Origin: Streptomyces canus
GTDB taxonomy: Bacteria > Actinomycetota > Actinomycetes > Streptomycetales > Streptomycetaceae
Reading direction: 5' to 3'
DNA: 64,000 bases
Assembly: GCF_030816965.1 (NCBI RefSeq)
Contig: NZ_JAUSYQ010000002.1
Location: forward strand, 6,810,001 to 6,874,000
This document shows, piece by piece, positions 1-64,000 of the stretch (its first letter is position 1; the number at the start of each line of letters is the position of its first letter). The notes beneath the pieces are model-generated. The model made no database searches, was not told the origin of the DNA, and worked only from the letters and a program-made list of their open reading frames with translations. A program made the position numbers and the translations under genes.

Positions 1-400
1 CCCCGCACGCGCGTGTGGAGGTGCTGGTCGTGCCGGCCGTCCCCGTGCAGGGGGCGTGGCGCATGATGCCCTGCCCTCCAGCCGCAAGCCGGCCTTCTCC
101 GCCGTCCGGCAGGAGTTGGCGGCGGCGCGGCAGAGGACAGGCGGTGCAGGCCGAGATCGTGCAATGCCCAGTCGGTCGGCCGACGGGCGGCCTCGACTGC
201 GATGACGGTGCCGCGGCCGGCGGGCAGCGCCCAGTAGGCGATCTCGGCGTGGCCCCGGTCGAGGTCGACGTTGATCCAGGGCGGCGAGACCGAGGAGGTC
301 GCCGGGGCCGGCGTTCTGGGCGTGATCGACCCGCGTACCGGCGGCGAGGCCGATGCCGGTGCTCGTCAGGACGCCCGCCCCTTGGCCCGCGCAACCGCCC
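1..400 (-). pseudogene. Decayed GNAT acetyltransferase (RimJ/RimL type)
   Basis: Read on the minus strand, fragments of a ribosomal-protein-type N-acetyltransferase appear in different frames. One frame gives INVDLDRGHAEIAYWALPAGRG, followed by DWALHDLGLHRL. Another frame gives AANSCRTAEKAGLRLEG, and a further shift gives LHGDGRHDQHLHTRV. In intact members of the family these blocks occur in this order in one frame. At least three frame changes separate them here, so the gene is broken, unless the window start carries sequence errors. Its far end is cut by the window edge. The family acetylates N-terminal or side-chain amines with acetyl-CoA; no activity is expected from this copy. Confidence 0.55.
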
Positions 401-422
401 ACACCGCCGCCGTCTCCCTCTC

Positions 423-593
423 TCACCGCGCCCTCATCCGCCCGACACGCGTGCGTGCCTCGTCCTCGGTCAGCGTCGGCAGCTGGTTCCACCCACTGAT
501 GCCCGGATCGTGGCTCGCGGCCACCAGGGCACCGGCGTCCGTCGTGAACAAGGGGTTGGTGCTGCTCACCAGGTAGTGCGCACCAGGCCGCAT
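423..593 (-). CDS. Small hypothetical protein (56 aa)
   Basis: A short minus-strand frame starts at an ATG and ends just upstream of the acetyltransferase relic. Its composition is protein-like (motifs SSTNPLFTTDAGALVAASHDPG and LTEDEARTRV), unlike most overlapping shadow frames. No family was recognised and no convincing ribosome binding site is visible. It could also be the 3' remnant of a longer decayed gene, because the same frame stays open upstream but turns into low-quality sequence. Confidence 0.3.
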   Translation of the reverse strand: MRPGAHYLVSSTNPLFTTDAGALVAASHDPGISGWNQLPTLTEDEARTRVGRMRAR

Positions 594-1069
594 GAGCTCG
601 ATCGTGTGATCGTCCGCTGACGGGCTTGCGGCGCCCTGGTCTGTTTGGGCTAGCGTGGTCGTGCGGCCTGGGACACCGGGTACGGCGTCAGCGTGCGGGG
701 CCCCTGCTCCACCAGAGGATGGTTCAGGGCCTCCCCGTCGCCTCTGGCCGTACCGACCTGACAGGTCGCACAGGGAACTGGCCTCCCGGGCTCGGACCGC
801 GCACAGGATGCGTGTCGCCGCCCCGGGGTCGAGTACGCCGGGGACCAGCTCGCCCAAGACCGTTCGGGGCGCGCGGCTGAACGGACTCACTCCCGCTCAG
901 TCCACAGGAACGGTGGAGCTCCAGGCCGCCGGGAAGAGCGAGGATCGGCTGGGTGTTGTCCGCCATGCGGCCGGCGGGAACCACCGGAGGTATCGGGGCG
1001 ATCACCGGCGCAGCATGACAGAAGCCGTCCCGAGCCGCCTCCGGGTGTTCCGCCGGCGGCGACGGACGG
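594..1069. other. Stretch without a recognisable gene
   Basis: Several open frames cross this stretch on both strands, but none gives a recognisable protein or a convincing start. No tRNA, strong hairpin or repeat was seen. Confidence 0.4.
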
Positions 1070-1726
1070 TCACCCGGCGTCCGGTCCCACGAACTTCGCA
1101 CTGGTGAGCGGAGCTTCCACATGCCAGCCCAGAGACTCGTACAGCCCCCGCCCCGCCGGCGTTCCCGCGAGGACGCCGGTCTCGGCACCCGTGTCGGCCG
1201 CCACGGCCTGGAGTGTGCGCATGACGACGCCGCCCAGCCCCCGGCGCCGATGGGCGGGCACGGTCTCGATCTGGTCGAAGACGGCGGTCGCGCCGGTCGG
1301 GGCGACCTGACCGCGCGCCGCGAGGGACCCGTCGGGCGCGGCGACGAGTACGCGGGTGACGCCGCCGACGGACCAGGTGCGCAGCCGGTATCCGTCGGGG
1401 GCGGCGGTCCGTTGCGCCGGCGCCGTCAGCGGGACCGTCATCAGGTAACCCTGCTCGGGGTCCACCCACCAGCCCTCGTCCAGCCAGGGCCCGACCACCT
1501 CCGGGTCCTGGAACACCTTGAGCCACACCCCGGCCCCCGTCACCCCGCCCACCACCTTGCGCACGACCTCTTCGTCCACGTCGTCGCCCAGCGCCTCGAA
1601 CACGTGCCGCGACACCTGCGCGACCTGCCCCACGTCGACGGTGAATCCCCAGGGCTCACGCTCCGGCGCCGCTGCCCCCCGGGACACGACCCAGCCGGTC
1701 ACCCACGCCTGTACGACTCCGTCCAT
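1070..1726 (-). CDS. GNAT family N-acetyltransferase
   Basis: A 218-residue protein. The acetyl-CoA-binding motif A is visible at about residues 158-170 (PAHRRRGLGG, the R/Q-x-x-G-x-G/A signature), preceded by a beta strand ending FDQIETV and followed by a helix. The C-terminal LYESLGWHVE is the usual last motif of the fold. The N-terminal 90 residues are not typical of short GNAT enzymes and may form an extra domain that sets specificity. The start is supported by a GGGGGAT ribosome binding site five bases upstream of ATG. It is transcribed divergently from lon. The substrate cannot be told from sequence. Confidence 0.85.
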   Translation of the reverse strand: MDGVVQAWVTGWVVSRGAAAPEREPWGFTVDVGQVAQVSRHVFEALGDDVDEEVVRKVVGGVTGAGVWLKVFQDPEVVGPWLDEGWWVDPEQGYLMTVPLTAPAQRTAAPDGYRLRTWSVGGVTRVLVAAPDGSLAARGQVAPTGATAVFDQIETVPAHRRRGLGGVVMRTLQAVAADTGAETGVLAGTPAGRGLYESLGWHVEAPLTSAKFVGPDAG

Positions 1727-1864
1727 GACATCCCCCTGTAATGGTCATTCGCGGCATGTGTCTATTACTGAATGACAATAGGTCCCGATCTGCGGATTCC
1801 GGCAGCCGTGATCGCCGACAGCGAACAGGCAAGTGGGTGGGGAACATTCGAAGGCGCCTGTGCA

Positions 1865-1883
1865 TTGAGTCGGCATAGCTCAA
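1865..1883. promoter_or_regulatory. HAIR-like HspR operator upstream of lon
   Basis: An imperfect inverted repeat, TTGAGT-N7-GCTCAA, lies 23 bases before the lon start. It matches the HspR-associated inverted repeat (consensus CTTGAGT-N7-ACTCAAG) at most positions. Streptomyces lon is known to be repressed by HspR through such a site, so heat-shock control of this copy is likely. Confidence 0.75.
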
Positions 1884-1905
1884 CTTGACTGCCTAAGGGG
1901 AGATC

Positions 1906-4320
1906 ATGGCTTCGACGTCCACACCGCTCACCCTGCCCGTGCTGCCGCTCGAAGACGAAGTCGTGCTGCCCGGAATGGTGGTTCCGCTGGACCTGAACGA
2001 CACCGACGTCCGCGCCGCGGTGGAGGCCGCCCAGGCCGCCGCCCGCTCGGAACCCGGAAAGCCGAAGGTCCTTCTGGTGCCACGCATCGACGGCGAATAC
2101 GCCGCCACCGGTGTGCTCGGCACCATCGAGCAGGTCGGCCGACTGGCCGACGGCGACCCGGGCGCGCTCATCCGCGGCCGGAGCAGGGTGAAGATCGGTG
2201 CGGGGACCACCGGCCCGGGCGCCGCCCTGTGGGTCGAGGGGACCACGGTCGACCAGACCGTCCCCGAACCGCTGCCCGGTCACGTCACCGAACTGGTCAA
2301 GGAGTACAAGGCCCTCGCCACCGCCTGGCTGCGCAAGCGCGGCGCCTGGCAGGTCGTCGACCGGGTGCAGGCCATCGACGACGTCTCCACCCTTGCCGAC
2401 AACTCCGGTTACTCGCCCTTCCTGACCACCGAGCAGAAGGTCGAACTGCTGGAGACCGCGGACCCGGTCACCCGCCTCAAGCTCGCCACCCAGCAACTCC
2501 GCGACCACCTCGCCGAGCAGGACGTCGCCGAGACCATCGCCAAGGACGTCCAGGAGGGCGTCGACAAGCAGCAGCGGGAGTTCCTGCTCCGCCGTCAGCT
2601 GGAAGCCGTACGCAAGGAACTGCGGGAGCTCAACGGCGAGCAGGAGGGCGAGGAGTCCGACGACTACCGCGCCCGCGTGGAGGCGGCCGACCTGCCCGAG
2701 AAGGTGCGGGAAGCCGCCCTCAAGGAGGTCGACAAGCTGGAGCGGTCCAGCGACCAGTCCCCGGAGGGCTCCTGGATCCGGACCTGGCTGGACACGGTCC
2801 TCGAACTGCCGTGGAACGAACGGACCGAGGACCAGTACGACATCCAGGGCGCCAAGGAGATCCTCGACGCCGAGCACGCGGGCCTCGACGACGTGAAGGA
2901 GCGGATCACCGAGTACCTGGCGGTGCGCAAGCGCCGCAGCGAGCGGGGTCTCGGGGTCGTCGGCGGCCGGCGCGGCGGTGCCGTCCTGGCGCTCGTCGGC
3001 CCGCCCGGTGTCGGCAAGACGTCGCTGGGCGAGTCCGTGGCCCACGCCATGGGCCGCAAGTTCGTCCGCGTCGCCCTCGGTGGCGTACGGGACGAGGCGG
3101 AGATCCGCGGTCACCGGCGGACGTACGTCGGCGCGCTGCCCGGCCGGATCGTGCGGGCGATCAAGGAGGCCGGGTCGATGAACCCGGTGGTCCTGCTCGA
3201 CGAGATCGACAAGGTGGGCTCCGACTTCCGCGGCGACCCCGCGGCGGCCCTCCTGGAGGTCCTGGACCCGGCGCAGAACCACACCTTCCGCGACCACTAC
3301 CTGGAGGTCGAGCTCGATCTGTCGGACGTCGTCTTCCTCGCCACGGCCAACGTGCTGGAGGCCATCCCGGAGGCGCTGCTCGACCGGATGGAGCTGGTCC
3401 GGCTCGACGGGTACACCGAGGACGAGAAGATCGTCATCGCCCGTGATCACCTGCTCCCGCGCCAGCTGGAGCGGGCGGGGCTCGCCAAGGACGAGGTCGT
3501 CATCGACGAGAGCGCGCTGCGCAAGCTCGCCGGCGAGTACACCCGCGAGGCGGGCGTCCGCACCCTGGAGCGGTCCGTCGCCAGGCTGCTGCGCAAGGTG
3601 GCGGCCCAGCACGAACTGGGCGAACGGGAGCTGCCGTTCACCGTCACGGCCGAGGAGCTGCGCGGTCTGATCGGCCGGCCGCACCACGTGCCCGAGTCGG
3701 CCCAGGACCCGGCGGAGCGCCGTACGGCGGTCCCCGGGGTGGCGACCGGACTCGCGGTCACCGGAGCGGGCGGAGACGTGCTGTTCGTCGAGGCGTCGCT
3801 GGCCGACCCGGAGACGGGCGCGGCGGGTCTGACGCTGACCGGCCAGCTGGGTGACGTGATGAAGGAGAGCGCGCAGATCGCGCTGAGCTTCCTGCGGTCG
3901 CGCGGCGCGGAGCTCGAACTGCCGGTCGGCGACCTGAAGGACCGGGGCGTGCACATCCACTTCCCGGCGGGCGCGGTCCCGAAGGACGGCCCGAGCGCGG
4001 GCGTCACCATGACGACGGCGCTGGCCTCGCTGCTCTCCGGCCGCCTGGTCCGCACGGACGTGGCGATGACGGGCGAGGTCTCGCTGACCGGCCGGGTTCT
4101 CCCGATCGGCGGCGTGAAGCAGAAGCTGCTCGCCGCGCACCGCGCCGGGGTGACGACCGTCATCATCCCCAAGCGCAACGAGGCCGACCTGGACGACGTC
4201 CCGGCGGAGGTGCTGGACAAGCTCGACGTCCACGCCGTCACCGACGTCCGCCAGGTCCTGGAGCTGGCGCTGTCCCCGGCGACCAACGGGGCCACGCCGG
4301 AGGTTCCGGTGGCGGCGTGA
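1906..4320 (+). CDS. lon: ATP-dependent protease Lon (LonA type)
   Basis: An 804-residue cytoplasmic AAA+ serine protease that degrades misfolded and regulatory proteins. The N-terminal substrate-binding domain (about 1-200) and coiled region are followed by the AAA+ module, with Walker A GPPGVGKTS near residue 365 and Walker B VVLLDEIDK near 430. The C-terminal protease domain has the Ser-Lys dyad, Ser697 in KDGPSAG and Lys740 in GGVKQKLLAAHRAG. Length and domain order are normal for the family. ATG is preceded by AAGGGGAG. The gene stands alone, with a HAIR site upstream and a strong hairpin downstream. In Streptomyces, HspR represses lon and ClgR has been reported to activate it; only the HspR-type site was recognised here. 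Confidence 0.97.
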   Translation: MASTSTPLTLPVLPLEDEVVLPGMVVPLDLNDTDVRAAVEAAQAAARSEPGKPKVLLVPRIDGEYAATGVLGTIEQVGRLADGDPGALIRGRSRVKIGAGTTGPGAALWVEGTTVDQTVPEPLPGHVTELVKEYKALATAWLRKRGAWQVVDRVQAIDDVSTLADNSGYSPFLTTEQKVELLETADPVTRLKLATQQLRDHLAEQDVAETIAKDVQEGVDKQQREFLLRRQLEAVRKELRELNGEQEGEESDDYRARVEAADLPEKVREAALKEVDKLERSSDQSPEGSWIRTWLDTVLELPWNERTEDQYDIQGAKEILDAEHAGLDDVKERITEYLAVRKRRSERGLGVVGGRRGGAVLALVGPPGVGKTSLGESVAHAMGRKFVRVALGGVRDEAEIRGHRRTYVGALPGRIVRAIKEAGSMNPVVLLDEIDKVGSDFRGDPAAALLEVLDPAQNHTFRDHYLEVELDLSDVVFLATANVLEAIPEALLDRMELVRLDGYTEDEKIVIARDHLLPRQLERAGLAKDEVVIDESALRKLAGEYTREAGVRTLERSVARLLRKVAAQHELGERELPFTVTAEELRGLIGRPHHVPESAQDPAERRTAVPGVATGLAVTGAGGDVLFVEASLADPETGAAGLTLTGQLGDVMKESAQIALSFLRSRGAELELPVGDLKDRGVHIHFPAGAVPKDGPSAGVTMTTALASLLSGRLVRTDVAMTGEVSLTGRVLPIGGVKQKLLAAHRAGVTTVIIPKRNEADLDDVPAEVLDKLDVHAVTDVRQVLELALSPATNGATPEVPVAA

Positions 4321-4366
4321 CGCCGTAGTCCGTCAGCGGGCTCGGCCCGCGGCTGCCGGATGAGGT

Positions 4367-4403
4367 GAAGGCCCGGGTTCTCGTGAGGGAGGCCCGGGCC
4401 TTC
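4367..4403. terminator. Bidirectional terminator between lon and lysozyme gene
   Basis: An 11-bp perfect inverted repeat (GAAGGCCCGGG with CCCGGGCCTTC) separated by 15 bases lies between the convergent lon and GH25 genes. It has no long T tract, which is usual for Streptomyces terminators. Confidence 0.8.
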
Positions 4404-4421
4404 GCCGTACGCCGGGGTGGG

Positions 4422-5249
4422 TCAGCCGCCGGCGAGCGCCTGTACGCGGTCCAGGGCGCCGTTGAACCGGTCGTGGTCGCCGACCGTCGGGCCGGAGGAG
4501 GTGTACTGCCACATGGTGTACGAGCTCCAGCCGGCCGGGAGGGTGCCCGCCGTCGAGGCGTACCGGGCGATCCACAGCGGGTTGGCGGAGAAGCCGCCGT
4601 AGTTTCCGGTGCACTGGGTCCACCAGTTGGTGGCCGTGTAGATGACGGCGTTGCGGCCGGTGCGCGCCTTGTACTGGTTCAGGAAGTCGCGGATCCAGGT
4701 GACCATCGCGCTCTGCGACTTGCCGAAGCACGCGTCGCCGTACGGGTTCCACTCGATGTCGAGGGTGCCGGGCAGTGTCCTGCCGTCCCCGTACCAGCCG
4801 CCGCCGTTGTCGACGAAGTAGTCGGCCTGCGTCGCGCCGCTGCTGGTGTCCGGGGTGGCGAAGTGATAGGCGCCGCGGATCATGCCGACGTCGTAGGAGC
4901 CGGTGTACTGCTGGCTGAAGTAGGAGTTCCTGTAGTACGTCCCCTCGCTCGCCTTGGTGTACGCCCAGCGCACCCCGCTGTTCCACAGGGTCGACCAGGA
5001 GACGTTGCCCTGGTAGCTGGCGACGTCGACGCCCTCCGCCTGGGTGGCGCGGGTGCCGGCGGGCAGGGCGCCCTGGCCGTCATGCGCTACGACGCCCATT
5101 CCCATGTGGGCGGAGCCGCGGGCCGGGGTGGCGGTGGGGGTTTCGGCGGCCGAGGCGGCGGCCGGGTGGAGCAAGGAGAACGCGGTGAGCAGGAGTGCGA
5201 CGAGGAAGAGGCGTGGGGGACGTATCGGTCCGGGTCTGTGCACGGGCAT
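4422..5249 (-). CDS. Secreted GH25 lysozyme (N-acetylmuramidase)
   Basis: A 275-residue exported enzyme expected to cut beta-1,4 bonds between MurNAc and GlcNAc in peptidoglycan. A Sec signal peptide occupies about residues 1-35 (LFLVALLLTAFSLLHPAAASA). The GH25 barrel follows from about residue 72, with the opening motif GVDVASYQG (Asp75) and the acidic pair in TLDIEWN (Asp164, Glu166) expected at the catalytic site. The domain ends with the usual MWQYTSSG and D-x-D-x-F-N signature. No separate wall-binding domain is present. It is related to the cellosyl type of streptomycete muramidases. It is convergent with lon. Confidence 0.93.
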   Translation of the reverse strand: MPVHRPGPIRPPRLFLVALLLTAFSLLHPAAASAAETPTATPARGSAHMGMGVVAHDGQGALPAGTRATQAEGVDVASYQGNVSWSTLWNSGVRWAYTKASEGTYYRNSYFSQQYTGSYDVGMIRGAYHFATPDTSSGATQADYFVDNGGGWYGDGRTLPGTLDIEWNPYGDACFGKSQSAMVTWIRDFLNQYKARTGRNAVIYTATNWWTQCTGNYGGFSANPLWIARYASTAGTLPAGWSSYTMWQYTSSGPTVGDHDRFNGALDRVQALAGG

Positions 5250-5528
5250 GGCGTGCCTCCGAAGGCTCGGTGATGCTCGGTTGGGGAATACGGGTGGGCC
5301 GTGCGGGCTGGCGTGAGCATGCCAGCCGCTGCTCGGCGGTGACGCTTGCTACGACGACGAGGGTGGGAAGCGGGACCGGAGGATGCCTCTGGTCCAGCCC
5401 TGCGAAATACTTACGGAGCCGCGGTGATGGCGCAATTTGGCGGAAACCTTTACGACCGGGACATTCAAGGCAGGGGCTGACGTGCACGAAGACGGAAACG
5501 GCGGCGCGGGAGCCGGGGCGCGGCCGAC

Positions 5529-5978
5529 GTGGTGCCGAGCGGTGTGGACCAGCCCGGATTCCTCGCACTGGAACGCGAGTTGACCGTCCTGCTGCGCCGT
5601 GCCCGGGCCAACCAGGGGGAGATGGCCCGCGAGGTCCATCCCGACCTGGAGTCGGCGGCCTACGGCCTGCTCGTCCGTCTGGATGAATGCGGCCGCCAGC
5701 GCGCCACCGAACTGGCCGCCTACATCGGCGTCGGCAAGGCCACGATGTCCCGCCAGCTGCGCGCCCTGGAGGACCTGGGCCTCGTCGCCCGCGCACCCGA
5801 CCCGGCGGACGGCCGGGCCTGGCTCGTCGACCTCACACAGGAGGGCCGTTCCCGGGTGCAGAGGGTCCGCGACGCGCGCCGGGCCCGGTACGCGGGCCGG
5901 CTGGCGCACTGGGACCCGGGAGAGGTCATCGAACTGGCGCGGCTGCTGCACCAGCTGAACCGGGGCATGGAGAAGTAG
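5529..5978 (+). CDS. MarR family transcriptional regulator
   Basis: A 149-residue winged-helix protein. The DNA-binding region is at about residues 55-105 (ATELAAYIGVGKATMSRQLRALEDLGLV, then a wing ending DGRAWLVDLT), flanked by the helices that form the MarR dimer interface. The start used here is GTG; a later GTG (VDQPGF) is also possible. No divergent target gene adjoins it: upstream is the lysozyme gene, also divergent, and downstream is a repeat array. Ligand and targets are unknown. Confidence 0.88.
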   Translation: MVPSGVDQPGFLALERELTVLLRRARANQGEMAREVHPDLESAAYGLLVRLDECGRQRATELAAYIGVGKATMSRQLRALEDLGLVARAPDPADGRAWLVDLTQEGRSRVQRVRDARRARYAGRLAHWDPGEVIELARLLHQLNRGMEK

Positions 5979-6295
5979 GCCACCGCCGGGAGCTGGTCGC
6001 GTCGTCGCGGGCCGGCCTCCCGATCGGGCCACTCCCGAGCCCGGGGTGGTCGAGGAGGCGTCGACCGGATACCGGCCGTCCGGACGATCGCCCGGTTGGC
6101 GGTGAGGGTGGCGATCCGGGCGGGGGCGAGGCGGGTGGTGCCGGGGGTCTCGGTGCGGGCGCCCACGGCGGTGCCGGGGCTGTACCGGAGCGGCCTACGT
6201 GATCCGGACGAAGGCACGATCCGGTGCATCGCCAGGAGCGGCAACTCACGGCGGCGGGCCTCGGCGGGCATCGCCGGCAGGGACCGCCCGACCTC
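5979..6295. other. Gene-free stretch before the tandem array
   Basis: No gene was recognised. Several frames are open on both strands through this GC-rich stretch, but none resembles a known protein or has a supported start. Its right end already contains partial copies of the repeat that follows (near 6297-6335). Confidence 0.35.
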
Positions 6296-6965
6296 CACGG
6301 TCGGTCCGGCGGCGCTCCGGGGGTCGGCTTGCGGACGTGACGGTGGCGGACATCCTTGTCGGTCGGCGTGGCCGGATTCCCGTGCCGCTCGGCGGGGCAT
6401 CGCCTCTGACGGTCGGTCCGGCGTCGCTCCGGGGAGGTCGGCTCGTGGATGTGAAGGTGGCGGACCTCCTTGTCGGTCGGCGTGGCCGGGATTCCTGTGC
6501 CGCTCGGGGGGACAGCGCTCCGCGGTCGGTCCGGCGTCGCCCGGGGGTCGGCTTGCGGACGTGACGGTGGCGGACCTCCTTGTCGGTCGGCGTGGCCGGA
6601 TTCCCGTGCCGCTCGGCGGGGCATCGCCTCTGACGGTCGGTCCGGCGTCGCTCCGGGGAGGTCGGCTCGTGGATGTGAAGGTGGCGGACCTCCTTGTCGG
6701 TCGGCGTGGCCGGGATTCCTGTGCCGCTCGGGGGGACAGCGCTCCGCGGTCGGTCCGGCGGCGCCCGGGGGTCGGCTTGCGGACGTGACGGTGGCGGACC
6801 TCCTTGTCGGTCGGCGTGGCCGGATTCCCGTGCCGTTCGGCGGGGCATCGCCTCTGACGGTCGGTCCGGCGTCGCTCCGGGGAGGTCGGCTCGTGGATGT
6901 GAAGGTGGCGGACCTCCTCGTCGGTCGGCGTGGCCGGATTCCCGTGCCGTTCGGCGGGACACCGC
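6296..6965. repeat. Higher-order tandem repeat array, six ~112-bp monomers
   Basis: The core GTCGGTCGGCGTGGCCGG occurs at 6358, 6472, 6582, 6696, 6806 and 6920. The spacing alternates 114, 110, 114, 110, 114, so the true unit is a 224-bp dimer of two diverged half-repeats, present about three times. Copies of the same half are nearly identical. Each monomer on the minus strand contains AAGGAGGT, a perfect anti-16S complement, but no gene follows it consistently. The array directly abuts the 3' end of the phosphatase gene at 6969. Confidence 0.9.
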
Positions 6966-6968
6966 CCC

Positions 6969-7757
6969 TCACAGGTCCGCGTACACCACCGTCGCGTCGT
7001 CGTGGGTCTTGCTGCGGCGCAGATACGTCCGGGTCTCCGCGTCCGCCCGCTCCAGCTCCCGGACGCGGTCCACCAGCGCCTGCGCCCCCTCTTTCCGGAC
7101 GAGGCTGAGGCAGTCCCCCCAGTCGCCCTCGTGGAACTTCTCCACCCACCGGGTCGCCCCGTCGGTCAGGGCCACCAGGGTGCGTACCGCCGATCGTGGC
7201 AGTACTCCCGTCACCGCGCGCTCCGCCACCGACGGATCGGCCGCCGCCGTGAAGAAGCCGCCCTCCTTGTTGCGGAGGTTGGCGTCGATCAGGGCGTCCG
7301 TGGCCAGGGAGGCGCGGGGGAGGCGGGAGAGCCGGTCGTCCAGTACGGCCGTGACCGTGCCGTCGGGTGCCTCCACGAGCAGCGCCGAGTCCGACAGGAC
7401 CAGGTACTCGACCGTCTCCGGGGACCACCGCGCCATCACCACCGTCGCCTGTGGCGTCCGTGGGTGAGAAAGGTCACAACCTTCACCATGTGTCTCAGCT
7501 GTGTGCGCGACGGCCCGGGACAGCACCTCGGCCGGTGGAACATCCATGAGCGAAACGGCCAGTTCGGTCAGCGCCCCGCCGAGACGGGCCGTGAACCAGG
7601 GGACGGAATGCAGACAGCCCGTCGGGCCGTCGGGCGGGGTGACCCCGTCGAGGGCGATCAGTACACCGCCCCGTCCGGAAGCGGGGAGAGCGACGCTCGC
7701 GAAGTCCTCGTTGGGGCGGTTGACATCACCGGGTTCCGAGACAAGTTCCGTACGCAT
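6969..7757 (-). CDS. PP2C-like phosphatase domain protein
   Basis: A protein of about 262 residues resembling PP2C-type Ser/Thr phosphatases. Recognisable pieces are the N-terminal RPNEDFASVAL (metal-binding Asp in NED), VLIALDGVTPPDG (a variant of the usual DGxGG), VEYLVLSDSALLV, LVALTDGATR (the second DG motif) and a C-terminal HDDATVV. This matches the order of PP2C motifs I, II, VIII and XI, but DGVTPP differs from the canonical DGMGG, so metal binding may be altered. The start was set at MRTELVSEPG; an upstream in-frame ATG would add 16 residues. The gene lies next to the conservon operon and faces away from it. Confidence 0.75.
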   Translation of the reverse strand: MRTELVSEPGDVNRPNEDFASVALPASGRGGVLIALDGVTPPDGPTGCLHSVPWFTARLGGALTELAVSLMDVPPAEVLSRAVAHTAETHGEGCDLSHPRTPQATVVMARWSPETVEYLVLSDSALLVEAPDGTVTAVLDDRLSRLPRASLATDALIDANLRNKEGGFFTAAADPSVAERAVTGVLPRSAVRTLVALTDGATRWVEKFHEGDWGDCLSLVRKEGAQALVDRVRELERADAETRTYLRRSKTHDDATVVYADL

Positions 7758-8096
7758 TCGGCCAGTCTGCACGAGCCCTTCACATGCTTCGCCAAAGGGT
7801 GGCAACAGGCGCGGAATTGACGCAGTCGCGCAGGTCAGACGCCAGGTTTGGGATGGAATGGTTCACTCCGGGCAGGCGTGGCGGCGAATACTGCCATCGG
7901 TCTTCGCCGGCGTCCAACCGGCCTGCCGAACAACGCCCGTGCGCGTGCCGCAGGAACTTGCCCGCCAACTCTCCTCCGGGGTTCACTCCTTCGGGTGGCG
8001 GCTCAGGCTATGCGCGGCCACCGCTCACCGGCACTGGGAGGGTCGGGAACCGTACCCCGGTGTGCACAGCAGTTGACGGAGCGTCACCCCGGGCCC

Positions 8097-10835
8097 ATGG
8101 GTATCACGAGTTCAGGAATGCGAGCAGCGGTGCAGAAGACGCGGCCTCGTCGCACAGGCAAGCAGACGGCCTCCGGGACAGGCGCGGAGCGCGCACCCGC
8201 CACGCCCGGCGCCCCCGAGACCCCCGTCGGCAAGGGCCGCCCCACCCACGTCCGCACCCGGCTGATCCTCGCCGTCGCCGTCGTGGCCGCCGCGATCGCC
8301 GGGGCCGGCGCCCCCTCCCTCGTGACCGCCTCAGGGGACCTCCACGACTCCCAGGACCTGGTGACGCTCGCCGAGCAGACCCAGGACGCCCTCGATCTTG
8401 CCCACTCGCTCGCCGACGAACGCGACGAGGTCACCTCCTACATCGCGGCCGGGCGCCCCAGGTCGAAGGCGCCCGGCGAGCAGTCGAGCGCCCGCGTCGA
8501 CCGCCAGGCAGAGGAACTGCGCGCCGACAGCGACCTGTCCACGACCCTGCGCGGCGACCTGGACGACATCGCCGCCGTACGGCGCTCCGCGCTCACCGGC
8601 AAGACCACCGCGCTCGAGACGCACAGCGCCTATTCCGCCGCCATCACCGAACTGCACCGGCTCGCCGAGGAACTGGCCGAGAGGATGCCGTCCCGCGCGG
8701 GCTCCGGCGCCTACTCCCTCGCCGAGCTGGACTCCGCCGTACAGCAGGCCGCCGCCACCCGCGGACTGCTGCTCGCAGCCCTCAGCGTGCCGACGTCGAC
8801 CGAGAGCGACTACGACCCGATCACCGGCCTCACCAGCACCAAGAGGGTGTCCTCGGTCGCCGACGCCAAGCAGCGCGACGCGCTCAGCGCCGCCGCCCAG
8901 CAGGCCCGGCTGCGCTCCGACGCGGCCCTCGCCGACTTCCAGGACTCCGCGCCCGCCACCGCCAAGGCGAGCTACGACTCCACCGTCACCGGCCCCGAGG
9001 TCAACTCCGCCGACAAGTACCTCGCCGCCCTGACCGACCAGCCCACCCTCTCCGGCGGAGAGCTCGGCACCAGCACCGCCAAGCTCGGCGCGGCGCTCTC
9101 CGCCCGCGTCGACCTCATGCGCGGCGCCGAGTCCGCGCTCTTCGACCGCCGGGTCAAGGAGCTCGCCCAGCTGCGCGACGACGACGTCACCGCGCTGGAG
9201 CTGCGCGTCGCGATCCTCGGCGCCCTGATGCTGCTGGCCGTCGGTATCGCCACCGCGATGGCCCGCACCCTCACCCGCCCCCTCTCCGTGCTGCGCCGCG
9301 GCTCCGCCCGGCTCGCCGGGGCCGAGGACCCCACGACCGAGGAAGCGGTCTCCTTCACCGGCCGCAACGACGAGTTCGCCCAGGTCGTCCGCTCCGTCAA
9401 CGCCCTGCACACGCACAGCGTCGCGCTCGCCGAGCGGATCCACACCCTGGAGTCCGACCGCAAGCACCTGGTCGGCCAGCGCCAGAAGATGGCGGACGCG
9501 CGCGAGCAGCTCAAGGGCGAACTCGCCGACTCCGCGGCCCAGTTGGAGCGGCTGCGCACCACCATCGGCGCCACCTTCGTCAACCTCGCGCTGCGTACCC
9601 TCGGCCTCGTGGAGCGGCAGCTCGCCGTCATCGAGAGCCTGGAGGAGCGAGAGCAGGACCCGGACCGCCTGGCGACCCTCTTCAAGCTCGACCACTTCGC
9701 CACGGTCATGCGCCGCCACAGCGAGAACCTCCTCGTCCTGGCCGGTACGGAACACGTGCAGCAGAGCGCCGGACCCGTCCCGCTCGTCGACGTCGTCCGC
9801 GCCGCGGTCAGCGAGATCGAGCGCTACGAGCGCGTCCGCATCGCCGCCCTCCCGCCGCACGCCCACGTGGCGGGCTTCGCCGCGGACGACCTCTCCCATC
9901 TCCTGGCCGAACTGATGGAGAACGCCACCTCGTTCTCCCCGCCCGACCTGCCCGTCGAGGTCTCCGGGTGGCTCCTGGAGAGCGGCGAGGTCATGCTCTC
10001 CGTGCAGGACGAGGGCATCGGCATGACCGCCGAGCGGATGACCACCCTCAACTCCCGCCTCGCCGAGTTCGATCCCGAGGCCGCGTACGAGTCGTACGAC
10101 GAGGGCGACGAGGGACTCGGCCTTGGCCTGTACGTCGTGGCCCGGCTCGCCCACCGGCACGGCGTCCGGGTGCAGCTGCGCGAGCAGAAGCAGGGCGGGG
10201 TGGCCGCGGTGGTGGTCCTCCCCAAGCCCCTGCTCACCGCCGCGCCCACGTCCGCCGTACCGGCCTCCGGCACCGGCCCGGTCACCGGCGCACCCCACTC
10301 CTTCTCCCTCCCCGGCGCCGACGCGGAGGCCAACTCCAACGTTCTGAGCGGCCGTTCGCAGGGCGACCCCCTGGTGGACCTGGCCGAGAAGGCCGTACGC
10401 CACGCGGAGGCGGAGTCCCCCGCCGAGACGACGATGGAACTCCTGGCCCCCGTACCGGCACAGGGGGAGCCGGACCCGGTGCAGCCGGACCCCGTACCGG
10501 AGGAGCCGTCGGCCCCCGGACCCACGGTTGCCGAGACCGATGCCGCGACGGAACACACCCGCGCCGACGAGGAACCCCTCACCGACAAGGGCCTCCCCAA
10601 GCGCACCCCCAAGATCACCGCACCCAGCATCCCGGCGCCCCGTCAACGGAACAGCTCCGTGGACGCCGACGCCCTCCGCCGCAGGCTGGGCGGCTTCCGC
10701 CGGGGGGCGGAGGCCGGCTATCGCGACGTGGAAGCGGAGATCCAGGAACAGACCGGCGAGAGCAGACTGCCGGCAACGCACAGCACCGCATCCGAAGAAG
10801 CCACGGGGGGCACAGCCGAGGAGGCAAGCAGTTGA
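8097..10835 (+). CDS. cvnA: Conservon sensor histidine kinase-like protein CvnA
   Basis: A membrane protein of about 912 residues. An N-terminal Arg-rich segment precedes a first membrane helix (LILAVAVVAAAIAGAGAPSLV), then a long extracytoplasmic nitrate-sensor-like helical domain (roughly 70-370), a second helix (VAILGALMLLAVGIATAMA), HAMP-like and coiled regions, and a GHKL ATPase domain with N-box LLAELMENATSFS, G1 VQDEGIGM and G2 GLGLGLYVVARLA. A disordered Pro/Glu-rich tail follows. No clear phospho-acceptor His box is seen, which is usual for CvnA. The start is uncertain; 8118 is an alternative. It is the first gene of a cvnABCD operon and overlaps cvnB by 4 bases. Confidence 0.9.
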   Translation: MGITSSGMRAAVQKTRPRRTGKQTASGTGAERAPATPGAPETPVGKGRPTHVRTRLILAVAVVAAAIAGAGAPSLVTASGDLHDSQDLVTLAEQTQDALDLAHSLADERDEVTSYIAAGRPRSKAPGEQSSARVDRQAEELRADSDLSTTLRGDLDDIAAVRRSALTGKTTALETHSAYSAAITELHRLAEELAERMPSRAGSGAYSLAELDSAVQQAAATRGLLLAALSVPTSTESDYDPITGLTSTKRVSSVADAKQRDALSAAAQQARLRSDAALADFQDSAPATAKASYDSTVTGPEVNSADKYLAALTDQPTLSGGELGTSTAKLGAALSARVDLMRGAESALFDRRVKELAQLRDDDVTALELRVAILGALMLLAVGIATAMARTLTRPLSVLRRGSARLAGAEDPTTEEAVSFTGRNDEFAQVVRSVNALHTHSVALAERIHTLESDRKHLVGQRQKMADAREQLKGELADSAAQLERLRTTIGATFVNLALRTLGLVERQLAVIESLEEREQDPDRLATLFKLDHFATVMRRHSENLLVLAGTEHVQQSAGPVPLVDVVRAAVSEIERYERVRIAALPPHAHVAGFAADDLSHLLAELMENATSFSPPDLPVEVSGWLLESGEVMLSVQDEGIGMTAERMTTLNSRLAEFDPEAAYESYDEGDEGLGLGLYVVARLAHRHGVRVQLREQKQGGVAAVVVLPKPLLTAAPTSAVPASGTGPVTGAPHSFSLPGADAEANSNVLSGRSQGDPLVDLAEKAVRHAEAESPAETTMELLAPVPAQGEPDPVQPDPVPEEPSAPGPTVAETDAATEHTRADEEPLTDKGLPKRTPKITAPSIPAPRQRNSSVDADALRRRLGGFRRGAEAGYRDVEAEIQEQTGESRLPATHSTASEEATGGTAEEASS

Positions 10836-11335
10836 CCGCGCCCAGTACCTTCGGACTGAGTCGTGAAGCACGCAATCTCCACTTCCTGCTGACCAACCTC
10901 GTCGAGGAGGTCCCCGGCGTCCAGTCCGTCGCCGTCGTCTCCTCCGACGGACTGCTCCTGCTCTCCTCCGACGCCGGGCGGAACGCGGCGGCCCGCGAGG
11001 CCCGCGAGGAGAAACCCTCCGGCCCGCGCGGCTCCTCCGCCGACCTCGCGACCGTCGTCTCCGGCATCGGCAGCCTCACCCTCGGCGCTGCGAAGCTCAT
11101 GGACTTCGGCGCGACCAAACACACCATGATCGCGATGGACGACGGCAGCCTGTTCGTGATGTCGATCAGCGACGGTTCGCTGCTCGGTGTGCACGGCTCC
11201 GCCGACTGCGACATGAGCGTGGTGGCGTACCACATGGCGCTGTTCGTCGGCCGCGCGGGACACGTCCTGACGCCCGAACTCCGCAGCGAGCTGCGCCAGT
11301 CGCTGGAGAACGACCCGACAGGGGGAGCCCGATGA
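10832..11335 (+). CDS. cvnB: Conservon roadblock/LC7 protein CvnB
   Basis: A 167-residue protein. The roadblock/LC7 fold is shown by LLTNLVEEVPGVQSVAVVSSDGLLLL and later MIAMDDGSLFVMSISDGSLLGVHG. These proteins act as GAP-like or scaffold partners of the small GTPase CvnD. The start is a TTG inside the cvnA stop region (TTGA overlap), with GAGGAGG seven bases upstream. The end overlaps the cvnC start by 4 bases, which indicates translational coupling. The segment REAREEKPSGPRGS is a loop insertion variable among homologues. Confidence 0.92.
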   Translation: MTAPSTFGLSREARNLHFLLTNLVEEVPGVQSVAVVSSDGLLLLSSDAGRNAAAREAREEKPSGPRGSSADLATVVSGIGSLTLGAAKLMDFGATKHTMIAMDDGSLFVMSISDGSLLGVHGSADCDMSVVAYHMALFVGRAGHVLTPELRSELRQSLENDPTGGAR

Positions 11336-11745
11336 CGAACAGGCCCGGCCTCCCGGTCCGCGGCGGTGACCGCAAAGCCGCCCGGGTACGGCCGTACTCG
11401 CTCACCGGCGGCCGTACCCGCTTCGGCCACGTCCTCCTCGTGGAGACGTTCGTGGCAAGCACCGCGGCCCTCGAAGCCCCCGAGGAGCGCAAGGAGCTCA
11501 CCAACGGCGGGCTGAAGTCGGTCATGCCGGAGCTGCGGGCCATCGTCGAACTGTGCCGCCGGATGCGCACGGTGGCCGAGATCGCCGCGCTGCTGAAGAT
11601 GCCGCTCGGGGTGGTCCGCGTGCTCCTCAGCGACCTCGCGGACCAGGGAAAGATCCGTGTGTACGGCACCGGGACCGGTCACGGTACGGGCCGTCCCGAC
11701 CGCGCTCTGCTGGAAAGGGTGCTCAGTGGACTCCGTCGTCTCTGA
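11332..11745 (+). CDS. cvnC: Conservon DUF742 protein CvnC
   Basis: A 137-residue DUF742 protein with the typical opening VRPYSLTGGRTR and a C-terminal winged-helix-like portion (MRTVAEIAALLKMPLGVVRVLLSDLADQGKI). Conservon proteins are thought to form a membrane-associated complex resembling G-protein signalling; the exact role of the DUF742 partner is unknown. ATG overlaps the cvnB stop. Its 3' end overlaps the cvnD start by 20 bases. Confidence 0.92.
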   Translation: MTNRPGLPVRGGDRKAARVRPYSLTGGRTRFGHVLLVETFVASTAALEAPEERKELTNGGLKSVMPELRAIVELCRRMRTVAEIAALLKMPLGVVRVLLSDLADQGKIRVYGTGTGHGTGRPDRALLERVLSGLRRL

Positions 11746-12382
11746 CGCCGCCGCCTCCCAGGCGTTCGGCGTCACCCCGTTCGTCGATGTCGAGACCGAC
11801 GACAACCTCAGGTCCTGGCAGACGGACCGCACGCGGGCCCCCATCGCCACGAAGATAGTCGTGGCCGGCGGTTTCGGCGTCGGCAAGACCACCCTCGTCG
11901 GCACCGTCTCGGAGATCGAGCCCCTCCAGACGGAGGCGCTGATGACCGAGGCCAGCGAGCAGGTCGACGACCTCACCGGCACCCCGGAGAAGGCCACCAC
12001 CACCGTGGCCATGGACTACGGCCGCATCACGCTCGACGACGACCTGGTCCTGTACCTCTTCGGCACGCCGGGCCAGGAGCGCTTCTGGTTCATGTGGGAC
12101 GACCTGGTGCGGGGCGCGATAGGCGCGGTGGTCCTCGCGGACACCAGGCGGTTGAAGGACTGTTTTCCGGCGCTGGACTACTTCGACGGCTGTGGGATGC
12201 CCTACGTCGTCGCGGTCAACCACTTCGACGGCAGTGATCGCTTCGAACCGGAGGACGTGCGAGAGGCGTTGACGATCCCCGCCCACATACCTGTCATGAT
12301 CATGGACGCGCGGAGGAAGATCTCGGTGATCGAGACCCTCCTGTCCCTCGTCGGCCACGCACTGGACGTCACCCCCGAGTAG
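11726..12382 (+). CDS. cvnD: Conservon small GTPase CvnD
   Basis: A 218-residue Ras/MglA-like GTP-binding protein. The G1 P-loop GGFGVGKTT is at residues 48-56, the G3 region reads LFGTPGQERF, and VAVNHFDG occupies the place of the NKxD specificity motif. The last is a conservon-typical variation. It is expected to switch in response to the CvnA sensor, with CvnB as partner. The GTG start lies inside cvnC with AAAGGG upstream. It is followed after 14 bases by a flavoprotein gene that is probably in the same operon. Confidence 0.93.
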   Translation: MDSVVSDAAASQAFGVTPFVDVETDDNLRSWQTDRTRAPIATKIVVAGGFGVGKTTLVGTVSEIEPLQTEALMTEASEQVDDLTGTPEKATTTVAMDYGRITLDDDLVLYLFGTPGQERFWFMWDDLVRGAIGAVVLADTRRLKDCFPALDYFDGCGMPYVVAVNHFDGSDRFEPEDVREALTIPAHIPVMIMDARRKISVIETLLSLVGHALDVTPE

Positions 12383-12396
12383 GAGAACAGCCCCGC

Positions 12397-13650
12397 ATGC
12401 GGAAGATACTCGTCGTCGGAGCCGGCCAGTCCGGACTCCAGCTCGCCCTCGGCCTCCAGTCGCACGGGTACGAGGTCACCCTGATGTCCAACCGGACGGC
12501 GGACGAGATCCGCTCCGGCCGGGTCATGTCGACGCAGTGCATGTTCCACACGGCACTCCAGCACGAGCGCCATCTCCAGCTGAACTTCTGGGAGTCCCAG
12601 GCCCCGAAGATCGAAGGACTCGGCGTCTCGGTGGCGGCTCCCGGCTCGTTCGACCCGGGGCCCTCGCAGCGCGCGATCGACTGGCTGGGCAGGCTCGACG
12701 GGTACGCGCAGTCGGTCGACCAGCGGGTCAAGATGGCCGGCTGGATGGAGACCTTCGCGCAGCGCGGCGGCCAGCTCGTCATCCACGGCGCGGCGGTCGG
12801 CGACCTCGACTACTTCTCCCGTACGTACGACCTCGTGCTGGTCTCGGCCGGCAAGGGCGAGCTGGTCTCCATGTTCGCGAGGGACCCGGAACGCTCCCCG
12901 TACCGCGAGCCGCAGCGCGCGCTCGCCGTCTCCTACGTCCACGGCCTGGGCCCGCGCCCCGAGCACCCGGAGACCGAGGCCGTCCGCTGCAACCTCGTCC
13001 CCGGCGTCGGTGAACTCTTCGTCATGCCGACGCTCACGACCTCCGGGCGCGCCGACATCCTCTTCTGGGAGGGCATACCCGGCGGCCCGCTCGACGTCTT
13101 CAACGGCGTGAAGGACCCGGCGGAACATCTCTCCCTGACCCTGGAACTCATGGAGAAGTTCCTGCCGTGGGAGTACGCACGCGCCACGAAGGTCGAACTC
13201 ACGGACGCCGGTGGCACGTTGGCCGGCCGCTACGCGCCCACCGTGCGCAACCCGATAGGCCGCCTGCCCGGTGGAGGACTGGTCCTGGGCGTGGCCGACG
13301 TCGTCGTCGCCAACGACCCGATCACCGGGCAGGGCTCCAACTCCGCGTCCAAGTGCGCGGCCTCCTATCTCGCGTCGATTCTCGACCAGGGGGAGAAGGA
13401 GTTCGACGAGGAGTGGATGCGGGCGACGTTCGAGCGGTACTGGGCCACCGCCCAGCACGTCACCAAGTGGACGAACGCGATGCTCGCGCCCCCGCCGGAG
13501 CACATCCTGAATCTGATCGGGGCGGCCGGGCAGTTGCCGCCGGTGGCGGACCGGTTCGCCAACGGCTTCGACGACCCGGCCGACTTCGAGAACTTCTTCT
13601 ACGAGCCGGAGAAGGCGGGGGCCTACCTGGCTTCGGTGGCGGGCGGCTGA
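12397..13650 (+). CDS. Styrene monooxygenase StyA-like FAD-dependent oxidoreductase
   Basis: A 417-residue flavoprotein. The FAD-binding fingerprint GAGQSGLQLALGL is at residues 8-20. Later regions (NFWESQAPKI, WMETFAQRGG, GRYAPTVRNPIGRLPGG and GVADVVVANDPITGQGSN) match two-component StyA-type monooxygenases, which use FADH2 supplied by a separate reductase. No reductase gene is adjacent. It sits 14 bases after cvnD with AGGAGAA before ATG, so it is probably the fifth gene of the conservon operon. Some conservons carry oxygenases such as P450s as extra members, so a link between this oxidoreductase and the signalling module is plausible. The substrate is unknown. It ends immediately against the convergent NlpC/P60 gene. 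Confidence 0.85.
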   Translation: MRKILVVGAGQSGLQLALGLQSHGYEVTLMSNRTADEIRSGRVMSTQCMFHTALQHERHLQLNFWESQAPKIEGLGVSVAAPGSFDPGPSQRAIDWLGRLDGYAQSVDQRVKMAGWMETFAQRGGQLVIHGAAVGDLDYFSRTYDLVLVSAGKGELVSMFARDPERSPYREPQRALAVSYVHGLGPRPEHPETEAVRCNLVPGVGELFVMPTLTTSGRADILFWEGIPGGPLDVFNGVKDPAEHLSLTLELMEKFLPWEYARATKVELTDAGGTLAGRYAPTVRNPIGRLPGGGLVLGVADVVVANDPITGQGSNSASKCAASYLASILDQGEKEFDEEWMRATFERYWATAQHVTKWTNAMLAPPPEHILNLIGAAGQLPPVADRFANGFDDPADFENFFYEPEKAGAYLASVAGG

Positions 13651-14757
13651 TCATCGTCGTGCGGGGGCGGGGTCGTCTGTGGCTGGTCGCGCGGTTCCCC
13701 GCGCCTCCTGGGGGGCGTGGCTGTCCGGACGTACGGCTCCGAGGAGCGGGTGGGCTGCGATCGGGGAGATCTTGATCCGCTCGCCGGTTCTCGGAGCCTC
13801 GATGACCTTTCCCCTCCCCATGTACAGCGCCACGTGGGTCGCCTTGGGAAAGTAGATCACCAGGTCACCGGGGCGTAGTTCCTCCAGAGGGATCCTCGGG
13901 AGCCGCGCCCACTGCTCCTGGCTGGTCCTCGGGATCGGGATGCCGGCGTGCGCCCAGGCCTCCGACGTCAGGCCCGAGCAGTCGTACGTCTTCGGGCCCT
14001 CCGCGCCCCACTCGTACGGCTTCCCCAGCTGCCGCCGGGCGTACCGCAGGGCCGTCTCGCCCTTCCGGGTGGGCTTGCGGTCCTCCTCGCCGAGGGCGCC
14101 GGACGTCGTCAGCTCCTGCTGCGCCTTCTCGACCCCCTTCTCCTCGAACTCGGCCAGCCGGGTGAGCTGTTCGGCGGTGAGGGAGGCGAGGAGTGCCTCC
14201 ACGTCGGCGAGCTTCTCCTGTACGTCGTCCCGTTGCTGCTTCTGCCGGGCGGCGAGCGTGAGTTGGTCGTCGAGCGCCTTGCGCGCCCTGCGGGCGAGTT
14301 CGTCGGCGCGGTGCTCGGTGCCGGTCAGGCGGCCCACCGTCACGGCCCGCTCGCGCGCCAACTGGCCGATGACATGGCCCTGGTCGAGAGCGTGCTGGGG
14401 ATCGCGGGCGAGCAGGAGGCGGACGTACGGCGAGATACTGGTGGTGTTCTGGTACTGCTGCCGGGCCAGCCGTCCCGCGGCACCCCGGCTGTCGTGCAGG
14501 GAGAGGCGGGTCTGGGAGAGTTGCGTATCGAGGCGGGTGACCTCCGCGCGCTTCTCCTTCAGCTTCTCCTCGGTGGCGTTGTAGGTCTCGGTGGCCTCCT
14601 CGGCCTCCCGGTACAGCCGCTGAAGATCCGTCACCAGGTCGGCGACGGAACGCTCGCGCGGCTCCGGCTCCGGGACAGCCGCCGCGGGCAGCGGCGCGAG
14701 GACGGTGCCGACCGCCACCGCCGCCGTACACGCCAGACGCAGAAGCCTTCCTGACAC
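13651..14757 (-). CDS. Secreted NlpC/P60 peptidoglycan endopeptidase (RipA-like)
   Basis: A 368-residue exported hydrolase. A signal peptide (1-27) is followed by a long coiled-coil region (about 35-215) and a C-terminal NlpC/P60 domain with nucleophile Cys260 in TYDCSGL, His308 in ATHVALYMG and a third polar residue near AAHPL. It should cut peptide stems in the wall, with the coiled coil acting as an autoinhibitory or recruiting arm as in RipA-type enzymes. The start is GTG with GGAGGTGAT five bases upstream. The last ~18 residues are encoded by a widespread Streptomyces intergenic repeat (13679-13718), so the C-terminus looks extended by read-through into a repeat. Confidence 0.9.
   Translation of the reverse strand: MSGRLLRLACTAAVAVGTVLAPLPAAAVPEPEPRERSVADLVTDLQRLYREAEEATETYNATEEKLKEKRAEVTRLDTQLSQTRLSLHDSRGAAGRLARQQYQNTTSISPYVRLLLARDPQHALDQGHVIGQLARERAVTVGRLTGTEHRADELARRARKALDDQLTLAARQKQQRDDVQEKLADVEALLASLTAEQLTRLAEFEEKGVEKAQQELTTSGALGEEDRKPTRKGETALRYARRQLGKPYEWGAEGPKTYDCSGLTSEAWAHAGIPIPRTSQEQWARLPRIPLEELRPGDLVIYFPKATHVALYMGRGKVIEAPRTGERIKISPIAAHPLLGAVRPDSHAPQEARGTARPATDDPAPARR
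13679..13718. repeat. Streptomyces intergenic repeat inside a gene end
   Basis: The sequence starting GGCTGGTCGCGCGGTTCCCC and ending CTGGGGGGCG resembles a palindromic intergenic element common in Streptomyces genomes. Here it lies within the 3' coding end of the NlpC/P60 gene. A longer relative of the element occurs at 15875-16019. Confidence 0.6.
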
Positions 14758-14768
14758 GCCATCACCTC

Positions 14769-14799
14769 CCGTGCGGAGCAGCCCCTCTGTTCCGCACGG
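14769..14799 (-). promoter_or_regulatory. Hairpin in the leader of the NlpC/P60 gene
   Basis: A perfect 9-bp stem (CCGTGCGGA with TCCGCACGG, 13-base loop) ends next to the GGAGGTGAT ribosome binding site of the NlpC/P60 gene. It may terminate the upstream tetR operon or modulate translation. Confidence 0.5.
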
Positions 14800-14858
14800 T
14801 GAGCATCAGGCGGCGTCGGCGTCCTCGCGCGCCGGGTGGGCGGTTCGGCGCAACCTCG

Positions 14859-15197
14859 TCACCCTTCGGTGTCAGCCGGTCCCTCGTTCGGCCCGTCGTT
14901 GGGCCTGTCGGGCTTGGACCAGGGCCATTTCAGCCTGCCCACCTGGCCCACCCCGTTTTCACCTTCGGCGGCATACTCGTACTTCCACCCCTTCTGGATC
15001 CCCATCCTGGAGTGACCCCTGGGCACCAGGCGGTAGACCAGCACGGTGGGCGGGCCGCCGGCCGCGTCGGGGACGGGGATGCGGTACGTCTTCGGCGGCC
15101 GGCCCGTGGGACCCAGCAGCACGGGCAGCACCCGGCCGTCCATGGGGCCGCCCTCGAAGGGGGTGTCTTCGCTCTTCACCGCACCAGTGTCAGCCAT
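14859..15197 (-). CDS. Hypothetical protein (112 aa) in tetR operon
   Basis: A small soluble protein rich in Pro and Gly with a conserved-looking core (LPVLLGPTGRPPKTYRIPVPD, then VLVYRLVPRGHSRMGIQKGWKYEY). No family is assigned; similar short proteins occur downstream of TetR genes in Streptomyces, as far as can be recalled. Its ATG overlaps the 3' end of the tetR gene by 8 bases, so the two are translationally coupled. Confidence 0.75.
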   Translation of the reverse strand: MADTGAVKSEDTPFEGGPMDGRVLPVLLGPTGRPPKTYRIPVPDAAGGPPTVLVYRLVPRGHSRMGIQKGWKYEYAAEGENGVGQVGRLKWPWSKPDRPNDGPNEGPADTEG

Positions 15198-15837
15198 CCG
15201 CCGCGAGGGCCGTGACCAGCGCGGCGGTCTGCGGGTCGCGGTTCGCGGTCACGGAGAGCACGGCGACGAACTGCTCGACCAGCCAGTCGCGCAGCTCCTC
15301 GACCGGGGGCTGCTTGCCCTCGTCGAGCCAGATCAGCGAGGCCGCCTCCACCGCGGTGATCCACATCCGTACGGTCATGCGCAGCCGCAGGCCGGGTTCG
15401 GCGACGCCGAGGTGCCTGAGGATGTGCTCGGCGGCGGCCCGTCGTACGCCGTCGACGATGGCGGTGGTCCGGGACGTCTCGACCACGCTGCCGCCCTGGA
15501 GGAGCGCGCTGAAACCGGCGTCGTGCTCGTCGACGAAGGCGAGGTAGCGGTCGAGGGCGCGGGAGAGGCGGGTGAGGAGGGGGCCCTCCCGGGGCTCGTC
15601 GAAGCACTGCTCCAGCTCATCGGCGGCGGAGCGGAGGGCCGCCTCGTAGAGCTGCTGCTTGCCGCCCGGGAAGTACCGGTAGACGAGGGGACGGGAGACT
15701 CCGGCCGCTTCCGCCACGTCGTCGAGGGAGACGTCCTCGGGAACCCGGTGCGCGAAAAGGGTGAGGGCGGCTTCGAGAAGCTGACTGCGTCGCTCCTCGA
15801 CGCTGAGGCGACGATAGGCGGGCGCGGCAGGGGTCAT
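15190..15837 (-). CDS. TetR family transcriptional regulator
   Basis: A 215-residue repressor-type protein. The N-terminal helix-turn-helix lies at about residues 15-60 (RRSQLLEAALTLFA, then VSLDDVAEAAGVSRPLVYRYFPGGKQQLYEAAL). The rest is the helical ligand-binding domain (LDRYLAFVDEHDAGFSALL, then IWLDEGKQPPVEELRDWLVEQF). It is followed by a coupled small gene. Upstream, beyond a long inverted repeat, lies the AurF-like oxygenase gene on the same strand, so it could regulate the di-iron genes; this is inference. Confidence 0.92.
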   Translation of the reverse strand: MTPAAPAYRRLSVEERRSQLLEAALTLFAHRVPEDVSLDDVAEAAGVSRPLVYRYFPGGKQQLYEAALRSAADELEQCFDEPREGPLLTRLSRALDRYLAFVDEHDAGFSALLQGGSVVETSRTTAIVDGVRRAAAEHILRHLGVAEPGLRLRMTVRMWITAVEAASLIWLDEGKQPPVEELRDWLVEQFVAVLSVTANRDPQTAALVTALAADG

Positions 15838-15874
15838 GCCTCGAAGGGTAGTCGGCCGTCTGGGGGTACGTCGT

Positions 15875-16019
15875 GGCTGGTCGCGCCCCGCGGCGGAGCC
15901 GCTGATGTCACAGCCCCGCGCCCCTGGGTGGGTGCCGTCGGACGTGCCTGGCAGTACTCACCTCTCAGGGGCGCGGGGCTGTATCGACGGGCGGCTCCGC
16001 CGCGTGGGCGCGACCAGCC
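15875..16019. repeat. Long imperfect inverted repeat between tetR and oxygenase gene
   Basis: The left arm (15875-15925) begins GGCTGGTCGCGCCCC and contains GCGGCGGAGCCGC and CACAGCCCCGCGCCCCTG. The right arm (15965-16019) carries the complements and ends GGGCGCGACCAGCC. This is a common Streptomyces intergenic element that can fold into a long stem and probably acts as a terminator for the oxygenase gene. Confidence 0.8.
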
Positions 16020-16040
16020 CCCACCGGCCCGCAGCCGACA

Positions 16041-16979
16041 TCAGGCCAGCAGACCCGACGACTTCCACAGCCTCCGCCCGACACCGCGCAGCACCCCGAT
16101 GTCGTCCAAGAAGTCGGTCAGCCTCTTCGCGCCGGTCTGCATGACCTCCTTCCGATGACCGCTCGCCTTCACCTGCGCCAACGCCTCCCGCTGGTCCAGG
16201 CCCACATTCGTGTACACCTCCGGATTCACGAACGCCACGGAGAACACCCGCGCGAACTCCCCGGACGTCACCCGAGTGAACTCCTGCGACCACCGCGGAG
16301 CGGAGACCATCTGCCGCCGCAGCTCCTCCCGGGCGTACCGCACATGCCGCGCCTCCTCCACCACATGGATCCGCGTCACCCCCCTGATCAGCGGCTGCAC
16401 CCGCTCGTCCGGGAACGTCAGCCGCTGCATCCAGTCGAGGATCTCCTCACCCAGCAGCGTCGCCGTGAAGGATCCCGGCGTCGTGGAGATCGTCTTGAAC
16501 AGCCGGCCCAGCTGCTGATGGCCCCGGCTCACCGGATACCAGGGTGTCCCGCCCCGCGAGATCAGCCGCGCGAACATCTTGGAGTGCCGGCACTCGTCCT
16601 CGATCTCGGTGAGCGCGTACCGCACATGCGCGCTCGTCGCCGCCTTGTCGTAGATGTGACGGCACAACAGCTGCATGAGGATGATCTCGAACCAGATACC
16701 CAGCGAGGCCAGCGCCGCGGCCTCGTGCTGCGAGAGCAGGATCCGCTGTTCCTCGCTCATCCGCCGCCACATCGGGGTGTCGTACAGCGAGACCAGCTCC
16801 GGCGGCCAGAACCACTTGCCCTCATCGAAGGGCGCGTCCCAGTCCAGTTCCTCGTCCGGGTCGAAGGAGCGCTTCCTGGAGGAGTCGAGCAGCCGCTCGG
16901 CGACCTGCTCCCGGTCCTTGAGCAGACCGAGCGCGTCACGCAGCCCTTCGAGCGCGTCGACTTCTGTCAGACTCGTCAT
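16041..16979 (-). CDS. AurF-like di-iron oxygenase
   Basis: A protein of about 312 residues of the AurF (p-aminobenzoate N-oxygenase) family. Two iron-ligand signatures are visible: an E-x-x-H-type helix in LTEIEDECRHSKMF and HVVEEARHVRYAREEL. Additional Glu residues in ISLLSQHEAAAL-like and LLGEEILDW helices complete a ferritin-like four-helix site. AurF itself oxidises aryl-amines to nitro groups; the substrate here is unknown and no biosynthetic cluster is present. The start was placed at MTSLTEV; an upstream GTG would add 16 residues. It is divergent from another ferritin-like gene, with 90 bases between the starts. Confidence 0.8.
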   Translation of the reverse strand: MTSLTEVDALEGLRDALGLLKDREQVAERLLDSSRKRSFDPDEELDWDAPFDEGKWFWPPELVSLYDTPMWRRMSEEQRILLSQHEAAALASLGIWFEIILMQLLCRHIYDKAATSAHVRYALTEIEDECRHSKMFARLISRGGTPWYPVSRGHQQLGRLFKTISTTPGSFTATLLGEEILDWMQRLTFPDERVQPLIRGVTRIHVVEEARHVRYAREELRRQMVSAPRWSQEFTRVTSGEFARVFSVAFVNPEVYTNVGLDQREALAQVKASGHRKEVMQTGAKRLTDFLDDIGVLRGVGRRLWKSSGLLA

Positions 16980-17069
16980 GGCTCTTATGAGACTGCTTGT
17001 CAGCAAGCTCGTCAATCCCTTGCGCACGACTTGTTGACCCGGCGTCTACGAAGGGGCAGCCTGCGGAAC

Positions 17070-18179
17070 ATGCCGACTTTCGACCTGTACACCACGGATC
17101 CCCGGGACCCCCACTGGCAGGTGCCGGCGACGGGCAAGGCCCGTTTCAGCTGGGAGTACGACGACGGCCGCGACCGCCTCCTCGCCCTCTACCAGAAGGG
17201 CAAGGACAAGCAGTGGGACGGTCAGAAGCGCATCGACTGGAGCCTCGAGGTCGACCCGTACGACCCGCTCGGCACCCCCGACGAGTCCATCTCCGTCTAC
17301 GGCACCAAGTACTGGGCGAAGTTCACCGACCAGGACAAGGGAGAGCTCCGCAAGCACCTCGCCTCCTGGCAGTTCAGCCAGTTCCTGCACGGCGAGCAGG
17401 GCGCGATGGTGTGCGCCGCGCGGATCGTGGAGTCCGTCCCCGACCTCGACGCCAAGCTCTACTCGGCGACCCAGGTGATGGACGAGGCGCGGCACGCGGA
17501 GATCTACGGCCGTTTCCTGCACGAGAAGATCGGGATGCTGTACCCGATCAACGACAACCTCCAGTCGCTGCTGGGCGACACTCTCAGGGACTCGCGCTGG
17601 GACATGCCCTACCTCGGCATGCAGGTCCTCATCGAGGGACTGGCCCTGGCCGCGTTCGGCATGATCCGCGACACGACGGACAAGCCCCTCCCCCAGCAGA
17701 TCCTCGCGTACGTCATGCAGGACGAGGCCCGGCACGTTGCCTTCGGCCGCATGGCGCTGCGCGACTACTACCAGCAGCTTTCCGAGGCCGAACTGCGCGA
17801 ACGTGAGGAGTTCGTCATCGAGGGCTGCTACCTGATGCGTGACCGCCTGCGCGGAGTCGAGGTCCTGGAGAACTTCGGCATCCCGAAGGCGGAGGCCGAG
17901 GAATACGCCGAACGGTCCGAATTCCTCGCCCTCTTCCGCCAGTTGCTCTTCTCCCGGATCGTCCCCTGCGTCAAGGACATCGGCCTGTGGGGCAAGCGTC
18001 TCCAGCAGGCCTACGTCGACATGGGCGTGTTCGAGATGGGCGACTCCAACCTCGACCTCCTCATGGCCCAGGACGAGGAGATCGCGGAGAAGCTGGACGC
18101 CGAGCGGTTCGCGGCCGAGGAGCGGGAGCGGGTCGCCGAGGTGGCGCAGGCCATCGAGGCGGGCGCCACCGAGGAGTGA
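17070..18179 (+). CDS. Ferritin-like di-iron protein
   Basis: A 369-residue helical protein with paired metal-ligand motifs: Glu in QFLHGEQGAMV, the EARH of QVMDEARHAEIYGRF, Glu in VLIEGLAL, and EARH of YVMQDEARHVAFGRMAL. This is the E/E-x-x-H twice pattern of ribonucleotide-reductase-R2-like and long-chain oxidase proteins. The C-terminus is Glu/Ala-rich and probably disordered. The start was chosen at MPTFDLYTTDP; longer open sequence upstream is only the antisense of the AurF-like gene. The two di-iron genes diverge from one short region and may be co-regulated. Confidence 0.8.
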   Translation: MPTFDLYTTDPRDPHWQVPATGKARFSWEYDDGRDRLLALYQKGKDKQWDGQKRIDWSLEVDPYDPLGTPDESISVYGTKYWAKFTDQDKGELRKHLASWQFSQFLHGEQGAMVCAARIVESVPDLDAKLYSATQVMDEARHAEIYGRFLHEKIGMLYPINDNLQSLLGDTLRDSRWDMPYLGMQVLIEGLALAAFGMIRDTTDKPLPQQILAYVMQDEARHVAFGRMALRDYYQQLSEAELREREEFVIEGCYLMRDRLRGVEVLENFGIPKAEAEEYAERSEFLALFRQLLFSRIVPCVKDIGLWGKRLQQAYVDMGVFEMGDSNLDLLMAQDEEIAEKLDAERFAAEERERVAEVAQAIEAGATEE

Positions 18180-18206
18180 CGCATCACCTGCGTGCCGCGA
18201 CAGGCC

Positions 18207-18716
18207 CTAGGCCGGGCAGCCCAGATCGTCGGGGATCGCCGGAGCCGTGAACTGCTCGGCCCCCTGTGCCGGGAACGGCGTCCGCAGGGTGAACGCGTAC
18301 GGTGTGGGCCCGTTCGTGCGCAGGTGCAGCAGGCGGGACTCCGCCTCGGCGACCGTGGGGCGATGGCCGGCCGGGACCCACCACAGGGCCACCATCGCCT
18401 CCTGGACCCGCTTGAAGAACTCCCTGCGGCGGGCGAGCATCTCGCGGTGCCGGCCCTGGTACATGTACGCCGTCAGCGCGTTGGTGTCCCGCCACACCGA
18501 CATGTTGATGATCAGCCACTCGTCGCCGAAGACGGCGATGTCCGTCGCGTCGCCGGACTCGCCCTCCAGTCGCCAGACGAAGCCGTCGGCGCTGTCCGCG
18601 TCGGCGTTCACGGGATCGAGGTTGTCGACGAAGGCCTTCAACTGCGGGGAGTCCAGCGGGGCTTTGAGACGGCCGATGTTCACCTGGGCGAGTTGGTACG
18701 CGTTGGCTCCAGTCAT
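18207..18716 (-). CDS. DUF3291 domain protein
   Basis: A 169-residue protein beginning YQLAQVNIGRLKAPLDSPQL, the typical opening of DUF3291, with VNADADSADGFVWRL, WLIINMSVWRD and GRHREMLARRREFF further on. The fold is a dimeric alpha-beta barrel related to ABM/Dabb monooxygenases, but the function is unknown. It is convergent with the ferritin-like gene, 27 bases away. Confidence 0.88.
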   Translation of the reverse strand: MTGANAYQLAQVNIGRLKAPLDSPQLKAFVDNLDPVNADADSADGFVWRLEGESGDATDIAVFGDEWLIINMSVWRDTNALTAYMYQGRHREMLARRREFFKRVQEAMVALWWVPAGHRPTVAEAESRLLHLRTNGPTPYAFTLRTPFPAQGAEQFTAPAIPDDLGCPA

Positions 18717-18761
18717 GTACCGAACGTTAGGTCGGTGACCGGGCGGGACTCAACCCCCGTC

Positions 18762-20246
18762 TCAATACCTGGAGTTCAGCACCGCCTCCATCACACCTCG
18801 CGCGATCGGCGCCGCCACCCCGCCCCCGGTGATGTCCCCCCGGACCGCCGACGCGTCCTCCACCACCACGGCCACCGCGACCTTCGGCTCCATGTCCCGC
18901 TCGCCCTGCGCCCACGACACGAACCAGGCGTACGGGATCCCGGAGTTGCCGATGCCGTGCTGGGCGGTGCCGGTCTTGCCGCCGACGACGGCGCCCGGGA
19001 TGGCCGCGTTGGTGCCGGTGCCCTCCGTGACCACCTGGGCCATGAGCTCCTTCAGCCGTGCCGCCGTCGCCGGGTACATCGCCTGCCGTACCGGGCGTGA
19101 GCCCGCCGTCGCCACCGTGTCCCCGTCGTCCGTCGTCGTCCGCTCCACCAGATAGGGCGTGCGGATCTGCCCGCCGTTGGCGACCGCCGCCGAGACCATC
19201 GCCATCTGGAGCGGGGTCGCGCGGGTGTTGTACTGGCCGATCGACGACAGGGCCAGCTGAGCCTTGTCGACGGTCGGGTCGAAGGTGCTGCGGGCCACCG
19301 AGAAGGGGATCCGCAGTGAGTTGTCGTTGAAGCCGAAGGCGTGCGCGGTGGCCGTCATGTCACCCACCCCGACCTTCACCCCGAGCTTCGCGAACACCGT
19401 GTTGCACGACCACCGGAAGGCCTCCCGCAGGGACAGGTCCTCGCAGCCCTCGGACTCGTTGGTGAGGGAGGTGGTGGTACCGGGCAGGGTGTACGGCTCC
19501 GGCGAGTCGGTCGGCGCGTCCACGTCCTTGATGACACCCGCGTCCAGCGCAGCCGCCGCGGTGACCACCTTGAACGTGGACCCCGGCGGATAGGTCTGCC
19601 GTACCGCCCGGTTGAGCATGGGCCGGTCCGCGTCCTCGTTGAGCCGGGCCCAGGCCCGGCCCACCCGCGGATCGTTCCCGGACAGCGCCGCGGGGTCGTA
19701 CGAAGGGGAGGACGCCAGCGCGAGCACGCGGCCCGTCGCCGGCTCCACCGCCGCCACCGCGCCCTTGCGGCCGCCGAGCCCGTGGAAGGCGGCCTTCTGT
19801 GCGGCCCTGTTGAGCGTGGTGACGACGTTCCCGCCCGGGTTGCGTCTGCGCGTGAAGTCGTTCCACAGCGGGAACGGTGCCAGCAGAGGGTCCGAGCCGG
19901 AGAGGACCGAGTCCTCGGTGTGCTCCAGGAAGGACGTGCCGTACTCCTGCGAGGCGAAGCCGGTCACCGGCGCGTACAACGGCCCGTCCGTGTACGTCCG
20001 TTCGTAGCGCAACTGCTCCCCGGTGTCCCGGGACCCGGTGACCGGTCGGCCGCCGACCAGGATGTCGCCGCGCTCCCGGCTGTAACGGGCGATGGTTTCG
20101 CGGCGGTTGGCCGGGTTCTCGCCGTGGGCTCGGGCCTGGACGACCTGGACGCGGGTGGCGTTGACGAGGAGCGCCACGAGCAGCAGGGTGCAGAAGCAGG
20201 CGGCGTGCCGGATGTAACGGGCCATACCGGGGCCTCGCGTCGTCAC
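18762..20246 (-). CDS. Class B penicillin-binding protein (transpeptidase)
   Basis: A 494-residue membrane-anchored transpeptidase. One N-terminal helix (ACFCTLLLVALLVNA) is followed by a dimerisation/linker domain and the penicillin-binding domain, with SxxK STFK (near 223), SxN SCN and KTG in GGKTGTAQ. It cross-links peptidoglycan stems and is the usual partner of the SEDS glycosyltransferase encoded just upstream. The start is GTG, overlapping the FtsW/RodA stop by 4 bases (GTGA) with AAAGGAGAA before it; an in-frame ATG 21 bases later is less well placed. Such paralogous pairs in Streptomyces act in sporulation or branching rather than in essential division, by analogy. Confidence 0.93.
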   Translation of the reverse strand: MTTRGPGMARYIRHAACFCTLLLVALLVNATRVQVVQARAHGENPANRRETIARYSRERGDILVGGRPVTGSRDTGEQLRYERTYTDGPLYAPVTGFASQEYGTSFLEHTEDSVLSGSDPLLAPFPLWNDFTRRRNPGGNVVTTLNRAAQKAAFHGLGGRKGAVAAVEPATGRVLALASSPSYDPAALSGNDPRVGRAWARLNEDADRPMLNRAVRQTYPPGSTFKVVTAAAALDAGVIKDVDAPTDSPEPYTLPGTTTSLTNESEGCEDLSLREAFRWSCNTVFAKLGVKVGVGDMTATAHAFGFNDNSLRIPFSVARSTFDPTVDKAQLALSSIGQYNTRATPLQMAMVSAAVANGGQIRTPYLVERTTTDDGDTVATAGSRPVRQAMYPATAARLKELMAQVVTEGTGTNAAIPGAVVGGKTGTAQHGIGNSGIPYAWFVSWAQGERDMEPKVAVAVVVEDASAVRGDITGGGVAAPIARGVMEAVLNSRY

Positions 20247-21604
20247 GGGTTCTCCTTTCCGTCGTACTGGCGGCGGGCCGAGTCGCTCACCCGGATCAGC
20301 AGGGCGACGATCGCCCAGTTGGTGACGACCGACGAGCCGCCCTGCGCGAGGAACGGCATCGCCATGCCGGTGAGCGGGATCAGTCCGCCGACCCCGCCCG
20401 CGATCACGAACACCTGGAGCGCCACGATCGAGGCGAGGCCGGTCGCGAGCAGTCGTCCGAACGGGTCGCGCAGGGCGAGGCCCGCCCGGTAGCCGCGCTC
20501 CACCAGCAGGGCGTACAGCAGGAAGATCGCGGCGAGGCCCGCCAGGCCCAGCTCCTCGCCGGCGGTCGCCAGGATGAAGTCCGACTTCGCGGCGAAGCCG
20601 ATCAGGATGGAGTGGCCGAGCCCGAGCCCGGTGCCGAGGACCCCGCCCGCCGCGAAGGCGAACAGGGACTGCGCGAGCTGGTTCGGCCCCTGGCCCGCCT
20701 CGATCGACGCGAAGGGGTGCAGCCAGTCCTCCACCCTGATGTGCACATGCGGCTCCAGCCGGCCCACGGCGAAGGCGCCGACGGCGGCGAGCAGCAGGCC
20801 CAGCGCGATCCAGCCGGTGAGTCCGGTGGCGACGTACAGCAGAACGACGAACAGCCCGAAGAACAGCAGCGAGGTGCCGAGGTCCCGCTCCAGGACCAGG
20901 ACCCCGACGCTGATCAGCCAGATGGTGAGCAGCGGGCCCAGCACCCGCCCGGTGGGCAGCTGAAGCCCCCACAGCCGCCGCCCCGTGAACGCCAGCGCGT
21001 TCCGGTTGGTCGCGAGATACGCGGCGAAGAACACCGCCAGCAGCACCTTGGCGAACTCGCCCGGCTGGATGGAGAACCCGGCGATCCGGATCCAGATGCG
21101 GGCGCCGTTCACGGAGGGGAAGAGGATCGGGAGGGTCAGCAGGGCCAGTGCGGCGGCGACACAGACGTAGGCGTACCGCTGGAGCACGCGGTGGTCGCGC
21201 AGCATCAGCACGACCACGATGAACAGGGTCACCCCGACCGTGGACCACACGAGCTGGGTGGGGGCCGCGCGGTCGCCGGGTGTCTCCAGGTCGAGCCGGT
21301 AGATCAGGACGAGGCCCAGGCCGTTGAGCAGTACGCCGATCGGCAGCAGGAGCGGATCGGCGTACGACGCCCTCAGACGCACCGCTCCGTGGGCGATGAG
21401 CGCGAGTACGCAGAGCCCGGCGCCGTAACCGGCGGCGCCGGGCGGGACGGAGCCGTTCTTGGCGAGGCCGACAGCGCAGTAGCCGTACACCGACAGCAGG
21501 ACGGCGAGGACGATGAGGGCCAGTTCGATGCCACGGCGCCGGGGCAGGCGTACCGAGGGAGCGGAGGTCTCCGCGGGGGCCACGGTGGTTCCGGCCTTGG
21601 TCAT
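20243..21604 (-). CDS. FtsW/RodA/SpoVE family SEDS glycosyltransferase
   Basis: A 453-residue polytopic membrane protein with about ten hydrophobic helices. SEDS landmarks are GARIWIRIAGFSIQPGEFAKVLLAVFFA, the loop IRVEDWLHPF, GLGLGHSILIGFAAKSDFILATAGEELG and the C-terminal GLIPLTGMAMPFLAQGGSSVVTNW. It polymerises lipid II into glycan strands with a class B PBP. The N-terminal 25 residues are cytoplasmic and Ala/Pro-rich. It forms a two-gene operon with the PBP gene, with a translational overlap. Confidence 0.94.
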   Translation of the reverse strand: MTKAGTTVAPAETSAPSVRLPRRRGIELALIVLAVLLSVYGYCAVGLAKNGSVPPGAAGYGAGLCVLALIAHGAVRLRASYADPLLLPIGVLLNGLGLVLIYRLDLETPGDRAAPTQLVWSTVGVTLFIVVVLMLRDHRVLQRYAYVCVAAALALLTLPILFPSVNGARIWIRIAGFSIQPGEFAKVLLAVFFAAYLATNRNALAFTGRRLWGLQLPTGRVLGPLLTIWLISVGVLVLERDLGTSLLFFGLFVVLLYVATGLTGWIALGLLLAAVGAFAVGRLEPHVHIRVEDWLHPFASIEAGQGPNQLAQSLFAFAAGGVLGTGLGLGHSILIGFAAKSDFILATAGEELGLAGLAAIFLLYALLVERGYRAGLALRDPFGRLLATGLASIVALQVFVIAGGVGGLIPLTGMAMPFLAQGGSSVVTNWAIVALLIRVSDSARRQYDGKENP

Positions 21605-21655
21605 GTCCGGAACTTACCCAAAGAGGACGTAATGTCTCCTAGCGTGCGGGGGATG

Positions 21656-22171
21656 TCAGCACCAGCGTGGCGCCGGTCCGGTGGTCCTGATGTAACGGGC
21701 CGGGCCCCAGGCCCAGGTGCCGTCCGTGAGGAGGTACCACTGGCCGTTGCCCTGGACGCTCTGGCCGTTGGTCTTGCAGAAGATCGTGACGACCTCGCCC
21801 CGGTCGGCCCACCGGATGATCTGACCGCCCCGGTTCGGCGCACTGCGCAGCGCCAGCGAACCGGTCGTCACGACGCCTCTGGACAGGCGGGGGTTGTGGC
21901 CCTGGCCCTGACCCTGGTCCTGGTCCTGACCCTGACCCTGACCCTGGCCCTGGCCCTGGTTCTGGCCCTGGCCCTGGCCCTGGTCCTGGTCCTGGCTGTG
22001 GTTCTGGTCCTCGTTGTGGTTCTGATCCTCGTTCTGATCCTGGTTCTGGTTCTGCCCCCAGTCGTCGCGCGGGTCGTCCGGGTCGTCACCGGCGACGGCG
22101 GGCGTGGCGAGGGCGGTGACGGCGAGGGCGCCGACGGCCACGGCTATGGAGAGACGGGAGCGCAGGGACAT
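21656..22171 (-). CDS. Exported SH3-domain protein with Gln/Asn/Asp-rich linker
   Basis: A 171-residue protein. A signal peptide (about 1-27, LSIAVAVGALAVTALATPAVA) precedes a ~55-residue low-complexity segment made of GQ, NQ, DQ and HN dipeptides (DNA at about 21,895-22,065, hexamer-like repeats of CTGGCC and CTGGTC). The C-terminal ~70 residues form a bacterial SH3-like domain (LALRSAPNRGGQIIRWADRGEVVTIFCKTNGQSVQGNGQWYLLTDGTWAWGPARYI). Such domains often bind cell wall. The linker is unusual in length and purity. It is monocistronic. Confidence 0.85.
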   Translation of the reverse strand: MSLRSRLSIAVAVGALAVTALATPAVAGDDPDDPRDDWGQNQNQDQNEDQNHNEDQNHSQDQDQGQGQGQNQGQGQGQGQGQDQDQGQGQGHNPRLSRGVVTTGSLALRSAPNRGGQIIRWADRGEVVTIFCKTNGQSVQGNGQWYLLTDGTWAWGPARYIRTTGPAPRWC

Positions 22172-22279
22172 GGGGGGACCTCCGTGATGGGAGTGCGAAC
22201 CTGACTATTCGCCACGTTAGGAGCCCCGTACACAGGTCGCCTTTCACACTGAGCCATAGGAGAACCGGCCCAGGGCCGG

Positions 22280-23515
22280 CTACCGCAAGAACAACGTCGC
22301 GACCGCCCCGCCGTTCACCGCGTTGGAAAACGAAAGGCGCGCCCCCAGCACCTCCGCCTGCCCCACCGCGATGGTCAACCCCAGGCCGTGCCCCTTCGAG
22401 ACGCCCTCGGTACGGAACCGCTGCGGCCCGTGCTCGATGAGATACGGCGGAAACCCGTCCCCGTGGTCCCGCACGGTCACCACCGGCCCGTCCACCGTCA
22501 AAGACACCGGCCCCCGGCCGTGCCGATGCGCGTTGACCACCAGATTGCCCAACACCCGCTCCAGCCGCCGCCGATCCGTCTCCACGGCAAGGTCCCGCAC
22601 GACAACGACCTCGGTATCGGTACCGGACGCACGGACCACCCGCTCGGCCAACGCCCCCAAGGGCTCGGTGTCCAGCTCCACGGTTTCCCGCCCGGTGTCC
22701 AGCCGGGAGATCTCCAGCAGATCCTCCGTCAGGGTCCGCAACGCCCCCACGCGATCCCGCACCAGCTCCGTGGGCCGCCCCGGCGGCAACAACTCGGCGG
22801 CCGCGTGCAGCCCGGTCAGAGGCGTCCGCAGCTCATGCGCGACATCCGCCGTGAACCGCTGCTCACTCAGCAGCTTCCCCTGCAGGGACACCGCCATCGA
22901 GTCCAGCGCGACGGCCACCGCGGCCACCTCGTCCTGCGGCCGCGACGGATCCTTCGTACGGGGATCGTCGACCCGCGCGTCGAGGTCGCCCGCACTGATC
23001 CGCCGGGCCACCCGAGCGGTCGTGTGCAGCCGCGTCGTCACCCTGGTGACCGCGAACGCGCCCACCAGCAGCGTCGCCGTGATCGCCAGCGCCGACGACC
23101 ACAGGATCGCCCGGTCGAGCGCCGCGATCGTCCGCGCGTTCTGCGAGTAGTCGACCTCCACGGCCAGCGACCGGTCCCCGTCCACCGGACCCGCCGCCCA
23201 CATCACGGGGCGCCCGCGGTGCACGCCGACCATCGTGCCGCGGTCCCCGGCGACCGCCAGCGCCCGCAACGAGCCCGGCAGGTCCGGCGGATCCACACCG
23301 GCGTCCCACTTCAGCGTGTCCCCGGCCTCGTACGCCTCGGTCGCGTCCTTCAACCGGCTCAGCGCCAGCTCACGGGCCTCACCGACGGTCTGGTTCGTCA
23401 CCGAGACATGCACGAGGACTCCGAGCAGCGCGGCGAGGGCGCAGCACATCACGGTGATGAAGACGGCGGCCTTCACGGCCAGCGTGCCGGACCCGCGGGG
23501 CAGCGCGAGTCTCAT
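22280..23515 (-). CDS. Orphan sensor histidine kinase
   Basis: A 411-residue two-helix membrane kinase. The first helix (AVFITVMCCALAALLGVLVHV) and the second (ALAITATLLVGAFAVTRVTTRL) flank a ~120-residue extracytoplasmic sensor. HAMP, the H-box DVAHELRTPL, N-box LGNLVVNAHRHG, G1 VRDHGDGFP and G2 GHGLGLTIAVG follow. No response regulator is adjacent. It overlaps the upstream lipoprotein gene by ATGA, recalling the CseA-CseC arrangement in which a lipoprotein tunes a kinase, but the genes here are not obviously orthologous. Confidence 0.9.
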   Translation of the reverse strand: MRLALPRGSGTLAVKAAVFITVMCCALAALLGVLVHVSVTNQTVGEARELALSRLKDATEAYEAGDTLKWDAGVDPPDLPGSLRALAVAGDRGTMVGVHRGRPVMWAAGPVDGDRSLAVEVDYSQNARTIAALDRAILWSSALAITATLLVGAFAVTRVTTRLHTTARVARRISAGDLDARVDDPRTKDPSRPQDEVAAVAVALDSMAVSLQGKLLSEQRFTADVAHELRTPLTGLHAAAELLPPGRPTELVRDRVGALRTLTEDLLEISRLDTGRETVELDTEPLGALAERVVRASGTDTEVVVVRDLAVETDRRRLERVLGNLVVNAHRHGRGPVSLTVDGPVVTVRDHGDGFPPYLIEHGPQRFRTEGVSKGHGLGLTIAVGQAEVLGARLSFSNAVNGGAVATLFLR

Positions 23516-24243
23516 CGCGAGCTCGCGGACGGGCCGGGCGCCGGGTTCTGCGCATCCCCGACGGCACGGCTGCCGGTGCGCAGCATCTCGTCGTGGGTGA
23601 GGAGCATCGACTTCTGCTCCGGATCCCAGGTCCACTGGAGCCGGTACTCGTATCCGGCCACCTCGGACGGCGAGCGGATGATCACGGACCGCCCGGCCAG
23701 CTCGACCCCGCTGACCGCGTCCTCCCAGTGCATGACCCGCACGAGCCGGTGCTTCTCGACGGTGAAGACGCGTACGGCGGTGACATTGCCGGGCAGCTGC
23801 CGAAAGCCCAGCGCCAGGTCCTTGTGCCCGTCACCGGTCAGGTCGCGGTAGTACGGCTGGAGGACCGGACACCTCTTCCCGGCCGCTCCCTGCTTCCCGC
23901 AGTCCGCCATCCGGCGGGCCGTCTCGACGTAGCCCCCGTCGGCGTAGCTGCCGGCGTCCTCCTTGATCTCCGCGCGTACGAGAGCGACCGGGTCCACCTC
24001 GAGGATGTCGTCGCCGGGCACCGAGACGCCCGCCACGACCTGCGAGTCCACCTCGCCGATCTCGAACGCCGGGCTGGAGGCGGGCGTCAGCTGCGGCCAC
24101 AGACGGTCGGGGCTGATCGCGGTCGGCGTCGAGCCCGCGCCCACCAGGTCGCCCGCGTCGCCGCAGCCCGACGCGGCCGCGAGCAGCAGGGCGACGGCGG
24201 CGACGGCGCGGGTCGTACGGGGTGCGCGGCGGGCGGGTGGCAC
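23512..24243 (-). CDS. Lipoprotein coupled to a sensor kinase
   Basis: A protein of about 243 residues. An Arg-rich start and hydrophobic stretch end in the lipobox AAASGC, so it should be lipid-anchored outside the cell. The mature part contains DLTGDGHKDLALGF, an FG-GAP/dockerin-like D-x-T-G-D-G-x-x-D motif that may bind calcium. The start was chosen at GTG because AGGAG lies five bases before it; a further-upstream start would give an unlikely 21-residue extension before the signal. The stop overlaps the kinase start by 4 bases, so the two proteins are probably made in step and may work together. Confidence 0.82.
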   Translation of the reverse strand: MPPARRAPRTTRAVAAVALLLAAASGCGDAGDLVGAGSTPTAISPDRLWPQLTPASSPAFEIGEVDSQVVAGVSVPGDDILEVDPVALVRAEIKEDAGSYADGGYVETARRMADCGKQGAAGKRCPVLQPYYRDLTGDGHKDLALGFRQLPGNVTAVRVFTVEKHRLVRVMHWEDAVSGVELAGRSVIIRSPSEVAGYEYRLQWTWDPEQKSMLLTHDEMLRTGSRAVGDAQNPAPGPSASSR

Positions 24244-24354
24244 TGTGCTCCTGGGGTCGGGGCATGCGTCGGGGGCGTGCGCCGGGGGGTGTGTCGGCCC
24301 GACCACCTTATTCGTGTGGAAGTCCTTTTTACGTTCCGGCGTCCCCGGGCCGCA

Positions 24355-24912
24355 CTACTCGGTCAGCTCCTCCAGGAGCCGGGCCGTCGGAAGGCCGGCC
24401 CGGAGGTACTCGACGAACAGTTCGTTGTGCAGCGCCCACGACGAGCGCCGGCTCCGGATCAGCCGGATCGCCTCGTCGGCCGTATGCCCCCTGCGGACCA
24501 GGGCGTGTGCCACGACCAGGCCCGAGCGGTTGTAACCGTGGTAACAGCGGACGAGGACCTTGCGGCCCTCGTCGAGTGCGTCGCTCGCGGCCTGTGCCAG
24601 CCGCATCACGCCCGTGAGCTGGGTCCCGTCCAGCGGGCCGTCCGGAATCGGCCACACGTGGTGCTCGACGCCGGGATCGGGGCCGTGGCCCGGCAGCCGC
24701 AACAGCGTCTGGACGACCTCGAACTCGTCCCGTACGACGGCGAACTCCCGTTGTCCGGACATGCCCTGGAACTCGTGCCCGCCCATCCACAGCCCGGGCA
24801 CGATCTCGTCCCACGCTCTGTCCGGAGCCGGTACATCGGGTTGCTTCCTGCGGGTCCGCAACAGCGCCTCCCAAGCCCCCTGCGCCAAGCCCTGCAACTC
24901 ACGGCAGCTCAC
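24355..24912 (-). CDS. Dual-specificity phosphatase-like protein
   Basis: A protein of about 185 residues with a protein-tyrosine/dual-specificity phosphatase fold. The loop VRCYHGYNRSG carries the C-x5-R signature (Cys123, Arg129), and the upstream HHVWPIPDGPLDG supplies the expected Asp region. The N-terminal 40 residues resemble a short helical leader. The start is uncertain: a GTG at 24912 is used here but no strong ribosome binding site is seen. It is divergent from the NERD gene. The substrate could be a phosphoprotein or a phosphoinositide. Confidence 0.8.
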   Translation of the reverse strand: MSCRELQGLAQGAWEALLRTRRKQPDVPAPDRAWDEIVPGLWMGGHEFQGMSGQREFAVVRDEFEVVQTLLRLPGHGPDPGVEHHVWPIPDGPLDGTQLTGVMRLAQAASDALDEGRKVLVRCYHGYNRSGLVVAHALVRRGHTADEAIRLIRSRRSSWALHNELFVEYLRAGLPTARLLEELTE

Positions 24913-24981
24913 CCCAAAGGTAACCGGCTTCTTGCCTGCGCAGCACCCCGCCTGTTCCCATGGTCCATGGGGTGATGGTGC

Positions 24982-25785
24982 ATGAGCGGACTGCGCGTCG
25001 TACCGACCTGGCGCCATGGTCAGGAGCGGCTGTACGTCTGCCTCACGGACGGCACGAACATCGCCTGGTACGACCGTGAGGCGGCCCGGATCAATCTGCT
25101 GAGAGAGGACCGCAGAGAGGATGTGCTCGATGTCCTCGGGCCCTTCCTGACCGGCCCGGTGGCCGTGGGCCCGCCCCCGGTGCCGACGCCCGCCGAACTG
25201 GCCCGTCTCACCCTCCACCCGGACGACGACCTCGCGCCCAACCGGCCCGGCGAGGCCCTCCAGATCGCCCTGGACCGGGATCCCGGCTCCCCGCACCTGA
25301 TCCGCCGCGACCCCCGTCGGCGCGCGCTGGAGGCGGAACAGACCGTGGGGGAGGCGCTGGACAGCCTCGACGGCGCGGGCTGGCACACCCTGCACTCCGT
25401 CCCGCTGCCCGGTGGCGACCGCGTCCACCATGTGGTGATCGGTCCCGCCGGACTGTTCGCCGTGCACGCGCTGTACGCCCGCAGGCAGCGGGTCACGGTC
25501 GCCGACCCGATGGTCGCCTTCGGTCGCCGCGACCCCCAGCCGCTGCTGCGCCGCGTCCGCGCCGACGCCGACCGTGCCTCCTACGCCCTGACGGCCGAGG
25601 TCCACCCGGTCCTCGCCCTCGTCGGCCCCGCAGCCGTGACGGTCCCCCTCCCGCCCCGTGGGGTCCGCGTCCTCGCGGACACCGACCTCGAAGGCCTCGC
25701 CCGCCTCGGCGGGGTGCTCAAACCGGCGGACGTGGAGGCCCTGCACGCGATGGCACGGGACCGCCACACCTGGACGAAGGTCTGA
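24982..25785 (+). CDS. NERD domain protein
   Basis: A 267-residue soluble protein. The central region (about 110-230), ALEAEQTVGEALDSLDGAGWHTLHSVPLPGGDRVHHVVIGPAGLFAVHALYARR, is a nuclease-related (NERD) domain. In this family the glycine-rich VIGPAGLFAV strand precedes the catalytic Asp/Lys region; here the usual D-x-K is weakly conserved. The N-terminal ~100 residues are specific to actinobacterial members. It lies close to the NHEJ genes ku and ligD-pol, which fits a DNA-processing role, but there is no direct evidence. Confidence 0.8.
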   Translation: MSGLRVVPTWRHGQERLYVCLTDGTNIAWYDREAARINLLREDRREDVLDVLGPFLTGPVAVGPPPVPTPAELARLTLHPDDDLAPNRPGEALQIALDRDPGSPHLIRRDPRRRALEAEQTVGEALDSLDGAGWHTLHSVPLPGGDRVHHVVIGPAGLFAVHALYARRQRVTVADPMVAFGRRDPQPLLRRVRADADRASYALTAEVHPVLALVGPAAVTVPLPPRGVRVLADTDLEGLARLGGVLKPADVEALHAMARDRHTWTKV

Positions 25786-25892
25786 GCCGGGGCGCCTGCC
25801 CTCACCCGGGGGCGCGGGCCTGCGCACGAGCTGAGGCACCGCCGTGCGGGCGCGGCCGGCCACGACCTGCCCGCGGTCGCCCGACGGTGTGT

Positions 25893-26774
25893 TCACGGCA
25901 GTGGTGCCGCCCGCTCGCTGTCGAGGAGCGGGGCCAGCAGGTCGCCGTAGTCCTGGAGGCGGGGGCCCATGTCCGGCGCCTCGAAGGACAGCTGGGCCGG
26001 TGTGCCGCAGTCCTCGACCTCCGTCCAGGTCACCGGTGCCGACACCAGGGGCCGGGGCCGGGCGCGCAGTGTGTAGGGGGTGGCGGTGGTCTTGCGGGCG
26101 GCGTTCTGGCTCCAGTCGACGAAGACCTTGCCGGGGCGCAGGTTCCGGGTCATCCGGTGCAGGGCCAGCCGGGGCATCGCCCGCTCCGCCTCCACGGCGA
26201 GCTGTTTGGCGTACTCCGACACCTGATCGGACGACGCCCCCCGGACCGCCGCCAGCAGATGCAGACCCTTCGACCCGGCGGTCTTCGGGTACGCCTCGAT
26301 ACCGTCCGCCGCCAGCCGTTCCCGGAGCCAGAGGGCGACCTCGCAGCACTCGACGATCGTCGCGGGCGGCCCCGGATCGAGGTCGAGGACCAGGCGGTCG
26401 GCCTCGTCGGGGGTGCCGATCGGCCACTGGTGGGTGTGGAACTCGGTGACCAGGTTGGCGGCCCACATCAGGCTCGGGAGGTCCTGCACGAGCACCATCC
26501 GGGCCGGCCCCTCCGAGCGGGGCACCTCGGCGGTGGTGACCCAGTCGGGCGTACCCGGCGGAACGTTCTTGGCGAAGAACACCTGACCCTCGGGGCCGTC
26601 CGGATAGCGCAGGAAGGAGACGGGACGGTCCCGCAGATGGGGGAGCAGCACCTCGGCCGTCGTGGCGTAGTAGTGCAGCACCTCGCCCTTGGTGAAGCCG
26701 GTGGCCGGATACAGCACCTTTTCCAGATTGCTGAGCGCGAGCCGTCGCCCCTCCACCTCTGTGATCGGCGTCAT
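25893..26774 (-). CDS. ligD: LigD-type polymerase domain protein (NHEJ)
   Basis: A 293-residue archaeo-eukaryotic primase/polymerase corresponding to the stand-alone PolDom of LigD. Catalytic acids are in LVLDLDPG (Asp131, Asp133) and VFVDWSQN (Asp220), with KTAGSKGLHL as the phosphate-binding motif. It fills gaps and adds ribonucleotides at DNA ends before ligation. The ligase and nuclease domains of full LigD are absent, as is normal when Streptomyces keeps these activities in separate genes. It is divergent from ku with 61 bases between starts, so the two form one NHEJ locus. Confidence 0.92.
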   Translation of the reverse strand: MTPITEVEGRRLALSNLEKVLYPATGFTKGEVLHYYATTAEVLLPHLRDRPVSFLRYPDGPEGQVFFAKNVPPGTPDWVTTAEVPRSEGPARMVLVQDLPSLMWAANLVTEFHTHQWPIGTPDEADRLVLDLDPGPPATIVECCEVALWLRERLAADGIEAYPKTAGSKGLHLLAAVRGASSDQVSEYAKQLAVEAERAMPRLALHRMTRNLRPGKVFVDWSQNAARKTTATPYTLRARPRPLVSAPVTWTEVEDCGTPAQLSFEAPDMGPRLQDYGDLLAPLLDSERAAPLP

Positions 26775-26835
26775 ACGATGAGAATCTCACGCATACCTGA
26801 TGAAACGGTGTAATACCCCAGAAAGGGTGCTGCTG

Positions 26836-27840
26836 GTGAGATCCATTTGGAACGGCGCCATCTCGTTCGGCCTGGTCAGCATTCCTATCAAGCTGGTGAA
26901 CGCCACCGAGAGCCACTCGATCTCCTTCCGCCAGATCCACACCGAGGACGGCGGCCGCGTCCGCTACCGCAAGGTCTGCGAACTGGAGGACCGGGAGATC
27001 AGCCAGGCGGAGATCGGCAAGGGGTACGAGGACGCCGACGGCACCATCATCCCGATCACCGACGAGGACCTTGCCCATCTGCCGCTCCCGACGACGAAGA
27101 CGATCGAGATCGTGGCCTTCGTGCCGGGCGAGCGGATCGATCCGCTCCAGATGGATGCCGCGTACTACCTCCAGGCGGGCGGCGCCCCCGCCGCCAAGCC
27201 GTACACGCTGCTGAGAGAGGCCCTCAAGCGCAGCAACAAGGTGGCCATCGCCAAGTTCGCGCTGCGGGGGCGGGAGCGGCTCGGGATGCTGCGGGTGGTG
27301 GAGGACGCCATCGCACTGCACGGGCTGCTGTGGCCGGACGAGGTCCGCGCGCCCGAGGGACTCGCCCCCGACACCAAGGTCACCGTCAGCGACAAGGAAC
27401 TGGACCTCGCCGACGCCCTGATGGACACCCTCGGCGAGATCGACCTCGACGAACTCCACGACGAGTACCGCGAGGCGCTGGAGGAGGTCGTCGCCGCGAA
27501 GGCCGCGGGCGAGGCACCTCCGGAGGCACCCGAGCGGGCGAAGGGCGGCAAGGTCCTCGACCTCATGGCCGCGCTGGAGAAGAGTGTCCGGGACGCGAAG
27601 GAGTCCCGGGGCGAGGAGTCGGGGGAGATCACGCGGCTGCCGCAGCGCAAGTCGGCGCGGGCGGCGCCGAAGCAGACGGGCGGCAAGAAGTCCACGTCGG
27701 CCACGAAGAAGACGGCGGCCGCCAAGAAGACGACGGCGAAGTCGTCACAGGGAACGAAGAAGACCGCGTCGGCGAAGAAGGCGACGAGCGCGAAGAAGAC
27801 GACGGCCAAGAAGACGACCGCCCGCAAACGGACCGCGTGA
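26836..27840 (+). CDS. ku: Ku protein (non-homologous end joining)
   Basis: A 334-residue Ku homodimer protein that encircles broken DNA ends and recruits LigD-type enzymes. The conserved start SIWNGAISFGLVSIPIKLVNAT, the core GRVRYRKVCELEDREIS and the ring region LLREALKRSNKVAIAKFALRGRERLGMLRV are all present. The tail from about residue 270 is a Lys/Thr/Ala-rich extension (repeats of AKKTT) likely to bind DNA nonspecifically. The start is GTG with AAAGG upstream. Divergent ligD-pol completes the module. Confidence 0.96.
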   Translation: MRSIWNGAISFGLVSIPIKLVNATESHSISFRQIHTEDGGRVRYRKVCELEDREISQAEIGKGYEDADGTIIPITDEDLAHLPLPTTKTIEIVAFVPGERIDPLQMDAAYYLQAGGAPAAKPYTLLREALKRSNKVAIAKFALRGRERLGMLRVVEDAIALHGLLWPDEVRAPEGLAPDTKVTVSDKELDLADALMDTLGEIDLDELHDEYREALEEVVAAKAAGEAPPEAPERAKGGKVLDLMAALEKSVRDAKESRGEESGEITRLPQRKSARAAPKQTGGKKSTSATKKTAAAKKTTAKSSQGTKKTASAKKATSAKKTTAKKTTARKRTA

Positions 27841-27891
27841 CCTGCGCACCGCCGTCGGCACCGCGCAGGTCGCGTCAGTGTGTCGGCGGGG

Positions 27892-28392
27892 TCAGCCGAC
27901 GGCCTTCGCGGACTCGATGATCACCGGCTGCGTGGGCACGTCACCGTGACCGCGGCTGCTGCCGGTCCGCACGCCCTTGATCTGGTCGACGACGTCCTGG
28001 CCCTCGACGACCTTGCCGAACACGGTGTAACCCCAGCCGTTCGGGCTCTTGGCCGTGAAGTTGAGGAACTCGTTGTCCGAGACGTTGATGAAGAACTGCG
28101 CGGTCGCCGAGTGCGGGTCGCTGGTGCGCGCCATCGCCACGGTGTACGCGGTGTTCTTCAGACCGTTGTCGGCCTCGTTCGGGACCGGCGCGAGCGTGGG
28201 CTTCTGCACCATGTCCGGGGTGAAGCCACCGCCCTGGACCATGAAGTCGTTGATCACCCGGTGGAAGATCGTGCCGTCGTAGTGCCCGTTGCCGACGTAC
28301 TTCAGGAAGTTCTCGACGGTCTTGGGAGCCTCGGCGTCGGCGAGCTCGAGGACGATACGGCCGAAATTAGTGGTCAGCTCGACCCTGGACAT
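27892..28392 (-). CDS. ppiB: Peptidyl-prolyl cis-trans isomerase (cyclophilin B)
   Basis: A 166-residue cytoplasmic cyclophilin. The signatures [36 protein letters not shown] and [17 protein letters not shown] define the active site (Arg in FHRV, Phe in AQFFI). The start is [11 protein letters not shown] with AAAGGGA upstream; a longer start would add nine residues. It is convergent with ku, with a short hairpin (ACCTGCGC/GCGCAGGT, 27840-27870) between them. Confidence 0.95.
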
Positions 28393-28485
28393 GGGAATCG
28401 TCCCTTTCTGGTGGGGCATGACCGAAGCATCTTGTCACACGGCTGCCCAGGCCCGACGACCTCACGGCGTCACGGCGTCGCGGCC

Positions 28486-28971
28486 TCACGGCAGAGGCGA
28501 CGTCCTAGGGGCGTCACCGGGCGCGTTCCCGGTCGTGCCGCCCGCCGTCGGAACGGCCGACGGTTCGGAGGGGACAGGTGACGGCGACGCCGGGCCCGTG
28601 GTGGTGGGCGGGGGACTGCTCACCGGGGCCGGCGGCACCGAGGAGCGGCCGGGGTCCGCGCCGGGCAGGGCGGCCACGGCCCCGGCCGTGAGGACGGCGG
28701 CCACCAGCACTCCCACGGCGCCCGAGACTGCCGTACGACGGCGTCGGATCCTTCGACCGCCGGCGACGGCGGAGCCGACCTCCGTACCGAGCCCGGTGCC
28801 GTCGGCCCCCACGAGGCCGTCGAAGTAGGTCCGGTACGGCCGCCGTCCCGTCGTACGGCCAAGTCCTCCTGGGCGGACCCTGGTTGGGCCGCGTGCTGCC
28901 GGAAGGCCCCGTCGTGCGGTCGTGTCGGAGGTGGCGGCGTGGGGGAGCGGGCCCGCGTCGAGCGGGGGCAC
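28486..28971 (-). CDS. Hypothetical membrane protein with Pro/Ser/Thr-rich exported tail
   Basis: A protein of about 161 residues. A basic cytoplasmic part (GRRIRRRRT) precedes one membrane helix (AVSGAVGVLVAAVLTAGAVAAL) and a C-terminal segment almost entirely of Pro, Ser, Thr and Gly (SSVPPAPVSSPPPTTTGPASPSP), typical of a wall-spanning stalk. No family is recognised. The start is uncertain: the GTG used here lies in a region where an ~85-base segment is duplicated, and upstream frames carry repeated S-T-R-P-N motifs, so a longer or frameshifted ancestral N-terminus is possible. Confidence 0.55.
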   Translation of the reverse strand: MPPLDAGPLPHAATSDTTARRGLPAARGPTRVRPGGLGRTTGRRPYRTYFDGLVGADGTGLGTEVGSAVAGGRRIRRRRTAVSGAVGVLVAAVLTAGAVAALPGADPGRSSVPPAPVSSPPPTTTGPASPSPVPSEPSAVPTAGGTTGNAPGDAPRTSPLP

Positions 28972-29095
28972 CGGCTCGGTGTACGGCCAAGTCGCCCTGG
29001 TTGCAGCCGGGTTGGGCCGCGTGCTGCCGGAAGCCCCGTCGTGCGGTCGTGTCGGAGGTGGCGGCGTGGGGGAGCGGGCCCGCGTCGAGCGGTCG
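28885..29095. repeat. Tandem duplication upstream of the membrane protein
   Basis: Segments at about 28885-28971 and 29013-29095 are near-identical (both run from GGGCCGCGTGCTGCCGGAAG to GAGCGGGCCCGCGTCGAGCG). A shorter third copy of the first 20 bases lies near 29128, inside the end of the acyltransferase gene. The repeat therefore probably spread from that coding end. Confidence 0.7.
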
Positions 29096-29108
29096 TGGCG
29101 CCGTCCCC

Positions 29109-30182
29109 CTAGGTGTGCGCTGGTCGGGCCGTGTGCTGTCGGAAGGCCCACCGCATCTCCGGTTCCACCAGGCATCGCAGGGCGCGTCGGACCGGTGGGG
29201 TGCACAGGGCGGTCACGACGGCGGCGGCGATGAGGGCGACCGCGGCCGCGCCGAGCGGTTCGTGGACCCAGGCGGGCCCGTACCAGCCCCAGAACCGGGC
29301 GCCCTGGACGAGGAATCCGTGCAGCAGATAGCCGTAGAGCGTGCCCGCGCCCAGCACCGTGAACCAGGTCCGCCGCCCGGGCACCAGGGCGAGGAAGCAC
29401 CCGACCAGGACCAGCGAGCACCCGAAGGTGACCAGCGTCATCACCGGCCCCGACCAGCCGGGCGCCCCCAACTCCTGGGCGCTGTCCCGGTGGTAGAACC
29501 AGGCCCCGCTCATCCGCGGCACGGCCCAGTAGGCGAGCGCGAGCGCGACCACGAACACCGGCAGGGCCGCCAGCCGTACGGCCCGCCGACGGATCAGGCG
29601 GAAGTACTCCGGCTTAAGGCACAGACCCAGCACGAAGTACGGCAGGAACTGCAGGACACGCTGCAGATCGAGATCGTCGCCGATGGAGGGCGTGAGGGTG
29701 GCGAGCATAGCCACGACGAGGGCGAGCGGCACCGGATGACGTACTCGCTGCCACAGAGGAGTGGTCAGCCGCCATACGAACAACGCCACCAGGAACCACG
29801 TCAGATACAGCGGGTCCAGCAGACTCACCGGCCGCTCCGGCACCTGGTCGGTCCACCGGGTGAAGAACGTGTACGCCGTCTCGAACACGACGTACGGCAC
29901 GATCAGCCCGGTCACCAGTCTCCGCAGCCGCTGCGGGCCGGCGTCGAAGTTCCGCGAGAAGTACCCGGAGACGACGATGAACGCGGGCATGTGAAAGGCG
30001 TACACGAGCAGGTACAGCGCCGAGACGCCCCGGCTCCCGTCCCGCAACGGCTCCCACGCGTGTCCCACCGCGACCAGCACGATCGCCAGATACTTGATGT
30101 TGTCGAAGTAGGCGTCGCGCTCCGCGGGACGCTGCGCTGCGGGTCTTTCCCGAGGGGCGACAGTGACAAGTTGCTCGTGCAT
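29109..30182 (-). CDS. Acyltransferase 3 family membrane protein
   Basis: A 357-residue protein with about ten membrane helices. The opening RDAYFDNIKYLAIVLVAVGHAWEPL contains the conserved R and H of the Acyl_transf_3 family, followed by YAFHMPAFIVVSGYFS and LIVPYVVFETAY. Members move acyl groups (often acetyl) onto sugars or other extracellular polymers; the target is unknown. The last residues (FRQHTARPAHT) coincide with a repeated DNA element found twice downstream. Confidence 0.88.
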   Translation of the reverse strand: MHEQLVTVAPRERPAAQRPAERDAYFDNIKYLAIVLVAVGHAWEPLRDGSRGVSALYLLVYAFHMPAFIVVSGYFSRNFDAGPQRLRRLVTGLIVPYVVFETAYTFFTRWTDQVPERPVSLLDPLYLTWFLVALFVWRLTTPLWQRVRHPVPLALVVAMLATLTPSIGDDLDLQRVLQFLPYFVLGLCLKPEYFRLIRRRAVRLAALPVFVVALALAYWAVPRMSGAWFYHRDSAQELGAPGWSGPVMTLVTFGCSLVLVGCFLALVPGRRTWFTVLGAGTLYGYLLHGFLVQGARFWGWYGPAWVHEPLGAAAVALIAAAVVTALCTPPVRRALRCLVEPEMRWAFRQHTARPAHT

Positions 30183-30270
30183 CCCGGGCGCCTCACCACT
30201 CCGGAGCGGCCCAAACCCCGTACCTGAGTGCTAGCTGTGCCCCGTAGGTGCCGCGCGGGACGAGCGTGCC

Positions 30271-31700
30271 TCAGGCAGCCGTGCTCAGCGCCTCCCGTCC
30301 CGCCACCTCGCCGCCCGGCTTCGTCGGCAGGGCGACGGGCTCCGGTGTGCGGCGTGCCCGTAGCAGGAAACCCGCACCGATCGCGCCGGCGACGAGCAGG
30401 CCACCGGTCACGAGAGCTCCGCGTGCCCCGGCCAGTTCCATGAGCAGGCCCAGCGCCGGCGGGCCGCCGAGGCCCCACACCGTGCCGATGCTGCTCCACA
30501 CGCCGAGGACGCGTCCGCGCAGGTGAGGGGGCGGGTCGGTCTGGAGGACGGCCGTTCCGGCGGTGTCGGAGACGGACTCCACCGCGGCCATGGGCAGGAC
30601 CAGCACCAGCAGGACGGCCACCGACGGTGACAGCCCCGCCGCCAGTTGCAGCAGCGCGCCCGCGGCGGCCAGCGTGCCCACCAGCCGGACGGAGGGCCGC
30701 CGCAGCCGGGCACCGAGGAACGCGCCCAGGATGCCGCCGACGGCGAGGACGGCGGAGACCGTGCCGAAGGCCTCCGCACCGCCCGCGAGCGGCCCGGTGA
30801 CGAGCACGGCCAGGGTCAGCCCGTAGTTGCGCCCGAAGACCGCGCTGATCCCGGTGATGCCGGCGAGCGCGACCAGGCGGGGCCGGCGTGCGAAGAAGCG
30901 CAGGCCTTCGCGCATGGTCGTGTCGGCCCCGGCCCCGGCCTCGGCCTCGGCCCCGGCCTCGGCCCCGGCCCCGGCCTCGGCCCCGGCCCCGGCCCCGGTC
31001 CGCGCGCGGCGGCGGTCGGGTCGGGCCCGGCCGTCGGCGCCGCCCCGGGCGCGGGGCGCAGGAACGGCACGACCGCGGCGACGAACAGGAAGGACAGCCC
31101 GTTGGCCGCGTACGCGGCGGCCGTGCCGAGAAAGCCGACCGTCACGCCGGCCAGGGCGGTCCCGACGAGGCGGCCGGCGCTGTGCACCATCGCGCCGATG
31201 CCGATGGCGGAGGGGACGTCCTCGGCCGGGACGAGATCGTTGCCCAGCAGAGCGCACGCCGGTCCGTCGACGGTGGCGATGATGCCGGTCACAGCGGCCA
31301 GCACCAGCAGCGACGTCATGTCGAGCCGGTCCAGCGCCACGAGCACGGCCGTGACGAAGGCGACCGCGCCGAGCAGGGTCTGGCTGACGGCCGCCGTCAG
31401 CTTGCGCGACCAGCGGTCCACGGCCGCTCCGCCCAGCAGGCTCATGAACAGGGCGGGGCCGGCCTGGACGGACATCGACAGCCCCGTCGCGGCGGCGGAC
31501 CCGGTGATCTGCAGAACGAGCAGGTTCTGCACCGTGAGCTGCATCCAGGTGCCGGCGTTCGACACGAAGTTCGCGACGGACCACCAGCGCATGCTGCGGT
31601 GTCTCAGGGATCGCCACGGCGCGCGTGACGCCTCCCGGGGGGAGGTCCCGGCGATGTTCGGGGCAGCGGAAGGGCAGGCAGGGACAGGAGTGGAAGACAC
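30271..31700 (-). pseudogene. Frameshifted MFS exporter
   Basis: Two overlapping minus-strand frames together make one Major Facilitator protein (enterobactin-exporter-like type). The N-terminal half reads from GTG at 31700 (VANFVSNAGTWMQLTVQNLLV, GGAAVDRWSRK) to VVPFLRPAPG. The C-terminal half reads in another frame from MREGLRFFARRPRLVAL to the stop at 30271. The switch falls within a run of GGCCCC/GGCCTC hexamers at about 30925-31005, which encodes GPGPRP in one frame and AEAGAG in the other. This could be a true inactivating indel, slippage-based switching, or a sequencing error in the repeat. Confidence 0.8.
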
Positions 31701-32019
31701 AGTGCGGTACCCGAGAGGCGAAGTGGCAGGTCAGACAGGTAGGCGAAACCGAGGAACGCCGGCTGCGCTGCGCGGCCATCCACCGAGTCGGTCACGGCGC
31801 GGACCATCGTGGCAGACGTGATCGGTGCGGCGGCTGCGGTTCGCCGCGCGACGCCGCCCTCACGGGCTCAACTGCCGACCGCCTTTACGTCACTTGCCGT
31901 GTCGAGTGTGGTTGCTCACAGGCTTCGTCTCGTCATCACGTTCCGCCCCGGAACCGGAGGGGCACAGAGCGGCCCCGCAGCAGTCGCGCGTGCTGTGGGG
32001 CCTGTGCACAAGGTGGATC
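31701..32019. other. Stretch without an intact gene
   Basis: This is the upstream region of the MFS gene and adjoining sequence. Open frames exist on both strands, but none is recognisable. Confidence 0.35.
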
Positions 32020-32302
32020 AATGCGGGAAAGCGGCCGCGACGAGCGAAGCCACCTGCTGCGGCGCAACGAGGTGCTGACCCTGTGGCTGCGCCGCCGTAT
32101 CCGCTGGCGCTGCGGGCCACAGCCCGCCTGGCCGCCGCGGCGACCGCCGGTGCCCCCGGCGCCCGCCGCGCCCTGCGCGAAGTGGTCGTACGCCTTCCCG
32201 CCGCCCTGGCACGACGCCGACCGCTGCCACCGCACGTGGAGGCTGCGACCAGGCTGCTGGAGCGGCACGCACCCGCCCGGCCGTCAGGGCGCGGGCCGGC
32301 CT
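32020..32302 (+). pseudogene. Possible glycosyltransferase C-terminal remnant
   Basis: HLLRRNEVLTLWLRR reads in one frame. From about 32090 a +1 shift continues as PYPLALRATARLAAAATAG and then ALREVVVRLPAALARRRPLPPHVEAATRLLE to a stop at 32302. Joined, the sequence resembles the C-terminal helical tail of Streptomyces family-2 glycosyltransferases. The catalytic part is missing. The identification rests on remembered family patterns only. Confidence 0.4.
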
Positions 32303-32398
32303 GAGCGGACGCCCGACCCACGGCGACGGTCACCCACAACAGCGGTTCGGCCCGGCGGGAGGTACGTCGGGTGAGCGGCTCCGCGGCCCGCCGGTGGC

Positions 32399-33289
32399 TC
32401 ACGGCAGGGGCGTGCCACCGGTCGCGTTGAGGATCTCCGCGGTGACGAAGCTCGCTTCCTGAGAGGCCAGGTAGACGTACGCCGGGGCCAGCTCCGCGGG
32501 CTGGGCCGGGCGGCCCAGCGGGCTCTGCTTGCCGAACTCCACGGTGTCGGGCAGCGTGGCGGGGATCAGTGGCGTCCACACCGGGCCCGGCGCGACCGCG
32601 TTGACGCGGATGCCGCGCTCCGCGAGCATCTGGGCCAGCCCCTGGGTGAAGGTCACGATCGCGCCCTTCGTCATCGCGTAGTCCAGCAGGTGCGGACTGG
32701 GCTTGTACGCCTGCACGGACGTGGAGTTGATGACGCTGCCGCCCTCCGGGATGTGCGGCAGGGCGAACTTGGTCAGCCAGAACATCCCGTAGAGGTTGGT
32801 GCGCATGACCCGGTCGAACTGCTCGGTCGTGATGGCTTCGATGCCGTCCGGCTGCGACATCTGGAACGCCGCGTTGTTCACCAGCACGTCGATGCGTCCG
32901 AACTCGGAAACCGCGCGCTCGATCAGCGCCCGGCAGTTGTCCTCCTCACGGATGTCGCAGGAGACGGCGACCGCCTTGCGGCCGGCGCCCTCGACGAGAC
33001 GGGACGTCTCACGCGCCTCGTCCGCCTCCTCCTCCAGATGGGTGAACAGCACGTCGGCGCCTTCCCGGGCGAAGGCCAGCGCCACCGCCCGCCCGATGCC
33101 GGAGTCCCCGCCCGTGATGACGGTTTTGCGGCCCTCCAGCCGACCCGTGCCGCGGTAGGACTCCTCGCCGTGGTCGGGCGGCGGGTCCATCGGCCCGGTC
33201 CAGCCAGGGTGCGGCTGGTCCTGCGCCGGAAACTCCGGGCGCGGGTGCTGCGTCGTCGGGTCCTGCTGGGTGTGCTGGTGCTCGGTCAC
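32399..33289 (-). CDS. Short-chain dehydrogenase/reductase (stress-type)
   Basis: A 296-residue NAD(P)-dependent oxidoreductase of the YhdF/YdaD-like SDR group with an N-terminal Gln/His/Pro-rich extension. Motifs are cofactor-binding TGGDSGIGRA (about 59-68), NNAAF, catalytic Ser in INSTSVQAYK and Tyr-x-x-x-Lys in DYAMTKGA. These extended SDRs belong to general stress regulons in many bacteria. The start is GTG with GAGGAGG upstream. It is divergent from a hemerythrin gene, which fits shared stress control. The substrate is unknown. Confidence 0.92.
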   Translation of the reverse strand: MTEHQHTQQDPTTQHPRPEFPAQDQPHPGWTGPMDPPPDHGEESYRGTGRLEGRKTVITGGDSGIGRAVALAFAREGADVLFTHLEEEADEARETSRLVEGAGRKAVAVSCDIREEDNCRALIERAVSEFGRIDVLVNNAAFQMSQPDGIEAITTEQFDRVMRTNLYGMFWLTKFALPHIPEGGSVINSTSVQAYKPSPHLLDYAMTKGAIVTFTQGLAQMLAERGIRVNAVAPGPVWTPLIPATLPDTVEFGKQSPLGRPAQPAELAPAYVYLASQEASFVTAEILNATGGTPLP

Positions 33290-33415
33290 AGCGGCCTCCT
33301 CAACGCCGGCGGGTTCGGACGAACCAGCGAGTTCCCGCCCTGCACCACCCGAAAAGCCACGTCACGCGGACGAGGTATCTCGGACCAGGTCTTCACCGGC
33401 GTAAAGCTGTCGTCG

Positions 33416-33440
33416 GTTTGTGCGATGCGGCGGCAGGTAC
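33416..33440 (+). promoter_or_regulatory. Candidate SigB-type promoter for the hemerythrin gene
   Basis: GTTT at 33416-33419 and AGGTAC at 33435-33440, separated by 15 bases, resemble the Streptomyces sigma-B-like consensus GTTT-N14-16-GGGTAY, with one mismatch in the -10 part. It lies about 110 bases before the hemerythrin start. Confidence 0.4.
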
Positions 33441-33550
33441 CCGCACAGCCGGAGCGGCGCAGTCGGCCACCGGAGTGAAGTGGCGGACCTGTGTGAGGTC
33501 GTCGGTACGCGCGTGGCAGGTATCTGGAAACGACAAGGAGTGGAGAACCC

Positions 33551-34114
33551 ATGGGACACGGCGGAAACGTCATCCAGGAACTGACTACGGACCACCGCGA
33601 GGTGGACGACCTCTTCGCGCAGATCGAAGCGCTGCCCGGTCCCGACCCGCAGCGGCGCGAACTGGCCGACCGGCTCACCATGGAGCTGATCCGGCACTCG
33701 GTGGCCGAGGAGGAGTACCTGTACCCGGCGGTGCGCCGGTACGTCGACGGGGGAGACGACCTCGCCGACAAGGAGATCGCCGACCACGGTGAAGTCGAGC
33801 GCATGCTGAAGGAGCTCGAAGGCTGCCAGCCCGGGGACGGGCAGTTCGACACGCTCATCCTGCGGCTGAAGAACTCCGTCACGGCGCACGTCAGCGACGA
33901 GGAGAACAGGCTGTTCCCCTTGCTGGCCGATGTCTGCTCCGCCGACGCGTTGGAGGAGCTCGGCGAGAAGGTCCGCTCGGCCAAGCAGCACGCTCCCACC
34001 CGCCCGCACCCGTCCGCGCCGGACACCCCGCCCGCGAACAAAATCCTCGCGCCCGGCACCGGCATGGTCGACCGCCTGCGCGACATGCTCACCGGCCGCG
34101 GAAAGCAGGACTGA
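33551..34114 (+). CDS. Hemerythrin HHE-domain protein
   Basis: A 187-residue protein. The HHE cation-binding domain spans about 5-135: TTDHREVDDLF, IRHSVAEEEYLYPAVR, IADHGEVERMLKEL and VTAHVSDEENRLFPLL supply the His and Glu ligands for a di-iron site that may bind oxygen or sense redox state. The C-terminal ~50 residues are Pro/Lys-rich and end in a short amphipathic helix. ATG is preceded by AAGGAGTGGAGAA. It is divergent from a stress-type SDR. Confidence 0.9.
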   Translation: MGHGGNVIQELTTDHREVDDLFAQIEALPGPDPQRRELADRLTMELIRHSVAEEEYLYPAVRRYVDGGDDLADKEIADHGEVERMLKELEGCQPGDGQFDTLILRLKNSVTAHVSDEENRLFPLLADVCSADALEELGEKVRSAKQHAPTRPHPSAPDTPPANKILAPGTGMVDRLRDMLTGRGKQD

Positions 34115-34126
34115 CCCACTGACAGA

Positions 34127-34420
34127 GCCGACAGGGCTGAAGCGGCATGCGCGCCGCTCGCTGTGCTACGTCGACGACACGATCGACGGCGTCCTCGTCC
34201 TGGCGGCCTCGGATGAGCCGGGGCCCGTGAATGTCGGCGGCGGAGAGGAGATCCCGATGCTCGATCTCGCCGGCTCCGCCTCAGTATCCGTTTCGTCGAA
34301 CGCCCCGTCGACGAGCCGCTCGCCGCGTCGGAACGCCCGAACCGACGGCGTCGCGCTCGGGCGAGACCGGCGTCCGCCGCGTCAAAGCGTCGCGTAACCG
34401 TCGCGTCGCGCGATGAACTC
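34127..34420 (+). pseudogene. NAD-dependent epimerase/dehydratase C-terminal remnant
   Basis: RRSLCYVDDTIDGVLVLAAS and DEPGPVNVGGGEEIPMLDLA are the typical late segment of UDP-glucuronate decarboxylase or dTDP-glucose dehydratase-like SDRs. At about 34275 the frame shifts to one giving IRFVERPVDEPLAASERP, the next block of the same family. The Rossmann part and active site are missing, so this is a 3' relic with an internal frameshift. Confidence 0.6.
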
Positions 34421-34459
34421 CTCGGCCCGTGCGCGGTGTGGGCCGTGTGCCCGCACCGC

Positions 34460-34560
34460 GCCCGTCGACTGCCTCGTCACCGGCGGCATCGGCGCCGACC
34501 TCGAGACCGCACGCCGGGCGGGAGCCCACGGCATCCTCGTGTCTCCCTCGCAGACCCGCC
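34460..34560 (+). pseudogene. Possible HAD-family hydrolase fragment
   Basis: CLVTGGIGADLETARRAGAHGILVSPSQT resembles the C-terminal motif of HAD-IIA phosphatases, in which an acidic loop is followed by D-x-x-x-A-x-x-A-G. Only about 30 residues are recognisable and no start or full domain is present. Confidence 0.25.
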
Positions 34561-34602
34561 CGGGACGGCGGAGGCGTTGCCGGGCCACGAAAGGCGTTCG
34601 GG

Positions 34603-35016
34603 TCAGACCTTGATGACGGTGGCCTGTCCACCGCACAGTGAGTTGAGATCCTCCGGGTTCGATGTGAGCACGGTGACGGGTCCGGGGGCGGCGAGGGCGG
34701 TGGCGCCGAGCATGGCGTCGACGGCGTACTTGTGGCCGTGCAGGCCGGCGTCGGCGAGGAGAGCGGCCGCGTGACGGGCGATGGCCTCGGTGACCGGCTC
34801 TACGACGAGGCGGGACAGAGTCCACTCCAGCGCGGGGCGGTTGATCCGCGGGTGGACGACGTCCACCAGGGTGGCCGCGGAGGTGATCACCCGTAGATCG
34901 TCGGCTCGGGCCAGAGCGAGCCAGCCGGTGACGGTACGGTCGCGGAGGACGGCCTTGGCCAGTCCCTCGCTGTCCAGTACGAGGGTGCCGCCGGGGACGG
35001 CGGGAGAACGGCTCAC
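34603..35016 (-). CDS. PIN-domain toxin (VapC-like)
   Basis: A 137-residue protein. Acidic residues expected in a PIN ribonuclease site appear in TLVLDSEGLAK (Asp15, Glu17) and HKYAVDAMLGATAL (Asp near 98), with AATLVDVVHPR between. It is a likely RNA-cleaving toxin of a type II toxin-antitoxin pair. The start overlaps the antitoxin stop (ATGA), so the two are coupled. The C-terminal VTVLTSNPEDLNSL is the usual last strand and helix. Confidence 0.85.
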   Translation of the reverse strand: MSRSPAVPGGTLVLDSEGLAKAVLRDRTVTGWLALARADDLRVITSAATLVDVVHPRINRPALEWTLSRLVVEPVTEAIARHAAALLADAGLHGHKYAVDAMLGATALAAPGPVTVLTSNPEDLNSLCGGQATVIKV

Positions 35017-35276
35017 GCGGCGTTCGCTCCACCCGCCGCCTGGTCGTCACGGGCCTGGTGGAGCTGGTCGCGCAGGGCCTGGATCTCCTTGTCGGTGACG
35101 GGTCCGTGTTCGGCTTCGGCGACGGCGATGAGCTCGTTGAGGTTGTCGCGTTCGATCTGGCGGGCGACTGCTGCGGCGACGTACGCGGACAGCCCGGAGG
35201 GGCCGCTGCGGGCCTTGGCGGCTTCGGCGATGTCGCGTGGCATAGTGATCGAGTACTTGCCGGTAGGCTCACTCAT
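35013..35276 (-). CDS. Antitoxin partner of PIN toxin
   Basis: An 87-residue protein. The N-terminal KYSITMPRDIAEAAKARSGPSGLSAYVAAAVARQIERDNL resembles a ribbon-helix-helix DNA-binding domain. The C-terminal acidic/Gln-rich helix probably wraps the toxin. It overlaps the PIN gene by 4 bases and is first in the operon, the usual antitoxin-toxin order. Autoregulation is expected for this type of pair. Confidence 0.82.
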   Translation of the reverse strand: MSEPTGKYSITMPRDIAEAAKARSGPSGLSAYVAAAVARQIERDNLNELIAVAEAEHGPVTDKEIQALRDQLHQARDDQAAGGANAA

Positions 35277-35292
35277 GCTACGTATCCTACCG

Positions 35293-35402
35293 TCAATCCT
35301 CCCGGGCGGTGTGCGCGTCCTGTTCGCTCACCGTGATGCTGCCGTCGGCGTACACCGAACCCGGCGCGTAGCCCTCGAAGTACCGATCCTGGACCGGGCG
35401 TT
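35293..35402 (-). pseudogene. MaoC-like dehydratase N-terminal remnant
   Basis: A minus-strand frame gives QDRYFEGYAPGSVYADGSITVSEQDAHTARED and then a stop. The first 25 residues match the N-terminus of MaoC-type enoyl hydratases (YFEDYVPG-x-VYE-x-GS). The catalytic hot-dog core is absent. Confidence 0.5.
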
Positions 35403-35575
35403 GAAGCCGGCGTCGCCCAACGTGGTGGTGGTCCTCATGGGCGGCTCGACAGCCGTGCGACCCGCAGGCGGCGGCCCCGGCTGGGTTGGTCCATGCGCGA
35501 GCACACCGCGCTGTGCGAGGTCGCGCCGCAGTGGGATGCGTGCTGTCCTGGAAGCATCCGCAGGAGGACTTGCCG

Positions 35576-36412
35576 ATGCGTCACAGCCGGACTTCCGCCT
35601 TCGTATCCGCCCGGTCGCCCGCGCCGACCGGAGCGGGCGGCGGCCTGCTGCCGAAGCGGGACCTCGCAGTCGCATGGTTCCTGGTCGTCCTGATCGCGGT
35701 GCCCGCCTGGGCGCTGACGGTCGGGCAGGCCCGGGACATGGAGGTCGGGCCCGGCACGATGGGGATGGCGCTGCCGCTGTTCCTGCTGCTGTGGGTGACG
35801 ATGATGGCGGCCATGATGCTGCCGTCCATGGCGCCAGTGGCCATCACGTGGGTGCGGGGAATCGGACGGCAGTCCTCCGGCTGGAGTCGGACCGGGCGCA
35901 CCGTCGAGTTCGTGGGCGGGTATCTGCTGGTGTGGACCGCCTTCGGACTTCTCGCCTACGCGGCCCTGGCCCTTACCGGCGGACTGGTGGACGACCATCC
36001 GACCGCCGGGCGCTGGATCGGCGCCGTGGCCTTCCTGCTCGCGGGCCTCTATCAGCTGGGCCCCCTCAAATACGTCTGTCTGAGGCACTGCCGCGACCCC
36101 ATGAGCCACCTGGTGCACTACGCCGGGTTCCGGCAGCCGGCCCGCGACCTTCGGGTGGGCGTCCATCACGGCGCCTACTGCGTCGGCTGCTGCGCGGGAC
36201 TGATGGTCGTGCTGGTCCCGCTCGGCGTGATGAACGTTGCGGCGATGGCCGGACTGGCCGTGGTGATCTTCGTGGAGAAGCTGTGGTCCCGTGGCCCGCT
36301 GCTCGGCCGGATCGTGGGCGTCGTGTTTCTCGTGCTGGCTGTGCTCGCGCCGTTCCAGGACTGGCTGCTGCCGGGGCTGCAGGGGGAAATGCCCTCGATG
36401 GACGGCATGTGA
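35576..36412 (+). CDS. DUF2182 predicted metal-binding membrane protein
   Basis: A 278-residue polytopic protein with about seven hydrophobic helices. Met-rich helix LLLWVTMMAAMMLPSMAPVAI is a DUF2182 hallmark, and conserved Cys/His occur in LKYVCLRHCRDPMSH and HHGAYCVGCCAGLMVVL. These suggest binding of a soft metal in the membrane. AGGAGG lies eight bases before ATG; longer upstream frames lack support. It is convergent with NrtS (one base between stops) and near two DUF1326 genes, which often accompany DUF2182. The function is unknown. Confidence 0.85.
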   Translation: MRHSRTSAFVSARSPAPTGAGGGLLPKRDLAVAWFLVVLIAVPAWALTVGQARDMEVGPGTMGMALPLFLLLWVTMMAAMMLPSMAPVAITWVRGIGRQSSGWSRTGRTVEFVGGYLLVWTAFGLLAYAALALTGGLVDDHPTAGRWIGAVAFLLAGLYQLGPLKYVCLRHCRDPMSHLVHYAGFRQPARDLRVGVHHGAYCVGCCAGLMVVLVPLGVMNVAAMAGLAVVIFVEKLWSRGPLLGRIVGVVFLVLAVLAPFQDWLLPGLQGEMPSMDGM

Positions 36413-36413
36413 C

Positions 36414-36677
36414 TCACCTGGCCCGCCGCGACCGTGCGCTCCGCCAGGCGGCCCGCCGACAGCCGAAGAAGCCCGCGCTGGACACGCAGAACGGCACCAG
36501 GTAGTTGAACAGCACCCGCAACCAGGTCGCGGCCGTGGCGTCGCCGGACGCGATCACCGCGCCCTGGTTGACCAGTGAGAGCAGGGTGCCCACAAGGAGG
36601 GCGATCGGCACGCACCTCGATACCGAGGCCGCCGAGAACACCGTCGCCAGGAGTCGCGGTGGCTCGCCTGCGCTCAT
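36414..36677 (-). CDS. nrtS: NrtS-like small membrane protein
   Basis: An 87-residue protein with two hydrophobic helices (CVPIALLVGTLLSLVNQGAVIA and VLFNYLVPFCVSSAGFFG), matching the NrtS family first described in nitrate/nitrite transport. The YLVPFCVSS motif is typical. It lies 12 bases after the DUF1326 gene on the same strand, so the two probably share a transcript. No nitrate assimilation genes are nearby, so a transport role for nitrate is doubtful here. Confidence 0.75.
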   Translation of the reverse strand: MSAGEPPRLLATVFSAASVSRCVPIALLVGTLLSLVNQGAVIASGDATAATWLRVLFNYLVPFCVSSAGFFGCRRAAWRSARSRRAR

Positions 36678-36689
36678 GGGTGAACTCGC

Positions 36690-37313
36690 TCAGACCCGCC
36701 CGTGAGCGGCCTCTTCGGTCTCCTCGCTGCTGAAGACGTAGTCGGCGGTCTCGCCGTACGACGCCTCGTAGCTCAGCCCGAAGGCGTTGGAACGACCAGT
36801 GGTGGTGCCGACTTCGAATTCGGGTGCGAACCCGAACATGGCGTTCTTGATCTTTGTCGAGCTGCCGTCGGGTCCGGTGAGCGGTTGGTAGGAGAGTTCC
36901 GTCCTGCCCTCGACGGTGAGGCCGGGCCTGTCCCCGTCCGTGAGGGACACCCTCGCCCGCTCCATGCCCAGGTACTCGCCGTAGAACTGCGACAGCTGGC
37001 CGAAAGGTCCGCCTTCCCGGCCGGACAGGATGCGGTCCAGGGCTTCGGCCTGCTCATCGCTGGCCGCGCTGTCCACGACCAGCCCGACCTTCCAGTTGCC
37101 CGAGGACAGATTGGAGGGGAAATGGTTGTAGAACGCGAAGTCCACGTCGGACAGGTCCAGATCGCCCAGATTCCCGTCCGCCACATGAAACACGGCCGTG
37201 CCCAGACATTCGGTCCCGCCCTTGGCGTCCCGCGGCTGACCGTCGTACGGACAGCTGCACAACACCGCACAAGAGCAACCGGCCACATAAGTGCCGGATA
37301 TCGTCCACGACAT
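36690..37313 (-). CDS. DUF1326 protein, copy 1
   Basis: A 207-residue protein starting SWTISGTYVAGCSCAVLCSCPYDG, with four Cys in a C-x-C-x4-C-x-C arrangement typical of DUF1326. Later blocks VFHVADGNLGDLDLSDV and GREGGPFGQLSQFYGEYLG fit the family. The Cys cluster suggests metal or redox chemistry; the function is unknown. GGGGAG precedes ATG. It probably forms an operon with NrtS. A second DUF1326 gene lies 800 bases upstream on the same strand. Confidence 0.85.
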   Translation of the reverse strand: MSWTISGTYVAGCSCAVLCSCPYDGQPRDAKGGTECLGTAVFHVADGNLGDLDLSDVDFAFYNHFPSNLSSGNWKVGLVVDSAASDEQAEALDRILSGREGGPFGQLSQFYGEYLGMERARVSLTDGDRPGLTVEGRTELSYQPLTGPDGSSTKIKNAMFGFAPEFEVGTTTGRSNAFGLSYEASYGETADYVFSSEETEEAAHGRV

Positions 37314-37402
37314 GACTGCTCCCCTCTTCCGATGGTGATGGCGGCAAGCGTCGTCTGTACTTTCACGCTAGACCTGTCAAATTGGCATGTAAACGGCGTT
37401 TC

Positions 37403-38073
37403 ATGACAAGACGTACCGGCGTGCTCACCCTGTCCGCCGTGCTCACGCCGCCTCGTCCTCCTGCTCCTGCGCTGCCGTGGCCCTCGCCCGGTCTCTCTTC
37501 CGCAAGGGCGCCAACTTCACCGCGGCGATGACCTTTGAGATCGCCTCCACCCACCTGGTCATCGAACTCGGCGTGATCATGGCGCTGTTGAGGGGATGGC
37601 AATGCACCGCCGCCGAGCTCGTCGGCGAGCCGATCATGATCGTCGTACTACAGGGCGGGAAGGGCTCCGCCCGCAGGCTGTTCTCCCGTGACGGCTTCAC
37701 CTCGTTGTCGCACGTCTTCGCCCTGCTGATCCTTCCGATCCTGAGCATCTACCGGAAGTACTACGGCGCCCGCATGGCCGGCTTCCTGCTGGTGACCTTC
37801 TTCGCGGCGCCGGCCGTCGCGGGACATGGTGTCGGGTTCGCCTTCGGGGCCCGGGACTCATCCCCGACCAGGCCGATGCGAGGATCCCCGAAGAGGGCAT
37901 CACCTGGCACTACACGACCTGGCTCAACATCACCTTCCTGCTTCTGGCGGCAACTCTGCTCGTACGCTCCTGCGCACTGGCGGCCCTGCGATGCTGCGGA
38001 TGATGGGCGGATCCCCCAAGCCGGCGAACAGGGGCACGAGCACGCCCATACCCGCCATGGACACAGCCACTGA
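37403..38073 (+). pseudogene. Decayed permease (DUF318/ArsP-like)
   Basis: Blocks of a metal/arsenical-type permease occur in order but in shifting frames. VLTLSAVLT is followed by SSSCSCAAVALARSLFRKGANFTAAMTFEIAS, then HLVIELGVIMALLRGW. A deletion follows, then RRLFSRDGFTSLSHVF and, after another deletion, LLILPILSIYRKYYGARM. A frameshift then gives GLIPDQADARIPEEGITWHYTTWLNITFLLL, and the end carries MLRMMGGSPKP and a His-rich tail (HEHAHTRHGHSH). The intact family is about 400 residues. At least three frameshifts and two internal deletions make it nonfunctional. It sits inside the DUF1326/DUF2182 cluster. Confidence 0.8.
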
Positions 38074-38119
38074 GCCCGTCTCTCCCCCTGCACGGAGAGG
38101 CCCGGGGCGGAGCCTCTCG

Positions 38120-38776
38120 TCAGTCAGGACCGCTCCAGTCGAACGGGAAGTGTTTGCTCGACTTCCCCGAGCGTTCCCAGGAGAAGCCGAATGCGTCGGC
38201 GCGGTCGACGGTGGCCCGTCCCCAGGTGGCGACCTGGCCCGGCCCGACCTCGGCGCCCGGGGCGTTGTGGACCTGGACGCGTGCGCCGTCCGGCGTCGTC
38301 GGGCCGGTGAGTGCCTCGGCGGTGGCCGTGACCTTGCCGGGGATCTCGGCTCGCCAGGTGGCGAGGTCCTCGTCGATCTCGACGTGGATGGGGGCGAAGT
38401 CCATGCCGCGCATCTCGGGGTGGAGCATGGCCCCGAACTGCGCAGGCCATCCGCCCGCCTCACCGCCGAAGATCGCTCCGAGTGCACCGCGCTGCTGCTC
38501 GTCGGCGCGCTCGTCCAGGAAGACCGCGGCGTACGCGTCGGTGTGCGTGCCGGCCCAGACGTTGCCCACGAAGGCGCCGAGCATCAGGACGTTGAGATCG
38601 TCGAGCCGCACGTCGCCGAAGCTTCCTTCCCGGATGTGCCAGACCAGCACGCCTTCGCAGTCGCCGTAGGTCGGGGTCTGCGCAAACGTGCAGGGGCACG
38701 GTATGGCGCACTTGCACACATCGAACCAATCACCGGCCAGGCGCCAGCGCGTACCGGTGGTGACCTGCTCTGTCAT
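38120..38776 (-). CDS. DUF1326 protein, copy 2
   Basis: A 218-residue protein. WRLAGDWFDVCKCAIPCPCTFAQTPTYGDCEGVL gives four Cys spaced like copy 1, followed by HIREGSFGDVRLDDLNVLML and GGEAGGWPAQFGAML. The two copies share layout but clearly differ in sequence, so they are old paralogues rather than a recent duplication. AGGAGGGAA precedes ATG; an upstream ATG would give an unsupported 37-residue extension. Confidence 0.85.
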   Translation of the reverse strand: MTEQVTTGTRWRLAGDWFDVCKCAIPCPCTFAQTPTYGDCEGVLVWHIREGSFGDVRLDDLNVLMLGAFVGNVWAGTHTDAYAAVFLDERADEQQRGALGAIFGGEAGGWPAQFGAMLHPEMRGMDFAPIHVEIDEDLATWRAEIPGKVTATAEALTGPTTPDGARVQVHNAPGAEVGPGQVATWGRATVDRADAFGFSWERSGKSSKHFPFDWSGPD

Positions 38777-38957
38777 CTCGCTTCCCTCCTGCCGAGCCCG
38801 AGAGAGCTCACTCGGAGTGGCGAGACCGCGTGTCCCGAGCCCACACCCGAGATGGCGAAGCGGCCTCCATTCCAGCTTGCACCGCACGTCCCGGTAGGGG
38901 AAACCCGGGCATCGAGGCGCTCACATGTACCCCGCGCGGTGAGCGGAGCGAGCCGCC

Positions 38958-39692
38958 TTGACGACCGCGCCGGACGTCCGTCCGATGCGGCGCTCCGTAA
39001 GGCACTTCGTAACTGTGCGGCGTGCCTGCGGCCGTCGCCTCGTGGGTCTGTTCGCCGCCATGTACTTCGGTGGTCTCCGGCCGGCGGAATCAGTCGGCCT
39101 CGTCGAGACGGACCTGATCCTTCCCGAACGGGGTTGGGGCTCGGCCCTGCTCCACCGGACCCGCCCGTCGGTCGGCAAGCAGTGGACCGACTCGTGAGAG
39201 ACCCACGACGACCGCGGGCTGAAGAACCGGCCGACCGAGGACGTTCGGCGCGTGACCATCCTGCCTCACCTCGTCGCCGTGCTCCGCGAGCATCTGGCCA
39301 ACTTCGGCACGGCGGAAGACGGACGGCTCTTCTTCAGCGAGAAGGCTCGGTCGTCCCGTCCTCTACCTACTACCGCATGGCAGGAAGCCCGGCTCCTCGC
39401 CCTCCCACCGACCGTCGCGGCCTCGCCGCTCGCGAGTAGACCGTACGACCTCCGTCACTCGGCCTGTCGACGTGGCTCAACGCCGGCGTTGACCCCACCG
39501 AGGTTGCCGAGCGCGCCGGCAACAGCGTTGAGGTCCTGCTGACCCGCTACGCGAAGTGCCTCGACGGACGGCAGGACGTCGCCAACCGGCGCATCCAGGA
39601 CCTGCTTCGCGAGTACGAGCGAGGCCATCACCCGTGCCTGAGGCCCCTGGAGTTATCCAGGGGCCTCGCTGTTTGCGCACTGTCTAGCAGTT
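38958..39692 (+). pseudogene. Truncated, frameshifted tyrosine recombinase
   Basis: This is the catalytic half of a phage-type integrase closely resembling the intact one at 46643. GRRLVGLFAAMYFGGLRPAE runs to KQWTDS and then a TGA (39195-39197) where the relative has Gly. ETHDDRGLKNRP continues in frame. Two shifts near 39350-39385 are followed by ARLLALPP and YDLRHSA. Another shift leads to STWLNAGVDPTEVAERAGNSVEVLLTRYAKC, with the nucleophilic Tyr. The N-terminal half is missing. Confidence 0.88.
39641..39666. terminator. Terminator after the integrase relic
   Basis: A perfect 10-bp inverted repeat (AGGCCCCTGG, 6-base loop, CCAGGGGCCT) lies at the end of the recombinase pseudogene. Confidence 0.8.
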
Positions 39693-39796
39693 GAACGCGT
39701 ACGCAGAGCCTTTGCATGGGCTCTGATTCAAGCCGTCCGCTCGGGATGCGGCTGTATGCGTACAGCGGCTACCGAGTGTTCGGTGTCACCTCTCGT

Positions 39797-40318
39797 CTAT
39801 TGGCGAACCTTCGCCAGAGCCAGCTGCACGAGCCGCAGAGCCGTCTTGACGGCTGCGTCGTCGCGGAGCGGGCAATTCACGACGTACTGATGACCGGGCC
39901 GCACGTCGCGGTAACTCACGTGCGGGTCGTTCAGTTCGGCCACATCTTCCTTCGTCAGACGCAAGGTCAGGCCCCCGTTCCGGGGCTTGACATAAGCAAC
40001 CGCCCCAAACCGACGAATGCCGGCATCGTGCACCATGACGTAGTCAGTGCGACCGTCCTGTGTGCGCTCGGATTCGCCTGGGCCGATCTCGACGTTGCCG
40101 AGTTCGACGACTCCGCGGAGGAAGTCGAGCACTCGGTTAGCGGTCTCCGCGCTTCGCGCTCGGCCATGGACCAGATCAGTGATCTGGGCCCACTCCAGCG
40201 CGTCGACGGCGGTATCAACGGCCACCTCGACTGGTGCCCCCGAGTCGTTGTCTTCGTCCGCACCAGTCAGCCGAAGAAACTCAGCGATCTCCTGCGGTGT
40301 GCCTTCAAGTAGGCGCAT
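39797..40318 (-). CDS. Hypothetical protein behind palindromic operators
   Basis: A 173-residue protein of unknown family. It opens MRLLEGTPQEIAEFLRLTG, has a Ser/Ala helical middle (NRVLDFLRGVVELGNVEIG) and ends with a mixed alpha/beta part (GGLTLRLTKEDVAELNDPHVSYRDVRPGHQYVVNCPLRD, then TALRLVQLALAKV). The ATG chosen has GAGGGGAGGG upstream. The promoter region holds two palindromes that could bind a repressor. Codon use is less GC-rich than in the core genes, consistent with acquired DNA. Confidence 0.75.
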   Translation of the reverse strand: MRLLEGTPQEIAEFLRLTGADEDNDSGAPVEVAVDTAVDALEWAQITDLVHGRARSAETANRVLDFLRGVVELGNVEIGPGESERTQDGRTDYVMVHDAGIRRFGAVAYVKPRNGGLTLRLTKEDVAELNDPHVSYRDVRPGHQYVVNCPLRDDAAVKTALRLVQLALAKVRQ

Positions 40319-40338
40319 CGGCCCTCCCCTCACTCGTA

Positions 40339-40401
40339 CACACTCCAGCGTGTGTACGTGAACTCAAGGATACTCACACAAGCTTACGCGTGTACACGCG
40401 T
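40339..40401 (-). promoter_or_regulatory. Candidate operator palindromes
   Basis: Two inverted repeats precede the 39797-40318 gene: GTACACAC-tccag-CGTGTGTAC (about 40339-40360) and the perfect 16-mer ACGCGTGTACACGCGT (40386-40401). Both use the half-site ACAC(A/G)CG. Such paired related palindromes suggest binding of one dimeric regulator. Confidence 0.55.
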
Positions 40402-40737
40402 ATGTCTCTTCCGGGACGGCGATCTTTTGATGCCATGACGGGCTGTTGCGGGTGGAGGACGGCCTTCGGGCTGTTACAGCTGGGGGAGACAACTCAGCCG
40501 GGTCGTCCGGAGGTAAGCCCGGTGCCGAGCAGTTCACGATGGGGCTGAGGTCCTGAGTGATTCGCTCGCGACGTCCCTCACGGGCTCCAGGCGCTCGCCA
40601 GCGCCGTGGAGTGCCTTGCCCGGGCCTCGTCGTTTCCTGGGTTTCACCTGGGGGCGACGCTTCAAGATCCCGTCCATGCCTCGTCCATAGACCCCGACAT
40701 ACAGCCGCTCCGACCGGCACACGCCAGCACACACGCG

Positions 40738-40777
40738 AAGACCCCGTCCTCGGCAAAAGCGCCGATGGCGGGGTCTT
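40738..40777. terminator. Terminator-like hairpin beside the tRNA fragment
   Basis: A 9-bp stem (AAGACCCCG with CGGGGTCTT) encloses a further CGGC-AAAA-GCCG inner hairpin. It lies 19 bases past the 3' end of the tRNA-Arg fragment and may be the original terminator of the intact tRNA gene. Confidence 0.65.
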
Positions 40778-40795
40778 TGGGCACCTGAATCAAGG

Positions 40796-40841
40796 TGCCC
40801 CCGGCAGGATTCGAACCTGCGCACACGGCTCCGGAGGCCGT
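40796..40841 (-). tRNA. 3' half of tRNA-Arg(CCG), probable attachment-site scar
   Basis: On the minus strand the sequence contains a 5-bp anticodon stem (ACGGC/GCCGT) around loop CTCCGGA (anticodon CCG), a T arm (GCAGG-TTCGAAT-CCTGC) and the acceptor 3' strand CGGGGGC plus discriminator A. The 5' acceptor strand, D arm and D stem are absent upstream. Integrative elements of actinomycetes recombine within tRNA 3' halves, so this is best read as an attL/attR direct-repeat copy. No second copy or intact gene was found within the window. Confidence 0.75.
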
Positions 40842-41547
40842 CGGCTTCCCGCGCGTTTTCGCAGGTCAGCGGCTTACCTGACAGGCTGTCAGGCCCGCCG
40901 TCCCGCGCATGTCCCGCGAGATTGAAATAGCCCTTTTGGTTGCCTTGTCCGTATCGTTCCCCGTGGCCGCAGATCCATGCGCCATGACGTAGATCACGGC
41001 TTCCTCGGGCAAGCGTAGAGGTATACGGTGCGGCCCTCAATCGAACAGGGGGGCAGCCCGGGGCGCGGGCAATCCAAGCGAGCCGGTCGTGTGCCAGGTG
41101 TGGTTGGGGCGCTCCCGTGCGGCGCTGTGTACGGTCACGTAGTTACTTGATCGTCGATACCCGCGATTGCCGATGCATCACTGCCTGTTCATCCTGATCA
41201 CGGCTTGGCTGTGTCCGTAACGCCACCATCCAGCAGTCGCCCCGGGGGCCCGAACTGCTCCGCCGCCAGAACACGTACTACTTCAGGATGGGAGTGAGGA
41301 ACGGGGCTGCGATGCGAATGTCGGGCCCCAGCTCGGGTGAACAGAGCTTCGACGCCGTCGATTTCGAACGCAGGGTGGACGCCGTCAGTGATGATGTGAC
41401 AGCCGCGGTGAAGGGCTGGCTGGTTGACGTCGGTCGCATGCACTCGAAGCTGAGATCGCCTATCTGGAGGTCCGCGTCTGGACGAAGACCGGAAGGGCCT
41501 TCCGTCATCGAGAAGGCACGGGGTGTGGATCGCTGCGAGGGGAGGCG

Positions 41548-41955
41548 TCAGCCCAGCAAGGGCAGGATCAGCGCGAGGATGACGAAGGTGCCGGTAAAAG
41601 TGCTGGCGGCGGAAGCGAGTCGCTTTGCCTTGCTGGCTCCGAGGGTGGGGGTACCGCCGGGCGGTGCGACCCTAGGGCCGGTGAGGTCGTACGCGGTGTA
41701 CGCGAGGACGAGTCCGACGAAGATCGTGACGGCGGTTAGGGCGACGCGCGGCCCGCTGGTAGTGCCGTCGGCGAGATCGAGGGCGGCGGCGACGATGCAT
41801 ACGTCAGTGAAGGTGGCTATGACAGCGGCGCCGGCCGCACCCCAGGCCAGGGCGTGGGTGGCGCCGTCGCCGACGGCAAGGCGGAATGCGACACGAGCTG
41901 TGACCAGGGCGGCCAGGACGGTGCACGCTAGAAGCACGATGACGACGATGGACAC
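41548..41955 (-). CDS. Small integral membrane protein
   Basis: A protein of about 135 residues with hydrophobic helices at its start (VSIVVIVLLACTVLAALVTARVAF), middle (HALAWGAAGAAVIATFTDVCIVAAAL and VALTAVTIFVGLVLAYTAY) and end (TFVILALILPLL). No family is recognised. The start was set at GTG because AAGGGGG lies seven bases upstream. It is divergent from the large P-loop gene, whose start is 132 bases away, so the two could share a control region. Confidence 0.65.
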   Translation of the reverse strand: MSIVVIVLLACTVLAALVTARVAFRLAVGDGATHALAWGAAGAAVIATFTDVCIVAAALDLADGTTSGPRVALTAVTIFVGLVLAYTAYDLTGPRVAPPGGTPTLGASKAKRLASAASTFTGTFVILALILPLLG

Positions 41956-42087
41956 GGCGACCCCCTTGCGGCGAAGTGCTTTGCGGGCACGACGGATGTG
42001 CGGGGTCGACTGTGGTTTTCCCCACGCCCACTGTCCCAGGTTTTTTGAGACAATCAAAACAATGCACGTCAGAGGAGGTGAACAGTC

Positions 42088-44793
42088 GTGAACGAGAAGC
42101 GCGCAGGGCGCCCTCGCAAGCCCCTTCCCGCCACCCTCCCGCCAGCCTTCAAGCGATTCGCTCTTCAACTACGCCGCCATGCCGACGAATCTGCCGTCAC
42201 TACGCGCCAGTTGGCCGCGCGCACGCACATCAGCCTGACTGCCGCCTCACGCGCCCTGAACGGCGAACGCCGCATCGATGCGCGCGAGCTGGACAGCTTC
42301 ATCGATGCGCTCGGACTGAACGAGACACAGCGCGCGTCCCTCGTCTTCCTCCACCAGCAGGCAATGGATGAAGCGCATGGGGCGCAATCGCACGGGCGCG
42401 AGGGCGCTGGCACGGGCCCTGCTGACATCCTGGCCGAGCTCCGTCAGGAGGCGGCAATCAGCCTCCGGGAGATCTCGCACCGCCTCACCGTGGCGGGCTC
42501 CCCCATGGCGAAGTCAACCGTTGAACGCATCCTCGAAGACCCTAACCGGTCTCCGCTACAGGCTCTCCAGGTGGGCACCATCCTCATCGAGGCTCTGCCG
42601 GAGCATGTACGCGGCCCAGCAGCCGAGAAGCTGCACCGGTCCTACATTGGCCCTGCTCACAACGCCGCCATCTACGTGATGGGCCAGCCTGGCGCGGGGA
42701 AGTCGGAGTTGCTGGCGTCACTTCGATCTAGCATGCCGGTGGCGTCCGAGGAGGCGATGGCCAGCCTCGCACGCAGGCTGGACCTGCCTGTCTCTGAGCT
42801 CTTGGCTTTCCGCGAGACTGCCCAGGCCGATCAGATCCCGGGTCGGCCGATCAGCGAATGGAGTGCTCTCGAGCTTGGGGTCCATCGCGCGGCGGCGCCG
42901 ATCGGGACCGGTGAGAATGAAGAGTCCGAGCTCCCTCCATACATTCCGCGATCACACGATGAACTGCTCGCTGACGCGGTCCGCGACGCCGCAGCAGGCC
43001 GGAGCCAGATGCTGGTGGTGACCGGAAATTCCACCACCGGCAAAACGCGGGCGTGCTGGGAGGCAATCCAGTCACTGTCGCAACAAGGGTGGCGGCTGTG
43101 GCACCCCTTCAATCCCACTCCGGCCGAGGCGGCCATGGACGGTATCGCCCGAGTCGAGCCGCGGACAGTGGTGTGGCTCGACGATGTTGAGCGCTACCTA
43201 CTGGCGCCCGAACTCGGCGAGCGGGTCGCGTACGCCATAGGGCGCTTGCTCCGCCAGCTCGACCGGGGACCGATCCTTGTCCTGGGCACCATTTGGCCAA
43301 GGAACCTGGACCAGCTAACGGCATCGCCTGCCCCCAACGCGCCCGACTTGCACGAACAGGCCAGACGGCTACTGTCCGGTCGGATCATCTTCGTCCCGGA
43401 CCGTTTCGACCCGGTCGCGTTGAGCTCCGCAAAGGCCCAAAGCGCTATCAGGGATCCGCGCCTGGCCGAAGCTGTCGAGCAATCCGGTAGTGACGGCCGC
43501 CTTACGCAGTACCTTGCCAGCGGCCCCCAGCTCATGAACCTCTTCAGCATGGCGATGTCAGCCAGCAAGGCAGTGCTGGAGGCGGCGATGGATGCCTGCC
43601 GTCTCGGCATCAGTAGCCCACTGCCTCAGTCTTTTCTCACGGAAGCGGCGGTCGGCTACCTCAGTGACTCCGCGTTCGCCGTGCTTACCGAGGACTGGGC
43701 AGAGCAAGTCTTCGCCGAACTCACCCGTCCTGTCACCGGGGGATCGAGTCCGCTTCGGCGGATTCGGCCGCGCCCTACATTGCGTACGCCCGGATCCCCG
43801 CCTGCCCACGGTGCGCCCGTCCGGTCGGTCGGCCCAACCTACCGACTTGCGGACCACCTTGACCTGGCAGGCCGTAGAACCCGCCAGTTCCTGTGCCCGC
43901 CTGATTCCTTCTGGCTGGCCGCCTACAACCACCTCACGGTCCCGGAGGATCTCGAAGGCTTGGCTGAAGCAGCCGACGATCGCTATCGCCTGCAGTGGGC
44001 TCACCACCTGCGTCGCCGGGCTGCTGAAGTCGGCGACGAGGGCCTGCTGCGCCTCACCCGACTGCGTGAGGAGGCCGGGGACCGCGAGCAAGCCGAGTAT
44101 TTCGCCCGTGCAGCCGCCGCGGCTGGCTACACATCCGGCCTGCGGGAACTGGTCCGGATGCGGGAAGAAGCGGGAGACTTCGAGAGCGCAGAGGCCCTCG
44201 CGCGGCAGGCCGCTGAATCCGGCGACGGCCTTGCTCTAGCCGAACTTGCTTGGACGTATGAGGAGCAAGGCGATTCCGCCAACGCCGAACAGCTTGCCCA
44301 GCAGGCGGCTGCCGTCGGCGACACCTTCGCCTTGCGGGAACTTGCCCGAATGAGAGAAGTCTCCGGAGACATCACCAGCGCCGAGGCCCTGTACCGCCAG
44401 GCGGCCGTGGACTTCCATGACACCCCATCCCTTCTCCGCCTCGCCGAGATGCGGCAGGAGGCTGGGGACCGGAACGAAGCGCGGCGCTTCGCGCGCGCCG
44501 CGGACAGCGATGATGTCCTCCCGCTAATTGATTCAGCTCGGGCGCGGCAGGAGGAAGGAGACTGGGAAGGCGCCGAGACGCTCTACCGCCAAGCGGCGGA
44601 TGCAGGCAACGCTTTCGCCCTGGAGGCCCTCGCCCGTATGCGGGAAGAAGCGGGGGACCGAAGCGGCGCCGAAGCTCTCTACCGCCAGACGGCTGATGCC
44701 GGCTTGGCCTGGCTCGTCAATCCTGCACGCCGGTGGCCATACGGGCTGAATCCCGATGGCGCCCCTACACCTCCGTGGGGGGGAGCGAAGTGA
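42088..44793 (+). CDS. HTH / P-loop NTPase / TPR-repeat protein (STAND-like)
   Basis: A 901-residue multidomain protein. Residues 20-90 form an HTH (TTRQLAARTHISLTAASRALNG), and a second HTH-like region lies at 112-160. One Walker A, GQPGAGKS (199-206), lies in a short segment; a second, GNSTTGKT (313-320), has a Walker B VVWLDDVE (361-368) behind it. From about residue 640 at least six TPR/Sel1-like repeats of ~36 residues follow (LARMREEAGD, then AEALYRQAADAG). The layout suits a signal-transduction ATPase such as those in Avs-like defence or actinomycete regulators. The true nucleotide site is probably the second. There is no effector domain beyond the HTH. Confidence 0.75.
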   Translation: MNEKRAGRPRKPLPATLPPAFKRFALQLRRHADESAVTTRQLAARTHISLTAASRALNGERRIDARELDSFIDALGLNETQRASLVFLHQQAMDEAHGAQSHGREGAGTGPADILAELRQEAAISLREISHRLTVAGSPMAKSTVERILEDPNRSPLQALQVGTILIEALPEHVRGPAAEKLHRSYIGPAHNAAIYVMGQPGAGKSELLASLRSSMPVASEEAMASLARRLDLPVSELLAFRETAQADQIPGRPISEWSALELGVHRAAAPIGTGENEESELPPYIPRSHDELLADAVRDAAAGRSQMLVVTGNSTTGKTRACWEAIQSLSQQGWRLWHPFNPTPAEAAMDGIARVEPRTVVWLDDVERYLLAPELGERVAYAIGRLLRQLDRGPILVLGTIWPRNLDQLTASPAPNAPDLHEQARRLLSGRIIFVPDRFDPVALSSAKAQSAIRDPRLAEAVEQSGSDGRLTQYLASGPQLMNLFSMAMSASKAVLEAAMDACRLGISSPLPQSFLTEAAVGYLSDSAFAVLTEDWAEQVFAELTRPVTGGSSPLRRIRPRPTLRTPGSPPAHGAPVRSVGPTYRLADHLDLAGRRTRQFLCPPDSFWLAAYNHLTVPEDLEGLAEAADDRYRLQWAHHLRRRAAEVGDEGLLRLTRLREEAGDREQAEYFARAAAAAGYTSGLRELVRMREEAGDFESAEALARQAAESGDGLALAELAWTYEEQGDSANAEQLAQQAAAVGDTFALRELARMREVSGDITSAEALYRQAAVDFHDTPSLLRLAEMRQEAGDRNEARRFARAADSDDVLPLIDSARARQEEGDWEGAETLYRQAADAGNAFALEALARMREEAGDRSGAEALYRQTADAGLAWLVNPARRWPYGLNPDGAPTPPWGGAK

Positions 44794-44983
44794 ATACGGG
44801 CAGCCGTCGTGCGGAGTTGTGAGGTTGAGTTCGGGATGCGGCCTTTCGACGTGTGGGCAAGTAGGGGCGGTGGACTATCAATGATGCTCGGGATCGCCGG
44901 TTTGGCCAACCGGCGATCCCGAGCTATGTTGCGCTGCCCGAAGCGGCGAACGCAGAAGCACCAAGAAGTTGTGAGCCCTTGGT

Positions 44984-46384
44984 TCAGAGCGGGCGCCGTT
45001 TGCGGATGGGCAGGATGCTCAGGGCCATGATGGTGCCGTCGTCCTGGAACGAGATCGGGTCGTTCCATCTCCCGGATTCATGGGAGTCGCGCCGTTTGGA
45101 GCAGAGTTCGTAGACAGCTTGCCGGTACTCCTCCACGCGGCCGGCTTTGATCAGTTCGTACAATCCTGAGTCCATTCCGGAGAATGCCTCGATGCGTGCG
45201 GTCCCCATGCGGAAGACGTTGTCCGTGCCGACGAATTTCGTGTCGCCGACCTCGATGTCCGCGTCGTCGACGCTCGATGTCGCGGCGAAGGCGGGCACGT
45301 CGTAGTGCTCGCGGCCTTGGCGTGCGGTGAGATAGCCGGCCGTGTATTTCCGTCCGCCCGAGAAAGCGGTCAGGCCGGCTGCTGCGGTACGGGCCAGGAG
45401 TTGGCCGAACCAGGCGAGGTCGTCCTCGCCCACCTGGAAGCCGTCGACCGTCCGCGCCCGTCGACCGTCGCGGGCCGGTAGGTGAATGGCGTTGGGGTAG
45501 GGGATTCCGGGCTTGTCCCTGATCTCCTCGTTGGCGTCATTCAGGGCGCCGGGTATGCGGACGGGGAGCAGAGCCTCGCCTGGGGATTGCAGCACATTGA
45601 CCACGACCCCGCCCTGGCCCATGAGCTCGGTGGACAGCATCAGGCAGGGCGTCGTGTTCCAGGGGCCGATCTGCATGCCTTCGGTCAGTTCTGCTCCCTT
45701 GACCAGTTGCTGGATCGTAGTGCTGCGGGTTCGGCCGGTGCGCTTGCTGGGCTTCTGGTGGTTTCCGCGGCAGGCCACGAAGGTGACTTTCGACGGCTCG
45801 CCGGGTTTCCATGCCTCGATGATGTAGTCGGGCCGGGGCCGTGAGCCCTTGTTCCGTTGGGAGACGCTCAGGGGCCAGCCGGCTCGCAGCACCGTGTTCG
45901 TGTCGACGACCGAGACGATGTGGTCGGGGTAGCGCTGCTGCACGATGTGCTCCGCCACCGCGAGCCCGAAGCCGACGGCCAGCTCCCGGGCCTGCATGCC
46001 CTTGTACCAGCTCTCGGAAGAGCGGCCCTTGTCGGTGAGGTCCATGGAGCCGGCGCGGTTGGCGTCGAGTGCCTCGCAGAACTTCAGGCTGAGCCAGTGT
46101 TCTGCCAGCCCGCGTCCCATGCCCTGGCCGGCCAGGACGTAGCCGCGCGCTACGGCGTGCAGGACCTGCCACGGCGTCAGGTCGATGGACCGGCCGTGCT
46201 CGGCCAGCGCGACCGGCCGCAGGTCGGGCTTCCTGCGCGCTGCATCCTGGCCCTTTTCCCGGCGCTTCTTGTCGATGGCCGCCGCCGCGGAGTCCACGTG
46301 CGCGGCCAGTTCTGTCGTCGAGTGGACGTGAACGCTCGTCGAGCGGCTGAGTGCGTTCAGGATCTGTCGCGCGGTTCTCGCCAT
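44984..46384 (-). CDS. Hypothetical protein of island (466 aa)
   Basis: This protein has no recognised family. It starts MARTARQILNALSRSTSVHVHST and continues through Asp/Arg-rich helices to a central mixed region (HIVQQRYPDHIVSVVDTNTVLRAGWPLS, then RPRPDYIIEAWKPG and KVTFVACRGNH). The D-Y-I-I-E followed by V-T-F-V-A-C spacing loosely recalls PD-(D/E)XK enzymes but lacks a clear E-x-K. ATG at 46384 was chosen; the open frame upstream is unsupported. It is divergent from the intact integrase, which starts 258 bases away. Similar proteins seem confined to mobile islands. Confidence 0.6.
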   Translation of the reverse strand: MARTARQILNALSRSTSVHVHSTTELAAHVDSAAAAIDKKRREKGQDAARRKPDLRPVALAEHGRSIDLTPWQVLHAVARGYVLAGQGMGRGLAEHWLSLKFCEALDANRAGSMDLTDKGRSSESWYKGMQARELAVGFGLAVAEHIVQQRYPDHIVSVVDTNTVLRAGWPLSVSQRNKGSRPRPDYIIEAWKPGEPSKVTFVACRGNHQKPSKRTGRTRSTTIQQLVKGAELTEGMQIGPWNTTPCLMLSTELMGQGGVVVNVLQSPGEALLPVRIPGALNDANEEIRDKPGIPYPNAIHLPARDGRRARTVDGFQVGEDDLAWFGQLLARTAAAGLTAFSGGRKYTAGYLTARQGREHYDVPAFAATSSVDDADIEVGDTKFVGTDNVFRMGTARIEAFSGMDSGLYELIKAGRVEEYRQAVYELCSKRRDSHESGRWNDPISFQDDGTIMALSILPIRKRRPL

Positions 46385-46642
46385 GCATCCCCCACGGTCC
46401 GCGTGCTCTGGCTGGCCGGGAACGGTAATTCGGGACATTGGGGCGCGTGCAAGTGCGCATGGCGCACCAATGACTACAACTGGCCACACCGGGACCGGGT
46501 ATGACCAGTGGCGACGGAGTCAAGCCGAACATCTGACAAACCACGCTCGTCAACCGGGCGCCGCACGAGTGCCCTCTTGCGGGGGGATGCTGGAGTGGAT
46601 GTGCCGGGCAGCCATGCTCCCGCCGATCAGAAGGAGGCGGGT

Positions 46643-48034
46643 ATGGACCCGAACGAGCACCACGGCGCCGCACCGGAGCCCGAACAGCCTGCAGACCGAT
46701 CCCCGGCGCAGCCGCATGGTGAGGGACGGCCGGACGGAGGTAGCCCGGTCGCAGGCTTGGCGGGCGAGTTCGGCGCGGAGCTGGTGCGGGCCATCCGCGT
46801 GGGCCTGGCCGAGGTGAGCAGCTCCGCCCACGGGGCACGGCGGCCGTCGCAACTGAGCTGGTACGCCTTCGCGACCGAGTACGCGCGGGCCCACTGGCCG
46901 GGCAGGGCGGCGAAGACCCGGGACGAGGTCAGCGACGCGCTGACTGCCGTCACGGTGGCGATGCTGTGGGATCTTCCGGGGCGGCCGGGCGGGCAGCTGC
47001 TGCGCCGCGCTTTGCGGCACTGGGCGTTCGTCGTTCCCGGCCCGGGGCAGGGGGAGATGCCGGTGGAGGACCGGCTGGTGCTGCAGTGGGTGGCGAAGGC
47101 GTCCCGTCCCCTGGTGGATCTGCATGATCCGGTCCTGGCGCGTGATGTGCTGGAGTCGCTGCGCCGAAAGCTCGACGGTGGTGAGGCGGCGGTGGAGACG
47201 ATGCGCCGCAAGCGCAAGGTGATGGTGCACGCGCTCCACTACGCCGTTGAGCGGGGCGAGTTGGGCAGCCACCCGCTGAACAAGGTGCGCTGGCGGTTGC
47301 CCAAGCCGGCGGTCACGGTGGACCCGCGAGTGGTGGCCAACCCCCACCAGGCCCGGGATCTGCTGGATGCCGTCTCCTACGTGGGCGGCTACCAACGGGC
47401 TCGCGGCCGTCGGCTGGTCGGGTTCTTCGCCGGCATGTATTACGCGGGCCTGCGTCCCGAGGAGGCGGTCGCGGTCGCGCTGCCGGACTGCCGCCTGCCC
47501 ACCACCGGTTGGGGCCGGGTGATCCTGCACCGCACCCGGCCGCAGGCGGGCAAACGATGGACCGACAGCGGCGAGAACCACGACGAGCGCGGCCTGAAGA
47601 ACCGTCCGGCGGGAGAGACACGAGTTGTGCCGCTCCCGCCGCATCTGGTGGCCCTGTGGAGAGATCACGTCACCACGTTCGGCACGGCCGACGACGGCCG
47701 GCTGTTCTTCACCGAGCAGGGCCGGGTCATCAGCTACACCACCTACCACCGGGTGTGGCACGAGAGCCGCGCTCTCGCCCTGCCGCCCGCGCTCACCGGC
47801 ACCCCGCTCGCGAAGCGGCCCTATGACCTGAGGCACTCGGCGCTGTCCACCTGGCTGTGCGCGGGTGCCGACCCGGCGGAGGTCGCCGAGCGGGCGGGCA
47901 ACAGCGTCGGGGTTCTGCTGAGCCGGTACGCGCGGTGCCTGTACGACCGGCAGTCCATCAACAACCAGCGCATCGAGGGGTTGTTGAGTGCGTATGACCA
48001 GCCACGCGAGCCCGGCCAGCAGGACGAGGAGTAG
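46643..48034 (+). CDS. int: Tyrosine site-specific recombinase (integrase)
   Basis: A 463-residue phage-type integrase. The N-terminal ~55 residues are disordered (Pro/Gln/Glu), followed by the core-binding domain (SWYAFATEYARAHWPGRAAKTRDEVSDAL) and the catalytic domain. Visible active-site elements are the first Arg in GLRPEEA, a Lys in the beta hairpin (RVILHRTRPQAGKRW region), HxxR-like PYDLRHSAL (where the first His is Tyr), and the Tyr of LLSRYARC. AAGGAGG lies six bases before ATG. Broken relatives lie at 38958 and 55190. It may drive movement of the surrounding island, though it is not next to the tRNA scar. Confidence 0.92.
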   Translation: MDPNEHHGAAPEPEQPADRSPAQPHGEGRPDGGSPVAGLAGEFGAELVRAIRVGLAEVSSSAHGARRPSQLSWYAFATEYARAHWPGRAAKTRDEVSDALTAVTVAMLWDLPGRPGGQLLRRALRHWAFVVPGPGQGEMPVEDRLVLQWVAKASRPLVDLHDPVLARDVLESLRRKLDGGEAAVETMRRKRKVMVHALHYAVERGELGSHPLNKVRWRLPKPAVTVDPRVVANPHQARDLLDAVSYVGGYQRARGRRLVGFFAGMYYAGLRPEEAVAVALPDCRLPTTGWGRVILHRTRPQAGKRWTDSGENHDERGLKNRPAGETRVVPLPPHLVALWRDHVTTFGTADDGRLFFTEQGRVISYTTYHRVWHESRALALPPALTGTPLAKRPYDLRHSALSTWLCAGADPAEVAERAGNSVGVLLSRYARCLYDRQSINNQRIEGLLSAYDQPREPGQQDEE

Positions 48035-48331
48035 CTCTTCCGCCCTTCCGGACGCACAGTGCCGGATGCCGGAGTGCCGCCGAACAGAGGGATCCTGTCC
48101 GTTGGGTCACGGTGCGCCCCGACGTGCTCCCCCAGTGGATGGCGGGGCATTCCGGCCGGTGGCCGACCTGCGCAAGCCGGCCTCGGGGGCGTTTCGCCGG
48201 ACGCGCTGACCGCGTAAAGGCACGTTCCGGGCGGGAGGTGCGGAGGGTGACTGGAAAACGTGACCTGGAAGGCGGCCGGGCGTCTGGACGAAGTCGGACA
48301 CAAGTGACCCACCTCGTGCTTTCATGCACGC

Positions 48332-50293
48332 ATGCATTCCCTGACCGTGCAGGTGGACGGAGATCACCTGGCTCGCCTTGTCCGTAGCCCGCGCGCCGGC
48401 CTGACGGAGCTCATCTGGAACGCCCTCGATGCGGATGCTGACGTCGTCGATGGGGGGCTTGAGTTCAGCACGCTGGGTGCTGTGGAGCGCGTCATCGTAG
48501 TTGATCGCGGTCACGGCATGTCGCCGGACGACGTGCAGCAGGGATTCGGCGCGCTGGGGGGTTCGTGGAAGAGGGCCACCAGGACGACGCGGCAGCAGGG
48601 AAGACGCCTTCACGGAGAACAGGGCAAGGGGCGGTTCGCGGCATTCGGCATCGGTGATGTCGTCGAATGGTGCACGGTGCATGAGGGAGACCCTGCGACC
48701 GAGACGAGGATCCGCGCCGAGCGTCACAACCTGCGCCGCTTCGAGATCACCACCGCTCCGGCCGACGGTGACATCGGCACCAGGGTGTCAGTTGTCTCGG
48801 TCAACGAAACGGCCGGTAAGCAGCTTGAGCAGGACTCGCTGATTGACACCCTCTCGGCAGAATTCGCGATCTGTCTCGAATCCTACCGGCATGTTGAGAT
48901 CTCGTGGCGCGGCCAGAAGCTCAATCCGGCGGCGCTGCAGGTCGAACGCGAGGAATACGACCTGGATGTCGATGGACTGGACGACCGCCCACAACTGGTT
49001 GTCATCGAGTGGCGTCGCCAGGTCGACCGGGCCTTGTATTTGTGCGATGAGGCCGGCATGGCGCTCCACGATATCAAGCCAGGAATCCAGGCCCCCGGGT
49101 TCGATTTCACCGCATATCTCAAGTGGGATGGATTCAGAGGGCATGACGTACTGCTCGCTGAATCCGGCCTGGAACCTATGAGTTCCGTTGTCACGGTGGC
49201 GAAAGAAAAGCTGCGCGAGCACTTCAAACGTCGTAGTGCGGACAAGAGCAGGTCGATCATCAGGGGATGGGTTTCGGAGGGCAGTTACCCGTACAGTGAC
49301 GGATCGCCCTCTGCTGCCGAGAATGCGGAGCGGCAGGTTTTTGACCTCGTCGCATTCAGTGCGTCAAAAGTGATCAACGACGGAGACTTCCGCTCGCGAA
49401 AGTTCACCCTGAGGCTCCTCCGTGAAGCCCTGGCATCCAACCCGGGGAACCTCCACAACGTCTTGAGGAGTGTTCTCGAGCTGTCGGCGGAACGCCTGGC
49501 CGAACTCAGTGAGCTGCTCAACAGAACTACCCTCTCGTCGATCATCGCCACCTCGAAGAAGGTCGGAGACCGGCTCAGCTTCCTGTCCGGTCTCGACACA
49601 ATACTGTTCGACAGCGAGCCGCGGCGCCAGACGCTGGAGCGGCGGCAGCTTCACCGGATCCTGGCCAACGAGACATGGGTATTCGGCGAGGAATACGCCC
49701 TGACTGGTGACGATGAGTCCCTGACCAAGGTGCTCGCGAAATATCTCCACTTTCTTGGCGAGGAGGTTGAGCTCACCGGCCACGCGCAGCCCGTGCTGCG
49801 TCATGACGGCACCAATCCCATTCCCGATCTTGTACTAACTCGCACGTGCGAGATTGCGCAAGACCGAGTCGAGAACATCGTGGTCGAATTGAAGCGGCCG
49901 AGTGAAGTGATCGGTGCGGACGAACTCACCCAGATCGAAAAGTATGCGCTGGCGGTCATGCGCGACGAGCGGTTCAACAAGCCGAACGTCTCGTGGGATT
50001 TCTGGATTATCGGCAATACTTTGGATGAGTTCGCCGAGTCCCGTCGTAACCAGACCGGACTGCCGTTCGGCTATATCCAGCGCACCGACCGCCACCGCGT
50101 ACAAGTGCGTACCTGGTCCGAGGTGATCAATGATGCCCGGCACCGGCTGAAGTTTGTAGAACGCAGCCTCGATTACCGGGCTAATCATGACGACGGGGTG
50201 GAATACCTGCGTTCAAAGCATGCCCAGTTCCTGCCGCCCAGTCTCAGCGACAGTCCCGACCCGTCACCATCCTCGGAAGACGGCCGGGACTGA
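48332..50293 (+). CDS. GHKL ATPase fused to a PD-(D/E)XK (Shedu-like) nuclease domain
   Basis: A 653-residue protein. The N-terminal Hsp90/MORC-type ATPase has N-box ELIWNALDADAD (Asn30), G1 DRGHGM (58-63) and G2 GEQGKGRFAAFGIG (95-108). A middle helical region (about 330-430) follows. The C-terminal domain carries PIPDLVLTR (Asp498) and VVELKRPSE (Glu519, Lys521), the D...E-x-K core of restriction-endonuclease folds, in a context resembling DUF4263 Shedu nucleases (TQIEKYALAVM, WDFWIIG). The combination suggests an ATP-gated defence nuclease. No strong ribosome binding site precedes ATG, so the transcript might be leaderless. The A+T share is higher than in core genes. Its stop is 21 bases from the convergent rpoA stop. 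Confidence 0.75.
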   Translation: MHSLTVQVDGDHLARLVRSPRAGLTELIWNALDADADVVDGGLEFSTLGAVERVIVVDRGHGMSPDDVQQGFGALGGSWKRATRTTRQQGRRLHGEQGKGRFAAFGIGDVVEWCTVHEGDPATETRIRAERHNLRRFEITTAPADGDIGTRVSVVSVNETAGKQLEQDSLIDTLSAEFAICLESYRHVEISWRGQKLNPAALQVEREEYDLDVDGLDDRPQLVVIEWRRQVDRALYLCDEAGMALHDIKPGIQAPGFDFTAYLKWDGFRGHDVLLAESGLEPMSSVVTVAKEKLREHFKRRSADKSRSIIRGWVSEGSYPYSDGSPSAAENAERQVFDLVAFSASKVINDGDFRSRKFTLRLLREALASNPGNLHNVLRSVLELSAERLAELSELLNRTTLSSIIATSKKVGDRLSFLSGLDTILFDSEPRRQTLERRQLHRILANETWVFGEEYALTGDDESLTKVLAKYLHFLGEEVELTGHAQPVLRHDGTNPIPDLVLTRTCEIAQDRVENIVVELKRPSEVIGADELTQIEKYALAVMRDERFNKPNVSWDFWIIGNTLDEFAESRRNQTGLPFGYIQRTDRHRVQVRTWSEVINDARHRLKFVERSLDYRANHDDGVEYLRSKHAQFLPPSLSDSPDPSPSSEDGRD

Positions 50294-50314
50294 TTGACCG
50301 GCGCGGCGCACCGT

Positions 50315-51334
50315 TCAGTACTGCTCGGTCTCGACGAACGTCGTGTCCGCGTCGTTGGTGGCGAAGGTGCCGACCGCGGCCGTGGGGTCGAAGCCCGGCG
50401 GGCTGTCCTTGAGGCCCAGACCCAGGCCAGCCAGCTTCGCCTTGACCTCGTCGATCGACTTCGCACCGAAGTTGCGGATGTCCATCAGGTCCGCCTCGGA
50501 GCGCGCCAAAAGCTCACCCACGGAGTGGACACCTTCGCGCTTGAGGCAGTTGTACGAACGGACCGTGAGTTCGAGCTCCTCGATCGGCAGGGCGAGATCA
50601 GCGGCGAGGGCGGCGTCAGTGGGGGACGGGCCCATGTCGATGCCCTCGGCTTCGATGTTCAGCTCGCGGGCGAGACCGAACAGCTCGACCAGGGTCTTAC
50701 CGGCGGAGGCCATGGCGTCACGGGGACGCATCGCCTGCTTGGTCTCGACGTCGACGATCAGCTTGTCGAAGTCGGTGCGCTGCTCGACACGAGTCGCCTC
50801 GACCTTGTACGTGACCTTCAGAACCGGCGAGTAGATGGAGTCGACCGGGATACGCCCGATCTCCTGGCCCACCTGCTTGTTCTGCACGGCGGAGACGTAA
50901 CCACGGCCACGCTCGACGGTCAGCTCCATCTCCAGCTTGCCCTTGCCGTTGAGCGTGGCGAGGACGAGGCCGGGGTTGTGCACCTCGACACCGGCCGGGG
51001 GCGCGATGTCGGCGGCGGTGACCAGACCCGGGCCCTGCTTGCGCAGGTACATCACGACCGGCTCGTCGTGCTCCGAGGAGACGACCAGCTGCTTGATGTT
51101 GAGGATCAGGTCGGTGACGTCCTCCTTGACGCCCGGCACGGTGGTGAACTCGTGCAGGACACCGTCGATGCGGATGCTGGTGACAGCCGCACCGGGGATC
51201 GACGACAGGAGGGTGCGGCGGAGCGAGTTGCCGAGGGTGTAACCGAAGCCCGGCTCCAGCGGCTCGATCACGAACCGGGAACGGAACTCGTCGACGACCT
51301 CTTCGGTCAACGAGGGACGCTGAGCAATCAGCAC
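50315..51334 (-). CDS. rpoA: RNA polymerase alpha subunit, extra-operonic copy
   Basis: A full-length 339-residue alpha subunit. The NTD opens [43 protein letters not shown], with dimer and beta-binding parts all present. The CTD helix [42 protein letters not shown] is intact. In every Streptomyces known to me rpoA lies between rpsD or rpsK and rplQ; neither is here, so this is likely a second copy. The start is GTG with GGAGG seven bases away. Several residues appear to differ from the usual sequence (Gly in HNPGLVL, Val in REGVHS, Met in DLMDIR, and the C-terminal [12 protein letters not shown]). Expression and assembly into polymerase are unknown. Confidence 0.92.
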
Positions 51335-51464
51335 GTGGTGTTGCCTCCAGTGGTTTGGCGCCCGCTATGTGACGCCGTAGACCTTACGAAGGGTATCGGG
51401 CGATAGGGGTGATGCGGCCTCCGTGGAGGCCGAACCACCCGTCACCCGACCCCGGCGAGGAGGC

Positions 51465-51560
51465 ATCGGGCCTTCGTTCAGGTGCACACCGACGAGGGAC
51501 TCACCGGCGTCGGCGAGACCCGCATGCTGGGCCACACCGACGCGCTGCTCGGATATGCGT
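51465..51560 (+). pseudogene. Enolase-superfamily dehydratase fragment
   Basis: AFVQVHTDEGLTGVGETRMLGHTDALLGY matches the N-terminal capping-domain motif of mandelate racemase/muconate lactonising enzymes such as galactonate dehydratases (V-x-V-x-T-DEGL-x-G-x-GE). Flanking sequence does not continue the family in any frame, so this is a small relic. Confidence 0.45.
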
Positions 51561-51702
51561 GCTTGTCGAGGCTGCGGCGGCCGAAGCCAGTCCCCGGCCG
51601 CCAGCGCGTCCGCCGTTCGGGGGCACGGCCAGCGCGGGGCAACGCGCCACCGAGCCGTCGTTCCGTCGCGAGGGAGCGGCCAACGTGCCAGGACAAATCA
51701 CG

Positions 51703-52272
51703 TCAAGCCGTAACTGGCGTGGGCCGGTATCGCTGGGCTACCGCCCCCGACCGGAACTCATGGCGGTCCACGAGCTCGAGCTGGATGCGCTCGCGCAGAC
51801 CGGCGAGCAAGGTCGGCCCGTGTCCGGCAAGGACCGGCTGAACAACGAACTCGTACTCGTCGATCAGTCCCAGATCTGCCAACGCCAGGGGGAGCGTCAC
51901 GCCACCCACCCACAGGCCCTCGCCTGACCCCTGCTTGAGCCGCTGAACCGCTTGCCCCAAGTCGCCTCGCACCAGGTCGGCATTCCAATCGACCCCGCTC
52001 AGCGTGCTCGACACGACGTACTTCTTCGCCCGGTCGATGGTCTCGGCGAACGGGATCTCCCACTCATCCATCCACTCAGGCCACGTGCCCGTGGCCGGCT
52101 TCCGCCACGCCGACTCCATCATCTCGTAGGTCACCCGGCCGAATAGCAGGGCATCGGCTCGCTCCATCTCCGCGGTCCAGTAGCGCATCGACTCCTCGTC
52201 CGGGGGAAGACCCGCCTCGTGATGGCAGCAGCCGTCGAGCGTGACGTTGATCGAGTATCGAAGTGGTCTCAT
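51703..52272 (-). CDS. Dihydrofolate reductase-like (RibD C-terminal) protein
   Basis: A 189-residue NADPH-dependent reductase-fold protein. LRYSINVTLDGCCHH at the start, DALLFGRVTYEMM in the middle and KQGSGEGLWVGGVTLPLALADLGLIDEYEFVVQPVLAGHGPTLL near the end are classic for the YyaP/RibD_C group. The natural substrate is unknown; these are usually not true folate reductases. Genes of this type are common near mobile DNA in Streptomyces. No operon partner was found. Confidence 0.88.
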   Translation of the reverse strand: MRPLRYSINVTLDGCCHHEAGLPPDEESMRYWTAEMERADALLFGRVTYEMMESAWRKPATGTWPEWMDEWEIPFAETIDRAKKYVVSSTLSGVDWNADLVRGDLGQAVQRLKQGSGEGLWVGGVTLPLALADLGLIDEYEFVVQPVLAGHGPTLLAGLRERIQLELVDRHEFRSGAVAQRYRPTPVTA

Positions 52273-52435
52273 CCCGTTGCATCTCCCTTGAGGCGCGCCC
52301 AGCGTTCACCGGACACTACTCAGACGACTGTCGGCGTCATTTCTCATCGGTGCCCCGATCGCACCTACTTTGACGCCGTCGTGATGCGAACCAGACCGCA
52401 GACCGAGCGCGCGACCGATTCGGCGCTCGGGGCGT

Positions 52436-53155
52436 TCAGGTTCGCAAGCAATCGCAGCCTGGGCGGCAGCCACACGCACCGTCCGCCTCAGTCTCGATGG
52501 CCGGGGCCGCCACCTTGGAGGGCGTGCAGCAGCCCTTGCCCTGCCAGGCGTCGCGGCCTTCCTTTGTGGCAACGGCGGCGATGGCGAGGGCGGCGATGGG
52601 ATCGGCCCACGACCAGCCGAGGGTGGCGTTGAGGACCAGGCCGACCAGGAGCACTGCCGAGAGGTACGTGCACAGCAGGGTCTGCTTGGAGTCGGCGACC
52701 GCGCTGGCGGAGCCGAGCTCACGGCCCGCGCGGCGTTGGGCTGCGGACAGGAACGGCATGACCGCCAGGGAGAGAGCGGCGAGCACGATGCCGGGGATGG
52801 AGCTTTCCGCCTCCCCCGTGCCGATCAGTGCGCGGGCGGCGTCGACCGTGATGTAGGCGGCGAGTGCAAAGAACGACAGCGCGATGATCCGCAGCGTCGT
52901 CTTCTCCCGTGCCTCGCGCACGGCATGCTCACGGGCGGAGAACTGCCAGGCCACCGCAGCGGCGGAGGAGACCTCGATGACGGAGTCCAGGCCGAAGCCG
53001 ATCAGGGCGGTGGACGAGGCGAGAGTGCCGGCGGTGATGGCGACGATCGCTTCGATGACGTTGTAGGTGATGGTCGCCGTGACCAGCAGACGTATCCGAT
53101 GGGCGAGTTCGTCTCGGCGGGCTGCGGAGGGGCCGAGGGATATTGCGGTCATCAG
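52436..53155 (-). CDS. CDF-type cation efflux protein
   Basis: A 239-residue membrane protein with six hydrophobic helices of the cation-diffusion-facilitator fold (GFGLDSVIEVSSAAAVAWQ in helix 2, then SKQTLLCTYLSAVLLVGLVLN). A second metal site is suggested by the Cys-rich tail (GKGCCTPSKVAAP, then CGCRPGCDCL), which has six Cys in 34 residues. It should export a soft metal such as Cd, Zn or Pb. ATG overlaps the stop of the ArsR gene (ATGA), so the regulator and pump are coupled. Confidence 0.87.
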   Translation of the reverse strand: MMTAISLGPSAARRDELAHRIRLLVTATITYNVIEAIVAITAGTLASSTALIGFGLDSVIEVSSAAAVAWQFSAREHAVREAREKTTLRIIALSFFALAAYITVDAARALIGTGEAESSIPGIVLAALSLAVMPFLSAAQRRAGRELGSASAVADSKQTLLCTYLSAVLLVGLVLNATLGWSWADPIAALAIAAVATKEGRDAWQGKGCCTPSKVAAPAIETEADGACGCRPGCDCLRT

Positions 53156-53502
53156 CAGCATCCCTTGTCGTCGGCGTCGGCGCAGGTGCGGTCGGTCTCC
53201 ACGGCCACCACTGCGGCGCGCAGGTCGTCCAGCGCGTGACCGAGGCGCTCGTCCGCCAGTTCGTAGCGGGTGCGGCGGCCGTCGGGCAGTGTGACGACCA
53301 GGCCGCAGTCGCGCAGGCAGGCGAGGTGGTTGGAGAGCCGGGTGCGCGAGATGCCGAGCGCGTCGGCGAGATCGGCGGGGTAGGCCGGGGCTTCGCGCAG
53401 CGCGAGCAGGATGCGGCAGCGGATCGGGTCGGCGAGCGCGCGGCCGAAACGGGCGAGCACCTCGATGTCGGAGGCAACAGTCAGCACAGCACGACAGTAC
53501 AT
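53152..53502 (-). CDS. ArsR/SmtB metal sensor repressor (CmtR-like)
   Basis: A 116-residue winged-helix repressor (ALADPIRCRILLALREAPAYPADLADALGISRTRLSNHLACLRDCGLVV). The C-x3-C in HLACLRDCGL matches the alpha-4R site of CmtR cadmium/lead sensors, and the C-terminal Cys cluster (TCADADDKGCC) could supply the third ligand. It is expected to bind the palindrome just upstream and release it with metal, inducing itself and the CDF pump. The start is ATG with no visible ribosome binding site; a leaderless transcript or a GTG at about 53487 is possible. Confidence 0.88.
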   Translation of the reverse strand: MYCRAVLTVASDIEVLARFGRALADPIRCRILLALREAPAYPADLADALGISRTRLSNHLACLRDCGLVVTLPDGRRTRYELADERLGHALDDLRAAVVAVETDRTCADADDKGCC

Positions 53503-53506
53503 AGAA

Positions 53507-53520
53507 TCCTGAATTCAGGA
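53507..53520. promoter_or_regulatory. Palindromic operator before the metal repressor gene
   Basis: The perfect 14-bp palindrome TCCTGAATTCAGGA ends 5 bases before the ArsR start. Its position suits autorepression. Confidence 0.7.
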
Positions 53521-53810
53521 AAGCGTGGATCATTGGCTGGAATCCGGCCCTACGTGCTCTCCCGGAACGCTCGCGCGCCGGGGCGAGCCCGCCGTGACCG
53601 AGCCCAAAAGCGCCGACGGAGTATGTGATACGCCATCCTCGGCCCGGGCAGGCTCGTGCAGTTCCTTCGGCAGCCCAGGGCGCTCTGAAGCTGCCCAGGG
53701 GGCGGCAGGCATGTTCGCTCGCCCGGATGATCTTTCCGGTGAACGCTTCGAGGATGCCGGCCATGTGATAGCTCTGAGCCGGTGAAATGGGTCTATGCGC
53801 GGGTGGGCCA
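53521..53810. other. Gene-free stretch before the nuclease-like gene
   Basis: Both strands have open frames, but none is recognisable. No repeat or terminator was seen. Confidence 0.35.
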
Positions 53811-55046
53811 ATGTCGTTGACGTCTCAGCTGCGTGACGGGGAACTGAGCAAGTGGTGTGCCCGCCGGTTCACCGGTTCGGCGGAGGTTGTCGGCCGGTTG
53901 GCCGGCGCCACCCGCGGCCGACGGCCCGTGTATCCGAGCGGGCAGGTCGACGGACGGCACTGGGCTTCGATCGGCGGCGCGTTCGGGGCCCGCCTGGCCG
54001 CGCTCGTGCAGCCCGCACCGCCGTACTACGCGCTGCACGGCCTGGTGGCCGCCAGGCTGGTGAGCCGTGAATGGGCCAACGAGCAGGCCGCGCTCTATCC
54101 GACCCACGCCGACCTCGGCGAGCGGGAACGTGCCAGAGCACTCGACCTGCGCCCGACCATGGTGGGGTGGCTGGACCTTTGCCCCCTGGCCCGGTCGGCG
54201 CCGTCACGGCACAGCTCCGACACGGAGCGCGCCGACTTCGTCAACAGCATCGTGAACGCCCCTCGCAGCGAGCTCGACAGCATCGTCAACAGCATCATGC
54301 GGGGGCCGAACTCCCAGGCTGACCGGTACTGGCCGGCCCAGCCCGTGCTGGCAGACCTGTTCACCCGTACCCGTGCCTACTTCGCCCAGCATGCCCCTCC
54401 GGGGCACCTCGGCACCCGCGGTGCCGAGGCCGGCCTCGCCCGTGTCTGCTGGCTGCTGGACATGTTCGAGGACGTCTACCGCTCCGGCACCATCCACGAG
54501 TCGATGCACCAAGTCTTCCGCCCACGGGTCCCGACCGTGGAGACGATGCGTGCGGCCGCGAACGAAGCGGTCGTGGACGAACTGGCACTTCTGGCACGGC
54601 AGACAGAGGTCCATGGCGCCCTGGCCGAGCTTCGCCGACTGGCAGGTGATCCACCCGAGGGCCGGCCACTGGGCATCGCCGGGCCCGTTTTCGTCAATCA
54701 CTGGGCCGACGGCGACCTGCTGATATCCGGCCCGACCGGCGCCACGCTGATCGACGTCAAAACGGTGGCCAAGGTCGACAAACAGGACCGCTCCGTACGC
54801 TGGCTGTGGCAGCTGATCGCCTATGCCTGGCTGGACATCGCCGACCGCTACCGCATCCGCGACGTCGGGCTGTACCTCGCCCGGCACGGTGTACTCGTCA
54901 CCTGGAGCCTGGACTCCCTGGCCGGCACGCTGCTACGCGGCGGCGACCAGGACGAGGCGCGCGCCGAGTTCCGGGCGCTGGCCGAACGGGTGCTCACCAA
55001 AGAAGGAGCGCGGCTGCCTAGCGCAGACGCGGACCTCCTGCGCTAG
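53811..55046 (+). CDS. PD-(D/E)XK-like hypothetical protein
   Basis: A protein of about 411 residues. The N-terminal two thirds are helical and unassigned (LRDGELSKWCARRFTGSAEVVGRLAG, then SDTERADFVNSIVNAPRSELDSIV). The C-terminal part contains ADGDLLIS (Asp302) and LIDVKTVAK (Asp315, Lys317), followed by LWQLIAYAWLDIADRY. This is the D...D-x-K plus Q-x3-Y pattern of Cas4/RecB-type nucleases. ATG at 53811 or 53787 could be the start; neither has a strong ribosome binding site. It lies just upstream of an integrase fragment and may be cargo of the same element type. Confidence 0.65.
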   Translation: MSLTSQLRDGELSKWCARRFTGSAEVVGRLAGATRGRRPVYPSGQVDGRHWASIGGAFGARLAALVQPAPPYYALHGLVAARLVSREWANEQAALYPTHADLGERERARALDLRPTMVGWLDLCPLARSAPSRHSSDTERADFVNSIVNAPRSELDSIVNSIMRGPNSQADRYWPAQPVLADLFTRTRAYFAQHAPPGHLGTRGAEAGLARVCWLLDMFEDVYRSGTIHESMHQVFRPRVPTVETMRAAANEAVVDELALLARQTEVHGALAELRRLAGDPPEGRPLGIAGPVFVNHWADGDLLISGPTGATLIDVKTVAKVDKQDRSVRWLWQLIAYAWLDIADRYRIRDVGLYLARHGVLVTWSLDSLAGTLLRGGDQDEARAEFRALAERVLTKEGARLPSADADLLR

Positions 55047-55189
55047 GTGCCGCCACGGGCCTGGCTTCTCGAGGCTCACCGGCGCTGTCTGCCGATGTGG
55101 TCTCGAACTGGCGATCACCCTCAGCGCCACGCGAGACTTGATGACGCTGTGGCTGGCGATCACCGCAACTTCCATGATCGGAAGTCATT

Positions 55190-55430
55190 GTTCGGTGCAG
55201 AGTTGGTGCGGGCTATGCGCGCGGGCCTGGCCCAGGCGTGCTACACCGCCTACGGCCCTCGGGGTCTGTCTCAGCTGAGCCGGTACGCCTTTGCGGCCGA
55301 GTACGCGCGGGCGCACTGGTCCGGTAGGGCGGCGAAGACCCGTGACGAGGTCAGCGACGCGCTGACAGCGATCAGCCTGGCGATGCACGGAGATCCGCCG
55401 CAGCAGCACGGCCTTGGTCTCTCGGAGTCA
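55190..55430 (+). pseudogene. N-terminal fragment of the same integrase family
   Basis: FGAELVRAMRAGLAQACYTAYGPRGLSQLSRYAFAAEYARAHWSGRAAKTRDEVSDALTAISLAMHGDPP matches residues ~50-115 of the intact integrase at 46643 almost position for position. The similarity stops after about 75 residues and the rest of the recombinase is missing. Confidence 0.85.
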
Positions 55431-55481
55431 GGATGCGCGGCAGATCTGTGGACCGCGTGCAGCAGCTGGTCCTGGCGCTGC

Positions 55482-55778
55482 TCAGCCGCGGCGGGCGGAG
55501 AACAGGCGCGCCGCCGCAGCCAGCACGAGCCCGGCCGCGATGAGATACAGGCCAAGACGGTCTTCGGGCACCGCCGGTGACCACACCCGCCAGGCCGACG
55601 GGGTGTAGCTGTCGGCCGCCAGGTAGTCCGCGTACACCCTGGGAGGCGCGCTGGTCCGGCCGCGCACCCACAGCAGGGCGCCTACGGCGGCGCAGGTCGC
55701 GGATATCGCATACAGGGCCGTGCCCCGGTGCCGGGCCGGTCCGGGCATGGGCTCTTCCCCGTTGTCGTTGCTGCTCAC
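55482..55778 (-). CDS. Small two-helix membrane protein
   Basis: A 98-residue protein with helices at about 23-41 (ALYAISATCAAVGALLWV) and 75-93 (LGLYLIAAGLVLAAAARLF). The exported loop contains APPRVYADYLAADSYTPSAW. A similar PPRVY-x3-LAAD motif occurs in the small protein at 63180. The gene follows the PBP gene at 55801 on the other side of a 22-base gap, on the same strand, so the two may be co-transcribed. Confidence 0.6.
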   Translation of the reverse strand: MSSNDNGEEPMPGPARHRGTALYAISATCAAVGALLWVRGRTSAPPRVYADYLAADSYTPSAWRVWSPAVPEDRLGLYLIAAGLVLAAAARLFSARRG

Positions 55779-55800
55779 GACTGTCCTCGCTTGCTTTGGA

Positions 55801-57459
55801 TCAGTTCTCGGTCAGCAGGTGTCGGACGACGTATCCGGCGGAGTTCACGCCGGAGCTGCCGCCTTCGACCAGTGCCGCGACGGCGATGCGGGAGTTGTAC
55901 GCGGTCAGCCAGCCGTTGGTGTGGTCGGCCTCCTCCGCGGTGCCGGTTTTGGCGCCCACGCCGACCAGGCCGCCGAGGCGCGGGGCCGCGGTGCCGCTGG
56001 TGGCCACGCTGCGCATCATCGACTGGAGGTAGCCGGCCGTACGGCTGGAGATCTGCTGCGGTGCGCTGTCCTGGTGCTGGCCCGGCAGGATGATCGGCTG
56101 TTCGAAGCCGACGTTGCGTACGGTCGCCGCCACCGACGCCATGAACAGCGGTGTGGCCGTGACCCTGCCCTGTCCGATGAACTGGGCCGCCTGGTCGCCG
56201 TCCTGGATGTCGGCCGGGATGCTCGGGTCGGTGGTGGCGACGCCGCCGCCGATGGACCAGCTGCCCATACCGAAGACGCCCACGGCCTCGTCGTGCAGGG
56301 CGGAGGCGTCTCCGTTGTTGACGAGGTAGTGGAAGCCGTCCTTGATGAAGGAGGTGTTGCACGAGACGGTGAACGCCTGGGCGATGGTGGAGGCCGGGTT
56401 GGCCGTCACGCCCGGGTCGTTGTGGAAGGTCTGGCTGTTGGCCGTGATCGAGTCCGTGCACGGGGCCGGACTGCTCGGCGTGAGGCCGGCCTTGTCGAAC
56501 AGGGCCGCCGACGTGATGATCTTCATGGTGGAGCCCGGCGACTTGATGCCGTTGACGGCGATGTCGCCGTCCGCGCCCGTGTGCGCGACCGCGAGGATGT
56601 GGCCGGTCCTCCAGTCCAGTGCCACCGTCCCGGCGGGCTTGCCCTGCAGGGGAGAGTCCTTCACCGCGCTCTCGGCCACGGCCTGGAGGTGCGCGTCGAT
56701 GGTCGTCTTGATCTTCGGGGCCTTGCCCTTGGAGAAGACCTTCAACGTCTTGACACCGGCACCACCGGAGTCCACCACGGCCACGCCCGTGCCGGTGCTG
56801 CCGCCACCGGGTTTGGTGTTCTGACGGATCGTCGCCGCGATGTCCCGCAGCGAGGGGAACGTGGACAGGTCCGTCGTCCCGTCACTCGCGACGACCTCGG
56901 CGGTGCTCGCGCCCGCGGGAAGCTTGCCCGCCGTCAGCGACTGGTCATCGCCCAGACCGGGGTAGAGCACCGAATTGTTCCAGTGCACCGCCGTCTGGCC
57001 GTTGGCGCTCTGCAGCACCGCCACCGCGCTCGAATAGGTCCAGGTGCCGCCAGCCACCTCTGCCGTGACGTCGAAGGTGACCTTGGTGGCGCCGGACGTG
57101 ACCGTCGACGGCCCGGCCGACACCACCTGCCCGAACGTCAGCTTCGTCAGATGCAGACCGTCGGTGTACCCGTGCAGCGCCGGGGCGGCGGTACTCGGTG
57201 CATCGGTGTCGCTCGACGCCGCGTCGAGGCGCTGCTGCGACCAGCTGTCCAGGAACGCCCGGGTCAGCTTGACGGCCTTGGCGTCCGACGGCGGCGAGGT
57301 CGACACCGTCGCCGGGTCGAAGCTGTGCGCCGCCTTGGTCTGAACGTCGCCCGTCGACTCCGAGGTCAGGCCGTGGACGATGTTGTAGGCGCCGTATCCC
57401 CCGAGGACGAGCAGTGCCGTACACGTACCGGCTATGCCGACCTTCGCCGCTCTATTCAT
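55801..57459 (-). CDS. Penicillin-binding protein with NTF2-like N-terminal domain
   Basis: A 552-residue membrane-anchored transpeptidase. The N-terminal helix (GIAGTCTALLVLGGYGAYNI) is followed by an NTF2-like MecA_N domain (about 60-160) and a linker domain. The penicillin-binding domain follows, with SxxK in SPGSTMK (Ser310, Lys313), SCN (366-368) and KTG in AKTGTAEE. Architecture is that of class B PBPs related to PBP2a-like enzymes, which can have low beta-lactam affinity. No SEDS partner is adjacent. A small membrane-protein gene follows. Confidence 0.9.
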   Translation of the reverse strand: MNRAAKVGIAGTCTALLVLGGYGAYNIVHGLTSESTGDVQTKAAHSFDPATVSTSPPSDAKAVKLTRAFLDSWSQQRLDAASSDTDAPSTAAPALHGYTDGLHLTKLTFGQVVSAGPSTVTSGATKVTFDVTAEVAGGTWTYSSAVAVLQSANGQTAVHWNNSVLYPGLGDDQSLTAGKLPAGASTAEVVASDGTTDLSTFPSLRDIAATIRQNTKPGGGSTGTGVAVVDSGGAGVKTLKVFSKGKAPKIKTTIDAHLQAVAESAVKDSPLQGKPAGTVALDWRTGHILAVAHTGADGDIAVNGIKSPGSTMKIITSAALFDKAGLTPSSPAPCTDSITANSQTFHNDPGVTANPASTIAQAFTVSCNTSFIKDGFHYLVNNGDASALHDEAVGVFGMGSWSIGGGVATTDPSIPADIQDGDQAAQFIGQGRVTATPLFMASVAATVRNVGFEQPIILPGQHQDSAPQQISSRTAGYLQSMMRSVATSGTAAPRLGGLVGVGAKTGTAEEADHTNGWLTAYNSRIAVAALVEGGSSGVNSAGYVVRHLLTEN

Positions 57460-57876
57460 GGAGCGGATCGTATATTTGTGCCCACTGCAGATATGTCAGG
57501 TTCTGGTAAAGCGTTGCCGGGTCGGCAGGTCCTTGCCCGGCGGTGCACAGTGATGTCATTCGGGCTGTGATGAGCGGCGACCGAGCGGCGTAGAGTGTAT
57601 CGGGCACGCCGTGACGTCATCGGGCACTGTGCCCGTGACTCCTTCCGGTCTGACGGACGCCTTCGCCCTGGGCAGCCCAGGCTCCCAAGCTGATGTCACA
57701 CGGAGAGCACCAGCGAATTCGGTGGCGCCGATCAGACGCACCAGCAGTGACGGGACGCATCACCGCATCCTTCGCGAGGCGACATGCGGAACGCTGGCCC
57801 TGGCGCGTTTTCGCTAGCGGCTGCCGTCAGACCGATATAGCGTTGTGATCAGCAGTCGTGGTTCCGAAGTCCCGTT
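57460..57876. other. Gene-free stretch between PBP and cold-shock genes
   Basis: The stretch contains the upstream region of the PBP gene and the likely promoter area of the cold-shock gene. No protein frame is convincing. Confidence 0.45.
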
Positions 57877-57911
57877 CGCCCGTGATCGCCATCACGGGCG
57901 TTCTTGCGTTT
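57877..57911 (+). promoter_or_regulatory. Terminator-like hairpin in the cold-shock gene leader
   Basis: A perfect 10-bp stem (CGCCCGTGAT, loop CGCC, ATCACGGGCG) is followed by TTCTTGCGTTT. It lies 78 bases before the cold-shock start on the same strand and could act as an attenuator or terminate an upstream RNA. Confidence 0.6.
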
Positions 57912-57988
57912 CAGCGCCTCTCCGGACCAGGGCGATCACCTCCCGGGCACGCAGGGTGCGGGCCCGGTTTCCCTCGAAGGAGACGGGC

Positions 57989-58192
57989 ATGGCCAAGGGC
58001 ACTGTCAAGTGGTTCAACAGCGAGAAGGGCTTCGGCTTCATCGAGCAGGAGGGCGGCGGCCCCGACGTCTTCGCCCACTACTCCAACATCGCCGCCCAGG
58101 GCTACCGCGAGCTGCAGGAAGGGCAGAAGGTCGAGTTCGACGTCACCCAGGGCCAGAAGGGCCCGCAGGCGGAGAACATCCGCCCCGCCTGA
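57989..58192 (+). CDS. csp: Cold-shock protein
   Basis: A 67-residue single-stranded nucleic-acid-binding OB-fold protein. The RNP1 motif KGFGFI and RNP2-like VFAHYS are intact, within [31 protein letters not shown]. It acts as an RNA chaperone. GAAGGAG lies six bases before ATG. A hairpin in its leader and a strong terminator after it make it a monocistronic unit. Confidence 0.96.
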
Positions 58193-58207
58193 TCGCGCCA
58201 TCCTGAT

Positions 58208-58243
58208 GATGCCCGGCGTCCCGACTGCGGAACGCCGGGCATC
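58208..58243 (+). terminator. Terminator of the cold-shock gene
   Basis: A 12-bp stem (GATGCCCGGCGT with ACGCCGGGCATC) begins 16 bases after the stop. The remaining ~260 bases up to the next gene end at 58506 hold nothing recognised. Confidence 0.85.
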
Positions 58244-58505
58244 GGTCGAGGCTCACCCACAGGCTGTGAATGATGCGCGGATTGCGATCTGGAGAGAGTC
58301 GTCGGCTCCGTGCCGAGGACCGCTTCTGACCTGCCTGAATGTGACTGATGCCTCTTTGTGCCCGGAGGCATAAATCTGCCGACTCCGCGGCGCGCATGAA
58401 TCACAGGAGCGGTACCACACGTCTCGTAGTAGCTGCGTCAGACGATCGTGTAGTGCTGGTGACGCCGGGGGCTGAGGACATCACTGTTGGGTCCGGGCGG
58501 CGGCG

Positions 58506-59168
58506 TTATGCCGGGTCGATGAGGTGGCTTTCGTAGGCGAAGATCACGGCCTGTATCCGGTCGCGAAGTTCGAGCTTTTGCAGGATTCGCCCCAGATGGG
58601 ACTTCACGGTCGCCTCCGCGAGGTACAGGGTGGCCGCGATCTCGGTGTTGGACAGGCCGCGGCCCACCTGGATGAGCACTTCGCGTTCACGAGCGCTGAG
58701 TCGGCTCAGCCGCTCGTCGCGGTCGGCGCTGCCGGCGTCGGGGATGTGCGGGCGGAGGTTCTCCAGCAGGCGGCGGGTGATTCGTGGGGAGACCACTGCG
58801 TCGCCCGCGGCCACGCTGCGTATCGCGGTGAGCAGTTCCTCGGGCCTGGTGTTCTTCAGCAGGAAGCCCGAGGCTCCGGCGTTGAGTCCGGCGAAAGCGT
58901 ATTCGTCCAGGTCGAAGGTGGTGAGGATCAGTACTCTGCTCTGCGGGGAGATCCGGATGACCTGTCGGGTTGCCTCGAGGCCGTCGGTCTGAGGCATGCG
59001 GACGTCCATGAGGACGACATCGGGGCGTAGCTCCCGGGCGAGGTGTATGGCCTCCATGCCGTCTGCGGCTTCGCCGACCGGTGCCATGTCGGGCTGGGCC
59101 TCAAGGACCGTGCTGAAGGCCATACGGAGCAGTGCTTCGTCGTCGGCGATCAGGATGCGGATCGTCAT
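58506..59168 (-). CDS. NarL/FixJ-type response regulator
   Basis: A 220-residue regulator. The receiver domain (1-120) carries acidic DD at 9-10, phospho-acceptor Asp55 in VVLMDVRMP, Thr in LTTFD and Lys in FLLKNT. The LuxR-type HTH is at about 150-212 (LSAREREVLIQVGRGLSNTEIAATLYLAEATVKSHLGRILQKL). Its ATG overlaps the kinase stop (ATGA), so it forms a two-component pair with the upstream gene. Target genes are unknown; the divergent hydrolase is a candidate. Confidence 0.95.
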   Translation of the reverse strand: MTIRILIADDEALLRMAFSTVLEAQPDMAPVGEAADGMEAIHLARELRPDVVLMDVRMPQTDGLEATRQVIRISPQSRVLILTTFDLDEYAFAGLNAGASGFLLKNTRPEELLTAIRSVAAGDAVVSPRITRRLLENLRPHIPDAGSADRDERLSRLSAREREVLIQVGRGLSNTEIAATLYLAEATVKSHLGRILQKLELRDRIQAVIFAYESHLIDPA

Positions 59169-60454
59169 GTGGATACCGCTCCGCTGCTGCCGAGGTCGAG
59201 GCGGGTGTGGACTCCCCAGCCTCCGCCCGGAAGCGGTCCAGTCTGCAGCTTTCCCCCGTAGGTGGCCGAGCGCTCGCGCATGCCGGGGATGCCGTGGCCG
59301 GATGGTGTGGCGCCGGGAAGTGGCGAGCAGGGGCCGCTGTCGGTGACGTCCACTGTGATGGTCTCGGTCGAGCACCGTATCCGGACCTTCGCGCGTGTGC
59401 CGGTGGGTGTGTGTTTGAGGGTGTTGGTCAAGGCTTCCTGTACCAGGCGGTAGACGGTCAGTTGTGCGGTGGCGGGTATGTGGGTGTGGCCGCCCTGGAC
59501 CTCGACGCGGGTCGGCAGCCCGGCGGCGCACATCTGGTCGGCGAGAGCTGTCAGTTGCGCGATGCCGGGCAGCGGGTGGCGCTCCGCGTCCGGTTCGTCG
59601 GTCCGCAGGATGCCCAACGAGCGCCGCATGTCGGTCAGGGCCTGTCGGCCCGTCTCGGAGATCTGGAGCATCACGGTGGTGGCCTTGCCGGGAGACCGGT
59701 GCTGCGCGTAGACGGCGGCGTCGGTGAGCGCGACCATGACGGACAGGTTGTGGGTGACGATGTCGTGCATCTCCCGGGCGATACGTGTCCTCTCCTCGGC
59801 GACGGCCAGTCGCGCCTGCTGGTTCTGTTGTTGCTCCAGGCGTGCGGCCCGTTCCTCCAGAGCCGCGAGGTAGGCGCGCGTGGTCCGCGCGTTCACACCC
59901 AGGACGGCGGAGGCGACGACCATCGCCGTCACGGCGACGAAGAGGGTCAGGAATGCGCCTTCCGTCGCCCAGCGCAGACAGGCCAGCAGGGCCCCGCCCT
60001 CCACGATGGCACCGGCGACAAGCGTGCCGCGCCGGCCCGAGTTCGCGGCCACCGTGTAGAGCGCTACCAGCAAGGCGATGTCCGCCGGCAGTTGGACGTC
60101 CGTCAGCCACTGGACGAAGGCCGCGGCTGCCACGACGCCGAACACCGTGAGCGGAGCCCGGCGTCGGCACACCAGGGGCAGCGCAAGGGCGGCGGTGAGG
60201 GCCACGGACACCGGGAGCTCTCGCGGCGCGCGCGTGGTCACAATGTTGAGCAGGAGCAGCGTCGGCAACAGCAAGTCCCCCACCACGGGCGGCAGCCGAA
60301 GGCCCCAGCGCCGGGCGGCACTCACCAGTCGCCCCGCTCGCACGGAGGCCAGGTCGGCGCACCTCGTCAGCCGGGTGGCTGTCTTCGTCCGCCGCACGCG
60401 GTCCCGGAAGCGCGCCGGGAGGGCATTGCCGGGTTCCGCGGCCACCTGGGTCAT
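59165..60454 (-). CDS. Two-component sensor kinase (HisKA_3 type)
   Basis: A protein of about 429 residues. Several N-terminal helices (LLLPTLLLLNIVTTRA, SVALTAALALPLVC, LTVFGVVAAAAFVQWL, FLTLFVAVTAMVVASAVLG) are followed by a coiled linker, the phospho-acceptor His in EMHDIVTHNLSVMV, and the HATPase domain with N-box LVQEALTNTLKH and G-box SGHGIPGMRERSATYGG. The start was set at the ATG with GGGGA upstream; an earlier ATG at 60610 would add 52 residues. It is the partner of the overlapping NarL-type regulator. Confidence 0.92.
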   Translation of the reverse strand: MTQVAAEPGNALPARFRDRVRRTKTATRLTRCADLASVRAGRLVSAARRWGLRLPPVVGDLLLPTLLLLNIVTTRAPRELPVSVALTAALALPLVCRRRAPLTVFGVVAAAAFVQWLTDVQLPADIALLVALYTVAANSGRRGTLVAGAIVEGGALLACLRWATEGAFLTLFVAVTAMVVASAVLGVNARTTRAYLAALEERAARLEQQQNQQARLAVAEERTRIAREMHDIVTHNLSVMVALTDAAVYAQHRSPGKATTVMLQISETGRQALTDMRRSLGILRTDEPDAERHPLPGIAQLTALADQMCAAGLPTRVEVQGGHTHIPATAQLTVYRLVQEALTNTLKHTPTGTRAKVRIRCSTETITVDVTDSGPCSPLPGATPSGHGIPGMRERSATYGGKLQTGPLPGGGWGVHTRLDLGSSGAVST

Positions 60455-60816
60455 CACACGTCCCCGTCGATTGAGCATCATGGTGGCCCCGGCCGGGGCC
60501 ACCACCGCGTACAGCCGGAGCCGGGTCGGATATGGGGGGAGCGAAGCCCCGGGCTGCCCAGCGTGTTCCGTAGCCCCGTCACGGTAGGCCGCAGTTCCAG
60601 CGGAACGCATGAGTCCACCGTCGGATGGCACCGCGCTGAGATGCGACTGTAGGAGGAGTCCCGCTACCCCCGTAGTCGCAAAGCGGCCGCTGAGCTGACG
60701 TGTTCGATTGCCACTCCGGTTGCACGGGGAGCATGCTTCGGGTTGCGACTCCGGTCGCATGCGAGGGCGACCCGGGATCGATGTGGCATCGCTTGCCCCG
60801 CGCTGAGGATGGCCGG

Positions 60817-62298
60817 ATGACCGAGACCATCACGGGGCTGTACATGTCCCCGCTGGAGTTTCTTGCCCTGCTGGGTGCCGTCGCGCTGGTGGTGGCGCGC
60901 TGGCTTCCCCCCGCTGCCCGCCCGCGCGTCACGATCGCGGCGGGGGTGGTGTTGGTGCTGTCCACGATCGCGCTGAGTGTGACGGGTGTGATGGGTGTGA
61001 CGGGTGCGACGGGGATCCGCTGGCAGCTGTTGCCGGTACTGGCAGGCGGTGCCTTCGCGCTGCCGTTCGCCTTCTCTCCTCTGTTGCGCCGCCGTAGCGG
61101 TCGGCCGGCGCGGCGGGCCCGGTGGTGGCTGGCGTTGCCGGGGTCGGCTGCCTGCGTCGGTCTGATCGCCATGGGCCCGGTGGCCGCCTGGTCCTTTCCC
61201 GTACCCGTGTTTCCCGAGCCGTCAGGTCGTTTCGCGGTCGGCACCCGTGTGGTGCAGTGGACCGACCCGCACCGCCCCGAGACCTTCACCGCCGACCCGC
61301 ACGACCGGCGCACGGTCGTGGTCCAGCTCTGGTATCCCGCGCGGAAGAGCCCCGCGGGCGCGCGGCGGGCTCAGTACCTGGGACGCACGGAGCACGAGGC
61401 GCGCATCGTCTCCGACGCCCTCGCTCGCGAGGTCGGCCTGCCCGGCTTCCTGGTCGACGGCGTCCCGCGTGCCCACACCCGTGCGGTCTTCAACGCCGCG
61501 GTGGCCGGCGGGAGTGAACGATTCCCGGTCGTACTGTTCTCCCCCGGGTCGGGCGGAGTGCGCACCCAGAACACCGCCTGGGCGGAGGAACTGGCCAGCC
61601 ACGGCTACGTGGTCGCCGCCCTCGACCACCCGTACGACTCCGCCGCCGTCGTCCTCACCGACGGCCGCACGATTCGCACCAGAATCGACTCAACCGGCGA
61701 CCGGGACAAGGACAACACGCTGGCGGCCCGCTGGACGGCTGTTCGGGCCGCTGACCTCGGCTTCGTTCTCACCCAGCTGGACCGGCTGGGCCGAGGTGAG
61801 ATCTCCGGCCCGCTGACCGGACGCCTGGACACCAGCCGGGTCGCGGTGACCGGCCACTCCATGGGGGGTGCCGCCGCCCTGCAGGCAGCTCGGCAGGACG
61901 CCCGCTTCGACGCCGTCATCGACCTGGACGGCTACCCCCACGGCCCCACCTCGCCCTCCCTCCATCGGCCGACGCTCGCGCTCACCCAGGCCATCACCCC
62001 CGAAACCGACCCGCACTACCTACCCCGCCTCACCAAGGTCCTCGAGCACAACGCCGCGACGAGCTACCGGCTCACGATCCCCGGCGCCGCGCACCTCACC
62101 TTCATGGACGGCCCCCTGTATCTGCCGCCCGTGCCCTCGATAGTCGGCTCCCTCGGCCGCGCCGAGAGCCCGCACGTCGTCGCCGTAACCTCTCTCGCCT
62201 TTCTGGACGCCACCCTGCGGCACACACCCGGTGACCTGGCCGGCATTCTGTCGGCCTACGGTGACCTCAGCGTCTACCGCCCGGGCGACAGCCGCTGA
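60817..62298 (+). CDS. Membrane-anchored PAF-acetylhydrolase-like alpha/beta hydrolase
   Basis: A 493-residue protein. Three N-terminal membrane helices (LEFLALLGAVALVVARWL, VTIAAGVVLVLSTIALSVTGVM, WWLALPGSAACVGLIAMGPVAAW) precede a catalytic domain of the platelet-activating-factor acetylhydrolase group. Motifs are VVVQLWYPA, FPVVLFSPGSGG (oxyanion region), the nucleophile elbow GHSMGG (Ser348), acid DLDGYPHG and a late His in IPGAAHLTF. It should cleave short acyl esters or phospholipids at the cell surface. GAGGA precedes ATG. It is divergent from the two-component system, which may control it. Confidence 0.88.
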   Translation: MTETITGLYMSPLEFLALLGAVALVVARWLPPAARPRVTIAAGVVLVLSTIALSVTGVMGVTGATGIRWQLLPVLAGGAFALPFAFSPLLRRRSGRPARRARWWLALPGSAACVGLIAMGPVAAWSFPVPVFPEPSGRFAVGTRVVQWTDPHRPETFTADPHDRRTVVVQLWYPARKSPAGARRAQYLGRTEHEARIVSDALAREVGLPGFLVDGVPRAHTRAVFNAAVAGGSERFPVVLFSPGSGGVRTQNTAWAEELASHGYVVAALDHPYDSAAVVLTDGRTIRTRIDSTGDRDKDNTLAARWTAVRAADLGFVLTQLDRLGRGEISGPLTGRLDTSRVAVTGHSMGGAAALQAARQDARFDAVIDLDGYPHGPTSPSLHRPTLALTQAITPETDPHYLPRLTKVLEHNAATSYRLTIPGAAHLTFMDGPLYLPPVPSIVGSLGRAESPHVVAVTSLAFLDATLRHTPGDLAGILSAYGDLSVYRPGDSR

Positions 62299-62549
62299 TC
62301 AGCTGTGCCACGGCAGCCGACGGCACGGCCGTTCCCTTGTGGAGGACGAGGTTCTGCCGGGCGATCGCCGGCCGGCCGAAGACGATGGCGTCGACACCAC
62401 AGGTCGAGCCCCTCGGACCAGTCCGAGTCATCCACCGGCGTGCCGGCGGTGGCCAGTGGCGTACAGGTGCAGGACCTTGTGGCCGACCCCCTTTCCGTCG
62501 ACGTAGACGCGCTCGGCGCGGTATAGGCACCGGCCCGTCAGCACGGGGG

Positions 62550-62992
62550 TCACCGCGGCTCTGCCAGGACGTGGCCGACGGCGTCCGCCGGGGTGCGGGG
62601 GCGGGGCACGGACAGGGAAGGGGCGAGGTCGAGCCGCTTGTCCATCTCCAGGCGGAAGGTCCCGTACGGGTTGATGTTCGACCAGAGCAGGTGCAGGGCG
62701 AGCATCGAGGTCTCGGCGTGCTCCTTGTCCGGGCCGGTCAGCGCGCCGTCCTTGCCGTAGTGGAGCACGGTGTTCGCGCTGTTCCAGTTCTCCACGACCT
62801 GGAGGCCGCCGTGGATCTCCCGGCGCAGGCCGGGGGCGGCGAGGTAGTCGCAGGCGAAGACCGTACGCACGGCGGGGCCGAGTTCTTCGAGCGCGGCGTA
62901 CGTGGGGTGCTTGGGGCCGCCGCGGGTGAAGCGCCGCAGCACCTGCTCGGCCTCCGCCGTCCCCAGGCGGAGCGCGGTGGCGTACTCGAGAC
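62550..62992 (-). pseudogene. Tn3-family transposase C-terminal fragment
   Basis: [93 protein letters not shown], and then a C-terminus with [18 protein letters not shown], reads as the last ~140 residues of a Tn3/Tn4556-type transposase. The preceding ~800 residues are absent: upstream sequence changes abruptly at about 62992. It keeps one of the late catalytic Glu regions only. Confidence 0.88.
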
Positions 62993-63030
62993 AACGTTGA
63001 GCTGCGGGTCGTGCCGTTGGCGGTCGGATC

Positions 63031-63102
63031 TTGTTCCGGGACGACCTGTGGGAGCGGGTGGCTCCGCTGTCGCCGCGTACTCCCGAGCGCAGTTGGTCCG
63101 GA
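63031..63102 (+). pseudogene. IS5-type transposase N-terminal fragment
   Basis: [19 protein letters not shown] resembles the N-terminal DUF4096 motif (D-x-x-W-x-x-x-x-PLLP) of IS5-family transposases. The remainder is absent. It abuts the Tn3 fragment. Confidence 0.5.
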
Positions 63103-63179
63103 CTTCGGATGTGCCTGATGCGAGCGGGGCAGGGGCCTCAGTCGCCGTCCTGCGGGGGGGACAGCCACTCAGTGGTTCT

Positions 63180-63365
63180 TCACCGGCCGTCGCACGGGTC
63201 GTCGCCCACAGGCATCGGCTTGGTGTCGGCCGCCAGGCAGGAGGAATACACCCGCGGCGGAGTGAGCTGCGGCTGTGGTTCCGTCGCGGCGCTCACAGCA
63301 ATGAATGCCACGGCCCCGGCACAGATCAGCCCCGCTATCACGGAGAGCCCTGTACGGCGGCTCAC
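63180..63365 (-). CDS. Small exported/membrane protein
   Basis: A 61-residue protein with an N-terminal hydrophobic helix (LSVIAGLICAGAVAFIAVSAA) and a short exported tail (PPRVYSSCLAADTKPMPVGDDPCDG) containing two Cys. The tail shares PPRVY-x3-LAAD with the protein at 55482. It overlaps the upstream small gene by 4 bases, so the two are coupled. Confidence 0.6.
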   Translation of the reverse strand: MSRRTGLSVIAGLICAGAVAFIAVSAATEPQPQLTPPRVYSSCLAADTKPMPVGDDPCDGR

Positions 63366-63652
63366 CGGTCGCCGCTGAAGTGTTCAAGAATTTCATCGCT
63401 GCAGTCGTCCGCGCCGACCCGGGTTCGCGAGAAGGCCAGCACGCCGTCGTCATTGCCTTCCCTCTTGGCCTTGGCCAGCTGCGTCTCGATGTTCGCGATG
63501 TACTCGGCGCACTCGGCGCTGACGGGCTTCTCGGGCTGCGGGTCAGGAGCCGGAGAGGCGTTCAGTGCGGTGGTGGCAGCGATACCGGCCGCGCACAGCA
63601 CCGCCCATGCGGCAACCCACGTGCGGCGGCTCATCCCTAACGGCTTGGGCAT
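63362..63652 (-). CDS. Small secreted protein
   Basis: A 96-residue protein. A signal/anchor helix (WVAAWAVLCAAGIAATTAL) is followed by a charged helical domain with two Cys (SAECAEYIANIETQLAKAKREGNDDGVLAF, then DDCSDEIL), probably disulphide-bonded. No family was recognised. Its stop overlaps the next small gene. Confidence 0.65.
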   Translation of the reverse strand: MPKPLGMSRRTWVAAWAVLCAAGIAATTALNASPAPDPQPEKPVSAECAEYIANIETQLAKAKREGNDDGVLAFSRTRVGADDCSDEILEHFSGDR

Positions 63653-63861
63653 GTAGGCATCCTACGAGCGTCACGCCGGGCCTCTTCCAGATCTCGTCGG
63701 ACTCGTCCCGATGCTCTTGTGGCCAGCCGCCTCGGGCCTGTTCGGTGCAACCGGCCTCAGGGGCTGACCAGCTGAACGTGACGTACATGAGCGCTGAGTG
63801 CATCGGCTGCGCTGCCAACGCCGCCGCCGTTCTTTCAGTCGGTCCCGGCGGCGCCTTTCGG

Positions 63862-64000
63862 TCAGGCGTTGAGAGCCTGGCTCAGGGTGCGGTGGCAGGC
63901 GATGACGGTGTCGAGGCCGACGATCTGGATGGTGCGCAGTACGGCCTGGGTCGGTGCGGCCAGGCGCAGCCAGCCGCCGGCCTCGGTGAGGTCGCGGTGG
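63862..64000 (-). CDS. STAS-domain protein (partial, C-terminus)
   Basis: The C-terminal 45 residues (HRDLTEAGGWLRLAAPTQAVLRTIQIVGLDTVIACHRTLSQALNA) match the end of an anti-sigma-factor antagonist/STAS domain. The rest lies beyond the window. Such proteins act in partner-switching control of sigma-B-like factors. Confidence 0.8.
   Translation of the reverse strand, partial: HRDLTEAGGWLRLAAPTQAVLRTIQIVGLDTVIACHRTLSQALNA

Follow-up and report, generated by a model that had tools for sequence, protein, structure and literature searches.

Why does Streptomyces canus possess a full-length gene for the alpha subunit of RNA polymerase (rpoA) outside its ribosomal operon, and could the product of this gene serve its polymerase? 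The gene lies within a stretch of 64,000 nucleotides (the window), for which an earlier note had proposed that an intact rpoA in a mobile island might alter promoter use, or might yield an RNA polymerase that is a different target for phage or antibiotics. The features that bear on these proposals are listed in Table 1.

The second rpoA gene and its canonical counterpart

The gene proved to be intact and to lie away from the ribosomal operon: instead of rpsK and rplQ, its flanks are a GHKL-ATPase gene on one side and, upstream, a gene for a RibD_C-type reductase, both recognized by Pfam and both as the earlier note had described them; the enolase fragment that the note also named is a candidate from reading by eye. 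All three Pfam alpha domains of its product (N-terminal dimerisation, insert, C-terminal) score above cut-off, and the NCBIfam alpha equivalog NF003514 matches it with 655.8 bits (cut-off 434). A plus-strand ORF (50294-51406, 370 aa) was taken to be an antisense shadow of rpoA and not a gene.

The genome of S. canus (10.66 Mb, two contigs) contains one other rpoA match, the canonical gene (C2:6147706-6148728), so the window gene is a second rpoA, as the earlier note had supposed. The canonical gene order is rpsM-rpsK-rpoA-rplQ (neighbours named from their translations); the expected rpsK and rplQ do flank it, but no rpsD is present between rpsK and rpoA. For rpoB and rpoC, by domain, the genome has one gene each. 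The two alpha proteins are 96% identical, with seven changes between residues 2 and 311 (D122G, D228E, I269V, V276L, L284M, M304L and A307G) and tails that diverge past approximately residue 320, which agrees with the claim that several positions depart from the usual Streptomyces alpha. Outside the C-terminal domain (CTD) and the tail, D122G and D228E are the only changes. Due to the existence of a solved chain nearly identical to Streptomyces alpha in length and score (7vpd and others), structural mapping of the substitutions is possible.

Table 1. Features of the window that concern the second rpoA gene and its setting (positions counted within the window)
Feature	Position	Strand	Evidence and remarks
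Integrase-like ORF (context)	46508..48034	plus	Plasmid protein matches
GHKL-ATPase gene (context)	48332..50293	plus	HATPase_c_3; convergent with rpoA, its end 21 nt from the rpoA stop
Largest extent aligning with second copies at unrelated loci (~1.19 kb)	50295..51480	minus	blastn
Second rpoA, 339 aa	50315..51334	minus	GTG start, TGA stop; alpha N-terminal domain (NTD) and CTD intact
GGAGG ribosome-binding site	51344..51348	minus
Leader hairpin GGCGUC-ACAUAGCG-GGCGCC	51357..51376	minus	Covariation; found before canonical rpoA too
TACCCT, -10-like box	51390..51395	minus	Conserved in 43 aligned GTG-type upstream regions; putative promoter
RibD_C-type reductase, upstream neighbour (context)	51703..52272	minus	Pfam
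Cation-efflux (CDF) ORF (context)	52436..53764	minus	Pfam
ArsR-type regulator ORF	53152-53502		Overlaps the upstream part of the CDF ORF
Truncated piece of the integrase-like gene	55190..55412	plus	79% nucleotide identity to 46768-46990

Genomic distribution and setting of second rpoA genes

Second rpoA genes are not peculiar to the S. canus genome: many large-genome Streptomyces carry an intact, free-standing second rpoA, be it on an island, a chromosome arm or a plasmid. Of 295 evenly drawn Streptomyces genomes (that of the window included), 52 possess a second rpoA; the 51 besides that of the window have 55 second copies, four genomes having two. Carriers were drawn from 54 multi-match genomes, of which G084, G278 and G294 were not counted because their matches are partial or split; the fragmentary or multi-match genomes G021, G032, G097, G141, G145, G197 and G280 were likewise not counted as carriers. 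An order-wide draw that overlaps this set gave, from match rows only, a full-length second match in 12 of 106 Streptomyces genomes and in none of 13 genomes of other genera.

Carriers have a median genome size of 9.95 Mb, versus 8.2 Mb in 231 non-carriers. Carriage rises from 2/100 genomes below 8 Mb to 7/81 (8-9 Mb), 17/58 (9-10 Mb) and 26/44 (10 Mb or more), in counts that ignore the kinship of genomes and leave out 12 genomes (the ten uncounted rows, plus G050 and G075, which have no match at the limit used). On contigs longer than 7 Mb, 15 of 27 second copies fall within the terminal 15% at one end or the other (binomial p 0.005); this count omits four genomes with an off-centre canonical rpoA, and with these included a uniformity test gives p 0.03. 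Genome G253 has two identical second copies (L091 and L092), each approximately 0.6 Mb from one chromosome end, a pair that probably sits in long terminal inverted repeats.

Thirty-four records of a plasmid collection match rpoA, 21 of them from Streptomyces, and none of the seven plasmid loci viewed is beside ribosomal-protein genes (one has only 0.7 kb visible on one side). The rpoA of a Tsukamurella 'plasmid' was dropped, being inside a full ribosomal operon and looking like a canonical gene, and a Nonomuraea 'plasmid' record of 11.85 Mb was not counted because it is chromosome-sized. On the linear plasmids L224 and L008, the second rpoA comes after a single-stranded-DNA-binding-protein gene and a small ORF, and in L224 it is approximately 1.2 kb from a terminal-protein gene. 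A single phage record has an rpoA-like stretch (65.8% identity over 57% of the query); viral contigs searched with the leader pattern (below) gave no match.

The mobile island of the earlier note is partly borne out. In its favour are the integrase-like ORF, the plasmid relatives of this ORF and its partial second copy, which together fall short of proof. The ORF has no match in Pfam or NCBIfam; its best plasmid relative (45.8% identity) is annotated as a site-specific integrase, a label carried by two of the six matches. The integrase-like gene and its truncated piece are in direct orientation 8.4 kb apart, bracketing the island genes as if the gene had been inserted or rearranged twice. The same integrase and its preceding DNA (86-92% nucleotide similarity) recur at locus L063, 6.6-9 kb downstream of a second rpoA whose alpha is 98.5% identical to that of the window; thus, at least one further genome has part of the window setting near its second rpoA. 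DNA 87% similar to the CDF/ArsR region sits directly downstream of the second rpoA of another locus, L067. A tRNA scan of the window found none. Further, a 419-aa ORF of the window (53787-55046) weakly matches, in PADLOC, a DRT protein that bears a PD-DExK domain (E 2.4e-4), and is a possible candidate nuclease of the same island; the GHKL-ATPase ORF has a weak, below-cut-off NCBIfam match to BbrUII/HgiDII restriction enzymes.

No constant neighbour gene was identified among 59 second-copy loci, the commonest non-rpoA cluster being present in 10 of them at varying distance. A small divergent ORF, tudor-like by eye and without an NCBIfam match, is located upstream of the second rpoA in 10 of the 59 loci (tblastn), in nine of them at 0.2-0.5 kb (L066, L088, L093, L097, L098, L101, L107, L108 and L112) and in L069 at 3.7 kb.

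Inconstant neighbours, the arm bias and carriage that increases with genome size, as it does for many accessory genes, would all suit a passenger, carried about by islands, plasmids and chromosome arms without benefit to the host, that stays clean mainly because a broken alpha would poison the polymerase and gene conversion repairs the copy. We consider such a passenger unlikely, because a silent gene would need no conserved promoter-like box, hairpin or ribosome-binding site, and because dN/dS is low even in little-converted copies such as that of the window.

The leader and probable gene conversion

In 58 comparisons with other second-copy loci, the alignable unit extends 14-146 nt upstream of the start codon and at most 22 nt past the stop codon. 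Directly ahead of the start codon, conservation over 60 nt amounts to 90-94% among 43 GTG-type copies with non-alignable flanks; this leader contains the TACCCT box, the hairpin and CTGGAGGCAAYACC. The leader of the window gene is nearest to those of second copies L094 and L106 (95% over 58 nt). Of 56 genome copies, 45 (that of the window among them) begin with GTG, and the three plasmid copies compared begin with ATG. The leader pattern was found in 83 stretches of a species collection; among the 80 listed, all titles are Streptomyces or 'Actinobacteria bacterium OV320', and the pattern runs into rpoA in all 62 readable cases, the other 18 being too short downstream. A separate leader is not indispensable, since those of second copies L073 and L107 resemble canonical leaders.

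With seven pairs closing a loop of 8 nt, the hairpin is located ahead of both canonical and second copies. Across 61 distinct sequences, pairing holds in 92.3% of cells, and both sides are changed in 28 cells, a number that none of 500 shuffles reached (mean 10.8); sliding the partners out of register destroyed the pairing signal. The test is biased towards the fixed motif, since 45 leaders missing the motif were left out (21 compared copies and 24 pattern-search matches, in overlapping sets). Further pair types did not exceed the number in shuffles, and 27 of the 61 sequences cannot form the outermost pair. One U-G pair is invariant in all 61, which speaks for an RNA element over a DNA palindrome. 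Folding energy gave no comparable signal (window leader z 0.35, no better than shuffles; canonical leader z -1.13, slightly better), so the hairpin rests on covariation. Rfam recognized no leader family in the window, its one match being under the gathering score (RF01785, E 0.1). In the S. canus genome the mismatch-free element is present at two places only, both before rpoA, and at three mismatches its frequency does not exceed that of the control. The motif search matched two of 13 genomes of other genera, and the rest show similar leaders by eye. The same hairpin precedes canonical Streptomyces rpoA, for example upstream of 9707 in L005, and by eye that of related genera (L209-L221). A hairpin common to both rpoA genes suggests shared control, perhaps by feedback on alpha synthesis.

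A quick tree, in which L116 occupied a false long branch, served as a first hint only. Pairs were formed from the 28 second copies for which the set compared contained the canonical gene of the same genome. Over nucleotides 1-930, the nearest of 26 canonical genes was the copy's own in 19 of the 28; in 20, the own canonical gene gave the longest identical run of all (up to 770 nt); and over nucleotides 361-720 the own canonical gene was among the nearest of all sequences, again in 20. For the leader, other second copies were the closest sequences in 25 of the 28. Bodies near the own canonical gene, together with leaders near other second copies, imply gene conversion, and the simplest account would be one old mobile rpoA family, the bodies of which have been rewritten by the resident canonical gene. 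Position by position, in 25 of the 28 pairs (L113, L115 and L117 left out), excess identity to the own canonical gene is slight over the initial 90 nt, becomes clear over nucleotides 90-900 and is not significant over nucleotides 900-930; an ungapped comparison of the 60 nt upstream of the start found no excess in these pairs. Conversion tracts necessarily stop where homology stops, which cautions against functional over-reading of the mosaic.

Many recent, independent duplications of each host's rpoA would also leave bodies closest to the own canonical gene, as is the case in many genomes. Such an origin is highly improbable, because the leader, the GTG start, I269V and the short post-stop stretch are common to second copies across genomes and set them apart from the canonical genes in the comparison. 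For the window copy, the own canonical gene ranks only 11 of 26, and the longest identical run with it is 187 nt versus 217 nt with another; the lack of clear conversion suggests that the window rpoA arrived recently and was newly acquired.

Duplicate rpoA genes are already known; added here are a second rpoA that is mobile, bears its own leader and evolves in concert with the gene of its host. In the available text of Mukhamedyarov et al. 2011 (PMC3294249), S. avermitilis MA-4680 is reported to have two rpoA genes, the duplication being called fairly recent. That case is alike in being a Streptomyces with a second rpoA away from the ribosomal operon, but it concerns one genome, for which the same text describes no leader, mobility, plasmid or conversion pattern, and it is compared here by description only. 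The Francisella alpha1 and alpha2 proteins are likewise two different alphas in one cell, both found in RNA polymerase there, but according to the portion of PMC3294249 at hand they form a heterodimer and have diverged at their dimer and beta/beta' contacts; such divergence is not found in the window alpha, the NTD of which differs at two residues and the gene of which is mobile. The rpoB2 genes of Nonomuraea and other rare actinomycetes are duplicate core polymerase genes of antibiotic producers too, but they carry rifampicin-resistance changes (PMC13118837, as far as its accessible text goes), whereas the second rpoA has no known drug-linked change. The rpoA2 of PMC8046335, in its available part, is that of Psychromonas.

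Pairs of tuf genes are old, vertically inherited paralogues. They resemble the present case in that conversion keeps duplicate core genes similar (cited in the accessible part of PMC8046335); in Streptomyces, by contrast, the canonical gene has a mobile partner with a leader that conversion mostly spares. In the literature searched, which covered few subscription papers and no preprints, no account of a mobile, plasmid-borne or gene-converting Streptomyces rpoA was recognised.

Conservation and possible roles of the second alpha

Almost all second copies (58 of 59) are full length, with 335-348 aa; the exception, L117 (314 aa), is cut beyond the CTD and still holds this domain. Compared with its own canonical gene, the window rpoA has dN 0.009 and dS 0.18 in the NTD (dN/dS 0.05), and dN 0.038 and dS 0.37 in the CTD (dN/dS 0.10). 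Summed over 27 pairs (L117 left out), dN/dS is 0.08 in the NTD and 0.11 in the CTD. Between canonical genes NTD dN is already 0.005, probably due to serine-codon switches, so that dN of the second copies is, if anything, overstated. Judged by these ratios, purifying selection on the second copies is strong.

Residues R259, N262, K265, N288, K292, S293 and E296, which we take to be equivalents in Streptomyces numbering of the DNA-contact residues of E. coli, are invariant in all 59 second copies; the earlier note, too, had the window alpha keeping its DNA-contact helix. The alpha-CTD residues placed in the SARP interface by the available text of PMC10936776 (E252, R259, K265, R266, R287 and K292) are likewise unchanged in all 59. 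Altered promoter use by the second alpha, the role first suggested for it, is therefore without support at these residues.

Frequent changes are found elsewhere, namely I269V in 47 of the 59 second copies, A307G in 31, V276L in 27 and E255D in 14, all absent from 49 canonical sequences; E255 is presumably equivalent to the 261 determinant of E. coli. Second copies are also far more varied, with 58 distinct alpha proteins among 59 versus three among 49 canonical loci, the latter being top-ranked hits and so biased towards sameness. These changes, with E255D in some copies and the variable tail, might denote a specialised alpha that forms a minority polymerase with other promoter or activator preferences. 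This is doubtful in view of the invariant contact residues, the two substitutions that make up all change in the NTD of the window alpha, and the conservative nature of the commonest changes (I269V, A307G and V276L); conversion tracts, moreover, extend into the CTD also.

Escape from phage or antibiotics as a role of the second alpha lacks support at the residue level, no link to antibiotics emerged from the analyses made, and to our knowledge alpha is no established drug target. A decoy or bypass alpha resisting a phage protein or toxin aimed at the canonical alpha is conceivable, since phage proteins that attack alpha are known, such as Rac of phage LUZ19, which brings about cleavage of the linker (PMC7552054, in its available part), and since some copies are near possible defence genes (L008). 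We regard it as improbable: no target-like residue is changed in all copies, gene contexts vary, and the ten neighbours in the window give one weak restriction-enzyme and one weak DRT match.

We assign a probability of roughly one half to the reading that the window gene is a member of a mobile, stand-alone Streptomyces rpoA family that encodes a functional extra alpha subunit. The second rpoA would have a promoter of its own and be transcribed independently of the ribosomal operon, and its product would dimerise with itself or with the canonical alpha and enter ordinary RNA polymerase. The cell would thereby gain a supply of alpha uncoupled from the control of ribosomal-protein genes, while gene conversion would keep the body matched to the resident polymerase and the leader would usually remain of the second type. 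It is established knowledge, as summarised in the text available from PMC3294249, that RNA polymerase assembly begins with alpha dimerisation, so an additional supply of alpha might count at times when ribosomal-protein genes are down-regulated; that shut-down of the ribosomal operon creates a need for it is speculation. Conversion and slow change could equally fit a gene kept solely because a broken alpha is harmful.

More tentatively, a core RNA polymerase subunit may have turned into a mobile accessory unit, equipped with its own promoter and a regulatory leader, that moves on linear plasmids and islands and is fitted to each host by conversion; hosts with large genomes might thus gain a separately controlled polymerase of mixed alphas, and the hairpin might be an undescribed RNA element of both genes. 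Core RNA polymerase genes serve as vertical markers, and trees built on them could be misled by a mobile, converting second rpoA, which approximately one in six of the sampled Streptomyces genomes carries. The second gene may offer antibiotic-producing hosts a second handle on transcription, and it allows tests of the way in which a core subunit gained by horizontal transfer is kept matched to the polymerase already present. Compensatory changes preserve the leader hairpin ahead of canonical and second genes alike, which suggests that alpha synthesis is subject to an unstudied kind of control.

As a separate observation, residues 238-308 of the window alpha, in the CTD (gene 50318-51334), weakly match positions 787-857 of the profile of the BREX kinase PglW (NF033442; E 1.2e-4, far under the cut-off), and an alpha-CTD-like domain may be present in PglW.
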